The notes under the pieces: generated by a model | Database searches by the model: none | What the model was told of the DNA's origin: nothing | The model's input: the letters and a program-made list of their open reading frames with translations, nothing else | Assembly: GCF_026343955.1 (NCBI RefSeq) | Contig: NZ_JAPKNI010000003.1 | Coordinates: 434,001 to 498,000 of the forward strand | Length of the DNA stretch: 64,000 nucleotides | Source of the DNA: Kaistia defluvii | Lineage (GTDB): Bacteria > Pseudomonadota > Alphaproteobacteria > Rhizobiales > Kaistiaceae | Direction of reading: 5' to 3' | In this document: positions 1-64,000 of the stretch, piece after piece | How the letters are laid out: every line of letters starts with the position of its first letter | How positions within the stretch are numbered: the first letter of the stretch is position 1 | Made by a program: the position numbers and the translations under genes

Positions 1-402
1 GTCGAGAGCGTGCGGCGGGCGGCGTCCAAGATCAGCCCGTTCCATCTCGAGGAGCTGGAAGACATTGTCGGCCAGCACCAGACCGCGATCGGCCGCAAGC
101 GCTACACGGAGGCCATCCGGCTCGACGACCAGTTCCACCGCTACATCGCCGAGATCAACAATCTCTCGATGCTGTGGCGGGCCGTCGATATCTCGAAGGC
201 GCAGATGGATCGCGGCCGCTATCTGGCGCTGCCCAAGCCGGGCCTGGGCGAGACGACGATTGCCCAGCACCAGGCGATCCTGACGGCGCTCGCCGCGCGC
301 GACGCGCAGCAGGCCATGGAAGCGATGCGGGTGCATCTCGACACCTCGCTGCGCAACACGCTGAGCCTGCTCGGCGACATGCTGGATCCGCCGGAAAGCT
401 AG
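1..402 (+). CDS. GntR-family transcriptional regulator, FCD domain (5' truncated by window)
   Basis: The reading frame is open from base 1 and ends at a TAG at 400-402, so the N-terminal winged helix lies outside the window. The visible 133 residues are the helical FCD ligand-binding domain. A DDQFHRYIAEINN stretch near residues 41-53 and HQAILTALAARD near 89-100 supply the usual Asp and His metal or ligand positions of FCD proteins. FCD regulators normally repress catabolic or uptake genes and release DNA on binding an organic acid. The gene ends just before a strong bidirectional terminator and faces the minus-strand transpeptidase gene. The target genes are not visible here. Confidence 0.85.
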   Translation, partial: VESVRRAASKISPFHLEELEDIVGQHQTAIGRKRYTEAIRLDDQFHRYIAEINNLSMLWRAVDISKAQMDRGRYLALPKPGLGETTIAQHQAILTALAARDAQQAMEAMRVHLDTSLRNTLSLLGDMLDPPES

Positions 403-422
403 GGCGTTCCGAAAAGACAGAC

Positions 423-447
423 GGGGCCCCTCTACGGGAGGGGCCCC
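423..447. terminator. Bidirectional intrinsic terminator hairpin
   Basis: Ten-base perfect arms (423-432 and 438-447, GGGGCCCCTC with its complement) enclose a 5-base loop between two convergent genes. The plus side continues TTCGGCTT. The minus side continues into GTCTGTCTTTTC, so either strand could be terminated here. Confidence 0.75.
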
Positions 448-453
448 TTCGGC

Positions 454-1116
454 TTAGAGCACCACGACCTTCGAGCCGTCGGGAACCCGGCCGTAGAGAT
501 CGATGACGTCCTGGTTCATCATCCGGATGCAGCCCGAAGAGACGGCCTCGCCGATCGACCAGGGCTGGTTGGTGCCGTGGATGCGATAGAGCGTGTCCTT
601 GCCGCCCTGGAACAGATAGAGCGCGCGGGCGCCAAGCGGATTTTCCGGACCGCCTTCCATGCCGCCGGCCCATTGCTGGTTGATCTCCGGCGAACGGGCA
701 ATCATGTCCTGCGTCGGGGTCCAGCGCGGCCACTGTCGCTTGTACTGGACATTGGCGGTGCCGGAGAACTCCAACCCGGCCTTGCCGACGCCGACGCCAT
801 AGCGCATCGCCTTGCCGCCTTCCTGGACCAGGTAGAGGTAGCGATCATGCGGATCGACGATGATGGTGCCCGGCGGCTGGTCGGTCGAATAGTCGACCTG
901 CGTGCGGATGTTGCGCTGCTTCAACTTGTCGAGCGGCACGGCCGGGATCGGGAATTTCTCCGTCTCGATCGCCGCGTAATGGCGCGCCACCTGCGGATCG
1001 ACCGCGGGCGTCAGCGGGGCGGCGAAATCGCGTCCTGTCGAGGCGCAGGCGGCGAGCGCCAGCGGCAGCAGGATGGCGACCGTCATCCGCCGTAAGAAGG
1101 GAAGGCTTAAGGACAT
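454..1116 (-). CDS. L,D-transpeptidase (YkuD domain) lipoprotein
   Basis: This 220-residue protein has a lipoprotein signal peptide with lipobox LAAC, placing the lipidated cysteine at residue 24. The YkuD catalytic motif HGTNQPWSIG followed by SSGCIRM puts the nucleophilic cysteine near residue 196. The family forms 3-3 peptidoglycan crosslinks or attaches proteins to peptidoglycan in the periplasm. It lies 50 bp downstream of the dsbA-like gene on the same strand, so it may be the last gene of the dsbD-dsbA-ldt unit. The link would make sense because its cysteine must stay reduced in the periplasm, but that is inference. A second in-frame Met at residue 11 is possible; residue 1 keeps a positively charged n-region. 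Confidence 0.9.
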   Translation of the reverse strand: MSLSLPFLRRMTVAILLPLALAACASTGRDFAAPLTPAVDPQVARHYAAIETEKFPIPAVPLDKLKQRNIRTQVDYSTDQPPGTIIVDPHDRYLYLVQEGGKAMRYGVGVGKAGLEFSGTANVQYKRQWPRWTPTQDMIARSPEINQQWAGGMEGGPENPLGARALYLFQGGKDTLYRIHGTNQPWSIGEAVSSGCIRMMNQDVIDLYGRVPDGSKVVVL

Positions 1117-1166
1117 GCTTGGGGGGTTCCGTTGTCGTCACGAAGAAGGGGATGGGAGGGACGGGA

Positions 1167-1793
1167 TCAGTTGGCGGCCTGCCGCCGGCGCGCTTCGGCG
1201 ACCGCTTCCTTGAAGCCGTCATAGTCGAGCGTCGAGGCCCGGAACGGACCGATCAGGTAGGTGGGCGTGCCGTTCATGCCGAGGCCTTCGGCCTGGGCGA
1301 GGTTGCGCTGCATCAGCGCCGAGATCTTCGGCCCATGCGCGGTGAGATCCGCCTGCAGCCGCTTCATGTCGACGCCCGAGGCCTGGATCGCCTCCAGCAT
1401 CGTGTCGCCGGTGACGCCCCGGCCCGAAATGCCCATCAGCGCGTGATGCGCCGTCTCGTATTTGCCCTGATAGTTGGCCGCCAGCGCGAACTGCGCGCCC
1501 TGGACGGAGGATTCGGTCAGGATCGGCCAGTCCTTGTAGACCAGGCGGATCTTGCCGTCCTCCTTGACAACGCGCGCCAGGTCGGCCGCCGACGTCTTGC
1601 AGTAGGGGCAGTTGTAATCGAAGAAGGCAACGATGGTGACGTCGCCCCTGGGGTTTCCGCCTGTCGGCGCCTCGGGATCGTTCAGGACCGCGTTGACATC
1701 GACGCCCTTGGCGATGGCCGGCAAGCCGTCGAGAACGATCGCGGAAGAGGCAAGAAGGCTCGCGGCGGTTCCGAGGAAAAAGCGGCGGTTCAT
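1167..1793 (-). CDS. DsbA-family periplasmic thiol-disulfide oxidoreductase
   Basis: The 208-residue protein has a thioredoxin fold of the DsbA/Com1 type with redox motif CPYC at residues 62-65 in FFDYNCPYC, and a cis-proline segment in NGTPTYLIG near the C-terminus. The N-terminus MNRRFFLG followed by a hydrophobic stretch resembles a Tat signal peptide. I chose the ATG at 1793 because it forms an ATGA overlap with the dsbD stop codon. An ATG four codons upstream is also in frame. Co-transcription with a DsbD-type reductase suggests this protein is kept reduced and acts as an isomerase or reductase, like ScsC or DsbC, instead of as an oxidant. That role is inferred from context. Confidence 0.88.
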   Translation of the reverse strand: MNRRFFLGTAASLLASSAIVLDGLPAIAKGVDVNAVLNDPEAPTGGNPRGDVTIVAFFDYNCPYCKTSAADLARVVKEDGKIRLVYKDWPILTESSVQGAQFALAANYQGKYETAHHALMGISGRGVTGDTMLEAIQASGVDMKRLQADLTAHGPKISALMQRNLAQAEGLGMNGTPTYLIGPFRASTLDYDGFKEAVAEARRRQAAN

Positions 1794-3631
1794 GAAGGGC
1801 TCCATTCTGGAAAAATGCTGTCCGTGGGCGCTTGGCTACCGGTAGACACGGCGTGCTCAAGCCGCTGGGCAAAGTCGTTGCCGGCAATCGCGCCGATCAT
1901 GCGGGATCCGGCCAGTTCCGAGCCGGCGGCGTTGAGCAGGAACATCGTCGGCGGCCCGACGACGCCGAAGCGCTGCATGAGCCGGCGGCTGTCTTCACCG
2001 TTCCGGGTCACATCGGCCTTGATGAAAGTGACGCCGGAAAGCGGGGCTGCAAGACCGGGCTCCGCCAGAACGCGGTCGTTTGATTTGCATACGGTGCACC
2101 AGTCTGCGGTAAACGAGACGAGAATGGGGCGCCCCTCGGCCTTGGCGGCGGCCAAGGCCTGATCCAGCGCCGCTTCCGAGCGAACGGTCAGCGTCTGTGG
2201 CACAACGGCCACAACAGGCCCCGCCCCGCCGAGGAAAGCGAGCGGGCGCAGCGGATCCGTGCCGCCGCCCGCAAAGCCAACGATCAGCGCCGCGCCATAG
2301 ATGGCAAGCGCCAGCCCGGCTGTCTTTTCCAGCCTGCGCACCCACCCCGTCGCAGCCGTCAAGCCGTCGAAGGCGCCGAGGAACACGGCGACGCCCAGCG
2401 CCCCGGCGCCCCAGACCGGCAATGCGAATTCCTCCGGCAGCGCACGCAGCAGCAGGACGGCGGCAAGGCCGAGGAAAACCACGCCGAAGGCCTGCTTGAC
2501 CCGCATCAGCCAGGGACCGGATTTCGGAAGCACCCGGCTGCCGAAGGTGCCGAAGACGATCAGCGGCAATCCCATGCCGAGGCCGAGCGCGAACAGCGCG
2601 GCCGCGCCGCGCAGGCCGTCGCCCGTCTGCGCCACATAGAGAAGGGCGGCAGCCAGCGGCGGCGTCACGCAGGGACCCACGATCAGGGCCGAGCCGAAGC
2701 CGAGCCCGGCGGCGCCCGCGACCGATCCGGCCCGCGTCCCGTTCCGGCGGGCGATCCAGCCGGCCCAGCGCGCCGGTACCTGCAGTTCGAACAGGCCGAA
2801 CATCGACAAGGCGAGAATGACGAAAACCGCCGCCATCAATCCCAAAGCCCAGGGGGCTTGCAGCACCACCTGCAAGTTCTGGCCCGACCAGGCGGCGGCG
2901 AGGCCGAGGACGCCATAGGCCAGCGCCATGGCGCCTACATAGACGGTCGAGAGGACAAAACCGCGTCGGGCGGACAGGTTTTCCCCGGCGCGCGCCAGCA
3001 TGCCGGACAGGATCGGGATCATCGGGAAGACGCATGGCGTGAGAGATAGAAGCAGCCCGAATCCGAGGAAGCTCGCCAGCGTCAGCGCCAGGCTGCCGGT
3101 CATCAGCGAACTTGCCGGCGGCGTGGGCAGGCCCGTCCCGGCCGGCGCGACGGCAGCTACCGACGCGGTCTGCGTTCTAAAACCAAGCCCCGTCTCGACA
3201 TCCGTCAGCGCCAGCGTTGCGAGATCGAGCGCCTTGGTGACCGGCGGATAGCAGATGCTGTCCTCCGCGCACCCTTGATAGGTGACCCGCACCACGCCGC
3301 TGCGCGGGGCGGAGGTTTCAAGAGGGATGGAGACGCGATCGCGATAGATCTCGCTCGGGCCGAAGTTCGGATCATCCTTGCTTTCGCCGGGAGGCGCGGT
3401 GATGGCGACCGGCCTGTCACCGCCGGCGACCGAGATCCTGTCGCGATAGAGATAGTAGCCGGGCTCGATCTGCCATTCGAGCCGCAGCGGGCCGCCCGCA
3501 TCCCGATGGGCGGCAAGACGAAACGCAGCATCCATAGGCAAGGGCGTCTGCGCCCTCGCCACGGCGCCCAGCAGCGTGGCGAGAACGCCAAGCGCCAGGA
3601 TCATGCGATACAGGAAGAACTTGCCCGACAT
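1790..3631 (-). CDS. dsbD: Thiol:disulfide interchange protein DsbD
   Basis: This 613-residue protein shows all three DsbD modules. An N-terminal periplasmic alpha domain carries C121 and C127 in YQGCAEDSICYPP. A transmembrane CcdA-like domain has the two conserved Cys-Pro motifs TPCVFPMIP and GPCVTPPLAA. A C-terminal thioredoxin domain carries WCTVC. DsbD passes electrons from cytoplasmic thioredoxin across the inner membrane to periplasmic partners. The Met at 3631 is chosen because it begins a normal signal peptide; a longer in-frame start at 3673 would run into the CTTAAG box. The gene is translationally coupled to the dsbA-like gene and diverges from the two-component system. Confidence 0.93.
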   Translation of the reverse strand: MSGKFFLYRMILALGVLATLLGAVARAQTPLPMDAAFRLAAHRDAGGPLRLEWQIEPGYYLYRDRISVAGGDRPVAITAPPGESKDDPNFGPSEIYRDRVSIPLETSAPRSGVVRVTYQGCAEDSICYPPVTKALDLATLALTDVETGLGFRTQTASVAAVAPAGTGLPTPPASSLMTGSLALTLASFLGFGLLLSLTPCVFPMIPILSGMLARAGENLSARRGFVLSTVYVGAMALAYGVLGLAAAWSGQNLQVVLQAPWALGLMAAVFVILALSMFGLFELQVPARWAGWIARRNGTRAGSVAGAAGLGFGSALIVGPCVTPPLAAALLYVAQTGDGLRGAAALFALGLGMGLPLIVFGTFGSRVLPKSGPWLMRVKQAFGVVFLGLAAVLLLRALPEEFALPVWGAGALGVAVFLGAFDGLTAATGWVRRLEKTAGLALAIYGAALIVGFAGGGTDPLRPLAFLGGAGPVVAVVPQTLTVRSEAALDQALAAAKAEGRPILVSFTADWCTVCKSNDRVLAEPGLAAPLSGVTFIKADVTRNGEDSRRLMQRFGVVGPPTMFLLNAAGSELAGSRMIGAIAGNDFAQRLEHAVSTGSQAPTDSIFPEWSPS

Positions 3632-3673
3632 TGCGACTCCGTCCGGAATGGAGGCGCACCATCGGATGACCAC

Positions 3674-3690
3674 CTTAAGCCAGCCTTAAG
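3674..3690. promoter_or_regulatory. Two-component response regulator box CTTAAG-N5-CTTAAG
   Basis: Two CTTAAG hexamers (3674-3679 and 3685-3690) are separated by exactly five bases, giving the 11-bp direct-repeat spacing recognised by OmpR-family regulators of the PmrA/QseB type. The site lies 40 bp before the response regulator ATG and about 43 bp before the dsbD ATG. Because CTTAAG is itself a palindrome, the box reads the same from both genes. It is the obvious candidate for autoregulation and for control of the dsbD operon. Confidence 0.7.
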
Positions 3691-3730
3691 TCTAGCGGAG
3701 AATAGAGAAGCGGAAGCAAAGGATCCTCGC

Positions 3731-4393
3731 ATGCGCGTTCTCGTCGTCGAAGACGACCCCATCCTGTCGGACGGCCTGAAGGTTGGCCTGGCGCTCGGCC
3801 TCGTCACGGTCGATTGCGTGGCGACCTGCGCCGACGCGCGCGCCGCGCTCGCCAGCGCGCAGTTCGACGCCATCGTGCTCGACCTGATGCTGCCGGACGG
3901 GTCCGGCCTCGACGTGCTGCGGGAAATGCGCCGGGCGGGCGACCACACACCGGTGCTCCTGCTGACCGCGCAGGACGAGACCCCGGATCGCATCCGCGGC
4001 CTCGACAGCGGCGCCGACGACTATATCGGCAAGCCCTTCGATCTGGACGAACTCGCCGCGCGGGTGCGGGCGGCGGCACGGCGCCACGCCGGGCGCGCCG
4101 CGCCCCTGCTGCAGACAGGCTCGATTTCGCTCGATCCGTCGACGCTCTCCGTCACGGTCGCCGGCGAGCCGATATCCCTGTCGCGGCGGGAATTCTCGGT
4201 GCTGGCGGCGCTGATGGAACGGCCGGGCACGATCCGCTCGCGGGGTGAGATCGAGGAACGGCTCTATGGCTGGCAGGAGGAGGTCGACAGCAACGCGGTC
4301 GAGGTCCACATCCACAACCTGCGCAACAAGATCGGCCGCGCCGCCATCGAGACCGTGCGCGGCCTCGGCTATCGCATGGGGTCGGCGCCATGA
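3731..4393 (+). CDS. OmpR-family response regulator (QseB/PmrA/TctD type)
   Basis: The 220-residue protein has a receiver domain with acidic pocket EDD at residues 7-9, phospho-acceptor D51 in VLDLMLPDGSG, and the conserved Lys in IGKPFD. A C-terminal winged helix follows with the VEVHIHNLRNKIG recognition segment typical of the QseB/PmrA branch. The start at 3731 gives the canonical MRVLVVEDD beginning; upstream sequence in the same frame crosses the control box and is not coding. The stop overlaps the kinase start as ATGA. The adjoining CTTAAG direct repeat supports autoregulation and control of the divergent dsbD operon. Confidence 0.95.
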   Translation: MRVLVVEDDPILSDGLKVGLALGLVTVDCVATCADARAALASAQFDAIVLDLMLPDGSGLDVLREMRRAGDHTPVLLLTAQDETPDRIRGLDSGADDYIGKPFDLDELAARVRAAARRHAGRAAPLLQTGSISLDPSTLSVTVAGEPISLSRREFSVLAALMERPGTIRSRGEIEERLYGWQEEVDSNAVEVHIHNLRNKIGRAAIETVRGLGYRMGSAP

Positions 4394-5724
4394 CCTCGCT
4401 GCGCCGCCGCCTGTTCTTCATCCTGGTGGCCGCGACCGGCCTGATCTGGCTGAGCGCCGGAGCCTGGATCTATATCGGCAGCCGCTCGGAACTCGAACAT
4501 GTGCTCGACACCCGGCTGCAGGAAGCGGCGAAGATGGTGCATTCGCTCGTCGACGCCCACACCATGCCGGCGTCGGTGAATGCCCTCAATGCCGCGCTTC
4601 CGGCGGAAGTACACGGCTATGAGCGCCAGCTCTCCTGCCAGATCTGGTCGCTGGACGGCCATCTCGTCGCCCGGTCGAGCGGCGCGCCGGCGGCCCAGCT
4701 CGCCGAGAACGTCGATGGCTATTCGGACAGGGTGGTCGATGGCGAACCCTGGCGCGTCTATACGATCCAGGATCCGGTCAAGCGCGTGCGCGTCATGGTC
4801 GGCGACCGCATCGGCCTGCGCCACAAGCTGGTCAACGACCTGATCGTCGGGCTGCTGGCGCCGGCGCTGCTGGTGCTGCCGCTCTTCGGCCTGCTGACCT
4901 GGGCAAGCCTCGGGCGCGGCCTGCGGCCACTTCGCAGCATGGCCGCGGAACTGCAGGGACGGGATGCCGAGGACATGCGCCCGCTCGATGCGAGCCGGCT
5001 GCCGGCCGAGGTTCAGCCGCTCGCCCACGCGCTCAACGCATTGTTCGACAAGGTCGAAGCGGCCCGCCGGCACGAGCGCGAGATCACGGCCTTCGCGGCG
5101 CATGAACTGCGCACGCCACTCGCCGGGCTCAAGACGCAGGCGCAGGTGGCGCGGGCGGCTGCCGATCCGGCGGTGCGGGATCGCGCCCTGTCGCAGATCC
5201 TCGTCTCCGTCGACCGGACGACCCGGCTCGTCCGTCAGCTGCTGGTGCTCACCCGGCTGGAAGCCGAGGGGGTCCATCCCTGCAACGGGACCCACGCGGC
5301 AGGCGAGCTGCTGGCGGAAATCGTCGCGACGGCGCCGCCGCTCCCCGACATCGTCCGGGTCGAGATCGATCCTGCGCTCGCCGAGGTCCATCTGCCCGGT
5401 CCGCGCGAAACCTGGATGCTGGCCCTGCGAAACGTGCATGAAAACGCCATCCACCACATGCCGGAAGGCGGCCTCGTCCGCTGGTGCGCGGCACCGGACG
5501 GGCGGGGCGTGATGGCCATCGACCAGGGCCCGGGCATCCCCGAGGAGGAACTGGCCCTGGTGACGCAGCGCTTCTATCGCGGCCGCCACAAGAGCACGTC
5601 GGGAACCGGCCTCGGCCTTACCATCGTCGCCATCGCCGCCCGCCGGCTCGGCGTCGAACTGGTGCTGAGCAACCGGCAGGACCGCACCGGCCTGCAGGCG
5701 GCCTTCATCCTGCCACGCCGGTGA
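4390..5724 (+). CDS. Membrane sensor histidine kinase (QseC-like)
   Basis: This 444-residue kinase has transmembrane segments near residues 8-29 and 150-172 that flank a periplasmic sensor of about 120 residues. A short linker follows. The HisKA domain has H238 in FAAHELRTPL, the N-box is in NVHENAIHHMPEGG, and the G-boxes are DQGPGIPEEE and GTGLGLTIVAIAARR. It presumably phosphorylates the preceding response regulator, to which it is coupled by an ATGA overlap. The single Cys at about residue 83 lies in the periplasmic loop. The signal is unknown; divergence from a thiol-redox operon makes envelope redox or metal stress a reasonable guess. Confidence 0.94.
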   Translation: MTSLRRRLFFILVAATGLIWLSAGAWIYIGSRSELEHVLDTRLQEAAKMVHSLVDAHTMPASVNALNAALPAEVHGYERQLSCQIWSLDGHLVARSSGAPAAQLAENVDGYSDRVVDGEPWRVYTIQDPVKRVRVMVGDRIGLRHKLVNDLIVGLLAPALLVLPLFGLLTWASLGRGLRPLRSMAAELQGRDAEDMRPLDASRLPAEVQPLAHALNALFDKVEAARRHEREITAFAAHELRTPLAGLKTQAQVARAAADPAVRDRALSQILVSVDRTTRLVRQLLVLTRLEAEGVHPCNGTHAAGELLAEIVATAPPLPDIVRVEIDPALAEVHLPGPRETWMLALRNVHENAIHHMPEGGLVRWCAAPDGRGVMAIDQGPGIPEEELALVTQRFYRGRHKSTSGTGLGLTIVAIAARRLGVELVLSNRQDRTGLQAAFILPRR

Positions 5725-5827
5725 AACGGAACGCCGCGGGGGGCTGTCGCGGCGAAACCGCCGCGGCGCCCTTGATCTTCGGCGCCGGGCTTTGCATGGA
5801 AGCCTCGGCGAGGTACGAGCGGCAGCC

Positions 5828-6415
5828 ATGTTCACCCTTCTGAAATCCGAAACCTTCCGGCAGGAAATCAAGAAGAGCCGCTTTCTCGCGGTGGCGGGGC
5901 CTGTATCCGACGAGGCGGACGCGAAGGCGTTCATCGCGGCGAATTCCGACCCGGCCGCGAACCACAATTGCTGGGCCTGGAAGATCGGGCAGCAATACCG
6001 CTTCAGCGATGATGGCGAACCGAGCAGCACGGCCGGCAAGCCGATCCTGCAGGCGATCGAAGGGCAGTCGCTCGACGGCGTCGCCGTCGTGGTGACGCGG
6101 TGGTTCGGCGGGATCCTGCTCGGCGGCGGCGGTTTGATCCGCGCCTATGGCGGCACGGCGGCGGCGTGCCTGCGCGGGGCGGAGAAGCAGCCGCTGGTCG
6201 TGACGCAGGAAGCGACGATCCTTTGCGGCTTCGGCGACCTGGCGCTGTTGCAGGCGCGGCTGGCAACATGGCCCACCACGCGCGTGACGGCGCAGACCTA
6301 CACCGCGACGGGCGGCGAACTGGTCGTCGCGATCCAGCAGGACGACGTCGAGGCCGTGCGCCAGCTGGTTGCCGACCTCACCAGCGGCCGCGCCACCATG
6401 CGCCTCGCCGATTAG
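5828..6415 (+). CDS. YigZ/IMPACT-family protein (UPF0029)
   Basis: The 195-residue protein begins MFTLLKSE and carries the family core KSRFLAVAGPV, then DDGEPSSTAGKPIL and VVVTRWFGGILLG, all hallmarks of the IMPACT domain. A shorter C-terminal DUF1949-like segment follows. Bacterial YigZ proteins are cytosolic and of poorly defined biochemical role. Eukaryotic IMPACT modulates translation control through GCN1, but that should not be carried over. I selected the ATG at 5828 over one at 5792 because family members start just ahead of the conserved block. It is probably a single-gene unit between the kinase and rpfF. Confidence 0.9.
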   Translation: MFTLLKSETFRQEIKKSRFLAVAGPVSDEADAKAFIAANSDPAANHNCWAWKIGQQYRFSDDGEPSSTAGKPILQAIEGQSLDGVAVVVTRWFGGILLGGGGLIRAYGGTAAACLRGAEKQPLVVTQEATILCGFGDLALLQARLATWPTTRVTAQTYTATGGELVVAIQQDDVEAVRQLVADLTSGRATMRLAD

Positions 6416-6615
6416 GACGGACGCGCTTCCGTCGGTGCCGGGAAAGCGTCAGACCCCCGACGTTCAGGCATGCAGCACGACCTGACGTAAACTTCAGCAA
6501 CAAACGCACGCCAGAGTCTGCTCGCATCGACCTTCTTGAGCGTAATGTATTGGTGGCGGTCCTGCGGCATCCTCCCCCGCGACGGCCCAAACATTTACGC
6601 AAAAGGAGACTGACC

Positions 6616-7584
6616 ATGACTTCCCTTCGCATGAACCACGAACCCATCGCCTTCGCCAACCCGAACGCCGGCTCGGCGATCCAGACGGCAGCCGAGGCCG
6701 CCCGCGCGATCCACGATATCGGCTATGACAACCTTCATCTCGACATCGACACGGTCAACGCCACCTGCTGGTGCTACATGGAGCCGGTCGGCAAACCCTC
6801 CTACACGCACGAGCTGATGGGCGACATCAGCCGGATGCAGAAGGCGATCACGCAGACCTTCGCCAATCTTTCCGGACCGGAAGCGACCCCGTTCGGCTGG
6901 TTCGTCATGGCCTCGGGCGTTCCGGGAATCTACAATCTGGGCGGCGATCTCGGCCATTTCGCCCAGCGCATCCGCAGCCGCGACCTGAAGGCGATGCGCC
7001 ACTACGGCCATGTCGCCGTCGAAGCCATCCACCGCAACGCCGTCGCGTTCGACGCGCCGGTCGTGACGATGGCGCTCGTCCAGGGCGACGCGCTGGGCGG
7101 CGGCTTCGAGCATGCCCTGTCCTTCGACCTGATCGTGGCCGAGCGCAGCGCCAAGATGGGCCTGCCGGAAATCCTGTTCAACATGTTCCCCGGCATGGGC
7201 GCCTACAGCTTCCTGTCGCGGCGCATGTCGCGCGACAAGGCGGAAGCGCTGATCCTGTCGGGCCGCATCCACACCGCCGAAGAATTGTATGAGATGGGCG
7301 TGGTGGATGTGCTGGCCGAGGACGGCCAGGGCCAGGCGGCGGTGCTGGATTACATTGCCCGCCACAACCGCAAGCACAACGCCCATCAGGCCCTGTACCG
7401 GGCCCGTCGGCGCGTCAACCCGGTCACGCTCTCCGAACTGATCGACGTGGTCGACATCTGGGCGGAAGCAGCGCTGAACCTGACCGAGGCCGACCTGCGC
7501 AAGATGGATCGGCTCTGCTCGGCGCAGAACCGCCGTCTCGCAAGCCTGCAGCCGGACATGCCCGTGCTTGTGGCTGCCGAATAG
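6616..7584 (+). CDS. rpfF: DSF synthase RpfF-like crotonase (cis-2-unsaturated fatty acid signal synthase)
   Basis: The 322-residue protein is a crotonase-fold enzyme closest in motif pattern to RpfF, which makes diffusible signal factor from acyl-ACP by combined thioesterase and dehydratase activity. The oxyanion-hole segment YNLGGDLGHF is present. E165 in GGGFEHAL and E185 in GLPEILFN lie 20 residues apart, as do the two catalytic glutamates E141 and E161 I recall for Xanthomonas RpfF. The stretches NMFPGMGAYSF and EELYEMGVVDVLAEDGQG are also RpfF-like and not general enoyl-CoA hydratase features. A good Shine-Dalgarno (AAAGGAG) sits 9 bp before the ATG. The convergent RpfC-like gene makes the assignment strong. 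Confidence 0.88.
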   Translation: MTSLRMNHEPIAFANPNAGSAIQTAAEAARAIHDIGYDNLHLDIDTVNATCWCYMEPVGKPSYTHELMGDISRMQKAITQTFANLSGPEATPFGWFVMASGVPGIYNLGGDLGHFAQRIRSRDLKAMRHYGHVAVEAIHRNAVAFDAPVVTMALVQGDALGGGFEHALSFDLIVAERSAKMGLPEILFNMFPGMGAYSFLSRRMSRDKAEALILSGRIHTAEELYEMGVVDVLAEDGQGQAAVLDYIARHNRKHNAHQALYRARRRVNPVTLSELIDVVDIWAEAALNLTEADLRKMDRLCSAQNRRLASLQPDMPVLVAAE

Positions 7585-7591
7585 GCCCGAT

Positions 7592-7619
7592 TGGCGATGC
7601 GCCCGCGGGCGCATCGCCA
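7592..7619. terminator. Long GC-rich hairpin between convergent rpfF and rpfC
   Basis: Thirteen-base perfect arms (7592-7604 and 7607-7619, starting TGGCGATGCGCCC) are separated by only two bases. There is no U-tract, so classical intrinsic termination is uncertain. Its position in the 47-bp convergent gap suggests a bidirectional transcript end or an mRNA-stabilising structure. Confidence 0.55.
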
Positions 7620-7631
7620 GCCGCCCGACGG

Positions 7632-10139
7632 CTATCCCAGACCCGCCTCGCGCGCCGAATAGGCGCGCATGGCCTTTTGCGTGCGCCTCAGCTCCGCCTT
7701 GGCCTGCCGCGTGAATTCCGCCGCGCCCGCGCGCAGTTCATCGCCGCGCAGCTTGCGCCAGGGAGCGCAGATGGCGCCAAGCGCCACCGCGCCCATATTG
7801 GCAGAACTGCTCTGCAGCGCATGATCATCGCTGCGGAACGCCTCCAGATCGCCGCGGCTGGCGCTCTGGATCAGCCTGTCCAGCATGATCTCGGCATCCG
7901 CCAGATAATCCTCCATCAGCTCGACCACGAATTCCGCGTTGCCGAGCCGCTGCAAGCGCTCGATCGCCCGATCGTCCAGGCTGGGCAAGACGGCATTGCG
8001 CACCAGAGTGAGCCGGGGTTCCGCGCGGACGGCCTTGTCCGGCCCGTCGCCGGTGATCCGGTCGATGGCGGCGAGCAGCGCCGAAGGCTCGACCGGCTTG
8101 ATCAGGCAGTCGTCCATGCCGGCATCGCGCCAGCGGCTGTCGTTCATCGCGGTCGCATCGGCGGTCAACCCGACGATGGGCAGCCGCCGGTCGCCGGTCG
8201 CCATGACCCGGTAGAGCTTGGTCGCCTCCAGCCCGTCCGTATCGGGCATGTTGAAGTCCATCAGCACGATGTCGATCTGGTCCGCCTTCTCCTCCAGCAG
8301 GTCGAGTGCCTGGTCGCCGGTCTCGGCCAGCAGGACGGAATGGCCCGCCGCCTCGAGGATGCGGGAGAAGACGCGTTGATTGATGCGGTTGTCGTCCGCC
8401 AGAAGAATGCGGCGCGGACGGCTCGGCCGGATCGGGCGCGGCGTCGCGGCGGCGACTTCCGCCGGCGCCGGCGCGTTCAGACGGCTGGCGACCATCAGGG
8501 CGCGGCGCAGCTCGGTCGGTGTGGGCCGCTCCGACAGCAGGCTCGAGCAGCGCTGCCGGGTCGCCAGCGGCGGCAACCCCGGCGGCACCCATGGCTGGAT
8601 CAGCACGCCCTTCGAGGACCCCGTCACGCCGGTATTAGGCAGGGGCAAATTCTTGCTGTCCGGCTCGAACAGCAGACGGATCGCATTGGCCGCCTCGGGC
8701 GGAAACATCCGAGCCGGTCCCTGGCGCGGATCCGCCAGGATCGGCGTCACGCCGAGCGAGGACAGCGTGCCGATCAGGTCCTGCAGGGGCGCAGCGTCCC
8801 GGCAGACCAGCACGACGCCGCGCTCCCGCCACGGTTCTTCCGCTGACAGGCCCTCATCGACCGGCGTCGCCGCGACGATGTCGAAGCGGAAGGTGCTCCC
8901 CTCGCCCAGGGCACTTTCGACCGAGATCGAACCGCCCAGCAATTCCACCAGTCGCCGTGCGATCGCCAGCCCGAGCCCCGTGCCGCCGAACCGGTTCATG
9001 ATGCTGGCATTGGCCTGGGTGAAATCCTCGAAGATCCGGTCCTGGTCCTTCGGCGCGATGCCGATGCCGGTATCCGTTACCTCCATCGTCAGCCGGAAAC
9101 GGCCGTCCTCTTCCGGCTGGCCGTCGACGGCGATGGTCACGCCCCCCTCGCGGGTGAACTTCACGGCGTTGCCGACCAGATTGACGAGGATCTCGTGCAG
9201 GTGCTGGCGGCTGCCGAACAGCCGCAGCGGGGTGCGCGGCGTGACATAGATGTCGAAGGTCAGGCCGCGCTCGCGCACTTGCGCCTCGACCAGGCGGCGC
9301 GCATCGACGAGCAGGGCGATCAGGTCGATCTCGCCATTCGATACCGGCATCCGGCCGGCCTCGATGCGCGACAGGTCGAGCAGGCTGTTGATCAGCGACT
9401 GCAGCGAGCGGGTCGCGACATCGACGGTCTCGACCATGTCGCGCTGTTCGGCGACGAGCGGGCTGGCCCGCAGCAAACCCGTCATGCCGACAATGGCGGT
9501 GAGCGGGGTACGCAGTTCATGGCTGACGCTGGCGAGGAACAGGCTCTTGGCCTGGCTCGCCTCCTCGGCCGCCTGGGTCGCCAGCGACAGCTTGCGGATC
9601 AGCGTGCCGGCATAGGCCGGAAGGATGACCAGGCCGGCCAGAAGACCGACCGAAAGGTGCCAGCGCTGCGCCCAGAACGGGGTGGTCAGAACCACCACGC
9701 CGAAACAAAGGGTTGCAACGGGAATGGCGGTCGCGAGCGCGGACAGGCCGAAGCGGAAGCCATTGCCGAAGATGACCCAGAGATAGATGGGAAAGAACAG
9801 CGCCGCGACTTCGCCGCCCAGATGCAATTGCCAGGAGAGGAAGCCGCAATCCATCACTAGCGCGAAGAAGCGCCGCGCGCGCGACACGCCGGGATAGAGC
9901 AGGATGTGGCCGAGCACGCCCAGGGCGAGCGGGATGTAGAGCGCCATGACATCGAGCGCGTAGCCGATGTCGTCGCTGCTCCGGTTCACCAGCAGAACAA
10001 TGACGATGATGGTGGCGAAGACGAGCCGGTTGTAGCTCATCTCATGCTCGCTGTCGGGCCGGTTCCGCAGCCGCGCAGCCATCCAGCGAAGGGGGAGAGT
10101 GAGCGCCTGAACGACTCTATCCGGCGCGCGCATGCTCAT
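7632..10139 (-). CDS. rpfC: RpfC-like hybrid sensor kinase (5TM-HisKA-HATPase-REC-Hpt)
   Basis: The 835-residue protein opens with a juxtamembrane segment containing RPDSEHE and about five transmembrane helices (residues 38-182), including WVIFGNGFRFG, a pattern I recognise from RpfC, the DSF receptor. HisKA follows with H207 in SVSHELRTPL, then HATPase_c with a GTGLGLAIARR G-box. A REC domain near residues 590-715 has its Asp in VLMDFNMPDTDG. A C-terminal Hpt domain carries the phospho-His in DDHALQSSSANMG. I placed the start at 10139 because AGGAGG lies 9 bp upstream; a longer start at 10181 is possible. It overlaps the end of the upstream GGDEF-EAL gene by 23 bp, so the two are translationally coupled. 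Confidence 0.88.
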   Translation of the reverse strand: MSMRAPDRVVQALTLPLRWMAARLRNRPDSEHEMSYNRLVFATIIVIVLLVNRSSDDIGYALDVMALYIPLALGVLGHILLYPGVSRARRFFALVMDCGFLSWQLHLGGEVAALFFPIYLWVIFGNGFRFGLSALATAIPVATLCFGVVVLTTPFWAQRWHLSVGLLAGLVILPAYAGTLIRKLSLATQAAEEASQAKSLFLASVSHELRTPLTAIVGMTGLLRASPLVAEQRDMVETVDVATRSLQSLINSLLDLSRIEAGRMPVSNGEIDLIALLVDARRLVEAQVRERGLTFDIYVTPRTPLRLFGSRQHLHEILVNLVGNAVKFTREGGVTIAVDGQPEEDGRFRLTMEVTDTGIGIAPKDQDRIFEDFTQANASIMNRFGGTGLGLAIARRLVELLGGSISVESALGEGSTFRFDIVAATPVDEGLSAEEPWRERGVVLVCRDAAPLQDLIGTLSSLGVTPILADPRQGPARMFPPEAANAIRLLFEPDSKNLPLPNTGVTGSSKGVLIQPWVPPGLPPLATRQRCSSLLSERPTPTELRRALMVASRLNAPAPAEVAAATPRPIRPSRPRRILLADDNRINQRVFSRILEAAGHSVLLAETGDQALDLLEEKADQIDIVLMDFNMPDTDGLEATKLYRVMATGDRRLPIVGLTADATAMNDSRWRDAGMDDCLIKPVEPSALLAAIDRITGDGPDKAVRAEPRLTLVRNAVLPSLDDRAIERLQRLGNAEFVVELMEDYLADAEIMLDRLIQSASRGDLEAFRSDDHALQSSSANMGAVALGAICAPWRKLRGDELRAGAAEFTRQAKAELRRTQKAMRAYSAREAGLG

Positions 10140-12303
10140 TCTCCGTCGCCTCCTGCGAGGGTCCGGGGGCCGTCTGGCCATGCTGCATCACCCAGGTGAC
10201 GAAAGCATCGGCCGGAATCGGTCCGCTGAAATGGTATCCCTGTACTTCGTCGCATCCTTCAAGCCGCAGAAGCTGCAATTGAGCCTCGGTTTCGACGCCC
10301 TCGGCAAGCACCTGCAGATGCAGGATATGCCCGAGATCGATGATGGTGCGCACGATCGCGAGCGCGCTCGGATCGCTGCCGAGATCCTGGACGAAGGAGC
10401 GGTCGATCTTCAGGCGATGCAGCGGGAAGCTGCGCAGATAGCTCAGCGACGAATAGCCGGTGCCGAAATCATCGACGGAGAGCGTGACGCCGAGCGACCG
10501 CAGCACATGCATCTGCTTGACGATATGCTCGTCATGGCCGAGCAGGATGCCTTCGGTCAGCTCCAGCTCCAGCAGCGTCGGCCGCATGCCACTCGCCCGC
10601 AACGCATCCTTGACCAGGGTTTCGACGCCCTGGCGGCGGAACTGGATCGGCGACATGTTGACGGCGATACGCAAATCGCCGAGCCCTTCCGCCTCCCAGA
10701 CCGCCCCCTGGCGGCAAGCCTCGTTCAGAACCCACTCATTGATCGGCAGGATGAGGCCGGTTTCCTCGGCAAGGCCCAGGAAAGCTCCTGGCGCGAGCAG
10801 GCCACGCTCGGGATGCCGCCAGCGCAGCAGCGCCTCGGCGCCGACGACCTTGCCATAGCGAAGGTCGATCTGCGGCTGGTAGAACAGGACGAATTCCCGG
10901 CGCGACAGCGCGCCGCGCAACTCGGTCTCGAGATGCGCCGTCTGGCTGGCGCGCGGCCGCATGTCCGCCGCGAAGAACCGCCATGTGCCGCCGCCCAGCG
11001 ACTTGGCCAGATACATGGCCTGGTCCGAATTCTTCAGGAGCTCGTCCGGATCGGTCCCGTCCAGCGGCGCCAGGGTGACACCGATGCTGGCGCCGATATT
11101 GAGCGCGAGCGGACTGTCCTCCTTGCTGTTGAGCAGGTCGAGGATCGACTGGGCCAGCCGGCCGGCATCCTCCGGCCCGTCAATGCCGGGCTGAAGGATC
11201 GCGAATTCGTCGCCGCCAAGTCGAGCGACCGTGTGCCCCTCGTCGACCAGCGCGGACAGCGCCGCCGCGACACGCTGCAACAGTTCGTCGCCGCTGTGAT
11301 GGCCATGCGCGTCGTTGACCGCCTTGAAGCGATCCAGATCGATGAAGTGCAGGGCAAAGATCTGGTCGCCGCGCCGGCCGCGCGCCAGTTCGCGCCGCAG
11401 CCGGTCCCGCAGCATCAATCGGTTGGGCAGTCCGGTCAGCGCGTCATGATTGGCGATATGCAGCAGCCGGCGCTCGGCATGGCGCTGCTCCGTGATGTCG
11501 ATCGAGGTTGAAAGCACGCTCGCGATCTCGCCCGAACTGTCATAGAGCGGCGCCTTGCTGGTCAGGTAGATGCGCGGCTCGCCGTCGGGCGACAGCACTT
11601 CCTCCTGGCGCGGGGAGATGGCGCGGCCCGTCTTGAGCACGAGTTGGTCGAGCCGCCGGCTGATGTGAGCCCGGTCCTCGCCCAGCAGCGCCTCGATCGG
11701 TTTTCCCACGAGATCGCCAGGCGCCTTGCCGAAAAAGGCGGCCTGATGCGCATTGACGAAGACGCAGCGACCGTCCCGGTCCGTGGCGTTGATCATCGCC
11801 GGCACGGTGTCGATGACCTGGGCCAGCGCCTCGCGGCTTTCGCGCAGCAGCCGCTCCTTCGCGTTCAGGCTGATCTCCAGCAGGTCGGCGCGCTTTGAGA
11901 TCACGAGCTGCTGGCTCCGCAGCTTGAGCAGGTTCTTGGCCCGGGCGAGAAATTCGACATGGTCGACCGGGCTGAGCAGAAAGTCCGTCGCTCCCGCCTC
12001 CAGCGCCTCGACCCGGAACTGCTGGTCGCTATAGGCGGTGATGACGATGATCGGCACATCCCAGTTGCGCACGTCGGCGCGGACGGCTGCGGTCAGGTCG
12101 GCGCCCGACATCGTCGGCATCTTGTAGTCGGTGATGATCAGATCGGCGGTGTTCTCCGCCAGCCATTCGAGAGCCTTCCGCGGATTTCCGAAGGTGCGGA
12201 TATCCAGCTCGGTATCCAGCTGACGCGCCAGCTTCGAATAGATGCGCTGATTGGTCGAACTATCGTCGACGATGAGGATCTTGGGCATCAGTGCTGGCGC
12301 CAT
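10117..12303 (-). CDS. Response regulator with PAS, GGDEF and EAL domains (c-di-GMP turnover)
   Basis: This protein of about 728 residues begins with a receiver domain (acidic pair in ILIVDDSSTNQR, phospho-acceptor D59 in IITDYKMPTMSG). A helical linker leads to a PAS domain near residues 175-285. An intact diguanylate cyclase site RLGGDEF and a phosphodiesterase domain with EALLRWRHP and DDFGTGYSS follow, so both catalytic activities look possible. It sits upstream of and overlaps the rpfC-like gene. In classical Rpf systems RpfC signals to RpfG, a REC-HD-GYP phosphodiesterase; this gene occupies that place with a different output domain. The start is uncertain between 12303, 12288 and 12396. 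Confidence 0.9.
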   Translation of the reverse strand: MAPALMPKILIVDDSSTNQRIYSKLARQLDTELDIRTFGNPRKALEWLAENTADLIITDYKMPTMSGADLTAAVRADVRNWDVPIIVITAYSDQQFRVEALEAGATDFLLSPVDHVEFLARAKNLLKLRSQQLVISKRADLLEISLNAKERLLRESREALAQVIDTVPAMINATDRDGRCVFVNAHQAAFFGKAPGDLVGKPIEALLGEDRAHISRRLDQLVLKTGRAISPRQEEVLSPDGEPRIYLTSKAPLYDSSGEIASVLSTSIDITEQRHAERRLLHIANHDALTGLPNRLMLRDRLRRELARGRRGDQIFALHFIDLDRFKAVNDAHGHHSGDELLQRVAAALSALVDEGHTVARLGGDEFAILQPGIDGPEDAGRLAQSILDLLNSKEDSPLALNIGASIGVTLAPLDGTDPDELLKNSDQAMYLAKSLGGGTWRFFAADMRPRASQTAHLETELRGALSRREFVLFYQPQIDLRYGKVVGAEALLRWRHPERGLLAPGAFLGLAEETGLILPINEWVLNEACRQGAVWEAEGLGDLRIAVNMSPIQFRRQGVETLVKDALRASGMRPTLLELELTEGILLGHDEHIVKQMHVLRSLGVTLSVDDFGTGYSSLSYLRSFPLHRLKIDRSFVQDLGSDPSALAIVRTIIDLGHILHLQVLAEGVETEAQLQLLRLEGCDEVQGYHFSGPIPADAFVTWVMQHGQTAPGPSQEATENEHARAG

Positions 12304-12628
12304 GGACACACAAAAAGCCTCTTGCGATAGCGTTGGCACGCTGAACTGGGATGACCGTATAGCATTGAAAGTTGCTTGGAAGCGGCCAGAGGGCATCGGG
12401 TCGAGCTTGATTCATTTGTTTACGCTGCCCCACTGACAAGTGGTAGCGCAGGCTGGACGATCCGGCCAACTTTCATCGCTTCGCCGGCTCGTCGGGCCAC
12501 GACACGGCCATGCCCAAAACATGTGGACAAGAGTCAGCCGACGCGCGCGCTCCGGCCGGAAGGCGCTCTACCCTCTAAGGGAACCGTGCCCGTCCCGATC
12601 CCATTGCCCTCGCATAAAGGAAAAAGCC
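12304..12628. other. Intergenic region between divergent genes
   Basis: No credible coding potential was seen. It holds a 14-base palindrome at 12430-12443 (CCACT-GACA-AGTGG) that could be an operator for either gene. A TTGCGATAG segment lies nearer the GGDEF-EAL gene, but I could not define a convincing promoter. The 20 bases before the gene at 12629 include AAAGGAAAAAG as its ribosome binding site. Confidence 0.4.
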
Positions 12629-13189
12629 ATGACAGCGACCGCCTGGCACGCCGATCCCTTGGTATGGGGAACCGGCCCGCGTCGGTTCGAGGTGTTTCTC
12701 GAACCCACCTGCCCCTATTCGGTTCGAACCTTCAACAAGCTCGACGCTCTTCTCGCGGAGGCCGGGGAAGACAGGATCACCATCGCCATCCGCCTGCAGT
12801 CACAGCCCTGGCATCTCTATTCCGGCGTGATCGTCCGCTGCATCCTCGCGGCGTCGACGCTGGCGGGCGGCAAGGAAACGGCCCGGAAGGTCATGGCCGC
12901 CGTCGCCGCGCATCGCGAGGAATTCGAATTCACGCATCATGCCGGCGGACCCAACATGGACGTCACGCCGAACCAGATCATCGAGCGGCTGGAAGGCTAT
13001 AGCGGCGTCGCGCTTCAGGAGGCGTTCGCCCTCCACACGCTCGACCGCGAGATCAAGTGGCACTGCAAATATGCCCGCCAGAACGGCATCCATGTCTCGC
13101 CGACCTTCATGATCGACGGACTGATCCAGCCCGACCTGAGCAGCGGCGACGAGGTATCGGCCTGGGTGTCGCGCCTGGTACCCGGCTGA
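12629..13189 (+). CDS. DsbA-like thioredoxin-fold protein with single-cysteine CPYS site
   Basis: The 186-residue protein has a thioredoxin-fold N-terminus RFEVFLEPTCPYSVRTF in which the usual CxxC is CPYS (C28, S31), so it cannot form an active-site disulfide. The helical insertion and a cis-Pro loop VSPTFMIDG near residues 150-158 match the DsbA/2-hydroxychromene isomerase superfamily. No signal peptide is visible, so it is probably cytosolic. A monothiol site suggests a glutathione-dependent or reductase role over disulfide formation, but substrate and partner are unknown. It is preceded by AAAGGAAAAAG and ends at a strong terminator, so it is monocistronic. Confidence 0.75.
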   Translation: MTATAWHADPLVWGTGPRRFEVFLEPTCPYSVRTFNKLDALLAEAGEDRITIAIRLQSQPWHLYSGVIVRCILAASTLAGGKETARKVMAAVAAHREEFEFTHHAGGPNMDVTPNQIIERLEGYSGVALQEAFALHTLDREIKWHCKYARQNGIHVSPTFMIDGLIQPDLSSGDEVSAWVSRLVPG

Positions 13190-13198
13190 TCCGCAATC

Positions 13199-13227
13199 CC
13201 GACCCCGGCGTCGCCGGGGTCGGTTTT
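13199..13227 (+). terminator. Rho-independent terminator
   Basis: Eleven-base perfect arms (13199-13209 and 13213-13223, CCGACCCCGGC with its complement) and a 3-base loop are followed by TTTT at 13224-13227. It lies 10 bp after the stop of the CPYS protein and faces the convergent small acidic gene. Confidence 0.85.
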
Positions 13228-13234
13228 GAATGGG

Positions 13235-13492
13235 CTAGAGAACGTCCAGCGAGAGCTCGTCGGAGAGCGCCTCTTCCTTCTGTTCGTCGGTCAGCGTGAT
13301 CTCTTCGGAGACGCCGGCCTCGTCCTTCACCTCGAAGGTGTCGGGCAGTTCGTCGTTCAGCGACCAGTAGGCGAGCATGGCCGCCTCGGTCCGGTTGCTG
13401 GCGATCACGTCCACGGTGATCGTCACCTGGAAATGGTCGCCTTCGAAATCCTCGAACTCCGGGTCGAGTTCGGCTTCGGTCTTATCGGACAT
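13235..13492 (-). CDS. Small acidic hypothetical protein
   Basis: The 85-residue protein begins MSDKTEAELD and is strongly acidic. About residues 20-50 form a mixed beta/alpha stretch (HFQVTITVDVIASNRTEAAML), followed by an acidic tail. No signal peptide, membrane segment or known motif was recognised. The ATG at 13492 is chosen because the 18 codons ahead of it (from 13546) are basic and unlike the rest. It converges with the CPYS protein. Function unknown; a low-complexity acidic tail is compatible with a protein-binding or chaperone-like role, but nothing supports that directly. Confidence 0.65.
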   Translation of the reverse strand: MSDKTEAELDPEFEDFEGDHFQVTITVDVIASNRTEAAMLAYWSLNDELPDTFEVKDEAGVSEEITLTDEQKEEALSDELSLDVL

Positions 13493-13683
13493 CGTTCTTC
13501 TCCGCAGATTTCCGGTCAAGGTGGCCCTACTTGCGCGCTGCCTCACAGCCGGTCAAGCCGCAACGCGGCCGCCCGGCTCGATGCGTGGAGATCGTGAGGC
13601 ACCGGGCTATCGGCCTTTGCAGTCCGCCCGACCTCCGTGCTTCACTGGCAAGGATTCGAAACTCCATAGCAGGAACCACCGTC

Positions 13684-14250
13684 GTGACCCGTGTCGATCA
13701 TAGCCCCTACCATACGGCGCTCGAGGAACTTGGCACCGTATTCAGTCGATTGGATGACGGGAAGGTCGATGAACTGATCGATGCCATCGCCAAGGCGAAG
13801 AGCACGGTCGTGTTCGGCGGGGGCCGCGAGCGCCTGCAGATCATGGGCTTTGCGATGCGCCTCTACCATATGGGCGTGCCGGTCGCGGTGGAAGGCGACA
13901 TGACCACGCCGCCGGTCGGCCCCGGCGACCTGTTCCTGGTCACGGTCGGGCCCGGAGAAATCTCCACCGCCCTGGCGCTGATCGGCGTCGCGCGCAGCGC
14001 CGGCGCGACCGTCGCGGTGATCACGGCACAGCCGGGCGGCAAGGCGCCCGCCATGGCCGACCTGGTCCTGCACCTGCCGGCTCAGACCATGGCCGACGAC
14101 CAGGGCGAAGCCCGCAGTTCGATCCTGCCGATGGGCTCGCTGTATGAAGGCGCGCTGTTCGTGCTTTTCGAGGTCATGATCCTGAAGCTGCGCGAGCGCC
14201 TGCAGACGACGCCAGAAGCGATGCGGGCACGGCACACCAATCTGGAATAG
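13684..14250 (+). CDS. SIS-domain sugar isomerase (6-phospho-3-hexuloisomerase-like)
   Basis: The 188-residue single SIS domain has the size and layout of 6-phospho-3-hexuloisomerase (HxlB) and the related SgbU/YckF proteins. STVVFGGGRERLQIMGFAMRLYHMG forms the first strand and phosphosugar loop, LFLVTVGPGE the second, and LPMGSLYEGALFVLFE the C-terminal helix. The GTG start at 13684 is chosen because AGGA lies about 8 bp upstream and the family begins shortly before the first helix. No hexulose-6-phosphate synthase gene adjoins it. It stands 431 bp upstream of the acid-sugar cassette and may or may not belong to it. Confidence 0.8.
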   Translation: MTRVDHSPYHTALEELGTVFSRLDDGKVDELIDAIAKAKSTVVFGGGRERLQIMGFAMRLYHMGVPVAVEGDMTTPPVGPGDLFLVTVGPGEISTALALIGVARSAGATVAVITAQPGGKAPAMADLVLHLPAQTMADDQGEARSSILPMGSLYEGALFVLFEVMILKLRERLQTTPEAMRARHTNLE

Positions 14251-14264
14251 ATCTCCAGACCAGC

Positions 14265-14306
14265 GATGCCAGCCTTCCGCCTCGACGGCCGAGGGAGGCT
14301 GGCATC
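14265..14306. repeat. Inverted repeat, possible terminator of SIS gene
   Basis: Perfect 11-base arms GATGCCAGCCT (14265-14275) and AGGCTGGCATC (14296-14306) enclose 20 bases that can pair further (CCTCG with CGAGG). It follows the SIS gene stop by 14 bp. It is followed by a C-run, not a T-run, so termination is possible but unproven. Confidence 0.5.
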
Positions 14307-14396
14307 CCCCAGGACGCGTCCATTCCGCCTAACGAGCCCTCGCCCATGCGGGGCCGGCGCATGTCCGCCGCGCGCTTCCCAAGGCAGCCGGACGCT

Positions 14397-14417
14397 TTCT
14401 CCCTTCTCCCTTCTCCC
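14397..14417 (+). repeat. Three tandem TTCTCCC heptamers
   Basis: Exact copies of TTCTCCC occur at 14397-14403, 14404-14410 and 14411-14417, with a degenerate fourth copy after them. This is a short polypyrimidine tandem repeat in a non-coding gap. It could vary in copy number between strains. Confidence 0.7.
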
Positions 14418-14681
14418 TTCCCCAATCCACGATCCGGCATGCCTCGACCCGCGGGCGGGACGCTCCCGGCCGCGATGCATCGCGCCAGGCATTCCAGCCG
14501 GGCTGCGCGATTTGATCATCCATGCCCTTTCGTTTTGCGCAGGATGCGCATAAATTGACGATGGTGAGCCAATCCCCGGCGCAACACCTGCCCCGTTCTG
14601 CGTGAATCGCGCAATGGAGGTCTCGACCTTGCCGCTTTCGACCAAGCCGAATATCCCCCCTTTCCGGGTGCAATCCTTTCG

Positions 14682-15932
14682 ATGACGCGCTGGCTGATCC
14701 TCGCCGATGACCTGACGGGCGCGGCCGACAGCGCCATTCCCTTCGCCAGGCGGGGACTTGCCAGCGTGGTCAGTTGGGGCATGACGGCCCCCGGCGCGCC
14801 GCGAACGGCCATCGTCTCCTACAATACCGACAGCCGGGGATTGACCGCCGAAGCCGCCGCGAAACGGCAGCATCATGCGCTCGCGACCTTCTCCGAGCCC
14901 GGGCGCGACGTCTTCAAGAAGATCGATTCGACCCTGCGGGGCCAGCCGGCCGCCGAGATCGCCGCCACCATGGCCCATATGAAGGGGCGGTTCGGCACGG
15001 CTTTCGGCCTGCTGGCGCCAGCCTTCCCGGCGACGGGCCGCACGACGCGCCACGGCCGCGTCCTCGTCAACGGTCAGCCGCTCGAACAGGCCGAAGTCTG
15101 GCAGCGCGACCACAGCTACGCCAACGCCGATCTCGCAGATGTTCTTGCCTCGGCCGGCATGGCGGCAGAGGTCGTGCCGCTTTCGACCATCCGCGCGAGC
15201 GAGAGCGAACTGCGCGCCGCCTTTGCGTTCCTCGCCGGCCAAGGCGACGTCGTGGCGATCTGCGATGCCGAGACCGAGGACGACCTGCGCCGGATCGCGG
15301 CGGCGGGCCTGCCGCTGGCGCCGGGCGCTTTCCTGATCGGCAGCGCCGGCCTCGCTTCGGCCGTGGCGGCGCTCGCGCCATCGACTCCCGCCTCCACGCC
15401 CCGCTTCGCGGCCCAGGCGCAGGGCTTCCTCATGGTCGTCGGTTCGCTGGCGGCGGCGTCGCGCCGGGGCGCCGCCAAGCTCGTCGCCAGCGGACAGGTC
15501 GTGCATGTGCCGATCTCGCCCGAGACCCTGCTGAGCGATGCTGCCGAAAGCGCCGCGATCGGCCAGGCGGTCGCAGCCCGGCTCGATGCCGGCCAGGATG
15601 TGCTGATCGAGATCCAGATGGGTGACCGGCCGGAAATGGCGCTGGGGCCCAGGCTCGCCGAGAGCCTGGCCGACGCGCTCGCGCCCGCCGCCGCCCGCAT
15701 GGGGGCCTTCGCGGCGACCGGCGGCGAGACCGCGGCGGCGCTGCTCTCCCGCTTCGGAGCCCTGGGCATCCGCCTGATCGACGAGATCGAGCCCGGCGTC
15801 GCCCTCGGCCAGGCTCTCGGCGCGCTCTCCTGTCCCGTGGTCACGAAGGCCGGCGCCTTTGGCGACGACGACAGCCTCGGCCGCATCGCCCAACGCCTTC
15901 GCGATATCCGCACCCAAGGAAATCCAGCATGA
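14682..15932 (+). CDS. Four-carbon acid sugar kinase (DUF1537, DtnK/OtnK family)
   Basis: The 416-residue protein begins WLILADDLTGAAD, the signature of the DUF1537 N-terminal domain, and carries FKKIDSTLRG near residues 83-92. The C-terminal nucleotide-binding domain has MVVGSLAAASRRG and GAFAATGGETAAALL. The family phosphorylates D-threonate, L-threonate or D-erythronate. Pairing with PdxA2 is the arrangement for 4-phospho-threonate oxidation and decarboxylation to dihydroxyacetone phosphate, so D-threonate is the best guess for the substrate. The stop overlaps the pdxA2 start as ATGA. The exact acid cannot be read from sequence. Confidence 0.88.
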   Translation: MTRWLILADDLTGAADSAIPFARRGLASVVSWGMTAPGAPRTAIVSYNTDSRGLTAEAAAKRQHHALATFSEPGRDVFKKIDSTLRGQPAAEIAATMAHMKGRFGTAFGLLAPAFPATGRTTRHGRVLVNGQPLEQAEVWQRDHSYANADLADVLASAGMAAEVVPLSTIRASESELRAAFAFLAGQGDVVAICDAETEDDLRRIAAAGLPLAPGAFLIGSAGLASAVAALAPSTPASTPRFAAQAQGFLMVVGSLAAASRRGAAKLVASGQVVHVPISPETLLSDAAESAAIGQAVAARLDAGQDVLIEIQMGDRPEMALGPRLAESLADALAPAAARMGAFAATGGETAAALLSRFGALGIRLIDEIEPGVALGQALGALSCPVVTKAGAFGDDDSLGRIAQRLRDIRTQGNPA

Positions 15933-16945
15933 CGCCGACCCAGAGTTCACTGCCCACCATCGCCATCACCATGGGGGATCCCTCCGGCGTCGGGCCCGAG
16001 ATCATCATGAAGGCGCTCGCGCACGATTCGACCCGCCAGCTCTGCAACGCGCTGGTGATCGGCGATGCAGAGCGCCTGCGCCTCGCGGGCCGCCTGGCAG
16101 GGGTCGACCTGGAGGTCGCCTCCCTCGACGATCCGGCGGAGGCGGATTTTGCCGCGCCGGCCGTGCAATGCATCGACCTCAAGCTCGTGCCGGCGGATCT
16201 CCCCTTCGGCAAGGTCTCGCCGGTTGCCGGCGAGGCCGCCTTCCGCTTCATCGAGAAGGCGGTCCAGATTGCCAGCGCCGGCCTAGCCCAGGCGATCTGC
16301 ACCGCGCCCCTCAGCAAGGAGGCGCTCCATGCGGCCGGGCACAAATATCCCGGGCATACCGAGTTGCTCGCGGAACTGACCGGCACGCCGGAAGTGTCGA
16401 TGATGCTGGTCTCGCCCAAGCTGCGCGTGATCCATGTGACGACCCATATCGGGCTGATCGACGCGATCGCGAAGATCGAGCCGGGCCTCGTCGAGCGGGT
16501 CATCGCCCGGGGCCATGACGTGCTGACAAAGGCCGGCATCGCCAACCCGAAGATCGGCGTCTGCGCCATCAACCCGCATGCGGGGGAAAACGGGCTGTTC
16601 GGCCGCGGCGAGGAGGCCGAGAAGATCACCCCCGCGGTCGAGGCCTGCCGGGCGAAGGGATGGGACGTCCGCGGCCCGCTGCCGGCCGACACCCTGTTCT
16701 TCCTCGCCGGGCGCGGCGACTATGACATGGTGGTGGCGATGTATCACGATCAGGGCCATGGCCCGATCAAGGTTCTGGGGCTGGAATCCGGAGTCAACAT
16801 CACGGTCGGCCTTCCCGTCATCCGCACTTCCGTCGATCACGGCACGGCGTTCGACATCGCCGGCACCGGCGCCGCCGACGAGCGCAGCCTGATCGAAGCG
16901 TTGCGTCAGGCTGTGGGACTCGCGCCCCGCCCCGCCGCCGTTTAG
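15929..16945 (+). CDS. pdxA2: 4-hydroxythreonine-4-phosphate dehydrogenase family, PdxA2
   Basis: The 338-residue protein has the PdxA start TIAITMGDPSGVGPEI and metal-binding histidines in GHTELLAELTG, TTHIGLIDAI and MYHDQGHGPIKVLG. PdxA enzymes oxidise and decarboxylate a phosphorylated hydroxy acid using NAD and a divalent metal. Coupling to a DUF1537 kinase and a DeoR regulator marks it as the catabolic PdxA2 form acting on 4-phospho-threonate or -erythronate instead of the vitamin B6 enzyme. It is co-translated with the kinase through a four-base overlap. Confidence 0.9.
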   Translation: MTPTQSSLPTIAITMGDPSGVGPEIIMKALAHDSTRQLCNALVIGDAERLRLAGRLAGVDLEVASLDDPAEADFAAPAVQCIDLKLVPADLPFGKVSPVAGEAAFRFIEKAVQIASAGLAQAICTAPLSKEALHAAGHKYPGHTELLAELTGTPEVSMMLVSPKLRVIHVTTHIGLIDAIAKIEPGLVERVIARGHDVLTKAGIANPKIGVCAINPHAGENGLFGRGEEAEKITPAVEACRAKGWDVRGPLPADTLFFLAGRGDYDMVVAMYHDQGHGPIKVLGLESGVNITVGLPVIRTSVDHGTAFDIAGTGAADERSLIEALRQAVGLAPRPAAV

Positions 16946-16973
16946 CCGACCACCCCTCAGGAAAAGCACGCCC

Positions 16974-17729
16974 ATGCGCAGCACCGAACGCCGCTCGCGC
17001 CTTCTCGAAGCCTTGCAGCTTGGCGAAGTCGATGTCGAGGAACTGGCGCGCCGCTTCGCCGTGTCGGAATCGACCGTGCGGCGCGATCTGCAGCGCCTTG
17101 CCGCGGACAATGCCGTCCGCCGCACCTATGGCGGCGCCATCCTGCTCGGCCGCGGCCGGGAAACGACGCTTGGCGAAAGACTGGACGAGCGCGGCGCGGA
17201 GAAGCGGGCCATCGCGCAGGCGGCGCTCGCGTCGATCGGGGACGGCGACACCCTGCTCCTCGATGCCGGGTCGACGGTCCTCGCGCTCGGGCCGCTGCTG
17301 ACCGGGCGGCGGCTGCGCATCATCACCAACAACCTGGCCCTGCCGCCCTTGCTGGTCGGCGAGCCCGACATCGAGGTGATCGTGCTGGGCGGCACGCTGC
17401 GCGCCAGCAGCATGGGCACCGGCGGCCCGCTTGCGATGGAGACACTGCGGCGGCTTACCGCCGACAAGGCGTTTCTGAGCGCGGACAGCATCGTCGCCGG
17501 ACGGGGCCTGTGCGAGGCGCATCTCGACCAGGTGGCGCTCAAGAGCCTGATGATGGAACAGGCGCGGGAAACCATCATCCTCGCCGACGCGACGAAGCTG
17601 GGCCGGGCGGACCAATCGGCCTGGGCGCCGCTGCCCGCGCACTGGCGCCTGATCACCGACGCGACCGCCACCGACCGCCAACTCGCCGCGATGACCGCCG
17701 CCGGCGCGGCCGTAACCATCGCCGGTTAA
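16974..17729 (+). CDS. DeoR/GlpR-family transcriptional regulator
   Basis: The 251-residue protein has an N-terminal DeoR helix-turn-helix (ELARRFAVSESTVRRDL, residues 24-40) and a DeoRC sugar-phosphate sensor domain. The sensor has LLDAGSTVLALGPLL and IITNNLALPPLL as phosphosugar-binding loops. It lies 28 bp after pdxA2 in the same orientation and probably represses the cassette until a phosphorylated acid sugar or its product accumulates. GGAAAAG precedes the ATG. It is the last gene of the unit; the palindrome-containing gap follows. Confidence 0.88.
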   Translation: MRSTERRSRLLEALQLGEVDVEELARRFAVSESTVRRDLQRLAADNAVRRTYGGAILLGRGRETTLGERLDERGAEKRAIAQAALASIGDGDTLLLDAGSTVLALGPLLTGRRLRIITNNLALPPLLVGEPDIEVIVLGGTLRASSMGTGGPLAMETLRRLTADKAFLSADSIVAGRGLCEAHLDQVALKSLMMEQARETIILADATKLGRADQSAWAPLPAHWRLITDATATDRQLAAMTAAGAAVTIAG

Positions 17730-17809
17730 AAGACAGGCGCCACGTCGTCACCGGCCGGGCCGACCCGCCACAGGCTGAAGCGGCGGTCGAGCGATCCGGC
17801 ACCGCTGTA

Positions 17810-17831
17810 AATGTGGGATTTATCCCACATT
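17810..17831. promoter_or_regulatory. Perfect palindrome AATGTGGGAT-TT-ATCCCACATT upstream of the PqqD cluster
   Basis: Two perfect 10-base arms with a 2-base spacer lie 128 bp before the PqqD-like start and 81 bp after the DeoR stop. AT-rich outer ends and GC-rich middle arms are typical of a dimeric repressor operator. A second small palindrome GGGAC-C-GTCCC follows at 17861-17871. No regulator gene lies inside the cluster, so the binding protein is unknown. The DeoR protein next door is one candidate. Confidence 0.55.
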
Positions 17832-17958
17832 CCTCTGGAAACACGCTTCGAAGTACGGCTGGGACCGTCCCGATATTGCGTGCATCCAGCGGCGCTTGCT
17901 ATCGCTGCCCGCAGAATGACGTTTGGTAAGCTGGCGAAGCCGGAGATGAGGTACGAGA

Positions 17959-18390
17959 GTGGTTGAGGCGACCTATCTGACTGTTGCAGTTCCGAACTGC
18001 GTCGCCGACGATTTCGGCGGCGAAATCGTGGCGCTCAACCTGGACACGGGCTTCTATTTCAGCCTGCGCGACCTCGCCGCCGCCGTCTGGCGCGATCTGG
18101 CAGCCGGACATTCCGTCGAATCCGTTCTCGGGCCACTCGGCGCACAGGCGCCACACTTGGCGGAGGATGCCACCCGGCTGATCGACCGGATCCAGTCCGA
18201 GGGCCTGATGCAACCGGCCGTCGCAGTCGTCCTGGCGGAAGGCGATCCTTCGGTCGCCACTTTCATCGCCGGCGGCATGACGTCGCTGGTCATTGATTCC
18301 TATGACGATCTTCGGGATCTGGTGATGACCGACCCGATTCACGAAGTGGTCGAGGAAGTGGGCTGGCCAGTTCGTCGGGAGGACGCCTGA
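17959..18390 (+). CDS. PqqD-family peptide-binding protein (HPr-rel-A system type)
   Basis: The 143-residue protein contains the PqqD/RRE fold in residues 18-70: GGEIVALNLDTGFYFSL, then LAAAVWRDLAAGHSVESVL, and a final helix ending LIDRIQSEGLMQP. PqqD domains bind peptide substrates and present them to modifying enzymes. It starts with GTG at 17959, supported by GGAG about 13 bp upstream. The HprK-related kinase begins four bases after its stop codon. I recall PqqD-like proteins paired with HprK-related kinases as a named but biochemically uncharacterised family pair; here the pair is followed by glycosyltransferases. The extra 50 C-terminal residues have no recognised domain. Confidence 0.75.
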   Translation: MVEATYLTVAVPNCVADDFGGEIVALNLDTGFYFSLRDLAAAVWRDLAAGHSVESVLGPLGAQAPHLAEDATRLIDRIQSEGLMQPAVAVVLAEGDPSVATFIAGGMTSLVIDSYDDLRDLVMTDPIHEVVEEVGWPVRREDA

Positions 18391-18393
18391 TCC

Positions 18394-19461
18394 ATGCCGG
18401 CGGGCGTTGTGGCAGGCGCCGCCTCGAGGGTCGACAATGGGAGTCTGGGTGCCTTCTTCGACCGCTTGTTCGAGCGGCTCGACACGACTCCGGATGATCG
18501 GTTGCATGTGGCTGACCTGAGTCTGGGCGGCGCCAGCTTCAAGCTGCGCTGCAGCAACCGCGAGGTTCTCAAACAGTATAGCGATCGCCTCGCGCCATCG
18601 GGCGCCGCCACCGCGCCGGGCGGCCGGATCGATATCATTGCAGCCGCCGACATGGGATGGACCGCCGGCCAGTGGGCCGAACCCGACTGGAAGATGCATC
18701 ACTACGATGAATCCGCGGCCCTCGGCGGCTATCTGGCGACCTATCCCTATTTCGACAGGCAATGGATTGTCCGCCAACGGCGGTCCGGCAACGCCGCCTA
18801 TTTCCTCGACCGCATGGAGGATCTCCTGCCGTGGGACAGCGGCGCTCCCGTGCGGGTTCCCCTGAACTGGGCGCTTCACACGGCGAAGCGCCGCATGGTC
18901 CACGCTGGCAGCCTCGGCGTCGACGGCCATGGCGTGCTGATCGCCGGCCCCGGCGGGGCGGGAAAATCGGGAACGACCCTGGCAGGCCTGGCGGGCGGCC
19001 TGCAAACCGTGGGCGACGACTATGTGCTGCTCGATCAGCACGAACATCCGACGGTGTCGCCGCTCTATCGCTTGCTGAAACAGGATGCCGCCGGAATCGC
19101 TCGCATTCCAGGCCTGGGGGATCGGCTTGGCGCACTCACGCCGAACTGGCAGGGCAAGTTTGAGTTCGATCCCGACATCGCTTTCCCCGGATGCGTCGCC
19201 GGGCCACTGCGGCTCGGCGCGATCCTGCTCCCGGCGGTGGCCATGCAGGCCCGATCGACATTGGAGCGGGTGCCGCGCGCCGAAGCCGTCCGCTATCTCG
19301 TGGACGCCCTGTTCGGCGAATTCCAGTCCCGATCGGCCGAGGATCTCCTGTTCCTGACCGGGCTGTCGATGCGGTTGCCCATCTATCGGATGCGGCTTTC
19401 GGCCGACCCGGCCGAGATCGCGGCGACCGTGCGCACCGTGATCGGAGACCATTCGTCATGA
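18394..19461 (+). CDS. HprK-related kinase (P-loop, HPr kinase C-terminal fold)
   Basis: In this 355-residue protein the second half resembles the HPr kinase/phosphorylase catalytic domain. HAGSLGVDGHGVLIAG leads into the Walker A motif GPGGAGKS (residues 185-192), followed by VGDDYVLLDQ in the place of the Walker B/catalytic segment. The first half (residues 1-160) is specific to the HprK-related A type. No HPr or phosphotransferase gene is nearby, so the substrate is probably not HPr. In some peptide pathways HprK-like enzymes phosphorylate a precursor peptide. GGGAGGA lies 13 bp upstream of the ATG, and the stop overlaps the first glycosyltransferase start as ATGA. Confidence 0.75.
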   Translation: MPAGVVAGAASRVDNGSLGAFFDRLFERLDTTPDDRLHVADLSLGGASFKLRCSNREVLKQYSDRLAPSGAATAPGGRIDIIAAADMGWTAGQWAEPDWKMHHYDESAALGGYLATYPYFDRQWIVRQRRSGNAAYFLDRMEDLLPWDSGAPVRVPLNWALHTAKRRMVHAGSLGVDGHGVLIAGPGGAGKSGTTLAGLAGGLQTVGDDYVLLDQHEHPTVSPLYRLLKQDAAGIARIPGLGDRLGALTPNWQGKFEFDPDIAFPGCVAGPLRLGAILLPAVAMQARSTLERVPRAEAVRYLVDALFGEFQSRSAEDLLFLTGLSMRLPIYRMRLSADPAEIAATVRTVIGDHSS

Positions 19462-20246
19462 CGCTCGTCAGCATCGTCGTGCCCGCCTACGACGCGGAAC
19501 CCTTCATCGGCGAAGCCCTCGACAGCCTCGCGGCGCAGACCTACCGCGAATTCGAGATCCTTGTCGTCGATGACGGCTCGCGCGACCGGACGGCTCGGCT
19601 GGTCACGGAAGAGGCTGAACGGGATTCCCGCATCCGCCTTCTTTCGATCCCGCATTCCGGCGTGGCGGCAGCCCGCAATGCAGGCGTCCGCGCAGCACGC
19701 GGCTCCCTGGTGTCGTTTCTGGACGCCGACGATCTTTGGCGGCCCGACAGGCTTGAGCGGCACGTGTCGCTTCTCGGGCGCGAGCCGGCGACCGATCTGA
19801 TCGTCGGGGAGGTCCTTGTCTTCGAGGCGCTCAGCCCCACCTTCGAACCCGTGCTGGGGTCTGACCACGTCCAGCTCCGCAGCGTCAATCTCGGGGCCGC
19901 GACGATCCGCTCGACCGTCTTCGACGCGGTGGGTGTGTTCGACGAAACCATGCGCTTTTCGGAGGATCTCGATTTCCTGCTGCGGGTCCACGAAGCGGGG
20001 ATGAGCCTTGCTGTGGAAAGCGAGGTGGCACTCCTCTATCGGCGACACGACGCGAACATGACAAATGATGCCGATGCCAACCGCCGTTACATCCTGCGGG
20101 CGCTGCACCACTCCCTGGCACGTCGGCGCGATCGAAACTCTCGGCCGCCGGCGATGGCATTCCCGCTACAGACGCGCTTTGACGAACTCACCATGTCGCC
20201 AGCGGATGTCGGCAACGCCATCGCGAGCAGAAGGAGGAGCGGATGA
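19458..20246 (+). CDS. GT2 glycosyltransferase, first of four
   Basis: The 262-residue GT-A glycosyltransferase of family 2 has nucleotide-binding strand VSIVVPAYDAEPFIGEAL, VVDDGSRD, and metal-binding motif FLDADD. The acceptor region ends in EDLDFLLRVHEAG. Near the C-terminus it has LLYRRHDANMTND and a basic RRR tail, a signature shared with the next two proteins. There is no membrane anchor, so it acts in the cytosol or on the membrane surface. ATGA overlaps couple it to both neighbours. Donor sugar and acceptor are unknown. Confidence 0.85.
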   Translation: MTLVSIVVPAYDAEPFIGEALDSLAAQTYREFEILVVDDGSRDRTARLVTEEAERDSRIRLLSIPHSGVAAARNAGVRAARGSLVSFLDADDLWRPDRLERHVSLLGREPATDLIVGEVLVFEALSPTFEPVLGSDHVQLRSVNLGAATIRSTVFDAVGVFDETMRFSEDLDFLLRVHEAGMSLAVESEVALLYRRHDANMTNDADANRRYILRALHHSLARRRDRNSRPPAMAFPLQTRFDELTMSPADVGNAIASRRRSG

Positions 20247-20992
20247 ACGCACCTCCCGCGCTTTCGGTCATCATCCCCGCGTTCAACGGCATGGCCCTCA
20301 TCGAGGCAGCGATCGTTTCAGTGCTGGCTCAAGGCGAGGTGAGCAGCGAAATACTCATCATCGACGATGGCTCGCAGGACGAGACTGCCTCCTGTGTCGA
20401 GCGCATGGCCCGGAACGACGATCGAATCCGACTATTTCGTGAAATGCATGGTGGCGTCGCTGCGGCACGCAACCGGGGCCTGGCGCGAGCCCGGGCGCCG
20501 TTCGTTACCTTCCTGGATCAAGACGATATCAAGCCCGCGGGCGGGCTTACGAGGCATGTCGAGATCCTGACGGGGAATCCGAACCTTGGAGCGGTCGTCG
20601 GAGAGAGCGTCATGTTCGATCAGATCAGCGAAAGAGGCGACGTCACATTGGGACGCCACCAGCGCATGCTCGCGACGTTGCTTGGTGCAGGAACCTTTCG
20701 ACGAGACTTGTTTGCCGACCTCGGCGATTTTGCCTGTGATCTCGAAATGGGCAGCGACTACGACTTTTACCTGCGCATGATCGAGGCGGACATCCCCATT
20801 GCCGTCGACGAGGAGGTGGCACTGCTCCACCGGCGACACAGCGGCAATGCCAGCAGCGACCGTCGCACGTTGAGCCGTGAACTCCTGCTCGTCTTTCACC
20901 GATCGGTTCAAAGACGCCGGAGGAACGGATATTCGGCCGCGCTGCGGCATCCGCTGCTCGACGCCATGCGAGCCCAGTGGCCAGGAGGGTAG
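20243..20992 (+). CDS. GT2 glycosyltransferase, second of four
   Basis: The 249-residue GT2 protein has SVIIPAFNGMALIEAAI, IIDDGSQDE and the metal motif FLDQDD, where the middle residue is Gln. EMGSDYDFYLRMIEAD resembles the catalytic-base region of its neighbours. The C-terminus keeps LLHRRHSGNASSD and ends in arginine-rich sequence, so it derives from the same ancestor as the flanking copies. Its base composition looks slightly less GC-rich than its neighbours, by eye. It begins inside the stop of the first copy (ATGA). Confidence 0.83.
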   Translation: MNAPPALSVIIPAFNGMALIEAAIVSVLAQGEVSSEILIIDDGSQDETASCVERMARNDDRIRLFREMHGGVAAARNRGLARARAPFVTFLDQDDIKPAGGLTRHVEILTGNPNLGAVVGESVMFDQISERGDVTLGRHQRMLATLLGAGTFRRDLFADLGDFACDLEMGSDYDFYLRMIEADIPIAVDEEVALLHRRHSGNASSDRRTLSRELLLVFHRSVQRRRRNGYSAALRHPLLDAMRAQWPGG

Positions 20993-20993
20993 C

Positions 20994-21791
20994 ATGACGA
21001 TCGATCGTCCCACGGTCAGCATCGTGATGCCCGCCTTCAACCGCGCGGACTATATCGCCGAGGCGCTCCAGTCGCTGCAGGCCGAGCCCGGCATCGACGC
21101 GGAGATCCTCGTCGTCGACGACGGCTCCACCGATGGGTGCGACGCGATCGTGGCGTCGATCGCGGCAGCCGACCCGCGCGTCCGGCTGATCCGGCAGGAT
21201 CATCGCGGCGTTTCCGCGGCGCGCAATACGGGCCTGCGCGCCGCGACAGGCCACTTCCTCACCTTCCTCGACTCCGACGACATCAGCGCGCCCGGAAGGA
21301 TCCTCAGGCAGGTGACAAAGCTCGCGGCGCGGCCGGACCTCGTCGCGGTGATCGGGCAACGGATCTATTTCAACGCGATGAACCGGGACTTCGAGCCCGA
21401 AGCAGGTTCGCTCTGGCAAAGGACCCTCGATATCTGCCTGGCGAGCGCCGTCTTCCGACGCTCGACCTTCGACGTGTTCGGCGGCTTCGACGAGGCGCTC
21501 ACCTATGGCGAGGATATCGATTTCTATTTCCGGCTGTTCGAGGCCGATTGCCGTTTCCTGATCGAAATCGATACGGCGATCTACTACCGCCGCCATGCCG
21601 GCAACATGACCAACGACCGGGACGCCATGCACCGGGCCTGCCTTCGGGCCTACCACAACTCCATGCTGCGCCGCCGGGCGACCGGCCGGACACGCCGGCT
21701 GGACCTCTTCTTTTTCCGGCAGTTCGACCAGGAAACGGAATTTGGCGGCGAGCCGGATACGGCACCGCAATCCTCCCCCCTCAATGCCTAG
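20994..21791 (+). CDS. GT2 glycosyltransferase, third of four
   Basis: The 265-residue GT2 protein has VSIVMPAFNRADYIAEAL, VVDDGSTDGCDAIV and FLDSDD as metal motif, then GEDIDFYFRLFEAD. The C-terminal signature YYRRHAGNMTND followed by LRRR matches copy one closely. A tail of about 30 residues (RLDLFFFRQFDQETEFGG) is not present in the others. AGGAGGG lies just before the ATG at 20994, so this copy has its own ribosome binding site, unlike copies one and two. Confidence 0.85.
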   Translation: MTIDRPTVSIVMPAFNRADYIAEALQSLQAEPGIDAEILVVDDGSTDGCDAIVASIAAADPRVRLIRQDHRGVSAARNTGLRAATGHFLTFLDSDDISAPGRILRQVTKLAARPDLVAVIGQRIYFNAMNRDFEPEAGSLWQRTLDICLASAVFRRSTFDVFGGFDEALTYGEDIDFYFRLFEADCRFLIEIDTAIYYRRHAGNMTNDRDAMHRACLRAYHNSMLRRRATGRTRRLDLFFFRQFDQETEFGGEPDTAPQSSPLNA

Positions 21792-21809
21792 CCGAGAGGA
21801 CAGGCCGCC

Positions 21810-22496
21810 ATGTCGAGCCGCTATACGGTGATTATTCCGGCCTTTAACGCGACCAGGACGCTCGCCGATGCCATCGCCTCGCTGCGCGGCCAGACTGTTC
21901 CGCCGGCGCGTGTTCTTCTGGTCGATGACGGTTCGACGGATGGCACGGGCGATCACGCGCGGGAGCTCGGGATCGACGTCATCCGGCAGGACAATCGGGG
22001 TCCCGGCGCCGCCTGCAATCTCGCTCTGCAGACGGTCGACACGCCGATCACCGCCTATCTCGACGCCGACGATCTCTGGCTGCCGAAAAAAGCCGCATGG
22101 CAGCTGGCGAGCCTAGACGAAGCGACCGATGTCGACGCGGTGTTCGGCCATCTCCGCATCTTCTTTCATGGCCGTCCCGTCGACCCCGCCGCCAGGACCC
22201 AGGAAGGCTGGGGCCGCACGACGATGATGATCCGGACCGACTGCGCCCGTCGGATCGGGCCGATCTACGATCCGCTCGAGGGTGGCCGGGGCGATATGAT
22301 CGACTGGATTGCCCGGGGGCGCGAAATGGGTCTTCGTTTCCAGATGTCCCCCTCGGTCGTCGCGCTCCGCCGCGTGATTGCTGGCAGCATGAGCTATGGC
22401 CGCGACGAACGGGATGTCGGCTATCTGGAGATCGCGCGACGCGCCCTGACCCGCCGGCGCGCCGCCCTCGCCGCCAGCACGGGATCCGGCTCATGA
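21810..22496 (+). CDS. GT2 glycosyltransferase, fourth of four, shorter
   Basis: This is the shortest copy at 228 residues: YTVIIPAFNATRTLADAI, LVDDGSTDGTG and metal motif YLDADD. The C-terminal signature is degenerate but recognisable (LRRVIAGSMSYGRDE, then RRRAAL), so it belongs to the same group. It lacks part of the middle region, including an obvious EDxDF motif; RGDMIDWIARGREMG occupies that place. It overlaps the following nucleotidyltransferase by ATGA. The divergence suggests a different acceptor or donor from copies one to three. Confidence 0.82.
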   Translation: MSSRYTVIIPAFNATRTLADAIASLRGQTVPPARVLLVDDGSTDGTGDHARELGIDVIRQDNRGPGAACNLALQTVDTPITAYLDADDLWLPKKAAWQLASLDEATDVDAVFGHLRIFFHGRPVDPAARTQEGWGRTTMMIRTDCARRIGPIYDPLEGGRGDMIDWIARGREMGLRFQMSPSVVALRRVIAGSMSYGRDERDVGYLEIARRALTRRRAALAASTGSGS

Positions 22497-23938
22497 GCTG
22501 GCGACGCGAACGCAGTTGGCCGGACGGTCTCGTGCACCTGCTGCTCCAGGCGGCGCTCGGTCCGGATGCCCAGGCCAGGGCGGCCTGGCAGGCTTGGAAG
22601 GCGCAACGGAACTTTGACGACGTCACATGGCCGGAGATGCGCCTGTTGGCGCCGCTCTCGCTTCGCCTGCCGCAACTCGATCCGGACACGCCGCTGCGGC
22701 CGCGGATCGACGGGCTGACGAAACAGCTCTGGACCAAGACCCAGCTCGGCCTGCGCGAGACGGCGACCGCCTTCGACCGGCTGAGCGCGGACGGCATACC
22801 GTTCCTCGTCTTCAAGGGCGGAGCGCAATATGCCGAGGGGCTCGCCGTGACGACGCGCCGGATCATGGGCGATGTCGACATTCTGGTGCGGCCGGCGGAC
22901 ACGGGGCGGGCGCTCGATTCGCTCGCTGCGGACCACTGGACGGCGACGAATGGGGAATCGTTCGAATATCTGCGCCAGCTGGCTAATGTCCGCCTCAGCG
23001 GCAATTTCAAGAAGGGCGAGCACGGCGAGATCGACCTGCACAATTCGCCGTTTCACTTCGCTCGGATCCAACCCGCCCTCGACGACGCGCTATGGGACAT
23101 GGCCCGCGGCGCGAAGCTGGCGTTGCGCCCTATCCTGGTTCCGTCGCCGACCGACGCCACACTGCTTCTCCTTGCCCATTCCGCCACGAGTAACAGCGGC
23201 GACTGGGCAATCGATCTTGCCACCCGGATCGAGCGGCAGGCGATCGACTGGGACCGGCTGGCGTCGATGGCGCATCAGCGCGGCCTCGTGCCCGCCTGTC
23301 TCGCCGGCCTGCGCTATGTGCGACAGGAACTGGCGCTCGCCGTGCCGGACCACGCTCTCGACGTTATGGCGAGGGCGTCCGTGCCGCTTGGAGAACGGCT
23401 GAAATACTGGTCGAATGTACGCGACCGCAGCGACCGCAATCTGGCGGAGAAGGCCGGCAACCGGCTCGCCGACCGGCTGCTTCGGCATCAGGGCTTCTCG
23501 CTCATCGTGAAGGATCGCCGCGCCATCACCGTGACGCGGCCGCGCATTCCGCTGCGCTGGCTGCTTGGTCTCTCCAAGCCGGTCGAGAGCTTGCCGCCGG
23601 GACGCGAGCTGCTGCACACGATCACGCTGCGCCAGCCGCGCAGGAGCCTGATCCTGAAGATCGCGCTCGACGCCCCGCCGCTGTCGCGACGGCTGTTCTT
23701 CGATATCAGCTGCAATGGCGTCGCCATCGCCCGGCTTCGAAGCCGGGCGGGGGGGCGGGGCGCGGGACTAACGGTGTCGCGCACCTTCCATCTGCCGCTG
23801 CCCAATGGCGTGGTGGGAGACCTGTCGGTATCCGTCTGCGCGCGACCCGTCCGATTCATCCCGCCAAACGCGACCGAAGCGGAACAGGCCGCCCTCGGCC
23901 CGACCCCGTTCTCTCTCGCAGGGGTCTGGACCGCATAG
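22493..23938 (+). CDS. NTP_transf_5-type nucleotidyltransferase
   Basis: The 481-residue protein has the core of the nucleotidyltransferase-fold family NTP_transf_5: IPFLVFKGGAQYAEG (residues 99-113), then RIMGDVDILVRPAD with the catalytic Asp pair, and later EIDLHNSP, which supplies a further acidic residue. The last 140 residues have an all-beta look (LFFDISCNGVAIARL) without a recognised family. Members occur beside HprK-related kinases and PqqD proteins in several bacteria, as I recall, but their substrate is unknown. It is the last gene of the cluster; the convergent exported gene starts 22 bp later. Confidence 0.78.
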   Translation: MSWRRERSWPDGLVHLLLQAALGPDAQARAAWQAWKAQRNFDDVTWPEMRLLAPLSLRLPQLDPDTPLRPRIDGLTKQLWTKTQLGLRETATAFDRLSADGIPFLVFKGGAQYAEGLAVTTRRIMGDVDILVRPADTGRALDSLAADHWTATNGESFEYLRQLANVRLSGNFKKGEHGEIDLHNSPFHFARIQPALDDALWDMARGAKLALRPILVPSPTDATLLLLAHSATSNSGDWAIDLATRIERQAIDWDRLASMAHQRGLVPACLAGLRYVRQELALAVPDHALDVMARASVPLGERLKYWSNVRDRSDRNLAEKAGNRLADRLLRHQGFSLIVKDRRAITVTRPRIPLRWLLGLSKPVESLPPGRELLHTITLRQPRRSLILKIALDAPPLSRRLFFDISCNGVAIARLRSRAGGRGAGLTVSRTFHLPLPNGVVGDLSVSVCARPVRFIPPNATEAEQAALGPTPFSLAGVWTA

Positions 23939-23959
23939 GGGACCGACAGAGGCCGGGCG

Positions 23960-24400
23960 CTACTTGACCGTGATGGCCAGGCCGCTCAAATCGGCATTGA
24001 CCTGCAAGCCGACCTGCTTGCCCGAAAGCTCGAGCCGGGCGCCCTTCTCATTGGTCATGACGATGACCTGCGCGCCCCGGCCGATCGCGCCGCCGCCGCC
24101 GGCCGCGCCATAGACACCGGTCACGTCGCTCGCCCGGCGGATGTTGCGGACCGTGCCGCGGAAATTGGTCTTGGACGCGCCGAAGGCGATGCCGCCGGAA
24201 AGGCCGGCGATGGAGATCGGATAGCGACGGCCGTGGAAGGTCAGCGTGCCATCGCCGCCCGAGCCGCCGACGAAGAAGGCCGCCTTGTAGACGGAGAAGC
24301 GGATCGTGCCGCTGTCGGCATGCGCGGCGCTGGAAAGGCTGACAGCGCCGGCCGCGATGGCGGCAACCGCGACGGCGCGAATTCTGGACGAAATCATCAT
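23960..24400 (-). CDS. Exported hypothetical protein, glycine-rich
   Basis: The 146-residue protein has a clear signal peptide (basic MISSRIR, hydrophobic stretch, AHA cleavage before DSGT). The mature part is rich in glycine and beta-strand residues: FFVGGSGGDGTLTF, GLSGGIAFGASKTNF, YGAAGGGGAIGRG. It resembles uncharacterised alphaproteobacterial exported proteins that I recall only as hypotheticals. The start at 24400 is chosen because AGGA lies 9 bp upstream; a TTG at 24406 and an ATG at 24397 are alternatives. It converges with the nucleotidyltransferase gene and is probably monocistronic. Confidence 0.7.
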   Translation of the reverse strand: MMISSRIRAVAVAAIAAGAVSLSSAAHADSGTIRFSVYKAAFFVGGSGGDGTLTFHGRRYPISIAGLSGGIAFGASKTNFRGTVRNIRRASDVTGVYGAAGGGGAIGRGAQVIVMTNEKGARLELSGKQVGLQVNADLSGLAITVK

Positions 24401-24620
24401 GATCAAGTTTCCTCAAGGGTTGCCGCTTGCCCGGCGGCCGGGCACGTCAGCCTCGTCTCCGAATGACAGAGGAACCCTCTCGTGCCCCATTGGTTCCACC
24501 TGCGCGCCGAATTCCGCTGCAGGACGGGCGGAACGGCAGGGCCTGCCCGAACCGCTTCGCGCCGAGGCGGGGGACACGCGTCCGCTTGTCACCCCCGCCC
24601 GTGCCTGTCGCGGCGAGCCG

Positions 24621-25868
24621 TCAGGCGCCGGGTACGGCGTGTCTCGGCGCCGCGCCGTCGTGCCCGGCACGCTCGGCACGCCCGAGGCGCGGCCAGCGGC
24701 CGTTCAGGATGAGCGTGGCGGCGAGGCCGATCACGAGCCCCCAGAACGCCCCGCCAATGCCCAGCAGCTGGATGTTGGCGGCGGCGGCGAGGAAGGTGAT
24801 CAGCGCCGCCTCTCGCGAGCCCGGATCCGCCATCGCCCCGGCAAGGCTGCCGCCGATGGTGCCGAGCAGCGCGAGGCCGGCAAGCGTGGTGATGAAGGTC
24901 GCGGGGAAAGCCATGAAGACGGCGGCCAGCGTCACGCCGAACACGCCGACCAGCCCGTAGAAACACCCGGCCGCGATGCCGGCGATCCAGCGCTTCGACG
25001 GATCTTCATGCGCGTCCTTTCCCGTGGCGATCGCCGCCGTGATGGCGGCGATGTTGAAGGCATGCGATCCGAACGGGGCCATGAGGAGCGAGCCGAGGCC
25101 GGTCAAGGCGACGATCGGATTGGCGCTGGTCTTGAAGCCGTCGTTCCGCAGCACCAGCATTCCCGGCATGTATTGGCCGGTCAGCGTGATCACGAACAGC
25201 GGCAGCGCTACCGAAAGCAGGGCGTTCAGCGAAAACTGCGGCATGGTGAAGACCGGGGCCGCGAACTCCAGCTTCAGGCCCGTGAGATCGACCCGGTCCT
25301 GAACCAGCAGGAAGGCCAGCCCGATCACCAGGATGCCGACCACGGCGTAACGGGCGGCGAAGCGCTTCAACGCGACATAGGCGACGATCAGCAGCCCGAC
25401 CAGCAGCGGATCGACGCTCGCCCCGCCAAAGGCGCCGATGCCAAAGGGCAGCAGGATGCCGGCGAGCAGGCCCGAGGCAATGCCCGGCGGGATGAGCCGG
25501 ATGACCTTCTCGAAACAGCCGGACATGCCAAGCACCACGAAGGCCGCCGCCGAGATCATGTAGGCGCCGACCGCCTCCGCATAGGGCGTCGTCGCCAGCG
25601 CGGTAACGAGAAACGCCGCCGCCGGGGTGGACCAGGCGGTGATGATCGGCTCGCGGTAGCGCCAGCTCAGGAACAGCCCCGTCAGGCCAACGCCGATCGA
25701 GACCGACCAGACCCAGGACGCGGTGAGGCCGGGATCGAGGCCCGCGACCTTCGCCGCCTGGAAGACGAGAATGAAGGTGCCGCCATAATTGACGAGGACG
25801 GAGATCAGGCCCGCGATCACGGGATGCGCGAGATCGCGGGGGCGAATGGAAGCAGGATGAGATGGCAT
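24621..25868 (-). CDS. benE: BenE-family benzoate/H+ symporter
   Basis: The 415-residue membrane protein has about 12 hydrophobic segments. It opens with HPVIAGLISVLVNYGGTFILVFQAA and includes WSTPAAAFL and PPGIASGLLAGILLPFG, all typical of the BenE transporter family (nucleobase/ascorbate-like fold). BenE imports benzoate or related aromatic acids with protons. No benzoate degradation genes adjoin it, so the substrate is uncertain. The ATG at 25868 has GGAG about 12 bp upstream; a start 19 codons earlier would enter the divergent promoter region. It diverges from a MocR regulator. Confidence 0.88.
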   Translation of the reverse strand: MPSHPASIRPRDLAHPVIAGLISVLVNYGGTFILVFQAAKVAGLDPGLTASWVWSVSIGVGLTGLFLSWRYREPIITAWSTPAAAFLVTALATTPYAEAVGAYMISAAAFVVLGMSGCFEKVIRLIPPGIASGLLAGILLPFGIGAFGGASVDPLLVGLLIVAYVALKRFAARYAVVGILVIGLAFLLVQDRVDLTGLKLEFAAPVFTMPQFSLNALLSVALPLFVITLTGQYMPGMLVLRNDGFKTSANPIVALTGLGSLLMAPFGSHAFNIAAITAAIATGKDAHEDPSKRWIAGIAAGCFYGLVGVFGVTLAAVFMAFPATFITTLAGLALLGTIGGSLAGAMADPGSREAALITFLAAAANIQLLGIGGAFWGLVIGLAATLILNGRWPRLGRAERAGHDGAAPRHAVPGA

Positions 25869-25966
25869 GGTCGTCAGGGAACTCCGGAAAGACTCGGCCG
25901 CACGGACGGCGAGCCGGGTTGACAACTAGCCGGTAAATGGACTGATCTTTCCCGCCAATTTTTCCA

Positions 25967-27472
25967 ATGGATCCAGACCATTTGTTCAAGCATTCGCAAC
26001 TGGAATCGGTGAAGGCATGGATGGCCCTGCCCGCCCATGCGGCCATGCCGCTTCATGCGCGGATCCAGCGGGCGATCCGGCAGCTGATCGTCGATGGCGC
26101 GCTCGGACCCGGCAAGCCCCTGCCCGCCTCCCGTGCCCTCGCCACGTCGCTCGGCGTATCGCGCGACACGATCGAAGCCGCCTATGGCCAGCTTCACGCG
26201 GAAGGCTTCATCGACCGGCGCGTGGGCAGCGGCAGTTTCGTCGCCGAGATGACGGCGTTCACGCCCGGTCGCCGGCAGACGCCGCCGGATACGCAGGTTC
26301 GCAACCTGCCACCGAAGCTCAGCCGGCGCGGCGCCGCCATGTTCGGTGGCGGCGGCGTTCGGGAGAGGCTGGCACCCCGGCCCTTCGCGCCGGGCGTGCC
26401 GGAAACCCGCACCTTCCCGCTGCCGCTCTGGGAGCGCCTGGAACGGCAGGTGCGAAAGGAAGTTGGCGCGCAAGCCCTGCTTCACGGCGATCCGCAGGGC
26501 GTGGAGCCGCTTCGCCGCGCCATCGCCGACTATGTGAACCTGGAACGGGGCGCGCGCGCCACGGCGGATCGCGTGCTGGTCCTCACCAGTTCGCAGCAGG
26601 CCCTGTCGCTCTGCGCCAACATGCTGCTCGATCCCGGCGACCGCATCTTCATCGAGGATCCCGCCTATTACGGGGCGCGGCGCGCCTTCGACGCGGCGGG
26701 ACTGGACTGCATTCCGGTCCCCGTCGACGGCAATGGCCTCATGGTCGAGACGATCCTGGCGGAGCCGCGCCGGGCCCGGGCGGTCTTTCTCACGCCCTCG
26801 CACCAGTTTCCGACCGGCGCGACCCTGGCGCTGGAACGTCGCCTCGCCCTGATCGAATGGGCCGCCCGGCATCAGGCCTGGATCATCGAGGACGACTACG
26901 ACAGCGAATTCCACTACGCCGGCAAACCGACCGCCTGCGTGCAGGGCCTCGATGCGCATGACCGGACGCTTTACATCGGCACCTTCACCAAATCTCTCTT
27001 TCCCGGCGTGCGGATCGGCTATCTCGTCCTGCCGACGCCGCTCGTCATGCCGATGACGGTCGCGCGCACCTTGCAGGACGGTCACACGGCGCCGATGGCG
27101 CAGTGGACGCTGGCCCGGTTCATGGAGGGCGGGCATTTCGGCGCGCATGTTCGGAGCATGCGCGCCGTGTATGCGGACCGTCTCGACGTGCTGGCCGGTC
27201 TGGTGCGCCGGCATCTTTCGGATTTTGTCGAGCCGCGCATTCCCGCCGGCGGGCTGCAGATGCCGTGCCGGCTGACCGCCGACCTGCCGGAGCGCACCGC
27301 GATCGACGCCGCCCAGCATGCCGGCGTCGATCTGCTCGGCTTGTCGGCGCTGCACGCCGAGGGCCGCGGCGAGGCCGGCTTCCTGATGGGCTTCGCCGCT
27401 TACACGCCCTACGAGATCGAGCTTGCCGTCCGGAAGCTGGCGACGGCGCTTCGGACCCTGAAGGTCCCCTAG
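25967..27472 (+). CDS. MocR/PdxR-family regulator (GntR HTH plus PLP aminotransferase-like domain)
   Basis: The 501-residue protein has an N-terminal winged helix of the GntR type (LPASRALATSLGVSRDTIEAAY, residues 45-66) and a linker of about 60 residues. A fold-type I aminotransferase domain follows with the PLP-lysine segment TFTKSLFPGVRIGYLVLP and the Asp-containing IIEDDYDSEF. MocR proteins sense PLP or PLP-amino-acid adducts. Its divergence from benE, separated by 98 bp, suggests it controls that transporter and itself. A TTGACA hexamer at 25919-25924 could be the -35 of its promoter. Confidence 0.88.
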   Translation: MDPDHLFKHSQLESVKAWMALPAHAAMPLHARIQRAIRQLIVDGALGPGKPLPASRALATSLGVSRDTIEAAYGQLHAEGFIDRRVGSGSFVAEMTAFTPGRRQTPPDTQVRNLPPKLSRRGAAMFGGGGVRERLAPRPFAPGVPETRTFPLPLWERLERQVRKEVGAQALLHGDPQGVEPLRRAIADYVNLERGARATADRVLVLTSSQQALSLCANMLLDPGDRIFIEDPAYYGARRAFDAAGLDCIPVPVDGNGLMVETILAEPRRARAVFLTPSHQFPTGATLALERRLALIEWAARHQAWIIEDDYDSEFHYAGKPTACVQGLDAHDRTLYIGTFTKSLFPGVRIGYLVLPTPLVMPMTVARTLQDGHTAPMAQWTLARFMEGGHFGAHVRSMRAVYADRLDVLAGLVRRHLSDFVEPRIPAGGLQMPCRLTADLPERTAIDAAQHAGVDLLGLSALHAEGRGEAGFLMGFAAYTPYEIELAVRKLATALRTLKVP

Positions 27473-27591
27473 CCGCGCCGCTCAATCCATCGGAAAGGAC
27501 CGCTCGGCATCCGGACCGAACTGGACCCGCCGCGCCGGATGACACCAGGCGCCCTGCCATGTCGAGGCCGGCCCATCGATGCGCGCTGGAT

Positions 27592-28095
27592 TCACCCTCT
27601 GCGGGCCCCGAGCCCGATCCAACGATCCAGCGCCAGCGGACCGCCGCCATAGACGACGAGCGTCAGCGCCATCGCCGCCCAGGGCAGATGGAAATTGGCC
27701 CAGCCCTCCGGCACGGTCAGCTGGATCACCGCCGTCATCAGCAGGATGCCAAGCGCCGCGAAACGCGTGCCAAGGCCGAGCCCCAGCAGGATCGGCAACA
27801 CGATCTCGCCGATGCCGGATAGCGTCGCCATCAGGATCGGCGCCGGATAGGGATACTGATTCCCCAGGATGTGCAGGCTGAATTCCTGCGTGAACAGATA
27901 GCGCGCTCCATTCGACAGCGTCAGGAAGCCATCCCATTTCGTCAGCCCCGACTTGAAGAACGGCACCGCCAGCGCGAAACGAAGCGCCAGCAGCGGCAGT
28001 GCCTCCGGAATGGCGGCGAGAGCCGCCTCGACGCGCTGCACGATGCGCCAGAGCGAGCGCCCGCGATCGGTCGGCGCCTGATCGATGCCGGTCAT
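27592..28095 (-). CDS. bufD: DoxX-family membrane protein (BufD position)
   Basis: The 167-residue DoxX-type protein has four predicted membrane segments, including LPLLALRFALAVPFFKSGLTKWDG, GEIVLPILLGLGLG and ALGILLMTAVIQLTVP. It is the last gene of the bufA-bufB-bufC-bufD order and overlaps bufC by ATGA. In bufferin operons a DoxX protein is common; its role is not settled, with quinone-linked redox chemistry or membrane placement suggested. A 120-bp gap with no recognised structure separates it from the convergent MocR gene. Confidence 0.82.
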   Translation of the reverse strand: MTGIDQAPTDRGRSLWRIVQRVEAALAAIPEALPLLALRFALAVPFFKSGLTKWDGFLTLSNGARYLFTQEFSLHILGNQYPYPAPILMATLSGIGEIVLPILLGLGLGTRFAALGILLMTAVIQLTVPEGWANFHLPWAAMALTLVVYGGGPLALDRWIGLGARRG

Positions 28096-28853
28096 GCCGG
28101 ATCTCCTTGCAAGGGGCTGTCGGCAAAGGCGCCGAGAGAGGCCAGGCCCAGGAGCGCGTGGCCGAAATCAAAGTCGGGGTGCCGCGCGAAGGCGGTCGCA
28201 GCCGCCTCCCCGAGCGTTTCGCCCCGCAATACCGAATCGGCGAAGACACCGTCGGCCGGCGGTACGACATGCACGCGAACGTCGAAGGTCGGCCGGGTCA
28301 CCAGCACGCTCTCGGAAGCCGCCACAATCACAGAGCCGACGACCTCAGCCTGATGCGCCTGCCAGATCGTGCCGATGGCGAAGTCCGAGCGCGCCAGGGC
28401 GACCGCCGGGTGGAGCAAAAGCCGAATCCCGGCAAGCCGTTCCGGCGCAATCGCCAGAAGGCGTTCCACCGGAAGCGGCGTGGCGTCGGCGGCGTGATAG
28501 GCGCGGGTCCAGTTGGCCTCGAGCCGGGCCGTGTCGGCGAGATAGGGCAGAGCCGCGGCCGGCGCGAAGCCGGCGACAAAATCCGGGAACGTGTCGCCAT
28601 AGGCAAAGATCAGCGGCGATCGTGGCAGCGACACCGTGAGGAAGGCGCGCGCCATGCCGTTGAAGAATTCGTCGCCGACCAGTCGCCGCACCACCGGAAA
28701 GCGCTCGCCAAGCGCCCGCGACAGGCTGGCGACGACATTGTTGCGATAGACGGAAAAGCGGGTGGCGTCGGGCTCGCCCCGGGCGCAGGTCACGCCGGCG
28801 GGAAGCGGCAGGGACGGATCGAGCAAGGCGGCGGCAAAGGCGCTCTGGTCCAT
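28092..28853 (-). CDS. bufC: DUF2063 protein, MNIO partner (BufC)
   Basis: The 253-residue protein has an N-terminal DUF2063 domain starting QSAFAAALLDPSLPLPAG, with the conserved RFSVYRNNVVASLSRALGERFPVVRRLVG stretch and FPDFVAGF. This family partners with DUF692 iron enzymes, binding the precursor peptide and the enzyme. I chose ATG 28853; a GTG at 28859 would form a four-base overlap with the bufB stop and is also possible. Gene order directly after bufB and before the DoxX gene matches the described bufferin operons. Confidence 0.85.
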   Translation of the reverse strand: MDQSAFAAALLDPSLPLPAGVTCARGEPDATRFSVYRNNVVASLSRALGERFPVVRRLVGDEFFNGMARAFLTVSLPRSPLIFAYGDTFPDFVAGFAPAAALPYLADTARLEANWTRAYHAADATPLPVERLLAIAPERLAGIRLLLHPAVALARSDFAIGTIWQAHQAEVVGSVIVAASESVLVTRPTFDVRVHVVPPADGVFADSVLRGETLGEAAATAFARHPDFDFGHALLGLASLGAFADSPLQGDPA

Positions 28854-28855
28854 GA

Positions 28856-29743
28856 TCACGCCCGCCTTGCGAGGCGCGCATCGCGCCAGGACTTGGCCGA
28901 GTCCAGCACGGCTTCGGCGCGCGCGGCTTCGGCCAGCAGCACCGGGAAGGCGGGCACGTCATTATCCCACTCGATCAGGGTCGGCAGCGGACCGGCGCGA
29001 TCGATGGTGTGGCGGTAGAGCGCCGAGACGTCGTCGCTGACCGGGGAACCATGCGCGTCGATCAGCAGCCGGTCGCCGGCGCCGTCCATCGTCTCGTCAT
29101 AGCCGGCAAGATGGATCTCGCCGACGCGCTCGACCGGAAAGCGGTCGATATAGGCAAACGGATCGGCGCGATGGTTGACGGCCGAGACCATGACATTGTT
29201 GACGTCGAGCAACAGACCACAGCCCGTCCGGGCCGCGACGCGCTCCAGAAAGTCGATCTCGTGGATCGTGCTGTCCTCGAACAGGATGTAGGTCGACGGG
29301 TTCTCCAAGAGCATCTGCCGGCCGACCGCCTGCTGCACCTGATCGACATTATCGGCGACCCGCCGCAGCGTCGACTCGGTGTAGGGCAGCGGCAGCAGGT
29401 CGTTGAGGAAGCCGCTTTCATGCGTCGACCAGGCGAGATGCTCGGAGAAGGACCGCGGCCGGTAGCGGTCGATCAGGGCGCGCAGCCGCGCCAGATGGGC
29501 CGTGTCGAGCGGCCGCTCGGCGCCGATCGAAAGGCCGACGCCGTGAAGCGACAGCGGATAGCGGGCCACGATCTCGCCGAGCGCCCGATGGGGCGCGCCG
29601 CCATCGCCCATGTAATTCTCGGCATGAACCTCGAAGAAGCCGACATCCGGCTCGGTATCCAGGATCTCGCCGACGTGCTCGGGCTTGAGGCCGAGCCCGG
29701 CGCGGGCGGGAAGCAGGGAGGTGGAGGGTGTGATGGCGTTCAT
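28856..29743 (-). CDS. bufB: DUF692 multinuclear non-haem iron oxidase (MNIO), BufB
   Basis: The 295-residue TIM-barrel protein carries the DUF692 metal-ligand motifs: [55 protein letters not shown] and [12 protein letters not shown] enzymes use an iron cluster and oxygen to modify cysteine residues in precursor peptides. The adjacent DUF2282 peptide gene identifies it as the bufferin enzyme, reported to make thiooxazoles, and not the methanobactin enzyme MbnB. The start at 29743 puts the conserved GLGLKPEHV 15 residues into the protein. Confidence 0.9.
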
Positions 29744-29850
29744 GAGGTGGACCCTGGCTTTCGAAGCGACGGAGCCCGGCGCAGCGGGCCCCGTCGCATT
29801 GGCGGCGGGAAAAGCGACGTCGCGGCCTCCAGCGAGACCCGCGTCGCGGC

Positions 29851-30132
29851 TTACATGGGCTTGAGCATGCCCATGTGGCCGTTCACCTCCATCGAGGTGC
29901 AGGTGCCGGCCGGAACGGCCTTCCAGGCATTGGCCTGATAGTCCATGGTCGAGGTGCCGGCGCAGGTGGTGCCGGCGCCGGCGGCGCAATCGTTCTGACC
30001 CTTCAGGGCGATGCCGTAGCACTTCTCCATGCCGACCATCTTTTCGGCCGGAAGCGGGGCGGCATAGGCAGTGGTCGCGAAAGCCGAGACGAGCGATCCG
30101 GCAAGGGCGAGGGCAAGGGTCTGGCGGTTCAT
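29851..30132 (-). CDS. bufA: Bufferin precursor peptide BufA (DUF2282)
   Basis: The 93-residue peptide has a cleavable signal peptide ([12 protein letters not shown] to AYA) and a DUF2282 mature part with four cysteines: EKCYG, NDCAAG, TTCAG and GTCTS. In bufferins such cysteines are modified by the DUF692 enzyme and bind copper in the periplasm. AGGAG lies 7 bp before the ATG at 30132. It is first in the operon and carries the predicted ECF-type promoter upstream. The final residues GHMGMLKPM are methionine-rich, which would suit copper binding. Confidence 0.92.
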
Positions 30133-30184
30133 GGCGTTCTCCTGTGAAGGTTGGGAGGAGCGCTTTCTGCGCCCCATAGCGTCG

Positions 30185-30212
30185 ACTTCGGGAGGCGAGC
30201 ATGGTTCGTTAC
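30185..30212 (-). promoter_or_regulatory. Predicted ECF sigma promoter of bufABCD
   Basis: Reading the minus strand: GTAACG (30212-30207), a 16-base spacer, then CGAAGT (30190-30185). This matches the GTAACC-N16-CGAA layout I recall for Caulobacter SigF-type ECF promoters. Transcription would begin near 30178, giving a leader of about 46 bases before bufA. Confidence 0.6.
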
Positions 30213-30277
30213 AGCGACTGTCGAACACGGTTTCGTGATGGCGCTTGCCGCCGGTTCCGGGATATTTCGCCAGCGTC

Positions 30278-30302
30278 GTAACAATTGGCGGACACGGCCG
30301 AA
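30278..30302 (+). promoter_or_regulatory. Possible ECF sigma promoter of the sigma/nrsF pair
   Basis: Plus-strand GTAACA (30278-30283), a 15-base spacer, then CGAA (30299-30302). It resembles the bufA promoter but with one base less spacing. If used, the start point would fall at the sigma ATG, so the mRNA would be almost leaderless, or translation would start further in. Weaker than the bufA site. Confidence 0.4.
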
Positions 30303-30310
30303 GAAGAGGG

Positions 30311-30856
30311 ATGACAGGCTTGACGAGGACGGACGACGCCGAACTCGCGCGGCTTTTCAGGGCGGCCATGGCTGGCGATGAAAGCGCCTATGCCGTCTTT
30401 CTCGAACGCGTCGCCCGGCACGTGCGCGGCTTTTGCCGCCGGCGCATCGTTCATGGCGGCGTCGAACCGGAAGATATCGTGCAGGAAACGCTGCTGGCGA
30501 TCCACCTGAAGCGTCACACCTGGCGTCAGGACGAAGCGGTGATGCCGTGGGTCTATGCCATCGCCCGCTTCAAGCTGATTGATGCGTTCCGCCGGCGCGG
30601 CCGTCACGTCGAGGTCGATATCGACGATTTCGCCGAGACGTTGGCCGAGCCGGAGAAGGAGGCGTCGATGACGCGCGACATCGACCGCGCGCTGGGCGGG
30701 CTGGCGACCGTGCAGCGCAATGTCGTCGCCTCGATCTCGGTCGAGGGGGCGACGATCGGCGAAACGGCGCATGCGCTGGGCATGACGGAAAGCGCCGTGC
30801 GCGTGGCGTTGCATCGCGGCCTGAAGGCGATCGCCCGCCGCTTTGTGCAGGATTGA
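30311..30856 (+). CDS. ECF RNA polymerase sigma factor (SigF-like)
   Basis: The 181-residue sigma70-family factor has region 2 in [19 protein letters not shown] and [20 protein letters not shown], and region 4 in [29 protein letters not shown]. It is followed by an NrsF-type anti-sigma gene and diverges from the bufferin operon, the layout reported for Caulobacter SigF. It likely drives bufABCD and possibly its own gene under copper or oxidative stress. The ATG at 30311 is chosen for family length; a weak AGAGG sits too close upstream, so an internal start cannot be excluded. Confidence 0.9.
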
Positions 30857-30867
30857 ACGGAACGGAC

Positions 30868-31506
30868 ATGAACACCCACGATCTCATCAAGGCGATTGCC
30901 CGCGACGCCGCCGCGCCCCGGCCTTCGCTCGGCCTGTTGCTGTTGGGCGCCTGCGGGCTGGCCAGCGTGATCGCCGCGATCGTCTTTTCCACGCTGCTCG
31001 GCCCGCGTCCCGATTTCGCGCAGGCCGCGCATACGTCCCGCTTCCTGCTCAAATTCGTCATAACCGCCACGCTCGCCGTGACGGCGCTGTTCCAGGTCGC
31101 CGAACTGGCGCGCCCCGTTTCGCGGTCCAGCCATCGCGTCGCGCTGCTCGCCATCGCGCCTGCGATCCTGCTCGCCGCGCTGCTGATGGAGATCGCCACC
31201 ATTCCGGCCGCCGAATGGGGAGCGCGGCTTGTCGGCACCAACAGCCTGATCTGCCTGACGATGATCCCCCTGATCGGGATGGGACCGCTCGCCGTTTTCC
31301 TGGCTGCGCTGCGCTATGGCGCACCGACGCGGCCGGGCCTGGCCGGCGCGGCCTGCGGCCTGCTCGCCGGCGGGCTGGCGGCCACCTTCTATGCCGCCCA
31401 CTGCTTCGACGATTCGCCGTTTTTCGTGGCCACCTGGTATTCGCTGGCGATCGCCATCCTGACCCTGGCGGGCGCCGCGGCCGGCCGCTTCATCCTGCGC
31501 TGGTAG
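30868..31506 (+). CDS. nrsF: NrsF-type membrane anti-sigma factor (DUF1109)
   Basis: The 212-residue membrane protein has six hydrophobic helices, the DUF1109 architecture. The N-terminus MNTHDLIKAIARD is cytoplasmic. AAHCFDDSPFFVATWYS near the C-terminus holds a conserved Cys, and SLICLTMIPLIGMGP holds another. NrsF holds an ECF sigma at the membrane and releases it on stress, with paired cysteines implicated in sensing. It follows the sigma gene by 11 bp, so they are co-expressed. The ATG at 30868 is preferred over a TTG at 30853. Confidence 0.9.
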   Translation: MNTHDLIKAIARDAAAPRPSLGLLLLGACGLASVIAAIVFSTLLGPRPDFAQAAHTSRFLLKFVITATLAVTALFQVAELARPVSRSSHRVALLAIAPAILLAALLMEIATIPAAEWGARLVGTNSLICLTMIPLIGMGPLAVFLAALRYGAPTRPGLAGAACGLLAGGLAATFYAAHCFDDSPFFVATWYSLAIAILTLAGAAAGRFILRW

Positions 31507-31777
31507 CCGGCCCGGCACTGGACGCGCGACGCCGGAGGCCCAGCCGTCGCGGTCGAAGCGACCCGGTCGAGATGCCGACATCCGCCGAACCCGGCCCCCT
31601 CTTCCGGCGCGGCGCCGCGCCGCCACCGCAAAGCCGCCAGCCTCCGGAATTGAGAATATCGGGCCAGTTCTGCCGCCATTCCCCAGCAGATTCAGACGCA
31701 GCCGACGTTTATCGAAGGCACATTCTGGCAATATTCGCGTCTACCGTGCTAGCCTAAAACGGAATCAGGAGGGGAAC

Positions 31778-32497
31778 ATGTGCAATAATTGCTACGAAGT
31801 ATCCATGAAGCGCCGCGATATCCTCGGCGGCGGCATCGCTCTCGCAGGTTTGGCGCTATTCGGAAACACGTTACTTTCCGGCAAGGCGGAGGCCCAGTCG
31901 GTGCGGGCCGCGGAGACGCCCGACGAAGCGTTGAAGCTTCTGACCGAAGGCAACGAGCGCTACGTTTCGAACACCACGCGCGAGCGCGACTTCAGCGTCA
32001 ACCGGGCCAATACCGCCGCCGGGCAAGCCCCGTTCGCCTCCGTCCTGGGGTGCGCGGACTCGCGCGTCGCCCCCGAACTCGCCTTCGATCAACGGCCGGG
32101 CGATCTCTTTGTCGTCCGCGTCGCTGGCAACTTCGTCACGGATGAGGGATTGGGCAGCCTGGAGTTCGGTTCCGCCGTGCTCGGATCCAAGCTCATCCTG
32201 GTGCTCGGCCATACCCGGTGCGGCGCGGTCACCGCCACGATCGAGGCGCTGCAAAAGGGCAACCAGCTTCCCGGGCATATTGCCGGCCTCGTGACCGCCA
32301 TGAAGCCGGGCATCGAGGCCGCGGTCAGCAAGGGAGGCGACGACCTGGTCGCCGCGGCGACGATCGCGAATGTCCGCTACAATGTCAGCCGGCTGGAGAA
32401 GGCAAGTCCGATCCTGACGAATCTGATCGCGAAGAAGCAGCTGCGAATTGTCGGCGGGGTATATGACCTGGCCACCGGCAAGGTCGCGCTCGTCTAG
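31778..32497 (+). CDS. Beta-carbonic anhydrase, exported (Tat-like signal)
   Basis: The 239-residue enzyme has zinc ligands in LGCADSRVAPE and LGHTRCGA, the C-D/R and H-C pairs of beta-carbonic anhydrases. It interconverts CO2 and bicarbonate. The N-terminus contains KRRDILGGGIALAGLALF and a cleavage region KAEAQS, a probable Tat signal, so the enzyme should act in the periplasm. AGGAGGGG lies 3-4 bases from the ATG at 31778, which adds nine residues with a CNNC motif before the Tat sequence. The Met at 31805 is the alternative. A hairpin follows the stop. Confidence 0.88.
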   Translation: MCNNCYEVSMKRRDILGGGIALAGLALFGNTLLSGKAEAQSVRAAETPDEALKLLTEGNERYVSNTTRERDFSVNRANTAAGQAPFASVLGCADSRVAPELAFDQRPGDLFVVRVAGNFVTDEGLGSLEFGSAVLGSKLILVLGHTRCGAVTATIEALQKGNQLPGHIAGLVTAMKPGIEAAVSKGGDDLVAAATIANVRYNVSRLEKASPILTNLIAKKQLRIVGGVYDLATGKVALV

Positions 32498-32505
32498 ACG
32501 CCTCG

Positions 32506-32539
32506 GGCGTTCCGTTCTCGAGGTTGGGAACGGGACGCC
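32506..32539 (+). terminator. Hairpin terminator after carbonic anhydrase
   Basis: Twelve-base arms (32506-32517 and 32528-32539, GGCGTTCCGTTC with GAACGGGACGCC) pair with one G-U and enclose a 10-base loop. It starts 8 bp after the stop codon. There is no clear T-run after it. Confidence 0.55.
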
Positions 32540-32675
32540 CTCGGATCCGATATCCGAAGGCGCCCCTTGCTCGCGGCAACGCGCCGCGCAGGCCCATCGC
32601 CCCATCCGTCCTCGCGCCTCCAGTGCCCACGGCACATTCCGGGGGAGCGCAAAGTCGTGTGGGCTGGCGGCAACG

Positions 32676-32914
32676 CTATTCTGGCCAGCGATCGTCCGGG
32701 CGCCAGAAGCCGAGCTTCGGGGTATTCCAGGCATCGGTCGGCAGGAACAGCGTGTCCTCGGTGCGCAGGTTCTCGCGGATGGCATCCAGATTGATGTCGA
32801 CGCCAAGTCCCGGCTTCTCCGGCACCCTCACATAGCCATCCGCCATGTAGTCGGGATCGATGCCGGTCACGAGGCCATGCCAGAACGGCAGATCGAGACC
32901 GTGATGCTCGCAGG
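32676..32914 (-). pseudogene. C-terminal remnant of an enolase-superfamily sugar-acid dehydratase
   Basis: About 80 codons remain, reading HHGLDLPFWHGLVTGIDPDY, then GYVRVPEKPGLGVDINLDAI and TDAWNTPKLGFWRPDDRWPE to the stop. This is the end of a mandelate racemase/muconate lactonising enzyme-type dehydratase, as used for galactonate or related acids. The barrel with its metal and base residues is missing. The frame stays open upstream to 33086, but that part is the reverse side of the GntR remnant. It belongs by orientation to the uptake operon to its right, so this was probably the operon's last enzyme before a deletion. Confidence 0.6.
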
Positions 32915-32917
32915 CGA

Positions 32918-33349
32918 CGAGGGCGAGGGGCTGGTCGAGATCTTCCCGAACCGGGGCGTCCGTGTCCGGGCGCTGGATCGCGAGCGGCTGATCCATTCGC
33001 ATGAGATCGGCGAGGCGCTGGACGCGCTGGACTGGCCCCGCATCGACGCCGCGAACTATGCCTTCCACCGCTTCATCAACATGCATGGCGGCAATGTCGA
33101 AGCGGCCGAGATCATCATCCCTCGCTACTACGGCCTCAGTGAGAGCCTTCTCTATAAGCGCGGGCGAACCCAGGCCTATGCCGATGGGTCAGGGCCGAGC
33201 ATCATGCGCTGCTCGACGCCTTTCGCGATCGCGATCCTTCCCGCGCCCGGGAGATCAGCGGCATGCACGTTCGTGCGACCCTGCAGGATGTGCTGGACGC
33301 CTTCGAGGCGACGCAGGCCAAGCCGAGCCCAGGACCGGCCGGCCGATAG
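32918..33349 (+). pseudogene. Degraded GntR/FCD regulator remnant with frameshift
   Basis: In the frame at 32916 the sequence reads EGLVEIFPNRGVRVRALDRERL, the junction of a GntR winged helix with its effector domain. A deletion follows. Then come WPRIDAANYAFHRFINMHGGN and GLSESLLYKRGRTQAYADG, parts of an FCD domain. Near 33187-33197 the frame shifts, and the downstream frame reads EHHALLDAFRDRDPSRAREISGMHVRATLQDVLDAF to a TAG at 33347. The recognition helix and several FCD helices are absent, so this cannot be functional. It probably once regulated the neighbouring sugar-acid genes. Confidence 0.65.
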
Positions 33350-33500
33350 GGGGCGGCAGAAGACGGATCGGAGGGCGCTTCCTGCAGCAGGGGATTTCCG
33401 GGGACGAGGCGGCGCACCGCGCCGCCCTCCCCGTCCATGACTATCCTTGCCGGTGTCCCGGGCCGCCCAAGGCGCCTCGCCCCCCCGACGCAGGGCCGCG

Positions 33501-34442
33501 CTATGCGTCTTCCTTCACCCTGAAGTCCGCATTGGCCCGCATCAGTTCCCTGGCGATGCGCGTGATGTCAGCGACGATCGCGGGATCCGAGGCGGACTCG
33601 AAGAAGGGGCCGATCGGGCCGGTATCGGCGATGCCGGCCAGGCGGATCGCATCATGCACGACGGGAATGGCGGAATAGGCAGCGCGGGCGGCATCGAAAT
33701 CCACGAAGACCTGACTGAGGCTGTCGACCGCGGCGCGGTCTCCGCGCTTCACCGCTTCCAGCAGAGCCTGCGAGATATGCGGCGCCAGCAGGCCCGTGCC
33801 GGAGGTGTAGCCCTGGATGCCGAACTTCGAGCTTTCGACGATGGTCAGTTCGCCGGCGCCGTCGATCAGTCGGTCGGCCGAGCCGACCAGGTCCAGCAGC
33901 GCGGTCAGATGCGGCGACTGGCCGGTTTCGTCCGGGACGATGCCATATTCGACGCCGCAGAGCGCACCATCCTTCAGCAGCGCGGCGACGTCCTGCGGCG
34001 TCAGGTAGTCGAGCGCCTTGAAGAACACCATCAGCGGCTTGCCATAGGCATCGGCCAGCTTGCGGATGCCGGTCGCCACGCCCTTCGGCTGCACCAGCCA
34101 GAACGGTAGCAGGATCGCGGTCGGGAAATCGCGCTCGCGCAGCATCGCGACCTGGTCGATCGCCTTGCCAAAGTCGCCGCCGATCGCCGGCACCATCCAT
34201 GCGTCCTCGGACGGCGCCACGGCCTCGATCAGGTCGAGCACCGCGCCATATTCGCTGAGCTTCGCGTTGAACAGGTTGGCGATGCCGCCATACATGAACG
34301 AACGGACGCCGGCGGAGGCGAGCCAGTCGACGATCTTGCGGCTCTCGCCGGGATTGATGCCGCCATCCGGATCCCGGGCGATGGGCGGCAGGGCGATGAT
34401 CGAGGCAACGAGATCGTCGGGCGTGACGGGGGTGGTCTTCAT
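33501..34442 (-). CDS. DapA/NanA-family protein lacking the usual catalytic lysine
   Basis: The 313-residue TIM barrel belongs to the dihydrodipicolinate synthase/N-acetylneuraminate lyase family by its N-terminal VASIIALPPIARDPDGGINP and the C-terminal GYTSGTGLLAPHIS. The segment that normally reads GIKE, with the Schiff-base lysine, is here CGVEYG. The usual YN-P motif is replaced by VFFKALDYL. The protein may use another lysine (K in FFKALD) or be non-catalytic. Its place in an uptake operon beside a dehydratase remnant suggests sugar-acid metabolism. The reaction cannot be assigned. Confidence 0.75.
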   Translation of the reverse strand: MKTTPVTPDDLVASIIALPPIARDPDGGINPGESRKIVDWLASAGVRSFMYGGIANLFNAKLSEYGAVLDLIEAVAPSEDAWMVPAIGGDFGKAIDQVAMLRERDFPTAILLPFWLVQPKGVATGIRKLADAYGKPLMVFFKALDYLTPQDVAALLKDGALCGVEYGIVPDETGQSPHLTALLDLVGSADRLIDGAGELTIVESSKFGIQGYTSGTGLLAPHISQALLEAVKRGDRAAVDSLSQVFVDFDAARAAYSAIPVVHDAIRLAGIADTGPIGPFFESASDPAIVADITRIARELMRANADFRVKEDA

Positions 34443-34591
34443 GGCAAACTCCGGGAACGATCGGTGAGGAAGGTCAGGCGCGAAGGACGGCTGGCCGGGG
34501 GTGGATGCGGGTGGACATCGGCCACGGCAAGGCGAGCCCCATCGCGCCGCGCATGGCGCGACGGTCTTTGCATGGGGCGCATGCGGCCTGG

Positions 34592-36199
34592 CTAGTTGGC
34601 GTAGGCTTTCAGGACGATGCGTTCGACCAGCCCGATCAACGCGTAGAGAAGAATGGAAAAGGCGGTCGTCAGCGCGACGCGCGCCCAGAGGCCCTCATAG
34701 TCCGAGACGGCGGCAGTGGTGACGATCGCATAGCCGAGCCCCTTGCCCGTCGCGAGCCACGCCGCCAGCAGGGCGCCCGTGATGGCGAGCGGCGCGGCGG
34801 TGCGCAGCGAGGTGAACAGCGCCGGCAAGGCGCTCGGGATCTGCACGGTCATCAGCGTCCTGAGGCGCGAGGCGCCGAACACCTTCATCAGGTCGCGCGA
34901 GCGGGCCGGCGTCTGGGCCAGCGCCAATGTCATGTTCACCAGCGTCGGGAAGAAGGTGACGATCGCGCCGATCATGACGACGGCCAGCATGTTGCGGCCG
35001 AACACCAGGGTCACCAGCGGCGCCATGGCGACGAGCGGGATCGAGCGCAGCGCGATCGCCACGCCCATGAAGGCGCGCTCGACCCCGCCCCAGAGATTGA
35101 AGGCGACCGCGACCAGGACGGCGGCCACGGTGCCGACGACAAGCCCGGCGGCGCTGTCGCGGATCGTGATGACGGCCTCGCGCATCAACTGCGCGCGGTT
35201 CTGCGCGCCCATCAGCGGGTCGACGAGATAGTTCCAGACCTCCACCGGGCCCTTGCCGAAGAAGGGCGGCACGGAAAAGCCGCGCAATATCGCCCACCAG
35301 ACGAAGAGCACGAGCCCTAGCGAACCGACCGCCGAGGCGATCGCCATCGCCCAGTCGCCCTGGCCGCCGGCCTTCGCATGCAGGCCGCCGCCGATGTCGG
35401 TGGAGACTTCCCGCGCCCAGGGCGTCATCAGGCGGGCGACCAGGCTGGTCGCCGCATAGGCGATGGCCGCCAGCACGCTGGCGACGACGGCGATCGCCCA
35501 GGTCCGGGGAATCTCCATCGCCTGCTGCGAATTGACCAGCATCAGCCCCAATCCGGTTTCCGTGCCGCCCATATATTCGCCGACGATCGCGCCGAGGATG
35601 GCGGCCGGCGCCGCGATGCGCAGCGCGGCGAAGAGGTGCGGCAGGGCCGAGATCAGCCGGACCTTGAACAGCTTGTGCCAGGTGCCGCCGCCAAAGCCGT
35701 GCACCAGGTCCAGCATGGTGCGGTCGACATAGCGAAGGCCCGTCACCGTGCCGATCAGCGTTGTGAAGAAAACCGACAGCGCCGCCAGCACCACCTTTGG
35801 CGTATCGCCGGAAAACAGGATCATCATCAGCGGCCCGATCGCGACGATCGGCAGGCAATAGGAGACGATGCCGAGCTGCAGGATCGGCCGTTCGAGAAAC
35901 GGAATGGCGACGGCGACAAGCGCGAGGAGGATCGCGAGACTGTTGCCCCACAGCCAGCCGCGAAACGCCGCCGAGACCGTGTAGGAGGCCGCATCCGCAT
36001 AGAAGGCGAAGCCGTCGGAGTGCATCTGCCGTGCGATCTGCAGCGGAGACGGGATCGTGCCATTGCCCGACGATACGAAGAGCACCGCGAACTGCCAGAG
36101 AAGCACGAGCGCCGCGAGGCCCGCGGTCGCATACAGGATTGCGGACCAGTTGAGGTCGCGCAGCCGGTCGAGGGGCCGAGCCAGGGTCGCCGCGGTCAT
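34592..36199 (-). CDS. ABC transporter permease, two fused permease domains
   Basis: This 535-residue protein contains two tandem BPD_transp_1 permease domains, about residues 40-270 and 300-535. Each has the EAA-type loop ([27 protein letters not shown] and [27 protein letters not shown]). Normally two separate or identical subunits form the channel; here one chain holds both halves. The family serves nitrate, taurine or thiamine-precursor uptake (SsuC/ThiX-like). It overlaps the ATPase gene by ATGA. The fusion suggests the two halves have become different. Confidence 0.9.
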
Positions 36200-37047
36200 G
36201 AGGTCGGCTCCATGTCGTCGACCTTGGCGCCGAACAGCAATTCGCTGAACCCGTCGCAGAGCCGGTGGAATTCCGGCGTGCGCATCATCTCCGGCGTGCG
36301 CGGACGCGGCAGGTCGATCGCCAGCGTCTCGACGATGCGTCCGGGGCGCGCGGTCATGACCGCTACCGTATCGGACAGGAAAACGGCCTCCGAAATCGAA
36401 TGCGTCACCAGCACGGTGGTCGTGCGGCGCTCCATCCAGATCCGCTGCAGGCCGAGATTGAGCCGCTGGCGCATCATGTCGTCGAGCGCGCCGAACGGCT
36501 CGTCCAGCAGCAGCGCCTTCGGCTGGTTGACCAGCGCGCGGGCAATGGCAACGCGCTGGCGCATGCCGCCGGAAAGCTGCGCCGGCCTCGCCTTCTCGAA
36601 GCCCTGGAGGCCGACCAGCGCGATCAGGTCGCGGACTACCGCGTCCTGCCCCGTCATGCCGCTGATCTCTAGTGGCAGGCGGATATTGTCCTCGACCGAA
36701 CGCCAGGCGAGCAGCGAGGCGTCCTGGAACGCGATGCCGATCTCGTGGTTGGCGCGCGATACGCCCGGCGACTTGCCGTGAATCAGCGCGCTGCCATTCG
36801 TGGGCACTTCGAGATCCGCCAGGATCCGCAGGATCGTCGACTTGCCGCAGCCCGACGGCCCGAGCAGGGATACGAAGGACCCGGCCGGGGTCCGCAGGTC
36901 CGCGTCATGCAGGGCCGTCACCACCCGCCCCTGCAACGAAAAGCTCTTGGAGAGCCCATAGAGCACGATGCCGCTGGCATCCCCGTTTGGACGCGTCGAC
37001 GGGTTCGCCCTTGGTTTCGTCTCGAACGTCACGTTGGACTGCTCCAT
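36196..37047 (-). CDS. ABC transporter ATP-binding protein (SsuB/ThiZ type)
   Basis: The 283-residue ATPase has Walker [10 protein letters not shown], a Q-loop in [12 protein letters not shown], signature LSGGMRQR, Walker [12 protein letters not shown] and switch His in [14 protein letters not shown]. It matches the SsuB/TauB group that pairs with NMT1-type binding proteins. The Met at 37047 is chosen; an earlier frame start at 37119 adds an improbable Ala/Pro-rich stretch. It is between the RarA-C-like gene and the fused permease, and overlaps the latter. Confidence 0.92.
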
Positions 37048-37126
37048 CGGATAGATCCCGTTTCGGCCGGCGGGTGGCGCGGCGCAGGATGCAGGCCGCG
37101 CCATGCCAGAACGCGCCATGCCAGAA

Positions 37127-37705
37127 TCAGGCCGGCGCCTTGGCGCGGAGCGCGTTCAGGTAGTCGAGATATTTGGTATCGACGCCCTCGAGCATGTTTT
37201 CGAGATCGCCGCCGCCGGCGCTCGTCCAGTGCTCCGGGCCGCGGCCGAGCTCGACACCGCGACGGGTGTGATAGTCGACCATGAAATCCTGGATCTCGAA
37301 CTGGCGCTCGCCGCGCGACGTCACCTCGATCGCCCATTGCGCCAGCTGCGGCGCGGTGCGGTCCTTCTTGTTGGTGACGATGATCCGAACCGCCTGGACG
37401 GCATAGATCCAGCGCTCGGTGCGATCGGAATAGCGCTGCCGCTGGGCGTTGAGCGCCTCGATGATGGCCGGCGCCGTCACCAGGCCGAAGCCGACTTCCT
37501 CCGTGGCGATGATCTCGATCCGCCGCCAGAGCAGTTCTTCCGTCTCAAGCCCGCTCTGGTGCAGTTCGAACGCGGCCAGGATCGCTTCTTCGAGCCAGCC
37601 GCGACGGACCGACTTCTGGAAGACGGACCGGACCTCGTCGACCGGATAGCCGTTGATCGTCTTGGTGCGGGACCAGACATCCGCGCTCTGGTAGTTCTGG
37701 GTCAT
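37127..37705 (-). CDS. Stand-alone protein resembling the C-terminal domain of RarA/MgsA
   Basis: The 192-residue protein contains [22 protein letters not shown] and [28 protein letters not shown]. These match the helical C-terminal (MgsA_C) part of the AAA+ protein RarA, where the paired segments read like KSVRGSDPDAALYWLARML and IASEDIGLADP. There is no ATPase domain. The rest ([14 protein letters not shown], then [20 protein letters not shown]) is unrecognised. It lies inside an NMT1-type uptake operon between the ATPase and binding-protein genes, with no clear functional link. The role is unknown. Confidence 0.65.
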
Positions 37706-37849
37706 GCTGGATTTCCTGTCGAACGAAAGCCGTCCGTCCCAGGCATGGGAAGCCTGGGGCGTCGGGAATACGGACCGCCGGTCCGCGGCTACGATGGCCT
37801 GGGTCGCCGGGCGGCCCGGCAGGCGCGTGAGCCGCCCGGCGAAACCGGC

Positions 37850-38860
37850 TCAGAGCGTGGTCTTGCCCTGGAAGGCCTCTTCGAGGATCTCGTTGGTGAA
37901 GAGGTCCTTCCTGGCGACGATGCCGGCCGTTGCCAGCGTGGCGATGGTCTCGTCGACCGACTTGTCGGTCATCCAGAACAGGCCGTGCTTCTCCGTGTCG
38001 GCGGTGACCATCAGCTCGTTGGTCGCGGCGGCGGATTTCTCCTGCGCCGCCCTGTCGAGGCCGTTGCCCTTGCCATAGACATCGACGGTCAGCTGCGCCG
38101 ACAGCGCCGGGTTCTTGACCGCTTCCTGCCAGCCGCGGATCGCGCCGCGCATGAAGGCCACGACCTGGGCGCGCTTCGCCTTGTCCTTCAAAGTCTCCTC
38201 GGTGACGAGATAGTTGCAGTTGAACATCGGGTAGCCGTAATCGGCCATCAGCAGGTAGCTGACGTCCTGGCCCTTCTGGCGCAGCTGCACGACGTCGTCG
38301 TTGGAGAAGCCGAAGAAGGCATCGAGTTCCCCGGAGACCAGCGGCGTGAAGTCATGCTGGGCGGGAACGGTGTTGACGCTGGCGGGATCGATGCCGTTGA
38401 TCTTCAGGAAGGCGTTCCAGACGACCTGGTTGTTGGCCTGGATGCCGACCGTCTTGCCGAGCAGATCCTTGGGGGCCTTGAGCCCGGTCTTGGTCAGCGA
38501 GATGATCGAGGACGGCGACTTCTGGTAATTGGTGCCGATGATCTTGAGCGGCGCGCCCTTGGCGACCGCATTGGCCGTGTTGTCGGTGCTGTTCTGCCCG
38601 ACCAGCGCCTTCCCGGAGATGACGATCGGCTCCGCCGAGACGCTCGGACCGCCCGCCAGGAGATCGACCGCGATGCCCTCCTGCTCGAAATACTTGTTCG
38701 CGTCGGCGATGTACTCGCCGGCAAACTGGAAGTTTTTCACCCAGCCAAGCTGGTAGGCGATCTTGCCAAGCTTCGGCGTGTCGGCCAGGGCGCGGGAGGT
38801 AACCAGGGCCGGAGCCGCGAGGGCGGCGGCGCTAACCTTGATGAAGGTCCGTCTATCCAT
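37850..38860 (-). CDS. NMT1/THI5-like ABC transporter substrate-binding protein
   Basis: The 336-residue periplasmic binding protein has a Tat-type signal (DRRTFIKVSAAALAAPALV). It belongs to the NMT1/THI5 class: QLGWVKNFQFAGEYIADANKYFEQEGIAVDLLAGG near the N-terminus and ALVGQNSTDN after it. This class binds pyrimidine-type thiamine precursors, sulfonates, nitrate or other small heterocycles. FFGFSNDDVVQLRQKG and LLMADYGYPMFNCNYL lie in the second lobe. GGAG sits 9 bp before the ATG. It is the first gene of the operon running down to the DapA-like gene. Confidence 0.92.
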   Translation of the reverse strand: MDRRTFIKVSAAALAAPALVTSRALADTPKLGKIAYQLGWVKNFQFAGEYIADANKYFEQEGIAVDLLAGGPSVSAEPIVISGKALVGQNSTDNTANAVAKGAPLKIIGTNYQKSPSSIISLTKTGLKAPKDLLGKTVGIQANNQVVWNAFLKINGIDPASVNTVPAQHDFTPLVSGELDAFFGFSNDDVVQLRQKGQDVSYLLMADYGYPMFNCNYLVTEETLKDKAKRAQVVAFMRGAIRGWQEAVKNPALSAQLTVDVYGKGNGLDRAAQEKSAAATNELMVTADTEKHGLFWMTDKSVDETIATLATAGIVARKDLFTNEILEEAFQGKTTL

Positions 38861-39278
38861 ATCGATGGGCTCCGAAAGACATTTCTGGGTGTGGCGAGGC
38901 GTATTCCAGGCTCGAGAGCGGGAGATCCATCGCCGGAAGCAACCATTTCCGATCCGGCTATGAACATCGCGTTACATAGAGACTGTCACGGCGTTATAAT
39001 TTGTACAATCGAGGGCGGTGCTGAAATGGTCGCCATGGGGGACGCGGAAAACACCAGCGAAAACAACGTGCCCCGAGGCACTGCCTAGCAGGATAAGGAT
39101 GGCCTGATCATTCCCGCGTCAGTCCGCGCGCCCATGCGCACGCGCCGATGCCACGCGAAGCCCGCTGGACCGTACGTCCCGGGCAGCCGCGCGCGACTGC
39201 CCTGGGCCGGCCATGGCACGCGACATTGGTTCGGTGGCAGAGGAAGAGACACGCGGCTCGCGGGATCCGCTGGCGGAC
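38861..39278. other. Intergenic region between RpiR gene and NMT1 operon
   Basis: Both flanking genes run on the minus strand, so this 418-bp gap holds the promoter of the uptake operon and the end of the RpiR unit. An AT-rich stretch at 38994-39010 contains TTATAATTTGTACAATC with the 8-base palindrome TTGTACAA (39001-39008), a candidate operator. No gene was recognised; several frames are open but composition-driven. Confidence 0.4.
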
Positions 39279-40136
39279 CTACGGGCCGGGGCGTTCGAGC
39301 CAGGGCAGCTCGAGCGCCGTATATTGCTCGGCAAGCTCGACGGCCCGCTTGGTGCGGTGGGCGACGGCGGCGACCAGCGCCTCGATCAGCGTGATCGCGC
39401 TGGCGTTCGACATCGAGCCGAACTGGCGCTCGGCGCGGCAGAACAGGTTGATGTCGGCAAGCGGCGCAAGCGGCGAATGATGACTGTCCGTGATGGCAAG
39501 CACCCTGGTGCCGCGGGCGCGGGCGAGGCTGGCGAGCTGGATCACGTCGCGGATGTAGTTGGGAAAGGCGATGGCGATCGCCAGATCGTCCCGGCCCAGC
39601 TCGGTGAACTGTCGCGCGACGCCGATGGCGCCGCCATAATTGGCGATCGAGGTCACGTTGCGGCGCAGGCGCTGCAGCTCGTTGCTCAGGATGGCCGCGC
39701 AGCTGGCGCCATTGTCGAGGCCGAAGACGATGATGTTGCGGGCGTTGAGGACCGCATCGACCGCCTGGTTGGCGCGCTCGTCGCTGAGCGCGTCCATCGT
39801 GTTCTGCACATTGGCGATATCCTCGTTCATCGAGGCCTTGAACACATCGAGGCTGGTCGAGCTGCGCGATACCTGGACCTGCAGCCGCTTGACCGGATCG
39901 AAGGCCGGTTCGAAGCTCCGGATCAGCTCGGTGCGGAATTCGGCATAGCCGGAATAGCCTATCGCCCGCGCGAAGCGATTGGCCGAGGCGACGGAAACGT
40001 CGAGATCCTTCACCGCCTCATGGATGCTGATCCGCGCGACCTTCACCGGTTCCGCGAGCACGAAATCGGCGAATTTCTGCAGGGCCCCCGTCATATGCGG
40101 GTATTTGGAGTGGATCCGCTCCGCGATTGAAATCAA
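39279..40136 (-). CDS. RpiR-family transcriptional regulator (HTH plus SIS)
   Basis: The 285-residue protein has an N-terminal RpiR helix-turn-helix (ISIHEAVKDLDVSVASANRFARAIGYSGYAEFR, residues 36-68) and a SIS domain (IIVFGLDNGASCAAILSNEL, then DLAIAIAFPNYIRDVI) for phosphosugar sensing. It starts with TTG at 40136, with GGAG 5 bp upstream; no better ATG lies upstream. The next Met (residue 15) would cut the first helix. Its orientation places it upstream of the NMT1 operon, which it may regulate. Confidence 0.88.
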   Translation of the reverse strand: MISIAERIHSKYPHMTGALQKFADFVLAEPVKVARISIHEAVKDLDVSVASANRFARAIGYSGYAEFRTELIRSFEPAFDPVKRLQVQVSRSSTSLDVFKASMNEDIANVQNTMDALSDERANQAVDAVLNARNIIVFGLDNGASCAAILSNELQRLRRNVTSIANYGGAIGVARQFTELGRDDLAIAIAFPNYIRDVIQLASLARARGTRVLAITDSHHSPLAPLADINLFCRAERQFGSMSNASAITLIEALVAAVAHRTKRAVELAEQYTALELPWLERPGP

Positions 40137-40285
40137 GTTGGCTCCATCGCCGCCCCGGCGCTGTCCTCCACTGTGGCGACCACCGTGGATTCGGTGCGGG
40201 GGAAAAGCCCCGAACCGTTATTCCGTAACCGCTGCCTGGCCAGAATCCAAGCGGCACGGTTCCAACCGCCCCGCCTTGCTTCTAC

Positions 40286-40304
40286 TGTAGTCAATCGCTA
40301 CAGC
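40286..40304. promoter_or_regulatory. Candidate operator CTGTAG-N7-CTACAG
   Basis: Perfect 6-base inverted arms (40286-40291, 40299-40304) around TCAATCG, 24 bp before the LacI-family start. Position and size fit an operator for autorepression. It does not resemble the operator at 41433-41452, so a different protein such as the neighbouring RpiR may bind. Confidence 0.4.
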
Positions 40305-40327
40305 CATTCGGGGGATGGAGTGTGGCA

Positions 40328-41386
40328 ATGAAGCCCTCGACGCTGCTGGAAGTCGCTCAACGCGCCGGTGTATCGACGGCGACCGTGGCCCGGGTGCTGA
40401 AAGCCAAGGGCTATGTCTCGGAGGTCGCCCGCAGCCGGGTCGAGGCCGCCATCAAGGCGACCGGATACCGGCCCAACGCGGTCGCGCGGGGACTTCGCCA
40501 GCAGCGCAGCTTCACGGTCGGGCACATGCTGACCGCGATCACCGCCAATCCCTTCTTCGTCAATGTCGCGCATTGGGCCGAAGAAGAAGCGCTGGTCGAG
40601 GGCTACAAGACCTTCCTGTTCAACCACAATGGCAGCGCCGAACGCGAACGCCTCGGCGTCGAGCGCTTCATCGAACGTCGCGTCGATGCGGTGCTGTTCA
40701 CCAACGCGATCGATCGCCACAATGTGCAGTTGCTGACGGAAGCTGCGATCCCCGTGATCCAGCTGGAGCGGGCGGCTACGGTCGAAGCGCCTTCGATCCG
40801 TGTCGACAACCTGACCGGCTCGCTGCAAGCGATCGCCCATCTCGTCCAGTTGGGTCACCGACGCATCGCCTTCATCGGCGGCGATCCCGAGCTGATCAAC
40901 CGCGGCGACCGGCATTTCGCCAGCGTCGAGGACGAGCGCCTTGCCGGCTACCACGAGGGCCTGCGGCAGGCCGGGATCCCCATCGACGAAAACCTGATCC
41001 GGCTCGGGCGCTATTACCATGTCGAAGATGGCGGTTCCGGAATCGAAGGCTATCGTCATGTGAAGGCCCTGCTGGAGCTTCCCGAACGCCCGACGGCGAT
41101 CTTCGCCACCTGCGATATCCTCGCGGCCGGCGCCCTGCAGGGGATCTATGAAGAAGGCCTCCGCGTGCCTGAGGACCTGTCGATCATCGGTTTCGATGAC
41201 ACGCTGGCGGCGAACCTGGCGCCGCAACTGACGACCGTCGCCCAGCCCATGGAAGATCTCGGCCGGCTCGGCTTTCGCGCTGCACTCGACGCGATCGAGG
41301 GCCGGAGCGTCGACATGTCAACGGTTTTGCCGACGCGGCTGGTCGTGCGCCGGTCGACCGCTACCGCACCGCATCCAAAGTCCTGA
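40328..41386 (+). CDS. LacI-family transcriptional regulator
   Basis: The 352-residue protein has an N-terminal LacI helix-turn-helix LLEVAQRAGVSTATVARVLKAKGYVS and hinge YRPNAVARGLRQQ. A periplasmic-binding-like effector domain follows (HRRIAFIGGDPEL, AIFATCDILAAGALQGIYE, ISIIGFDDTLAA-like region). The ATG at 40328 has GGAG 7 bp upstream; a GTG two codons earlier is possible. It is transcribed in the same direction as the sugar ABC operon that begins 190 bp later and is its likely repressor, via the palindrome at 41433-41452. Confidence 0.92.
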   Translation: MKPSTLLEVAQRAGVSTATVARVLKAKGYVSEVARSRVEAAIKATGYRPNAVARGLRQQRSFTVGHMLTAITANPFFVNVAHWAEEEALVEGYKTFLFNHNGSAERERLGVERFIERRVDAVLFTNAIDRHNVQLLTEAAIPVIQLERAATVEAPSIRVDNLTGSLQAIAHLVQLGHRRIAFIGGDPELINRGDRHFASVEDERLAGYHEGLRQAGIPIDENLIRLGRYYHVEDGGSGIEGYRHVKALLELPERPTAIFATCDILAAGALQGIYEEGLRVPEDLSIIGFDDTLAANLAPQLTTVAQPMEDLGRLGFRAALDAIEGRSVDMSTVLPTRLVVRRSTATAPHPKS

Positions 41387-41397
41387 CCGAACGGCGA

Positions 41398-41425
41398 TTG
41401 ACAATACCCGCGCCAATGCTATCGA
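41398..41425 (+). promoter_or_regulatory. Sigma-70 promoter of the sugar ABC operon
   Basis: TTGACA (41398-41403), a 16-base spacer, and TATCGA (41420-41425). The predicted start lies near 41432, directly at the edge of the operator palindrome, so repressor binding would block initiation. Confidence 0.6.
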
Positions 41426-41432
41426 TTACGCA

Positions 41433-41452
41433 ATGTGTCATCGATAACACAT
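41433..41452. promoter_or_regulatory. LacI-type operator ATGTGTCATCGATAACACAT
   Basis: A 20-base sequence that is palindromic at 18 of 20 positions, with a central CG in ATCGAT, the typical symmetry of LacI-family operators. It overlaps the predicted transcription start of the ABC operon and lies 124 bp before the binding-protein ATG. Confidence 0.7.
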
Positions 41453-41575
41453 GCGGCAGAGTGTCAAACGCATGCCGGCAATCCCGCGCAAGACGGGGCC
41501 AATAAACGAGACTCTGAGGAAACGCCGCCGGCCGCCGCACCAAACACGGCAGAGCCATGATCAGGGAGGGTTACC

Positions 41576-42847
41576 ATGCGCATCACCGCACTATTGGCAG
41601 CGACCACCATCGCCGCCGGCTTCTTCACCGCCCCCGCTTCGGCGGAGACGACCGTCACTTTCTGGCAGTTCTCGACCCGCGACGCCGACATCGCCGCCTG
41701 GAACGGCGCCATCGCATCTTTCGAGAAGGCCAACCCCGACATCAAGATCAACATGGAGATCGTGCCGTGGTCCGAGCAGCAGCAGCGGCTGGTCAGCGCG
41801 CTCTCGGCCGGCGGCCTGCCGGATGTCTCCATGCTCGGCAACAACGTGGTCGCGCAGTTCCAGTCGGCCGGCGCACTCGCCCCGCTCGACGAATACTTTG
41901 CCGCCTATGACAAGGAACATGGCACCGATGTCGCCGCCGACGTCTGGCCCGGCGACAAGGGCTACTACAACCTCGCCGGCAAGTGGTGGGCGTCTCCGGT
42001 CAATGTCGAGACGCGCGCGCTCTACTACCGCAAGGACCTGTTCAAGGATGCCGGCCTCGATCCGGAGAAGCCGCCGCAGACATGGGCGGATTTCGCGGCC
42101 GACGCGACCAAGCTGACCAGGGACGGCACCTACGGCGCGGCGCTCTCGATGAGCCTCGACTATTTCACCGTGCAGAATTTCATGAGCGCCTATCTGGGCT
42201 ATGGCGCGCGCATGATCGGCGAAGACGGCAAATGCGGCTTCGACACGCCGGAGTTCAAGTCGGCGCTCGATACCTATGTCAGCGTCTACAAGAACAAGGC
42301 GACCCATCCCGACGCGCCGAGCATGAGCGGCGACACGTTCCGCAAGGGCTTCCGCGATGGCAAGTTCGCCATGATCCTGTCGGATGCGGGCCTCTACAAG
42401 GACCTGCAGAACGACAAGGCCCCCTTCCTCGACCAGGTGGGCATCGCCATGGTGCCGGCAGGCCCGAAGAACCGCTCCGGCTTCCTGGGGGGCTGGCCGC
42501 TGGTGCTCTGGGACGCGTCGGAGAACAAGGAAGCCGCCGCCAAGTGGATCCTCTATGCGACCCATGGCGACGCCCTGAAGACGCTCGCGACCGAGGGCGG
42601 GTTCATTCCCGGCAGCGTCTCGCTGGCGAAGGGCGAGCCGTGGACGAATTTCCCCTATCCGCTCTTCGTCGAGCAACTGCAGGACGCCCGCGCCTATCAG
42701 TATCCGAGCGAGGCGATCCCGCAGATGGGACAGCTTGAGGTCGACACGATCCAGAAGGCGGTGCAGGCCGTCGCCCTCGGGCAGCAGACGACCGACGAGG
42801 CGACGGCGCAGCTCTGCACGACGATCAACGAAGTCCTGGCCCGCTAG
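41576..42847 (+). CDS. Sugar ABC transporter substrate-binding protein
   Basis: The 423-residue family-1 extracellular solute-binding protein has a Sec signal peptide (MRITALLAATTIAAGFFTAPASAE). TVTFWQFSTRDADIAAWNGAIASFEKANPDIKINMEIVPW begins the mature protein, and WPLVLWDASENKEAAAKWI lies near the C-terminal lobe. Family 1 proteins bind oligo- or monosaccharides. GGGAGGG is 6-7 bases before the ATG. It is the first gene of a five-gene operon under the LacI operator. The sugar is unknown. Confidence 0.93.
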   Translation: MRITALLAATTIAAGFFTAPASAETTVTFWQFSTRDADIAAWNGAIASFEKANPDIKINMEIVPWSEQQQRLVSALSAGGLPDVSMLGNNVVAQFQSAGALAPLDEYFAAYDKEHGTDVAADVWPGDKGYYNLAGKWWASPVNVETRALYYRKDLFKDAGLDPEKPPQTWADFAADATKLTRDGTYGAALSMSLDYFTVQNFMSAYLGYGARMIGEDGKCGFDTPEFKSALDTYVSVYKNKATHPDAPSMSGDTFRKGFRDGKFAMILSDAGLYKDLQNDKAPFLDQVGIAMVPAGPKNRSGFLGGWPLVLWDASENKEAAAKWILYATHGDALKTLATEGGFIPGSVSLAKGEPWTNFPYPLFVEQLQDARAYQYPSEAIPQMGQLEVDTIQKAVQAVALGQQTTDEATAQLCTTINEVLAR

Positions 42848-42862
42848 GCCTTCGAACAGAGC

Positions 42863-43795
42863 ATGGCCATGGCATCGCGCCAGGAAACCGTCACCGGGGC
42901 CAGGGCGGCGTCTCGCCCTCCTGGCCGCTCCCTCCTGCCGGATCGCTGGCTGCCCTATGGCATGATCGGTCCGGCCGTCTTCGTGGCCTTTGCCATTGCC
43001 ATCGTTCCGCTCTGCTACGCTTTCTGGCTGTCGCTGCAGGACTGGTACATGCTGCGGCAGCCCCTTCCCAAATGGGGCGGCCTGATCAACTACCGCGCGC
43101 TGCTGCAGGATACCCAGCTCTGGGCATCCTTCGGGCGGACCTGGATCTGGACGCTCGGCACCGTCTTCGTTGAACTTCTGCTCGCCATGCCGATCGCGCT
43201 TCTGCTTAACCGGGAAACCGGCATCGCCCGCACGGCCTCTGCGCTGATCCTGCTCCCCTGGGTGACGCCCTTCATCGTGCTCGGCTTCGGCTGGCGCTTC
43301 CTGCTCGACAGCGATGTCGGCCCGATCCATTCCTTCCTGCACCTGCTCGGCATTGCCGGCGACAGCTCCGTCCTCAACGATCCCGTCCTGGCCTTTGCGA
43401 CGATCATCTTCATCTCCGGCTGGAAGGGAACACCCTTCCTGGTAATCGCGCTTCTCGCGGCGCTGAAGTCCATTCCCGACGAGCTCTACGAGGCGGCCGA
43501 AGTGGACGGCGCGGGCGCCTGGTCGCGCTTCTGGCACGTCACCGTGCCGTCGATCCAGAACACCGTCGTCACGGTTGGCCTCGTGCTCGGGATCCTCGCC
43601 TTCTACTCGTTCGATCTGCCCTGGATCATGACCAAGGGCGGCCCCCAGGATGCGACCACGATCGTCGGCATCGCGATGTACAAGGCGGTCTTCCTCGATC
43701 TGCGGCCTGCCTACGCCGCCGCGATCAGCATCGTCATGCTCGTCCTGCTGTTCATCGCCTCGATGTTCGCGCTGCGCGCCCGGAGGATCGACTGA
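42863..43795 (+). CDS. Sugar ABC transporter permease (MalF type)
   Basis: The 310-residue permease has six membrane segments, starting with YGMIGPAVFVAFAIAIVPLCYAFWL. The EAA loop EAAEVDGAGAWSRFWHVTVPSIQNTV contacts the ATPase. It pairs with the following MalG-type permease. The start is uncertain, with ATG at 42863 and 42869. No ATPase gene lies in this operon, so the transporter must use a shared ATPase encoded elsewhere. Confidence 0.92.
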   Translation: MAMASRQETVTGARAASRPPGRSLLPDRWLPYGMIGPAVFVAFAIAIVPLCYAFWLSLQDWYMLRQPLPKWGGLINYRALLQDTQLWASFGRTWIWTLGTVFVELLLAMPIALLLNRETGIARTASALILLPWVTPFIVLGFGWRFLLDSDVGPIHSFLHLLGIAGDSSVLNDPVLAFATIIFISGWKGTPFLVIALLAALKSIPDELYEAAEVDGAGAWSRFWHVTVPSIQNTVVTVGLVLGILAFYSFDLPWIMTKGGPQDATTIVGIAMYKAVFLDLRPAYAAAISIVMLVLLFIASMFALRARRID

Positions 43796-44622
43796 TGCGC
43801 CGCACGTCACCGCTCCGCGAAGCCGGCCTCGACCTGCTCACGCTCGTGGTCCTGTTCCTGCTGCTGGTTCCCATCCTGTGGGTGTTCGTCGCCTCCGTCA
43901 GGCCGGAGACCGATATCACCGGCGGCGGGCTCTGGCCGCAGCGGCTCACTTTCGTGCATTACGAGGCGATCCTCGCCAAGAAGCCATTCCTGATCGCGCT
44001 CAAGAACAGCCTGATCGTGGGCATCGTCGTCGCGATCATCACCACGGCCCTGGCGCTGCCGGCGGCCTATGCGCTCAGCCGTTTCCGCTTTCACGGCCGC
44101 ACCTTCTTCGGCTTGCTGATCCTCGGGACGCAGATGCTGCCCAGCCTCGCCGTGCTGGTGCCGCTGGTCGTCATCGTGCGCCAGCTCGGCCTCACCAACA
44201 CGCTGACCGCGCTGATCTTCACCCATCTGGCGCTCGGCATGCCGATCGCGGTCTGGATGCTCAAGGGATACATCGACGCCATCCCGAAGGAGCTGGAGGA
44301 AGCCGCGATGATCGACGGCTGCTCGCGTGTCGGCGCGCTGACGCGCATCGTCATCCCGCTGATCCGGCCCGCCATCATCGCGGTCGGCACCTTCGCCTTC
44401 GTCCTCTCCTGGGGAGAATATCTGATGGCGCTGGCCCTGATCTCGAAGGCCGACGTCAAGACGCTGCCGCTCGCCCTGCAGGGGCTGTTCGATCCCTATT
44501 CCTTCTCCTGGGGCCAGGTGATGGCCGGCGGCACGATCATCGCCCTGCCGGCCATCCTGCTCTTCCTGATCTTCCGCAAGCAATTGGTCGGCGGCCTCCT
44601 GGCCGGCGGCGTGAAAGGGTAA
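43795..44622 (+). CDS. Sugar ABC transporter permease (MalG type)
   Basis: The 275-residue permease has membrane segments beginning LLTLVVLFLLLVPILWVFVASVRPE and the EAA loop EEAAMIDGCSRVGALTRIVIPLIRPAII. The start overlaps the preceding stop by one base (TGATG), so the two permeases are made together. Confidence 0.92.
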   Translation: MRRTSPLREAGLDLLTLVVLFLLLVPILWVFVASVRPETDITGGGLWPQRLTFVHYEAILAKKPFLIALKNSLIVGIVVAIITTALALPAAYALSRFRFHGRTFFGLLILGTQMLPSLAVLVPLVVIVRQLGLTNTLTALIFTHLALGMPIAVWMLKGYIDAIPKELEEAAMIDGCSRVGALTRIVIPLIRPAIIAVGTFAFVLSWGEYLMALALISKADVKTLPLALQGLFDPYSFSWGQVMAGGTIIALPAILLFLIFRKQLVGGLLAGGVKG

Positions 44623-44626
44623 TGCC

Positions 44627-45673
44627 ATGGGCGCCATGACGCGTTCGCTCTATTTCAACGGCCCCCGCAGCCTGACGATCGAGGACGAGCCGCTGCGGGC
44701 GGCCGGTCCCGAGGACGTCGTCATCGAGGCACTCGTGTCCGGCATCAGCGCCGGGACCGAACTGAACGTCTTTCGCGGACTGGCGCCGCAATGGCGCCAG
44801 CACATGGATCCGGCGACGCGCCTGTTCCTGTCCGACGGCCCCTCCGACTGGAGCTGGCCGGCGCGCTATGGCTACGCCATGGTCGGCAGGATCGTCGAAC
44901 TGGGTTCGGCGGCCACGGGCGTCAAGCTCGGCGACCTCGTCTATGCCTATGCGCCGCATGGCCGGCACGCCGTACTGAGCGCCAGGGCGGTGATCCCGCT
45001 CGGGGATCTCGAAGATGCCGAACTCGGCATCTTCTTCTCCAATCTGAACACGGCCTATAACGGCGTGCTCGACGCCAACCTGCCGCTCGGCGCCGACGTC
45101 GTCGTCTCCGGTCTCGGCGTCATCGGGCAGATCGTTGTCCGCCTCCTGAAGCGGGGCGGCGCGCGCACCATCATCGGCGTCGACGGCATCGATTTGCGGC
45201 GCGATCTCGCTTTAAAGGGCGGCGCCGATCATGTGTTGCGGCCGGGCGAGGACAAGGTGGCGGAACGGGTACGCGAACTGACCGACGGCCGCGGCGCCGA
45301 CGCGGTGATCGAGGTTTCGGGCGCCGCCCCCGCCCTCAACGAGGCCATCCGCACGGTCGGCTTCAACGGCCTCGTCGTCGCGATGTCGTGGTATGGCGGC
45401 ACGTTCGAGAGCCTCAGCCTTTCCGGCGAGTTCCACCACAACCGCCCGCGCATCGTCTCGTCGCAGGTCGGGACAGTGAATCCGTTCCTCGGACCGCTCT
45501 GGTCGGTATCGCGCCGGGCGCAGATTGCACGTGGCTTCCTCGATATATACTCGAAGGATCTGAAAGGCTTCGTCACGCATCGCGTCCCCCTGCAGGACGC
45601 CGCGCGCGGCTACCAGTTGCTGGACCAGGGCTCGCCCGAGGTCATGCAGGTTGTCATCGACTATCGCTCCTGA
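44627..45673 (+). CDS. MDR-family NAD(P)-dependent alcohol dehydrogenase
   Basis: The 348-residue medium-chain dehydrogenase has GISAGTELNVFRG near residues 40-52, a Rossmann segment VVVSGLGVIGQIVVRLLKRGG and GADAVIEVSGAAPALNEAI. The zinc-ligand cysteine of classical alcohol dehydrogenases is replaced (GISAGTE instead of GICGTD-like), so catalysis may not need zinc. Its operon position suggests oxidation of the imported polyol or sugar. An ATG at 44636 is an alternative start. Confidence 0.85.
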   Translation: MGAMTRSLYFNGPRSLTIEDEPLRAAGPEDVVIEALVSGISAGTELNVFRGLAPQWRQHMDPATRLFLSDGPSDWSWPARYGYAMVGRIVELGSAATGVKLGDLVYAYAPHGRHAVLSARAVIPLGDLEDAELGIFFSNLNTAYNGVLDANLPLGADVVVSGLGVIGQIVVRLLKRGGARTIIGVDGIDLRRDLALKGGADHVLRPGEDKVAERVRELTDGRGADAVIEVSGAAPALNEAIRTVGFNGLVVAMSWYGGTFESLSLSGEFHHNRPRIVSSQVGTVNPFLGPLWSVSRRAQIARGFLDIYSKDLKGFVTHRVPLQDAARGYQLLDQGSPEVMQVVIDYRS

Positions 45674-45695
45674 TCCCGAAGGACCGGACTCCACC

Positions 45696-46451
45696 ATGCA
45701 ATATTCAGCCTGCCTCGAATGGCTCTTCGCCGCCGAAGCGCCCGATTTCGCCGACCGGATCCGCCTCGCCAAAAAGGCGGGCCTGTCCGCCGTCGAGTTC
45801 TGGCTCTTCAGCAACAAGGACATCGACGCCATCGAGGCGGCGCTGAAGGAAACCGGGCTGCCGGTCGCCGGCTTCTGCGCGGAGCCGATGGTGCCGCTGA
45901 CCGATCCGGCTCAGCACCCGGCGTTCCTCGCCGGCCTGCCGGGCTCGATCGCCGTCGCCAGGCGCCTGGGCGCCAGGGTGCTGATCGTCCAGGCCGGTGC
46001 GGACCTTCCCGGCCGCAGCCGCGCCGAGCAGCGCCAGGCGCTGGTCGACGCGCTTACCAAGGCGGCCGATATCCTGGCCGGAACCGGCATCGTGCTCGCC
46101 GTCGAGCCGCTCAACACGCGCGTCGATCATGTCGGCTATTTCCTGCCTTCGACCAAGGAAGGGCTCGATATCATCGACGAGGTCGGACGACCCGAGATCA
46201 AGATCCTCTACGACATCTATCATTCAGCCGTGATGGACGAGGATATCGCCGAGGTTCTGGCGGGCCGCGTCGACCGCGTCGCGCATGCCCATCTCGCCGA
46301 CGCACCGGGGCGCCACGAACCCGGCACCGGCACGCTCGACTGGCAAGCGCGTGTCGCCTGGCTGGAGGCGAATGGCTACAAAGGCCTGGTCGGTCTCGAA
46401 TACAAGCCGACACGCGACACGGTCGGGAGCCTCGCTGCCGTGCTTGTCTGA
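45696..46451 (+). CDS. Hydroxypyruvate isomerase-family TIM barrel (Hyi/xylose isomerase-like)
   Basis: The 251-residue protein has the Hyi layout: ACLEWLFAA at the start, AVEFWLF, LAVEPLNTRVDHVGYFL with the metal-binding Glu, IKILYDIYHSAVMDEDI, HAHLADAPGRHEPGTGTLDW and LVGLEYKPT. The E/D/H/E ligands are in place. The family isomerises hydroxypyruvate or small keto sugars. It is the last gene of the LacI-controlled operon, 22 bp after the dehydrogenase. Substrate not determinable. Confidence 0.88.
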   Translation: MQYSACLEWLFAAEAPDFADRIRLAKKAGLSAVEFWLFSNKDIDAIEAALKETGLPVAGFCAEPMVPLTDPAQHPAFLAGLPGSIAVARRLGARVLIVQAGADLPGRSRAEQRQALVDALTKAADILAGTGIVLAVEPLNTRVDHVGYFLPSTKEGLDIIDEVGRPEIKILYDIYHSAVMDEDIAEVLAGRVDRVAHAHLADAPGRHEPGTGTLDWQARVAWLEANGYKGLVGLEYKPTRDTVGSLAAVLV

Positions 46452-46493
46452 GCGTCGGCCCGCTCCATCGGGAGCAGCCGCTTCGTGATCCGA

Positions 46494-46537
46494 GAGGCTC
46501 GTCTCGGCCCGGCCCCTCCCCGGCTGAGCCGAGCCTC
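46494..46537. terminator. Possible terminator between convergent sugar operons
   Basis: GAGGCTCG (46494-46501) and CGAGCCTC (46530-46537) form 8-base arms in the 110-bp gap between two convergent operons. The loop is long (28 bases) and lacks a T-run, so this is tentative. Confidence 0.35.
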
Positions 46538-46561
46538 GCGATCCCGGCAGCGCGATGCTCC

Positions 46562-47407
46562 CTACTTGCCTGCGAGGGCGCCGCCGATTCCACCGATACT
46601 GAAGAACCGGTTGAGCAGCGCGAATATCAGCACCGGCGGCGCCAGCATCACCACGGCGCAGGCCATCACCGGGCCCCAGTCGGTCTGGTTCTGCTGGAAG
46701 AAGGTCTGAAGGCCGATCGGCAGCGTGAAGCGGTCGTCGGAGCGGAGGAACACCAGCGCGACGAGGTAGTCGTTCCAGGCGAGCAGGAAGGCGTAGATCG
46801 CGGTCGAAAGCACGCCGGGCAGCGAGTTGCGGAGCACGATCCGGACGAAGCCGCCAAAGACGGAGCATCCGTCGATCCAGGCCGCTTCCTCGAGCGTCAC
46901 CGGGATGGTGTCGAAGTAGGCCGACATCATCCAGCAGGCGACGGCAACCGAGGAGGCGACATAGATGATGGCGACGCCGCTGAGCGAATCCACCAGCCCC
47001 ACCGAGGCGAACATGATGAAGAGCGGGATGACGAACACGACGACGGGAAAGCTCTGCAGCACGAAGATGAAGAGCGAATAGGCCGAGACGGCGCCGCCGC
47101 GCCCGCGCGACAGCACATAGCCTGCGGGCGCGGCGACGATGACCGAAATGAGGGTCGCCAGGATCGAGACCATGGCGCTGTTCTTCAGCCAGAGCAGAAT
47201 ATCCGTCTCGGCGAAGATATAGGCGAAAGTCTCCAGAGTCGGCCCGGTGATTTCCGTATAGAGACGCGGTCGCAGCGCCAGCCAGAAGACGACGAGGATC
47301 GGCCCGAGCATCACCAGCGTGACGATAGCCGTCAGGAGCGTGCGGCCGATGCCCGCCCGTCTCGGATCCAGCGCCAGCTTGCGCGGTCGCGACGCGAGGG
47401 TGCTCAT
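46562..47407 (-). CDS. Sugar ABC transporter permease (MalG type), second operon
   Basis: The 281-residue permease has membrane helices starting LLTAIVTLVMLGPILVVFWLAL and the EAA loop EEAAWIDGCSVFGGFVRIVLRNSLPGVL. The start at 47407 overlaps the previous permease's stop (ATGA). It is the last gene of the minus-strand operon. No ATPase gene accompanies it. Confidence 0.92.
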   Translation of the reverse strand: MSTLASRPRKLALDPRRAGIGRTLLTAIVTLVMLGPILVVFWLALRPRLYTEITGPTLETFAYIFAETDILLWLKNSAMVSILATLISVIVAAPAGYVLSRGRGGAVSAYSLFIFVLQSFPVVVFVIPLFIMFASVGLVDSLSGVAIIYVASSVAVACWMMSAYFDTIPVTLEEAAWIDGCSVFGGFVRIVLRNSLPGVLSTAIYAFLLAWNDYLVALVFLRSDDRFTLPIGLQTFFQQNQTDWGPVMACAVVMLAPPVLIFALLNRFFSIGGIGGALAGK

Positions 47408-48339
47408 TGCATGTTTGCCTTGCGCATCTGGCGCAGCAGGATGACCGACATCGTCACCAGTGCGGCTGTCATGAGGAAGGAGATCGCGACGCCGAAGCCG
47501 GGCCTGAAATCCTGAAAGACCGAGCGATAGGCGAGAACGATCAGCGAGGTGGTCGAATTGACGGGGCCGCCGCCGGTCAGGAGGAAGATCGTGGCGAAGT
47601 CGTTCACCGAGAACATCGCCATCAGGATCCAGCTGATATAGGTCGAGCGAGCGGTCATCGGCAGGACGATGTAGCGGAGCCGTTGCCGCGCATTGGCGCC
47701 ATCGACGCGGGCGGCCTCGTTGACGTTCGGCTCGATGCCCTCGAGGGCCGCCGACATCATCATCATCATGAATGGGTAGCTGATCCAGATCTTGAATATG
47801 CAGACCGTGATCATCGCCATGGTCGGATCGGCGAGGAACATCACCCGGCCGAAGCCGAGATCGGCGGCGAGCGTCGGCAGCAGGCTGCCAGGCGTGGCGG
47901 TCAGCCAGTTCCAGCTCATCGAGGACACGACGATCGGCACGATCCACGGCAGGAGCAGCAGGATCTTGAAGAGATTCTTGCCGGGAAAGCTTGGCTTCAG
48001 CATCAGGGCCAGCGCGAAGCCGATCATCCACGATCCGAATACGCCGCACAGGCTGAAGATCACCGTGAACCGGGCCGACCGCCAGAACAGCGGATCGGTC
48101 AAGGCATCCTGGAAATTGGCGAAACCGACGAAATTTCCCAGGCCGAGCAGGTCGCCGTCATGGACCGCCTGAATGCCCGCGAAGACGACCGGATAGGCGT
48201 TGACGACGACCATGAGCACGATCGCCGGCAGGGCCAGTCCTGTCATGGTCAGTGACCGGCCGAGGTCAGGCTTTCGACGGCGTCCCGCAATCGCGGAACG
48301 CCCTTCCTGCCGGTGTGCAAGGCTTTCGCTCACCTGCAC
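47404..48339 (-). CDS. Sugar ABC transporter permease (MalF type), second operon
   Basis: The 311-residue permease begins with a basic cytoplasmic segment (RQEGRSAIAGRRRKPDLGRS), then six helices from LALPAIVLMVVVNAYPVVF. The EAA loop is NEAARVDGANARQRLRYIVLPMTARS. It starts with GTG at 48339, one base after the binding-protein stop codon. It pairs with the MalG-type permease that follows. Confidence 0.91.
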   Translation of the reverse strand: MQVSESLAHRQEGRSAIAGRRRKPDLGRSLTMTGLALPAIVLMVVVNAYPVVFAGIQAVHDGDLLGLGNFVGFANFQDALTDPLFWRSARFTVIFSLCGVFGSWMIGFALALMLKPSFPGKNLFKILLLLPWIVPIVVSSMSWNWLTATPGSLLPTLAADLGFGRVMFLADPTMAMITVCIFKIWISYPFMMMMMSAALEGIEPNVNEAARVDGANARQRLRYIVLPMTARSTYISWILMAMFSVNDFATIFLLTGGGPVNSTTSLIVLAYRSVFQDFRPGFGVAISFLMTAALVTMSVILLRQMRKANMQ

Positions 48340-48340
48340 G

Positions 48341-49642
48341 CTACTTCACGATCTTCTCGAGAGCCGCCTGGAGGGTCTCGAGGATCTGCTTCGATCCCGT
48401 CTTGCCCTCGATGATCTGCTGGATGAAGGCCGCCCCGGCGCCGCCGCCATCAACGGCATTCAGCGCGCCGAACGGATGCGGCGCCTGCGCGCCGATCGTC
48501 TTGCCGATCGGCTGCCATTCGGCAATCGACTTCTGCAGATTGGCGTTCTGCTTCAGGATCGGCAGATCCGCGATGCTCTTGCGGACAGGAACGTCGATCG
48601 CGACGCCCTTCTCCCAGAATATCTTCATGTTATCGAGATACCAGCCGAGGAAGGCTTCGGACGAAGCCTGTGACGCCGTCGTTTTGAACATCATCAGCGG
48701 GTTGATGTAGTAGACCGTGCCGGTGTCGCCGCGCGGCGACTTGATCGGGCTGATGACGGCCAGATCCGGCTGCTGTTCTGCCGGGAAGTTCTTGTCGAGG
48801 CCGGTCTGGCCAAAGCCCATGCCGATGCGACCCGACAGCCAGTCGCGTGTCACGTTGTCGGACGTATAGCTCGCCGCATAGGGATCTATGATGCCCTTGC
48901 GGACGAGTTCGTTCAGGAAGTCGAGTGTCTCGATGTTCCGGTCATTGACGCAGTCGAGCGTGCCGTCCTTGGCGAAGAGACCGCCGCCATTGTTGATGAG
49001 CAGGGCGGAGACGGTGTGCTGGCCGTCCGTTGTCGTGCTGCCGCCCGCCAGTCCCAGGCCGACGACGTCGATCTTCTTGAGGGCTTCCCCCACCTTGATG
49101 AAGCTCTGCCAGTCGGTCGGCGCCTCGACGCCGGCTTTCTCGAGCAACGACTTGCGCACCCAGATAACCCGCAAGTCCATCGACCACGGCATTGCCGCAT
49201 AGCCCAGGTCCGTCTTCATCGCGTCGAGAACGCCCGGCAGGAAGTCATTCGTGCCGGCCTTGTCGATGCTTGCGATCAGATCGTCGGCCGGCGCGATGAC
49301 GCCCTTCTCGATGAAATAGAACGGCAGGAAAGCTGCGCCGGACGAGACCGCCGGCGTGGTCCGCGAGGCAGCAGCCGACGTGAAGGTCTGGTACCAGTTG
49401 GCCCAGGGTATCGACTGGTAGCGTACGCCGAGATTGTCTCCCGCTGGCTGGTAGCTGCCGACCAGTTCCCTTGCCGCGGCGGTGTAGCTGGCGCCCGTTC
49501 CCCAGACCATGTCCCAGAACTTGATCTCCTCGGCGGCGAACGCCGCGTTCTGGCCGAGTGCCACCGTCGCTGCGGCTGCAGCCGAGGTGCCGAGAAAGCT
49601 GCGCCGCGTCATCTTCAGGCGGCTCGCGATTGTGTCGTCCAT
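48341..49642 (-). CDS. Sugar ABC transporter substrate-binding protein, second operon (Tat signal)
   Basis: The 433-residue family-1 binding protein has a twin-arginine signal (MTRRSFLGTSAAAAATVALG), unusual for this family, then AAEEIKFWDMVWGTGASYTAAARELVGSYQ. A Tat signal implies that it folds in the cytoplasm before export. The Met at 49642 is supported by GGGAGGAAACC upstream. An earlier frame start at 49672 is less likely. It lies between the oxidoreductase gene and the permeases, all under the LacI-type operators at 51810-51870. Confidence 0.91.
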   Translation of the reverse strand: MDDTIASRLKMTRRSFLGTSAAAAATVALGQNAAFAAEEIKFWDMVWGTGASYTAAARELVGSYQPAGDNLGVRYQSIPWANWYQTFTSAAASRTTPAVSSGAAFLPFYFIEKGVIAPADDLIASIDKAGTNDFLPGVLDAMKTDLGYAAMPWSMDLRVIWVRKSLLEKAGVEAPTDWQSFIKVGEALKKIDVVGLGLAGGSTTTDGQHTVSALLINNGGGLFAKDGTLDCVNDRNIETLDFLNELVRKGIIDPYAASYTSDNVTRDWLSGRIGMGFGQTGLDKNFPAEQQPDLAVISPIKSPRGDTGTVYYINPLMMFKTTASQASSEAFLGWYLDNMKIFWEKGVAIDVPVRKSIADLPILKQNANLQKSIAEWQPIGKTIGAQAPHPFGALNAVDGGGAGAAFIQQIIEGKTGSKQILETLQAALEKIVK

Positions 49643-49698
49643 TTGGTTTCCTCCCGTTATTGAACGATTCATGCTGCCTTGGCCGCGACCGTCCGAAA

Positions 49699-50787
49699 CT
49701 AGTCGGCGAAGGCGGCGACGATCTCGGCGAAGAGCTTCAGGTCTTCTGCCGAATCCTCGAGCGTCGTATCGACCGGCGCGCCGGCCGTGATCGCGTCATG
49801 GAAGCAAAGCCACTCGCTTGTGTAGGGGTCGCGATAGCTCGGCCGCTCCACCGCAACCGAGAGATCGTCCCCCTTCGTGGAGGTGACCGTGAGCAGCGTC
49901 GGCAAGTGGCGAATGAACGGCGTGTCGTAGTCGATCCGCAGCCTCTCGCCACCGGTGAACACCTCGATGAAGGCGTCGAACCGGCCCACCTGGTCCAGGC
50001 CCATCTCGAACGTCGCCATGAAGGTCCCGTAGTCCAGGATCGCCGTGACATAGCGGCCGCCACTCTTCTTGCCGGCGCCGATCACGCGCTTCGGCGCGCC
50101 GACGAGCCCGCGCAGGGCCGAGAGATCATGGCTGCCGAGGCCGCAGAGGAGGCGATAGGCGGATACGGCGTCGGGCGAGACCTGGCCGAGCGCCGCCGTC
50201 ACCTGCGCGCTCGCGCGTTGCTGCCGCTCGGAGACCAACTCCGGCGCAATGTCATCGCCTGTCTCGACCACGGAGGTCTGGTCGATGAAATAGGCATTGG
50301 GGCCAATGATGTCCCGGACGGATACATGCAGGATCGAGGGCGCCGCGGCGAGACGCTCGCGCATCGCCGTGAAGGCTCCGGCGTAGCGGCGCATATAGCC
50401 GACAAATGCGACCTTGCCGGCGGCGTCGCGCGCGGCGATCACGCGGTCGAGGTCCTCCAGCGACAGGCAGACGGGCTTCTCGATCAGGACATGCGCGCCG
50501 GCCTCCAAGGCGTCGATCGCGCAATCGGCATGGTATTCGTCCGAGTTGATGACGGCGACAATATCGAGTCTCTCTGCCGCCAGCATCGCCTTGTGGTCGG
50601 TGTAGCGACCCGGAACCTGAAAGGTGTCGGCGACACGATGCGTCAGCTTCGCGGACACGTCGCAGACGGCCACAACCTCGAACTTATCCTTCAACCCGGC
50701 AAGAACCGGCAGGTGCACGACCTGCCCGACGGTTCCAAGCCCGATCAAACCAACCTTCAGCTTTTCCACGTTCGCTATCCGATTCAT
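49699..50787 (-). CDS. Gfo/Idh/MocA-family oxidoreductase
   Basis: The 362-residue protein has an N-terminal Rossmann fold (KVGLIGLGTVGQVVHLPVL, then VVAVCDVS), EKPVCLSLEDLDRVIAARD with the conserved EKP, and a C-terminal sheet domain. Such enzymes oxidise sugars, inositols or related polyols with NAD(P). It is placed between a TIM-barrel epimerase and the transporter genes. Its probable role is oxidation of the imported sugar. Confidence 0.9.
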   Translation of the reverse strand: MNRIANVEKLKVGLIGLGTVGQVVHLPVLAGLKDKFEVVAVCDVSAKLTHRVADTFQVPGRYTDHKAMLAAERLDIVAVINSDEYHADCAIDALEAGAHVLIEKPVCLSLEDLDRVIAARDAAGKVAFVGYMRRYAGAFTAMRERLAAAPSILHVSVRDIIGPNAYFIDQTSVVETGDDIAPELVSERQQRASAQVTAALGQVSPDAVSAYRLLCGLGSHDLSALRGLVGAPKRVIGAGKKSGGRYVTAILDYGTFMATFEMGLDQVGRFDAFIEVFTGGERLRIDYDTPFIRHLPTLLTVTSTKGDDLSVAVERPSYRDPYTSEWLCFHDAITAGAPVDTTLEDSAEDLKLFAEIVAAFAD

Positions 50788-50851
50788 TGATGGCCATGCG
50801 GGCTCGGGTCGTCCCGAGCCCCGATCCTGCTTTTGGCTTCGTGGGTCCGGC

Positions 50852-51625
50852 CTATTTCGTCATGGCGACGAGATAGGCGTGGCTCCGCGCCGCAAATCCG
50901 GAGGGATCGCTTGGATTGTCGTGCTCGACGGTCATGATGTTGGCGCCATTTTCCCGCGCGGCGGCGAAGAGGCGCGGCCAGTCGAGGATGCCGGCGCCGA
51001 CATCGGTCCATCCGTCATCGATCTCGATGCCCGCCGGCGCCTGGTCCTTCACATGCGCCGAAGTCAGGATGGCGCGATAGCGCCGCAGCCATTCGACCGG
51101 GTCGACACCACCGCGGGCAAGCCAGGCGATGTCCGCCTGCCAGGAAAGCGGTGATCCCTCCGCTCCGGCGAAGAAGCTCTCGAGCGCCCGGCGACCATCG
51201 TCCAGCACCTGAAGTTCCCAGTGGTGGTTGTGGTAGCCAAGGCCGATCGACTGTCCGCTCAGCGTCTCGGCGATACGACCGAGTTCCTCGCCCGCCTTCG
51301 ACCAGCTGGCCGCGGTAGTGCCGCGCTCTTCGGGCGGATAGGCCGGCATATAGAGCTGGCTGATCCCAACCTGCTGCGCCGCGTCGACGATGCGCGGCAG
51401 GTCGGACCGGAGATCGCCGATGCCGATATGGCCCGTCGGGGCGATGAGGCCCCGGCTGTCCAGCGCCGCCCTGAGACCCTTCGGGTCCGCAAGCTGGCTG
51501 CCAATCGTCTCGACGAGACGGAAGCCGGCCGCTGCAGCGGCATCGAGCTGGTTCTCGACCGAGCCGAGCTTGCGCAGCGAATAGAGCTGGATCGACAGAA
51601 TGGGAGTGATGTCCATGGGTTTCAT
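50852..51625 (-). CDS. Sugar phosphate isomerase/epimerase, TIM barrel
   Basis: The 257-residue AP endonuclease 2-type barrel has LSIQLYSLRKLGSVENQLDAAAAAGFRLVETIG, IGLGYHNHHWEL and LSWQADIAWLARGG with metal-binding His and Asp residues, and SAHVKDQAPAG. The family includes inosose dehydratases and keto-sugar epimerases. It is the first gene of the minus-strand operon, 185 bp from the operator group. A Met at residue 4 (51616) is an alternative start. Confidence 0.87.
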   Translation of the reverse strand: MKPMDITPILSIQLYSLRKLGSVENQLDAAAAAGFRLVETIGSQLADPKGLRAALDSRGLIAPTGHIGIGDLRSDLPRIVDAAQQVGISQLYMPAYPPEERGTTAASWSKAGEELGRIAETLSGQSIGLGYHNHHWELQVLDDGRRALESFFAGAEGSPLSWQADIAWLARGGVDPVEWLRRYRAILTSAHVKDQAPAGIEIDDGWTDVGAGILDWPRLFAAARENGANIMTVEHDNPSDPSGFAARSHAYLVAMTK

Positions 51626-51809
51626 GTCCGTGCATGGGGAAGCGATCGGCGCGCCGTCGGCTCGGCAGGCGGAAGCGGGGTTGGTGTTGGAAGGGGCGCA
51701 ACAAGACCCGTCGCGCCGGCATGGCGTGCAGGCGTGTTCATCGTCGTCCTCCGGAGCCCGGGCGGCTCCTCCCCCGAGCTAGCTTTGGCGCCGTGACCGG
51801 AAACGGTCA

Positions 51810-51870
51810 GCGCAATCGAATGCGCAATTGGTAGCATGCAATCGATTGCGCGCAAGACGCAATCGATTGT
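51810..51870. promoter_or_regulatory. Three LacI-type operators with core GCAATCGATTGC
   Basis: Site 1, GCGCAATCGAATGCGC (51810-51825), is 14 of 16 palindromic. Site 2, GCAATCGATTGC (51838-51849), is perfect. Site 3, GCAATCGATTGT (51859-51870), has one mismatch. Centres of sites 2 and 3 are 21 bp apart, two helical turns; sites 1 and 2 are 26 bp apart. The cluster lies between the epimerase operon and the divergent LacI gene, so one repressor may control both. Confidence 0.8.
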
Positions 51871-52017
51871 GCGGGGCAACAAATCGTGTCACAGCCTGCG
51901 GGAGACCTTGGCTGCCGGAGCCTTCCTGGCCAGCTCGGCTTTCATGCTACCTTGCCGATTGGACAATCGCGGCCGGCGCCGCGAAGATTCCGGGGACGAT
52001 GGGAATTGGCTGGCGAC

Positions 52018-53085
52018 ATGTCCAGGAAACCTGGAAAAGGCACCGCTCCGGTGCGGGAGACGTCACGCCTGCGACCGCCGACGATGGCCGATATCGCGCG
52101 GCTTGCCGGCGTGTCGGCGTCGACCGTCAGCCGTTCGCTTGCCGGCCTGCCCCCGATCAGCGAGGAGACACGGATCCGGGTCGAAAATGCTGCACGCCAG
52201 GCCGGCTACAAGATCAACCGGCATGCCCGCTCGCTGCGCCTGCAGCGAAGCGCCATCCTGCTGGTTCTCATCCCCGACCTTGCCAACCAGAACTATTCCG
52301 ACCTGCTGAAGAACCTCGACAAGGCTGCTTTCGAACTCGGCTACGGGCTGATGATCGGCCACACCGGCAACGACCTGGAGCGCCCGGATCGGCTGGCCGA
52401 CGAGCTCTTCACCGGCGGCATAGACGGTATCCTGCTGACGTCGAGCTATTGTCCGAGCCGGATTTCCGAACGTCTGGAACTTGGCGAGCGGCTGCCCGTC
52501 GTCCGGACCCTCAGTCCGACGGAGATTCACAGCGGCATTGCTTCTGTCCAGATCGATGAAACCGCCGCAGCCGCCGATGTGGTTCGACACCTGATTGCCA
52601 ATGGCCACAGACGCATCGCGCATCTGCAAGGCCCCCCGATCGAGCTGGTATCCCGCCTGCGTCGCGAGGGCTGGCGGCGCGCCATGGCCGAGGCCGGTCT
52701 CGTGGCGGAACCGGGATTGCTGCACCCCGGCGGCTTCAAGCTGGAGGATGGCCGCGCCGTTGCCCGCAGCCTGCTCGCCGCAGGACCATTGCCGGACGCC
52801 GTTTTCTGCGCCAATGACGAATCCGCATACGGGCTGATGACGGAACTGAAAAGCGCCGGAATTCGCATTCCGCAGGACATCGCCATCGCCGGTTTCGACG
52901 ACCTCCCCTTCTCGCAGGTCTTTGATCCGCCGTTGACGACGGTCCGCTTGCCGCGTCGCGAGATGGCGGAGGTCTCGATCCTCTATCTCAAGCAGTTGAT
53001 CGAGGAAGACGCCGAAATCGAGCAAAAGCTCGTTTCGCACCAATTGATTGTCCGAGGCAGTTCTGGGCCGCTCGAGCGCCGGTGA
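52018..53085 (+). CDS. LacI-family transcriptional regulator, second
   Basis: The 355-residue protein has the helix-turn-helix TMADIARLAGVSASTVSRSLAGLPPISEETRIRVENAARQ preceded by a 20-residue tail, the hinge KINRHARSLRLQRS, and an effector domain with HRRIAHLQGPP, AVFCANDESAYGLMTEL and IAGFDDLPFSQVFDPPLTT. The Met at 52018 is preferred; a start at 51886 would span the non-coding region. It diverges from a six-gene sugar operon. The GCAATCGATTGC sites fit its likely recognition sequence and autoregulation. Confidence 0.92.
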   Translation: MSRKPGKGTAPVRETSRLRPPTMADIARLAGVSASTVSRSLAGLPPISEETRIRVENAARQAGYKINRHARSLRLQRSAILLVLIPDLANQNYSDLLKNLDKAAFELGYGLMIGHTGNDLERPDRLADELFTGGIDGILLTSSYCPSRISERLELGERLPVVRTLSPTEIHSGIASVQIDETAAAADVVRHLIANGHRRIAHLQGPPIELVSRLRREGWRRAMAEAGLVAEPGLLHPGGFKLEDGRAVARSLLAAGPLPDAVFCANDESAYGLMTELKSAGIRIPQDIAIAGFDDLPFSQVFDPPLTTVRLPRREMAEVSILYLKQLIEEDAEIEQKLVSHQLIVRGSSGPLERR

Positions 53086-53224
53086 GGCCGCCCACCCGGT
53101 TTCGCCGGCCGGGAGATCAGCTCGCTACGCCGTGATCGCGACTCTCGACAATTCCGCGCCGGATCGGATGACGGCAGCGTCTGCGCGGCGCAGACGGTGC
53201 TGCGGACCAAACTCGTCGCCGCGA

Positions 53225-53827
53225 TCAATAGGGCGGCGAGTTGACCCAGACGATGCGCGCCACCACCGTGCCGATATTGCTGTAGCTGTGCGGCAGCGAC
53301 GACTGGAAGAAGAACGAGCTGCCCGCACCGATCACCACCGCATGGCCGTCAACGACCAGCTCGATCGTGCCCTCGACGACATAGCCGACCTCTTCGCCGA
53401 CATGGCGCAGGATGCCGTTGGAGCCGCCGCCCGGCGGCACCACATGCACATTGGCGTTGAGGGTCCGGCCCTCGGCATAGGGGATCATCCGCTCGAAGCT
53501 CGCAAGCGGCGGGCCCGAGCCGCGCCGCTCGAGCGCGAGCACGGGACGTTCGCCGTTCCGATAGACGGTCAACGGCGCCTTGGGCGTGTCGCTGAACAGC
53601 GCCTGCACCGGCGTTCCGAGCGCCTCTGCCAGACGGTGCAGCAGATGCAGCGACGGATCGGCACGGTCGTTTTCGACCTTGGAAAGCATGCTTTCCGAGC
53701 AGCCGAGCTCGAGCGCGAGGTCCTTCAGGCGCAATCCCTTGAGCCGGCGAAGATGGCGCAGCTGCGCGCCGAGCGACGGCGTCTCCGCCGCGTCCTCGAC
53801 ACCCATGACCTTTTCCAATTCACGCAT
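53225..53827 (-). CDS. XRE-family regulator with cupin domain
   Basis: The 200-residue protein has an N-terminal helix-turn-helix (LGAQLRHLRRLKGLRLKDLALELGCSESMLSKVEND, residues 20-55) and a C-terminal cupin (LNANVHVVPPGGGSNGILRHVGEEVGYVVEGTIELVVDG). The family controls polyamine, amino acid or peptide metabolism. The Met at 53827 is chosen; the frame stays open to 54082 but would cross the promoter region of the divergent peptide transporter. It probably represses that transporter through the ATTCAA repeats at 53965-53980. Confidence 0.88.
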   Translation of the reverse strand: MRELEKVMGVEDAAETPSLGAQLRHLRRLKGLRLKDLALELGCSESMLSKVENDRADPSLHLLHRLAEALGTPVQALFSDTPKAPLTVYRNGERPVLALERRGSGPPLASFERMIPYAEGRTLNANVHVVPPGGGSNGILRHVGEEVGYVVEGTIELVVDGHAVVIGAGSSFFFQSSLPHSYSNIGTVVARIVWVNSPPY

Positions 53828-53964
53828 TGACGAGCTTACATTCTTGGCGGCAGTTGAATGCCCTTGTAGCGCAACCGGCGAGCCGAAAACAGCGCCTGAT
53901 TGCCTAGAAAGCTGGCTGGGCATGACCGGTATTTGCGCTTGACCCACGAGATGACTTTCCTGAC

Positions 53965-53980
53965 ATTCAAGTGTATTCAA
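53965..53980. promoter_or_regulatory. ATTCAA direct repeats, candidate XRE-cupin binding site
   Basis: ATTCAA occurs at 53965-53970 and again at 53975-53980, exactly one helical turn apart. An inverted copy TTGAAT lies at 53854-53859, near the regulator start. All three are within the divergent gap between the XRE-cupin gene and the peptide ABC operon. Confidence 0.45.
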
Positions 53981-54075
53981 CTTTTGGTCGACCGTGCCGA
54001 GGGGGCGCGGGAGCCAATCCGCGATTGGCATATCGCCGCGCGGACAGTGTTCGATTGCAGGGAGATCGATCCAAC

Positions 54076-55653
54076 ATGACACACCATCGGCGCTCGACGG
54101 TAAGCCGTCGTTTCATTCTGAAGGCAAGTGTCGCGGCGGCTGCCGTGATGGCGGTCGGCCTGCCGCTCGGCATGGCCCCGGCGTTCGCGGACGAGCCGGT
54201 TCGCGGCGGCGTGCTGAAGCTGGCCTTCTCGGCCGATCCGGCCGGCTTCGATCCGGCGCGCGGTCCGAGCGGCATGTCGCATGTGGTGATCGAGCAGGTC
54301 TATTCGACGCTGATGTCGCTCGATCCCGACGCGAAGCCCTATCCCGACCTCGCGACCGGCTACGAGGTCTCCGACGATGGCAAGACCTACACCTTCAAGC
54401 TGCGCGAGGGGGTCAAGTTCCACAATGGCGACCCCCTCACCGCGGAAGACGTCAAGTTCACCTTCGACCGCCTGCGCGCGCCCGACAGCGGCTATTCCTA
54501 CGCCTCGCAGGTCGAGACGATCGCCTCGATCGACGTCGTCGATCCGTTGACGGTCCGCTTCAACCTGACCAAGCCGACCGGCCCGTTCCTGATCTACATG
54601 GCCTTCCCGGGCTCCTCGATCGTGCCGAAGAAGCTCTCCGAAAGCGGCCATGACCTGAACTCGCAGCCGGTCGGCAGCGGCCCGTTCAAGTTCGTCTCCT
54701 ACACGCCCCGCTCGATGGTCAATTTCGAGCGCAACGCCGACTTCTACGAAGCGGGCAAGCCGTATTTCGACGCGATCGAGATGCATCTCATCGCCGACGT
54801 CACGGCGCTGACCAACGCGCTGATCTCGGGCACGGTGAATTTCTCGAACGAGATCCCGGCCAAGGACTGGGCGACGATTTCGGCGACCCCCGGCCTCACC
54901 GGCCAGTCGCTGGAAGGTTCGCGCTACTACTGGCTGCTGCCGAACAACACCACGCCGCCGCTCGACAATCCCAAGGTCCGCCAGGCCATCGCGCATGCGA
55001 TCGACCGCCAGGCGATCACCGCCGGCACCTTCTTCGGCCAGGCGACGCCGATCCTCGGCGGCGTGATCCCGGCGTGGAACTGGGCCTATGCCGACCTGAA
55101 GGAATTCACGCCCGCCGCCAATCCCGAAAAGGCGAAGGCGCTGCTGGCCGAGGCCGGCTTCCCGGACGGCTTCGAGACCTCGCTCACCATGGCCTCGTCC
55201 TTCCCGGCCATGGTCGCGATGGCGCCGATCATCCAGGCGAACCTCGCCGCCGTCGGCATCAAGGCCACGATCTCGACCATGGAAATCCCGCGCTACTGGG
55301 ACGAGGTCTGGGGTCCGAGCAAGTTCGACATGACGGCGATGTACTGGGTCAGCCCGCTGGCTGATCCCGATGACTTCGTCACCAGCAACTATTCGTGCAA
55401 CACCGGCATCAACGTCCAGAAAAGCTGCTCGGACGCGATGACGAAAATCCTCGACGAGGCGAAGTCCGGCACGACCGTGGAAGCCCGCAAGGCCTCCTAC
55501 AAGCGCCAGCAGGAGCTGTCGCTCGAGGAAATGCCGATCGTGCCGCTGGTCAATGCCTTGATCCTGACCGCGCATACCGACCAGTTGAAGAACTACAAGC
55601 CGATGCGCACCGGCTTCCTCAAGACCATCAAGGACGCCTGGCTGGCGCCCTGA
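54076..55653 (+). CDS. Peptide ABC transporter substrate-binding protein (SBP family 5)
   Basis: The 525-residue family-5 binding protein has a Tat-type signal (VSRRFILKASVAAAAVMAVG). RGGVLKLAFSADPAGFDPA begins the mature part, and YTFKLREGVKFHNGDPLTAEDVKFTFDRL is the family signature. NPKVRQAIAHAIDRQAI and EMPIVPLVN follow. It binds oligopeptides or related compounds. GGGAG lies about 13 bp before the ATG. It leads an operon of transporter, DUF1028 protein and deacylase. Confidence 0.93.
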   Translation: MTHHRRSTVSRRFILKASVAAAAVMAVGLPLGMAPAFADEPVRGGVLKLAFSADPAGFDPARGPSGMSHVVIEQVYSTLMSLDPDAKPYPDLATGYEVSDDGKTYTFKLREGVKFHNGDPLTAEDVKFTFDRLRAPDSGYSYASQVETIASIDVVDPLTVRFNLTKPTGPFLIYMAFPGSSIVPKKLSESGHDLNSQPVGSGPFKFVSYTPRSMVNFERNADFYEAGKPYFDAIEMHLIADVTALTNALISGTVNFSNEIPAKDWATISATPGLTGQSLEGSRYYWLLPNNTTPPLDNPKVRQAIAHAIDRQAITAGTFFGQATPILGGVIPAWNWAYADLKEFTPAANPEKAKALLAEAGFPDGFETSLTMASSFPAMVAMAPIIQANLAAVGIKATISTMEIPRYWDEVWGPSKFDMTAMYWVSPLADPDDFVTSNYSCNTGINVQKSCSDAMTKILDEAKSGTTVEARKASYKRQQELSLEEMPIVPLVNALILTAHTDQLKNYKPMRTGFLKTIKDAWLAP

Positions 55654-55725
55654 TCCTCTGAAGCCCGCCGGTCGGCTCCGATCCGACCGGCGGCCCTCGT
55701 CTCTCTTCTCAGGTCGCCCCCTTCC

Positions 55726-56679
55726 ATGATCAGGCTTGTTCTGACCAGGCTCGCCGGCTTCGTGCTGACCCTGTTCGCGGCATCCGTCGTGCTGTTCGTC
55801 ACGATCAACGTGCTTCCCGGATCCGCCGCGAAGTCCGCGCTGGGCATTCATGCCACCGCGCAGGCGATCCAGCGCTTCGAGGCCCAGCATGGCCTCGACC
55901 GGCCGCTGCTCGTCCAATATGCGGAATGGCTCGGCCGCATCCTTCAGGGGGATTTCGGCACCTCGTTCCAGAACGGCGTCGCCGTCGGTCCGGAGCTTCT
56001 GAAGCGCCTGCCGGTGACGCTGGAGCTTGCGACCTTCGCCTTCATCATTGCCAATCTCATCGCCATCCCGCTCGGCGCCTGGGCGGCGCGGCGGCACCAG
56101 AAGGGCGCCGATCGCTCGATCACCTTCCTCGCGACCATTCTGGGCGCGATCCCGAATTTCTGGCTGGCGACGCTGCTCGTGCTCGTCTTCACGCTGACCC
56201 TGCGCTGGCTGCCGCCCGGCGGCTTCACGCCCTTCACCGCCAACCCGATGATGAACCTCAAGCAGATGATCATGCCGGCCCTGTCGCTCGGCGTCGTCTC
56301 GTCGGCGCTGCTGATCCGCATCATGCGCGCCTCGATGCTCGAAGTGCTGTCGACCGACTATGTCCGCACCGCCGAGGCCAAGGGCGCCAGCAGCCGGACC
56401 ATCGTGTTCCGCCATTCGATGCGCAACGCCTTCATCCCCTATCTGAACGTCGCCGCCGTCGAATTCGGCTTCCTGTTTGGCAGCGTCGTGGTCATCGAGG
56501 ACATCTTCCTGCTGCCGGGCGTCGGTTCCTTCGTGCTGGTCGGCATCATCAACCGCGACTATCCGGTACTGCTCGCCGGCGCGCTCGCCATCACCCTGTT
56601 CGTCCTGACGCTGAACCTGGTGGTCGACCTGATCGCCAGCCTGCTCGACCCGCGTCAGGTCAAGGCGAGGAACGCCTGA
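55726..56679 (+). CDS. Peptide ABC transporter permease (DppB type)
   Basis: The 317-residue permease begins LTRLAGFVLTLFAASVVLFVTINVLPG and contains the EAA loop YVRTAEAKGASSRTIVFRHSMRNAFIPYL. Its N-terminal helix and GLDRPLLVQYAEWLGRILQGDFGTSF match DppB/OppB proteins. The end overlaps the next permease start by one base. Confidence 0.93.
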   Translation: MIRLVLTRLAGFVLTLFAASVVLFVTINVLPGSAAKSALGIHATAQAIQRFEAQHGLDRPLLVQYAEWLGRILQGDFGTSFQNGVAVGPELLKRLPVTLELATFAFIIANLIAIPLGAWAARRHQKGADRSITFLATILGAIPNFWLATLLVLVFTLTLRWLPPGGFTPFTANPMMNLKQMIMPALSLGVVSSALLIRIMRASMLEVLSTDYVRTAEAKGASSRTIVFRHSMRNAFIPYLNVAAVEFGFLFGSVVVIEDIFLLPGVGSFVLVGIINRDYPVLLAGALAITLFVLTLNLVVDLIASLLDPRQVKARNA

Positions 56680-57512
56680 TGGCAACCGCAGCAGGCTTCG
56701 ATTTCCGCCGCTGGCGGCTGGTGCTTCTCGGCGGGCTTCTGGTCGGGATCGTTCTCTTCGCCGCGATCTTCGCGCCCTGGGTCGCCCCCTATTCGCCGTT
56801 CGATCTCGACGTCGCCAAGATGCTGCAGGGGCCGAGCGCCGCCCATTGGCTCGGCACGGACGAGCTTGGCCGCGACGTGCTCTCGCGGGCCATCTACGCC
56901 GCCCGCATCTCGATGCAGGTGGCGCTGCTCGCCGTCACCGTCGGCCTGGTCGGAGGCACGCTGATCGGAATGACGGCCGCCTATTTCGGAGGCCTCGTCG
57001 AGCAGGCGCTGATGCGGGCGATGGACCTGCTGTTCTCCTTCCCGGCCATCCTGCTCGCCGTCGTGCTGATGGCGAGCCTGGGCACCAGCGTGCTCAACGC
57101 GATGATCGCCATCGGCATCGTCTTCATCCCGGGCTTCTCGCGGCTCGCCCGCGCCTCGACGCAGGCCGTGCTGCGCCAGCAATATATCGAGGCGGCGCGC
57201 TCGATCGGCATGAGCGATATCCGCATCATCTTCCGCGAGATCCTCCCGAACATCACGGCGCCGCTGATGGTCGAGGCGGCGGTCGCCTTCGCCTATGCGG
57301 TGCTGCTCGAATCCGCCCTTTCCTTCCTCGGCCTCGGCGCGCAGCCGCCGGATCCCTCCTGGGGCAACATGCTGAGCACCGGCCGCGGCTTCATGGCCCA
57401 GGCGCCGTGGCTCTCGATCGTGCCCGGCATGGCGATGTTCATCTGCGTGCTCGGCTTCAACCTGCTCGGCGACGGCCTGCGCGACGTCACCGATCCGCAT
57501 ATGAGGGAGTGA
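56679..57512 (+). CDS. Peptide ABC transporter permease (DppC type)
   Basis: The 277-residue permease has HWLGTDELGRDVLSRAIYAARISM, the DppC/OppC hallmark, an EAA loop YIEAARSIGMSDIRIIFREILPNI, and LESALSFLGLGAQPPDPSWGNML. It forms a heterodimer with the preceding permease, to which it is translationally coupled (TGATG). Confidence 0.93.
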   Translation: MATAAGFDFRRWRLVLLGGLLVGIVLFAAIFAPWVAPYSPFDLDVAKMLQGPSAAHWLGTDELGRDVLSRAIYAARISMQVALLAVTVGLVGGTLIGMTAAYFGGLVEQALMRAMDLLFSFPAILLAVVLMASLGTSVLNAMIAIGIVFIPGFSRLARASTQAVLRQQYIEAARSIGMSDIRIIFREILPNITAPLMVEAAVAFAYAVLLESALSFLGLGAQPPDPSWGNMLSTGRGFMAQAPWLSIVPGMAMFICVLGFNLLGDGLRDVTDPHMRE

Positions 57513-57517
57513 CCGAG

Positions 57518-58351
57518 ATGGACATCCGCTCCCGCGCCCTGCAAGACGGGCGCCCCACCCTTTCGATCCGCGACCTGACGGTCGATTTTCCGAAGCGCGA
57601 CGGCGCGTTCCGCGCGGTGGACGGCGTCTCGCTCGATGTCTGGCCCGGCGAGATCGTCGGCGTCATCGGTGAATCCGGCTCCGGCAAGACGATGACGGCG
57701 CTCTCGACGCTGCGCATGCTGCCAAAGCGCGCCGTCGTCTCCGGTTCGATCGAGCTCGGCCAGCGCCGCATCCTCGACCTGTCGCCAGCCGACATGCGCA
57801 AGCTCCGCGGCGACCGCCTGTCGTTCATCCCGCAGGACGCCATGCGGGCGCTGAACCCGACCATGCGCATTGGCCGCCAGGTCGGCGAGCCGCTGGTGCT
57901 GCACCGGAACCTGTCCTTCAAGGCAGCCGTTTCCCGCGCGGTGGATCTGCTCAGGGCCGTGCATGTGCGGGAACCGGAACGGCGGGTCGAGGACTATCCG
58001 CACGGCTTTTCCGGCGGCATGCAGCAGCGCGCCATGATCGCCATGGGGCTGGCGCTCGAGCCGGAACTGATCATCGCCGACGAGCCGACCACGGCGCTCG
58101 ACGTGACGGTGCAGGCGCAGGTGCTGAAGCTCCTGAAGGAAATCCGCGACCGCGAGGCGACGTCGATCCTCTTCATCACCCACGATCTCGGCGTCGTCGC
58201 CGAGCTCTGCGACTGGGTCTATGTGATGTATCGCGGCAGGATCGTCGAACAGGGCTCGGTCGAGCGCATCTTCATGGATCCACGGGACGACTACACGAAG
58301 ATGCTGCTGGCCTCGACGCCGACGCTGTTTCCGAGGGAGGCGGCGATATGA
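57518..58351 (+). CDS. Peptide ABC transporter ATPase (DppD type)
   Basis: The 277-residue ATPase has Walker A GESGSGKT, signature FSGGMQQR, Walker B LIIADEPTTALD and switch His in FITHDLGVVAELCD. The N-terminus TLSIRDLTVDFPKRDGAFRAVDGVSL fits the DppD/OppD class. The short C-terminal end lacks the longer oligopeptide motif with cysteines seen in some OppD proteins. It overlaps the second ATPase by ATGA. Confidence 0.93.
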   Translation: MDIRSRALQDGRPTLSIRDLTVDFPKRDGAFRAVDGVSLDVWPGEIVGVIGESGSGKTMTALSTLRMLPKRAVVSGSIELGQRRILDLSPADMRKLRGDRLSFIPQDAMRALNPTMRIGRQVGEPLVLHRNLSFKAAVSRAVDLLRAVHVREPERRVEDYPHGFSGGMQQRAMIAMGLALEPELIIADEPTTALDVTVQAQVLKLLKEIRDREATSILFITHDLGVVAELCDWVYVMYRGRIVEQGSVERIFMDPRDDYTKMLLASTPTLFPREAAI

Positions 58352-59148
58352 GCGACACCGTCATCCAGATCGCCGGCGTGACGAAATCCTTCCTGCGCGG
58401 GGTCAACGCGGTCGACGACGTGACGCTGTCGGTGGCGCGCGGCGAAACACTCGGCATCGTCGGCGAATCGGGCTCCGGCAAGTCGACCCTGCTCCGGATG
58501 ATCCTGCGGCTGATACGTCCGAGCGCCGGCTCCATCACGCTGGACGGGCGCGACGTCTGGGCGGCATCCGGTCGCGATCTCAAGCAGGCGCGCCGCCAGA
58601 TGCAGGCGGTGTTCCAGGACCCCGCCTCCTCGTTCAACCCGCGCCAGAGCATCGGCGCGATCCTCGCCGCGCCGCTCGAGGTCCACGGCATCGGCGACCG
58701 CGCCTCGCGCGCCAGACGGATCGGCGAGACGCTGGAGCGGGTCGGCCTGCCGGCAACGACCGTCTCGCGCTATCCGCATCAGCTTTCCGGCGGCCAGCGC
58801 CAGCGGGTCGCCATCGCGCGCGCCGTCATCATGCGGCCCGCCGTCGTGCTCGCCGATGAGCCGACCTCGGCCCTCGACGTCTCGGTGCAGGCGCAGGTCC
58901 TGAAGCTCTTCCGCGAGATCAAGGACGAGCTGGGCCTGACCTCCGTCTTCGTCAGCCATAATCTGGCGGTGATCCGCGAGGTCAGCGATCGCGTCGCCGT
59001 GATGCGCCATGGCAAGCTGATCGAGATCGGCACGGCCGAGCGCGTCTTCACCGCTCCCGAGAGCGACTATACGAGGGCGCTGATCGACGCCGTCCCCGAC
59101 CCCTTCCGCCGCTTCCGCGCGCCCGTTGAACTGGAATCCGGATCATGA
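58348..59148 (+). CDS. Peptide ABC transporter ATPase (DppF type)
   Basis: The 266-residue ATPase has Walker A GESGSGKST, the Q-loop region MQAVFQDPASSFNPRQSI, signature LSGGQRQR and Walker B VVLADEPTSALD. NPRQSI after the Q-loop is characteristic of DppF/OppF. The stop overlaps the DUF1028 start as ATGA. Confidence 0.93.
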   Translation: MSDTVIQIAGVTKSFLRGVNAVDDVTLSVARGETLGIVGESGSGKSTLLRMILRLIRPSAGSITLDGRDVWAASGRDLKQARRQMQAVFQDPASSFNPRQSIGAILAAPLEVHGIGDRASRARRIGETLERVGLPATTVSRYPHQLSGGQRQRVAIARAVIMRPAVVLADEPTSALDVSVQAQVLKLFREIKDELGLTSVFVSHNLAVIREVSDRVAVMRHGKLIEIGTAERVFTAPESDYTRALIDAVPDPFRRFRAPVELESGS

Positions 59149-59882
59149 TCGAGCTGAACACCTTCTCCGTCTCCGCCCGCTGCCCGCGCACCGGCATGCT
59201 CGGCGTCGCCGTCTCGACGGCGGTGCCGGCGGTCGGCGGCATCTGCATCTTCGCCGATGCCGGCGTCGGCGCCATCGCCACCCAGTCGTGGGTGAACCCC
59301 TATCTCGGCATCGACGGGCTGAAGCTGCTGCGCGAAGGCCTGTCGGCGCCGGAAGCGCTCGCCAAGCTGATCGCCGAGGATCCCGGCCAGGCCGATCGCC
59401 AGGTCGGCATCGTCGACAATCAGGGCCGCACGGCCGCCCATACCGGTAGTTCCTGCGTCGACTGGGCCGGTCATATCGAGGGCGACGGCTTCACCGTGCA
59501 GGGCAACATGCTGGTCGGGGCCGCCACCATCGACGCCATGGCGGAAGCCGCTACCCGCAGCGCCGGTTTCGACCTGCACGAACGGCTGATGCTGGTGCTG
59601 GAGGCGGGCCAGGCCGCCGGCGGCGACAAGCGCGGCAAGCAGTCGGCGGCGCTCAAGGTGTTCAAGAAGGAAGCCTTCGCCTGGCTCGACATCCGCGTCG
59701 ACGAGCACCGCAACCCGGTCGCCGAGCTTCGCCGCGTGTTCGAGGTGGCCAAGCACCAGCTGCTGCCCTTCATCGACGGCATGCCCTCGCGCGAGGACCC
59801 GATCGGCGGCATCCCCGCTCCCGTCACCGCCATGCTGATGACGCCGCCGCCCTATCGACCCGGCGGCAGCGGCGGCGCGTGA
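59145..59882 (+). CDS. DUF1028 family protein (putative Ntn-hydrolase fold)
   Basis: The 245-residue protein starts with FSVSARCPRTGMLGVAVSTAVPAVGG and contains AGVGAIATQSWVNPYLG and GFTVQGNML, the DUF1028 pattern. The family is predicted to have an Ntn-hydrolase fold, and the residue that begins its strand is usually exposed after processing. No enzymatic activity is established that I recall. Its place between peptide ATPases and an ArgE-like deacylase suggests it processes the imported compound. It is coupled to the ATPase gene by a 4-bp overlap. Confidence 0.85.
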   Translation: MIELNTFSVSARCPRTGMLGVAVSTAVPAVGGICIFADAGVGAIATQSWVNPYLGIDGLKLLREGLSAPEALAKLIAEDPGQADRQVGIVDNQGRTAAHTGSSCVDWAGHIEGDGFTVQGNMLVGAATIDAMAEAATRSAGFDLHERLMLVLEAGQAAGGDKRGKQSAALKVFKKEAFAWLDIRVDEHRNPVAELRRVFEVAKHQLLPFIDGMPSREDPIGGIPAPVTAMLMTPPPYRPGGSGGA

Positions 59883-59913
59883 TCATCCGGACGCAGCCTG
59901 AACAGTGAAGAGC

Positions 59914-61062
59914 ATGACCAAGACCCAGACCACCCGCGAGATCCTCGCCGATCTCGTCGGCTTCGACACGACCAGCGCCCGCTCCAACCTCGCCTTGATC
60001 GAGCATGTCCGGTCCTATCTGGCCGGCCATGGCGTGACCGCCGAGGTCTTCCCGTCGGCGGACGGCGCCAAGGCCAGCCTGTGGGCGACCATCGGCCCGG
60101 TCGGCCCCGGCGGCATCATCCTGTCGGGCCATACCGACTGCGTTCCGGTCGAGGGGCAGGCTTGGTCGAGCGATCCCTTCACGCTGACCGAGCGCGAGGG
60201 TCGCCTCTATGGCCGCGGCGCCTGCGACATGAAGGGCTTCGACGCCGCCGCCCTGGCGATCGTGCCGGAGCTGGTCGCGGCAAGACCGCAGCGCCCCGTC
60301 CACATCGCGCTTTCCTACGACGAGGAGGTCGGCTGCACCGGCGTGCGCGAGATGATCGCCATCCTGAAGGAGCGCGGCGAAGCGCCCGCCGCCTGCCTGG
60401 TCGGCGAGCCGACCAACATGCAGGTCGTCATCGGCCACAAGGGGGGGCGCGGCTATCGCTGCCACGTCACCGGCCAGGAGGCGCATTCGAGTCTCGCCCC
60501 GCGCGCGGTCAACGCGATCGAATACGCGGCCGAGCTGATCGTCCATATCCGCGGCCTCGCCCGCGAACTGGAAGCCGGCCCGATCGACGCGGAATACGAC
60601 CTCGTCCACACCACGATCTCGACGGGCCTGATCTCCGGCGGCACCGCCGTCAACATCGTGCCGAACGCCTGCTCGTTCACCTTCGAGTATCGCAACCTGA
60701 TCGAGGTCGATCCGGACACGATCCTCGCCCGCATCCGGGATTTCGCCGAGACGGACCTGCTGCCGGAAATGCGTGGCCGCGCGCCGCGGGCGGACATCAC
60801 CTTCGAACAGATCTACGATTATCCCGCCCTGGCGATCGACCCATCGCATCCGCTCGTCACGCGGCTGAAGAATGTCGTCGGCCACAATGGCCACGGCAAG
60901 GTCGCCTATGGCACCGAGGCCGGACTGTTCCAGCGCGATCTCGGCGTGCCGACCGTCGTCTGCGGCCCCGGCTCGATCGACATGGCGCACAAGCCGGATG
61001 AATATGTCTCGATCGAGCAGCTGGACCGCTGCGACGCGGCGCTTCGCAAGCTGCTGCTGTGA
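59914..61062 (+). CDS. ArgE/M20-family deacylase (acetylornithine deacetylase-like)
   Basis: The 382-residue M20 metallohydrolase has GHTDCVPVEGQAW (zinc His), YGRGACDMKGFDAAALAIV (zinc Asp), DEEVGCTG with the catalytic Glu pair, and GEPTNMQVVIGHKG. AYGTEAGLFQRDLGVPTVVCGPGSIDMAHKPDEYV closes the active site with the last zinc His. It resembles ArgE, which removes acetyl from N-acetylornithine. In this operon it more likely deacylates an imported N-acyl amino acid or peptide. The ATG at 59914 is preferred over a GTG at 59905. Confidence 0.9.
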   Translation: MTKTQTTREILADLVGFDTTSARSNLALIEHVRSYLAGHGVTAEVFPSADGAKASLWATIGPVGPGGIILSGHTDCVPVEGQAWSSDPFTLTEREGRLYGRGACDMKGFDAAALAIVPELVAARPQRPVHIALSYDEEVGCTGVREMIAILKERGEAPAACLVGEPTNMQVVIGHKGGRGYRCHVTGQEAHSSLAPRAVNAIEYAAELIVHIRGLARELEAGPIDAEYDLVHTTISTGLISGGTAVNIVPNACSFTFEYRNLIEVDPDTILARIRDFAETDLLPEMRGRAPRADITFEQIYDYPALAIDPSHPLVTRLKNVVGHNGHGKVAYGTEAGLFQRDLGVPTVVCGPGSIDMAHKPDEYVSIEQLDRCDAALRKLLL

Positions 61063-61336
61063 TGGAGCGGCGGCGAGGCGCGACCGGCGCGCCGCTCGCG
61101 CCTCCAGCCTGAGACCCTGTCGGGGCCACCATGGACCGCTCGTCTGCCCTGACGGCGAGCTGGATGGAAGCAGCGTCGCGAGCCCCCGTCTACCGGCCGC
61201 CGTCCAGCCGCGTCCGCGATGATCGGCACAGTGCGTCGGGTGTCGCCCTCGCGGGCCCGGCGTGCCAGGCAAGCAAGAACCACCGCCCAACCCATCGGGT
61301 GAGCGACTAAAATCCCAACAATATCATGAAGTCAAA

Positions 61337-61426
61337 TGGCGGAGAGGGGGAGATTCGAACTCCCGATACCCTTGCGAGTATGCCGCATTTCGAGTGCGGT
61401 GCAATCGACCACTCTGCCACCTCTCC
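61337..61426 (-). tRNA. tRNA-Ser, anticodon CGA
   Basis: The minus strand reads GGAGAGGTGGCAGAGTGGTC at its 5' end. The acceptor stem GGAGAGG pairs with CCTCTCC, followed by discriminator G and an encoded CCA. The anticodon loop CTCGAAA gives anticodon CGA, decoding UCG. A long variable arm (CATACTCGCAAGGGTATC region) fits a class II serine tRNA. The gene is 90 nt including CCA. Confidence 0.95.
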
Positions 61427-61644
61427 GCGGTGGCGCTGTCAGCGCGATTGGCCTGATACATGGGTCGGCGGGGGATGACAAGACCCTTCGCCACCTTTCC
61501 CACGGCTTGTGGATCATTGCTCCCCTTACACCGCGAGCTGCTTCCGCGCCGGCCGTGCTTTCCTCCCCTCCAGCGCGCCGCCGTCGCAGGGGCGCGAGGC
61601 CTTGGCGGGACTGGCTTTTGGGAGTCCGGGCCGGCCGGTTTCGC

Positions 61645-61672
61645 TTGACAGATGGGGGCTCGTCCCTATAAG
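61645..61672 (+). promoter_or_regulatory. Sigma-70 promoter of rplU-rpmA
   Basis: TTGACA (61645-61650), a 16-base spacer and TATAAG (61667-61672) form a near-consensus housekeeping promoter. The start point would be near 61679, leaving a leader of about 100 bases before rplU. The rest of the 353-bp gap since the tRNA holds no gene I can support. Confidence 0.7.
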
Positions 61673-61779
61673 TGCGCCCGGAATGGCGGCGTGGCTCTCG
61701 GCTGCGCCATTTCCATTTCAATGAACCCTGACTGAAGAAGCGGACCCTTCGAGGTCACGCTGAACAACTGGATAGAACA

Positions 61780-62448
61780 ATGTTCGCAGTCATCAAAACG
61801 GGTGGCAAGCAGTACTCGGTTGCCGCCAATGACGAACTGGAAGTCGAGCTGCTCGAAGGAGCGCCCGGCGATATGGTTACCTTCGGCGAGATTCTTCTCG
61901 TCGGCGGCGAAGCCGGTGTCACCATCGGTGCCCCCTTCGTCGAAGGCGCCTCGGTCTCGGCCGAGATCATCGACCAGATGCGCACGCGCAAGATCCTGGT
62001 CTTCAAGAAGCGCCGCCGTCAGAATTCGAAGCGCAGCCGCGGCCATCGCCAGCACCTGACCATTGTCCGGATCACCGAGATCCTGACCAATGGCGCCAAG
62101 GCGTCCGGCAAGAAGGCCCCCAAGGCCAAGGTTGCCAAGGCTGCAGCACCCGCGACCGACACGGCTCCGGCCGCTCTCGTCAGCGGCGGGCTCGACAGCT
62201 CCAACCTCTCGCTGATCTCGGGCATCGGCCCGACCATCGAGAAGAAGCTGCGCGCCGCCGGCATCACCTCCTGGGAGCAGATTGCTGCCTGGACCGATGC
62301 CGACATCGCCAAGCATGATGAAGAGCTCGCCCTGCGTGGCCGGGTTGTTCGCGAAGAATGGGTCCAGCAGGCCTCTGAGCTTCTCGCCGGCAAGCCGCCG
62401 CGCGCCAAGATCGACCAGGCAGAGCTGAAGTCTGGCGAAGATCGCTGA
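61780..62448 (+). CDS. rplU: 50S ribosomal protein L21 with C-terminal helix-hairpin-helix extension
   Basis: The first 102 residues are normal L21: MFAVIKTGGKQYSV, then FKKRRRQNSKRSRGHRQHLT and IVRITEI. A linker of about 30 residues, rich in Lys, Ala and Pro, leads to an 80-residue domain: LSLISGIGPTIEKKLRAAGITSWEQIAAWTDADIAKHDEELALRGRVVREEWVQQA. The LISGIGPTIEKKL part is a helix-hairpin-helix as in DNA-binding or polymerase-associated proteins. L21 is usually about 103 residues, so this is more than doubled. I recall similar extensions in other Rhizobiales. No clear Shine-Dalgarno precedes the ATG. Confidence 0.93.
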   Translation: MFAVIKTGGKQYSVAANDELEVELLEGAPGDMVTFGEILLVGGEAGVTIGAPFVEGASVSAEIIDQMRTRKILVFKKRRRQNSKRSRGHRQHLTIVRITEILTNGAKASGKKAPKAKVAKAAAPATDTAPAALVSGGLDSSNLSLISGIGPTIEKKLRAAGITSWEQIAAWTDADIAKHDEELALRGRVVREEWVQQASELLAGKPPRAKIDQAELKSGEDR

Positions 62449-62494
62449 GCCGCGCTTTCCAGCGCGCCCCTAACAACGGATCGGGAGTTCGATC

Positions 62495-62770
62495 ATGGCA
62501 CACAAAAAGGCAGGCGGTTCCTCGCGCAACGGTCGCGATTCCGCGGGTCGACGCCTCGGCGTCAAGAAGTTCGGCGGCGAAGCCGTCATCTCGGGCAACA
62601 TCATCCTGCGCCAGCGCGGGACGCAGTGGCATCCGGGCACCGGCGTTGGCCTCGGCAAGGATCACACGATCTTCGCTACCGAGGAGGGATTCGTATCCTT
62701 CCGTCGCAAAGCCAATGGCCGCACCTACGTCTCCGTCGTCGCCCCGGCGGCGCTGGAGGCTGCAGAATAA
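62495..62770 (+). CDS. rpmA: 50S ribosomal protein L27
   Basis: The 91-residue protein starts [20 protein letters not shown], the standard L27 N-terminus that reaches the peptidyl transferase centre, then [31 protein letters not shown]. Normal length. It lies 46 bp after rplU in the usual order and ends before a strong terminator. GGATCGGGAG lies about 8 bp before the ATG. Confidence 0.98.
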
Positions 62771-62833
62771 CCGGCTTTCATTCGGGAACGCCGGTGTCGC
62801 ATCGACCCGGCCGACCGTGATGGTCAGAAGACA

Positions 62834-62860
62834 GGGGAGATGGGACACCATCTCCCCTTT
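62834..62860 (+). terminator. Rho-independent terminator after rpmA
   Basis: Ten-base perfect arms GGGGAGATGG (62834-62843) and CCATCTCCCC (62848-62857) with loop GACA, followed by TTTTCTTTT. It separates the ribosomal operon from the GNAT genes. Confidence 0.9.
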
Positions 62861-62886
62861 TCTTTTGGCCCGACCGGGAGGCACCA

Positions 62887-63540
62887 ATGCGGGACCAGGA
62901 TTCGGAAGATACGCTCGACGACGAAGAACGGACCGTCCTGACCGCGCGGCTCGCGCTGCGTCGGCCCAGGACGGAAGATGCGGCGGTTCTCGCCGCGGCG
63001 ATCGACAACCCGCGCGTGGCGATGAACCTCGTCAGCGTGCCGCATCCCTATCGCCGCGCCGATGCGGAGGCCTGGATCCTGCAGGGCCGCAATTCGGCCT
63101 TCGGCCACGCGCATATTGCCGTGTCGCAGGGCGATGGCAGCCTGCTCGGCGCCAGTTTCCACCGCCCGAGCGCGACGCGTCCCGACGGTCATGATCTGTC
63201 CTTCTGGGTGGCGGAGCGGTTCTGGGGCCAGGGTTTCGGCACCGAGATCGCGCATGCGACGATCGACCATGCCTTTGGCGCAGGCGGGGTCGAGCGGCTG
63301 TGGTGCGCGGTGCGGGTGACGAACGGCCCGGCCCGCCGCGTGGCGGAAAAGTGCGGCTTCCAGTTCCGCGATACCGGCATGGTGCGCTCGCTGTCGGCGC
63401 GCGGTTCGGTTCCGGTCGAGCATTTCGTGCTCGAACGCCGCGTGTGGCAGAGCCTGAAGGCCTGGGGTCGACCGACCCGTGGCGACGGCGCCGCGACCTT
63501 CCTGTGGCCCCGCCCCTTGCAGGAGGAGGGCGAGCGATGA
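62887..63540 (+). CDS. GNAT-family N-acetyltransferase (RimJ/RimL type)
   Basis: The 217-residue protein has the RimJ/RimL pattern LTARLALRRPRTEDAAVLAAAIDNP at residues 18-42, LSFWVAERFWGQGFGTEIAHATIDHAF with the acetyl-CoA pyrophosphate-binding loop, and NGPARRVAEKCGFQFRD. Such enzymes acetylate protein N-termini or small amines. The pair of GNAT genes after rpmA is conserved in Rhizobiales, usually followed by obgE. The stop overlaps the next gene as ATGA. Confidence 0.88.
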   Translation: MRDQDSEDTLDDEERTVLTARLALRRPRTEDAAVLAAAIDNPRVAMNLVSVPHPYRRADAEAWILQGRNSAFGHAHIAVSQGDGSLLGASFHRPSATRPDGHDLSFWVAERFWGQGFGTEIAHATIDHAFGAGGVERLWCAVRVTNGPARRVAEKCGFQFRDTGMVRSLSARGSVPVEHFVLERRVWQSLKAWGRPTRGDGAATFLWPRPLQEEGER

Positions 63541-64000
63541 TGACGATACGAGCGATGCTGCCTGAGAAGACGATCCGGACCGCCAACCTGCTGCTGCGCC
63601 CGCTGCGGCCCGGCGATGTCGCGGCCATCGTCGCCGGCCTCGACGATTTCGAGGTGACCCGGTGGCTGGCGCGCGTTCCCTATCCCTATACCCAGGAGGA
63701 AGCCGAGCGCTTCCTCGCCTGGGAACGGGCGCAGCGTCCGGTCAGCGCCGAACTGGTCTACGCCATCGATCGCGACGGCATGATCGGACTGATCTCGCTG
63801 CGCGACGCCGGCCCGGAGCCTGTGCTCGGCTACTGGCTGGCGCAGGCCCATTGGGGCAAGCGCTATATGAGCGAGGCCGTTGCGGCCCTGGTCGACGACA
63901 CCTTCGCCGATCCCGACGTCACGACGATCCAGTCCGGCGTGTTCGAGGGCAATGAGCGCTCGCTCGCCATCCAGAAGCGGCTCGGTTTCGAGATCGTCGG
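63537..64000 (+). CDS. GNAT-family N-acetyltransferase (3' truncated by window)
   Basis: The open frame from ATG 63537 (second ATG at 63540) runs off the window end after 154 codons. It has IRTANLLLRPLRPGDVAAIVAGLDDFEVTRWLARVPYPYT, the typical start of RimJ/RimL-type GNAT proteins. GYWLAQAHWGKRYMSEAVAALVDDTF is the acetyl-CoA loop, and NERSLAIQKRLGFEI is near the end. It is related to, but distinct from, the gene it overlaps, suggesting an old duplication. Confidence 0.85.
   Translation, partial: MMTIRAMLPEKTIRTANLLLRPLRPGDVAAIVAGLDDFEVTRWLARVPYPYTQEEAERFLAWERAQRPVSAELVYAIDRDGMIGLISLRDAGPEPVLGYWLAQAHWGKRYMSEAVAALVDDTFADPDVTTIQSGVFEGNERSLAIQKRLGFEIV

Follow-up and report, generated by a model that had tools for sequence, protein, structure and literature searches.

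The window, a 64,000-nucleotide stretch of Kaistia defluvii DNA, contains seven genes that run in the same direction and span positions 17959 to 23938 of the + strand, as noted in a preliminary description of this DNA. The first encodes a PqqD protein of 143 aa (17959..18390, +), which matches PF05402 with 25.8 bits (cut-off 23.4), and the second an HprK-like kinase of 355 aa (18394..19461, +). These are followed by four GT2 glycosyltransferase genes at 19458..20246, 20243..20992, 20994..21791 (start codon ATG 20994), and 21810..22496, all on the + strand, the fourth being short. Their PF00535 scores are 117.5, 86.9, 122.8, and 87.2 bits, respectively, all above the gathering score, and each contains a DxDD motif (DADD, DQDD, DSDD, and DADD). 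The first and third also have an ED motif (SEDLDF and GEDIDF), which is replaced by SD in the second and by GD in the fourth; the fourth is of the type that adjoins the PF14907 gene in many relatives. The last gene (22493..23938, +) encodes a protein of 481 aa with a nucleotidyltransferase fold that matches PF14907 with 88.7 bits (cut-off 31.2). ATGA overlaps, thought earlier to join most of the genes, are present at only three of the six junctions (19458, 20243, and 22493), and the remaining three are gaps of 3, 1, and 18 bases. Since no gap exceeds 18 bases, there is no room for a separate precursor gene inside the window's cassette.

Upstream of the cassette lies the inverted repeat AATGTGGGAT-TT-ATCCCACATT (17810..17831, no strand assigned). 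It had been described as a perfect 22-bp palindrome; its 10-bp arms are indeed perfect, but they flank a TT centre. As six inverted repeats in the 64-kb window have perfect arms of 10 or more bases and loops of at most 4, its length alone is unremarkable. A single central base of the 18-base core is changed in the nearest relative (L040), and the exact sequence TGTGGGA-N4-TCCCACA is found at a single site in the whole host genome. We infer that the repeat is a possible operator. An operator common to all cassettes was rejected, as repeats within 300 bases upstream of the other cassettes do not match it. The 51-aa ORF at 17811-17966 was also rejected as an upstream precursor; it starts inside the repeat, and single-base gaps in L040 would break its frame. 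A precursor motif scan of ORFs of 30 to 200 aa at 12 to 30 kb retrieved 11 places, most of which appeared by eye to be out-of-frame or antisense overlaps. The ORF at 27592-28095 looks coding and has a [YWF]xxP motif at residue 82.

The PqqD protein consists of a winged-helix domain (approximately residues 14 to 86), a variable linker, and a conserved C-terminal tail. As judged from profile matches and a predicted fold, it is a lasso-type RiPP recognition element (RRE). Profile A3 matches TbiB1 (1.9e-14) and TfuB1 (5.6e-8), and ranks 1 to 6 of a Foldseek search with the AlphaFold2 model (mean pLDDT 84, built on six sequences) were lasso RRE-leader complexes (TbiB1, 6jx3) with E values from 9e-4 to 1.3e-2, one of them at E<=0.001. 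The protein scores below both NCBIfam lasso_PqqD cut-offs (22.2 of 70 and 20.5 of 80 bits), as do the PqqD proteins of five relatives.

The tail (residues 107 to 143; 18277..18387, +), delimited by alignment and conservation, ends in DPIHEVVEEVGWPVRREDA and is the most conserved part of the RRE protein, with 3.18 bits of information per column versus 2.31 for the RRE domain. Residues D117, D125, P126, H128, W136, and P137 are invariant in 21 aligned relatives, and the usual ending is DP[IV]H[ED]V...GWP. In codons 111 to 143 there were 16 synonymous changes and 1 non-synonymous change, and the tail is, on this comparison, under purifying selection. There is no invariant Ser or Thr in the tails of the aligned relatives. 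The model predicts a strand at residues 111 to 115 (block mean pLDDT 82), the partner of which is not named in the output, whereas residues 121 to 143 score at most 59. Because this end is conserved despite such low scores, it is more likely conserved for recognition than for folding. Ahead of the conserved segment, [YFW]xxPx[hydrophobic] is present at a fixed position in 15 of 37 tails, namely, 7 with the published Y/W form and 8 more with F instead; the L082 and L055 tails keep FxxPxL, whereas the window tail and its nearest relatives lack the aromatic residue and the Pro of this motif. A leader-like segment, [YFW]xxPxL...DM..LL, occurs in several deep lineages. Variant tails include those of L096 and L097, which end in LLALDPPLPAAPR, and those of L098 and L134, which deviate at otherwise invariant positions. 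The preliminary description considered that a substrate was not obvious in the window; the conserved tail, which it missed, is the best candidate.

The kinase scores below every curated cut-off tried (PF07475, with 27.6 bits and an E value of 2.5e-6 against a cut-off of 33.3; TIGR04352, HprK_rel_A; TIGR00679; and others), and its best matches are of the HprK type. The catalytic residues H170-K191-D208-D209 are invariant in 22 sequences (alignment A2), and HKDD was found in all 36 cassette kinases, in 32 by pattern and in 4 by eye. A review reports that these residues are essential in lasso kinases (PMC9266682). By homology, the protein is thus an HprK-like putative peptide kinase that keeps the lasso-peptide kinase residues. 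The preliminary description had made its reading depend on the family membership of the first two genes: the PqqD protein exceeds its PF05402 cut-off, and the kinase falls below every cut-off tried, although its best matches are HprK-type and its catalytic residues are kept.

The RRE-type PqqD protein, the kinase, and a GT2 occur together at 36 of the 38 scored loci, which were reached via one cassette member after 12 lasso-type or unclassified kinase loci had been set aside, and a PF14907 nucleotidyltransferase is present at 29 of these 36. This recurrence is more than chance would give. The two exceptions are L042 (kinase, PF14907, and GT2 without the RRE) and L122 (RRE and tail with no cassette gene found beside them). 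The pieces thus do not occur separately in relatives, an outcome that would have counted against the preliminary description, but are mostly found together. The four GT2 genes that stood out in that description are real PF00535 members, but they are a weaker hallmark than thought, given that cassettes have between 1 and 5 GT2 genes. The association is also seen from the side of the kinase: in a search independent of the RRE, 18 of 19 places with E values below 1e-16 have the RRE plus tail, as do 9 of 9 places at E<=1e-20 in a second search, two of the places with tails carrying a variant one. Kinase and tail nearly always co-occur.

Breoghania corrubedonensis (L037) is among the holders of the cassette, and one cassette lies on a cyanobacterial plasmid (Crinalium). 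Plasmids as the home of the cassette were rejected: among plasmids, the window kinase retrieved Crinalium only, and the window PF14907 protein retrieved nothing. The Crinalium kinase matched only itself, and the Crinalium PqqD protein matched itself and, over the RRE part without the tail region, two proteins from Tistrella and Paenibacillus. Among phages, no match to the window PqqD protein was found.

A search of 101 genomes with the tail retrieved 22 places, 16 of which had contributed to the search profile; an RRE is present at 22 of 22 and the cassette kinase at 21 of 22. At the 10 places outside the profile (6 from this search and 4 from a further one), the RRE was found at 10 of 10 and the kinase at 9 of 10. 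Every tail examined is fused to an RRE. These data bear on the possibility that the tail serves for docking or gating and is not an acceptor; it would either recruit the kinase and glycosyltransferases or fill the RRE groove until displaced by the true substrate, encoded elsewhere in the genome. The tail lacks an invariant Ser or Thr, its end is predicted to be disordered yet is conserved, as expected of a docking motif, and the available parts of two reports describe such RREs in lasso and LPP systems as binding separate leaders (PMC13381572, PMC5067487). However, no candidate for such a substrate emerged: the window's cassette has no gap for it, no tail without an RRE was found in the 101 genomes, and the flanks differ between loci, with four window flanking ORFs having matches, each in only 1 or 2 of 23 other loci, and no shared flank gene. 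We regard a docking role as less likely than not, though a serious rival.

RRE, kinase, and PF14907 genes also occur in lasso-type clusters, including one in the host genome. There is no B2 protease gene (PF13471) beside the window's RRE; the sole match in the host genome is on another contig (C16), in a lasso-type cluster with an RRE, a kinase, and a PF14907 gene. The cassette could tailor the lasso peptide of that cluster. We rejected this reading as highly improbable; it is weakened by genomes without B2, as 5 of the 11 genomes with RRE-tail, kinase, and GT2 among the 41 searched for B2 have no match (G005, G013, G014, G017, and G023). Furthermore, the C16 cluster already includes a kinase and a PF14907 gene, and in a tree a single branch separates all 36 cassette kinases from lasso-type kinases (support 87/91). 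This tree is only supporting evidence of moderate support, since it is unrooted, includes no true HPr kinase, and contains several short pieces or long branches.

The PF14907 protein has acidic DxD (127/129) and DxH (181/183) motifs, of which D127, D129, and D181 are invariant in six sequences (alignment A6), and a C-terminal beta-sandwich. Foldseek matches of its AlphaFold2 model include FKRP (E 1.1e-2), and those of the C-terminal domain include carbohydrate-binding modules among other beta-sandwich proteins. Such matches, together with the several GT2 genes of most cassettes, an ABC-exporter domain that shares its reading frame with a cassette GT2 of L057, an ABC gene approximately 9 kb from the Crinalium RRE, and an asparagine-synthase-like protein seen by eye in L124, favor a pathway for a cell-surface or lipid-linked glycan. 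In that case, the GT2s would build a short glycan, the HprK-like enzyme would phosphorylate a sugar, the PF14907 enzyme would transfer a phospho-sugar or alditol, and the RRE-tail protein would act only as a scaffold. Glycan synthesis alone, however, leaves the RRE with a leader-like tail and the peptide-kinase motif unexplained, and family scans of the seven genes gave no polymerase, flippase, or initiating phosphoglycosyltransferase. We consider this pathway unlikely.

Among the closest known systems is LPP (LppA-LppK-LppB-LppS-LppD-LppN) of Bacillota, a working peptide-phosphorylation set. In the part of its report that is available (PMC13381572, 2026), it has, like the cassette, a discrete lasso-type RRE, an HprK-like kinase, and an NTP transferase as its core, no macrolactam cyclase, and often glycosyltransferase-rich loci; it also has an MsbA-like exporter, and ABC proteins occur in L057 and close to the Crinalium cassette. 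LppK phosphorylates a single Ser, no phosphorylation was observed with Thr or Tyr, and in LPP the core varies while the leader is conserved. The authors detected neither the final product nor any activity of the NTP transferase and suggested that a partner is missing. LPP differs by having a separate YxxPxVLxHQ... precursor in which a Ser is phosphorylated, and a SipW-like peptidase for the leader, whereas in the cassette the RRE itself carries the leader-like sequence, GT2 genes are in the operon, and family scans of the seven proteins matched no peptidase family, SipW-like or other. The systems of the phosphorylated and glycosylated lasso peptides paeninodin (PadeK) and pseudomycoidin (PsmK/PsmN) share the HKDD kinase, nucleotidyltransferase, and RRE; PsmN is reported to install hexoses on the phospho-Ser, although the review allows that it may be a nucleotidyltransferase after which a host enzyme acts (PMC9266682). 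In contrast to these systems, the window's cassette has no B2 protease, precursor gene, or, by family scans, Asn-synthase-like cyclase. The HPr-rel-A pair of NCBIfam (TIGR04352 kinase and TIGR04353 PqqD) likewise combines a PqqD-type protein with an HprK-related kinase, but the window kinase reaches 26.7 bits against a cut-off of 200 and the window PqqD protein has no TIGR04353 match at E<=1; the relative L094 comes nearest, with 27.8 of 35 bits. MftF (TIGR03965), the mycofactocin glycosyltransferase, is likewise a GT2 and acts on a RiPP whose core is conserved. The third GT2 of the window matches it with 99 bits, below the cut-off of 280, and the seven genes include no radical SAM or MftA match. 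A literature search, whose scope excluded most subscription papers, found no paper on the HprK-PqqD pair or on the cassette, and no description of the C-terminal tail of the RRE or of any RRE that bears a leader as a tail. The available parts of RRE-Finder and its 2025 update name RRE-glycosyltransferase fusions and no fused leader.

The reading we favor, although we would give it a little less than an even chance, is that the cassette is a lasso/LPP-type pathway for peptide phospho-glycosylation, in which RRE and bait peptide form a single protein. Phosphorylation and glycosylation of a peptide bound by the PqqD protein had been suggested in the preliminary description; homology to lasso and LPP RREs and kinases, together with the recurrence of the cassette, supports that suggestion, and the set probably acts in this way. 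The leader-like segment would bind the RRE as a beta-strand, either in cis or between the partners of a dimer, and present the DPIHEV..GWP end to the kinase, the GT2s, and the PF14907 enzyme; recognition by all of these would explain why this end hardly varies. The kinase would put a phosphate on the growing adduct, the GT2s would add sugars, and the PF14907 enzyme would add a further unit through the phosphate, similar to the reported action of PsmN on pseudomycoidin. The tail would then be a carrier or acceptor. Against the fused bait stands the observation that the core-like part of the tail is more conserved than the leader-like part, the reverse of what is seen in LPP and most RiPPs. Also against it are the lack of an invariant Ser or Thr in the tail, the missing aromatic residue and Pro in the window's copy, the variant tails, the loci L042 and L122, and the lack of a peptidase match in the window's cassette. 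The presence of the Y/W leader motif in only 7 of the 37 tails makes this reading slightly less likely and docking slightly more so.

A further step, which we consider rather unlikely, is that RRE, linker, leader, and core are combined in one protein, with DP[IV]H[ED]V..GWP as the core of a novel type of peptide-derived product or carrier. This sequence hardly changes between a cyanobacterium and Hyphomicrobiales, and the product, if so, would be one defined molecule and not a variable toxin. PQQ and mycofactocin are such single defined molecules. The decoration would be a phosphate and a short sugar chain, longer or shorter according to how many GT2 genes are present. The biochemistry of PF14907 enzymes and of HprK-like/PqqD pairs is obscure, and the cassette carries candidate partners, the GT2s, in the same operon and a candidate substrate on the RRE itself. 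The trio of RRE, HKDD kinase, and NTP transferase, with no lasso genes in the cassette, extends to Pseudomonadota and a cyanobacterium, whereas LPP is described, in the available part of its report, as restricted to Bacillota (PMC13381572).

Seven genes form a single run at 17959-23938 of the window (bases 434001-498000 of contig 15 in a 4.9-Mb genome), with intergenic gaps of at most 18 bases. They encode, in this order, a RiPP recognition element (RRE)/PqqD protein, an HprK-like kinase, four GT2 glycosyltransferases, and a PF14907 protein. The gene starts are inferred, and ATGA overlaps were found at three of the six junctions. The repeat upstream consists of two 10-base arms flanking TT, and the host genome contains no further exact copy of this site. 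Its 18-base core is present with one central change in the nearest relative (locus L040), where the DNA around it has drifted. The second GT2 gene of L040 is spread over two frames (5703-6320), which reflects either a misassembly or gene disruption.

To follow the recurrence of this cassette, 38 loci from draft genomes were scored with local profiles, namely, the window and 37 others obtained from kinase searches, tail searches, and one plasmid search. Loci L035 and L036 share their contigs with L040 and L041 and were not counted separately. Twelve loci containing a kinase without the C-terminal tail of the RRE protein had been excluded before scoring: nine at matches to the lasso protease B2 (L047 and L074-L081) and three at weak kinase matches (L059, L126, and L127). 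An RRE with tail, the kinase, and at least one GT2 gene occurred together at 36 of the 38 loci, a ratio less fair than the counts by search type because loci were picked through one member. These 36 cassettes harbored between one and five GT2 genes, and 29 contained PF14907, which was missing from L049, L050, L092, L095, L123, L124, and L133. L042 has the kinase, PF14907, and GT2 without an RRE. At L122 (9272-9745, genome G009), the RRE-tail protein is alone, with no kinase, GT2, or PF14907 gene found beside it, and may be a remnant.

The kinase search in 101 genomes revealed an RRE with tail at 18 of the 19 places with E below 1e-16; the 31 weaker places outside these 19 included lasso-type kinases. 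In 385 genomes, all nine places at E<=1e-20 had an RRE with tail, two of them with a variant tail. The tail search in the 101 genomes retrieved 22 places (16 of them rows of the tail profile), all with an RRE and 21 with the cassette kinase. For the 10 tail places outside the profile rows (6 from this search and 4 from the phylum search), the RRE was present in all and the kinase in 9. The distribution is patchy: 18 of 101 relatives carry the tail, within the class 7 of 385 genomes reach E<=1e-20 for the kinase (own genome included in both), and within the phylum 7 of 398 genomes carry the tail (including the own genome and G815, a weak place of 24 bits). The nearest named relative found with the cassette is a Hyphomicrobiales MAG (L035). 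The most distant cassette comes from the cyanobacterium Crinalium epipsammum, on a plasmid that is mobilizable. Genes for RRE-tail, PF14907, kinase, and glycosyltransferase adjoin an FkbM methyltransferase gene there, and a second nucleotidyltransferase as well as an ABC transporter are encoded at a greater distance. A comparison with 23 other loci gave matches for only four ORFs flanking the window's cassette, and each of these recurred at no more than two loci.

Several variants were observed. The host genome has a second, rearranged copy (L046; G000:C12:190284-198092) with RRE-tail, GT2s, an opposite-strand kinase, a TPR-GT2 protein, PF14907, and a weak polysaccharide-deacetylase match. According to Pfam, one long open frame of L057 (8809-12312) combines an ABC exporter (PF00664 and PF00005) with the in-cassette GT2 domain; L058 is alike, judged by similarity only. 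By eye, L096 and L097 contain two PF14907-like genes and a GT4-like gene, and an asparagine-synthase-like protein (12746-14563, from its N-terminal sequence) is near the RRE-tail/kinase pair of L124, a second cassette type.

The AlphaFold2 model of the RRE/PqqD protein (window and five relatives) is a winged helix with a mean pLDDT of 84. When this model was compared with the PDB by Foldseek, the first six ranks went to complexes of a lasso RRE with a leader (5v1u, 5v1v, and 6jx3), at E-values from 9e-4 to 1.3e-2, a single one of which was E<=0.001. A profile built from 21 cassette RREs matched TbiB1 at 1.9e-14 and TfuB1 at 5.6e-8. By predicted fold and sequence, this protein is therefore a lasso-type RRE, although it reached none of the NCBIfam cut-offs.

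Across the 21 aligned RREs, tail residues 113-137 contain 3.18 bits per column, as compared to 2.31 for the RRE domain and 1.71 for the variable linker between them. No variation occurs at D117, D125, P126, H128, W136, or P137, either in these proteins or in a 20-row tail alignment with Crinalium. Exceptions in the wider set of 37 tails are L096 and L097, ending in LLALDPPLPAAPR (LDPPLPAAPR in place of DPIHEV..GWP), L098 (E at 117, I at 126), and L134 (N at 117). Codon differences between the window and L040 were 16 synonymous and 1 non-synonymous at residues 111-143, 9 and 12 in the linker (84-110), and 27 and 13 at residues 1-83. In the AlphaFold2 model, the leader-like residues 111-115 form a strand (block mean pLDDT 82), and the final 23 residues show little order (block means 59, 49, and 43). 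Since this segment is unfolded in the model yet hardly changes, the tail end is most simply read as something that other proteins must recognize. The lasso/LPP (linear polyphosphorylated peptide) leader motif is reported as [Y/W]xxPx[L/V/I/A/F/Y] (PMC13381572). The form [YFWH]xxPx[hydrophobic] was present in 15 of 37 tails put in register (proline in 27, hydrophobic residue in 37), with Y or W at the first position in 7 and F in 8. These tails include those of the cyanobacterium and of the L095/L123/L124 and L096/L097 lineages. The window's branch lacks the aromatic residue, and the window itself also lacks the proline.

The window kinase retains H170, K191, D208, and D209. These residues are present in all 36 cassette kinases (32 by pattern, 4 by eye) and also in lasso-type kinases, in which they are required according to excerpts of a review (PMC9266682) that also describes the nucleotidyltransferase-like PsmN as installing hexoses on phospho-Ser. 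In an unrooted kinase tree, the branch parting cassette from lasso-type kinases had moderate support (87/91). DxDD is present in all four window GT2s, and the usual ED is absent from the second and fourth. The PF14907 protein retains the acidic residues of nucleotidyltransferases; Foldseek matched its model weakly to MenT1, TM1012, and FKRP, a ribitol-phosphate transferase (E 9e-4 to 1.1e-2), and, also weakly, to many beta-sandwich proteins, including carbohydrate-binding modules and BcsB. That these enzymes serve a glycan pathway is a reading we consider improbable.

LPP systems were reported in Bacillota by Popov and colleagues in May 2026 (PMC13381572). According to that report, an RRE, an HprK-like kinase, and an NTP transferase are joined in them by an exporter, a SipW-like peptidase, and a separate precursor. 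The kinase adds phosphate to a single Ser more than once; deleting the NTP transferase had no effect, and a partner requirement is suspected for it; the authors did not find the final product. Both systems share the trio of RRE, HprK-like kinase, and NTP transferase. In contrast to LPP, the operon in the window lacks both a peptidase match and a separate precursor, and it contains extra GT2s and a tail fused to the RRE. For these reasons we file it neither as LPP nor as lasso, both of which it resembles at the level of parts.

The host also harbors a separate lasso-type cluster (L047; G000:C16:225095-227003) with an RRE, B2 (PF13471), a PF14907 gene, and a kinase of its own; close relatives of this kinase in the tree are those of L074-L077 and L079. 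A link of the cassette to this cluster is unlikely, because among 41 genomes searched for B2, 11 contain a cassette and 5 of these gave no match. In L080 (10100-10653, minus strand) and L081 (6321-6729, minus strand), small ORFs with YVRPALV/YARPALV or YDKPTLF/YEKPSLI stand in tandem close to lasso-type kinases and B2 matches; they have the appearance of lasso-like precursors repeated within a single cluster.

Judging from sequence, the tail is a putative acceptor or carrier, a role that we propose tentatively. It is favored because the window's cassette has no room for another gene, the flanks have no shared gene, none of the tails at the places examined stands without an RRE, and an end unfolded in the model is strongly conserved. 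Against it, Ser/Thr is not invariant in the tail, the "core" is unusually conserved, and the leader motif has decayed in the window's own lineage. That the tail is a docking element only is somewhat less likely. Under the mechanism we propose, phosphate and sugars would be added to a peptide on the RRE; the tail would be either that peptide or an element gathering the enzymes.
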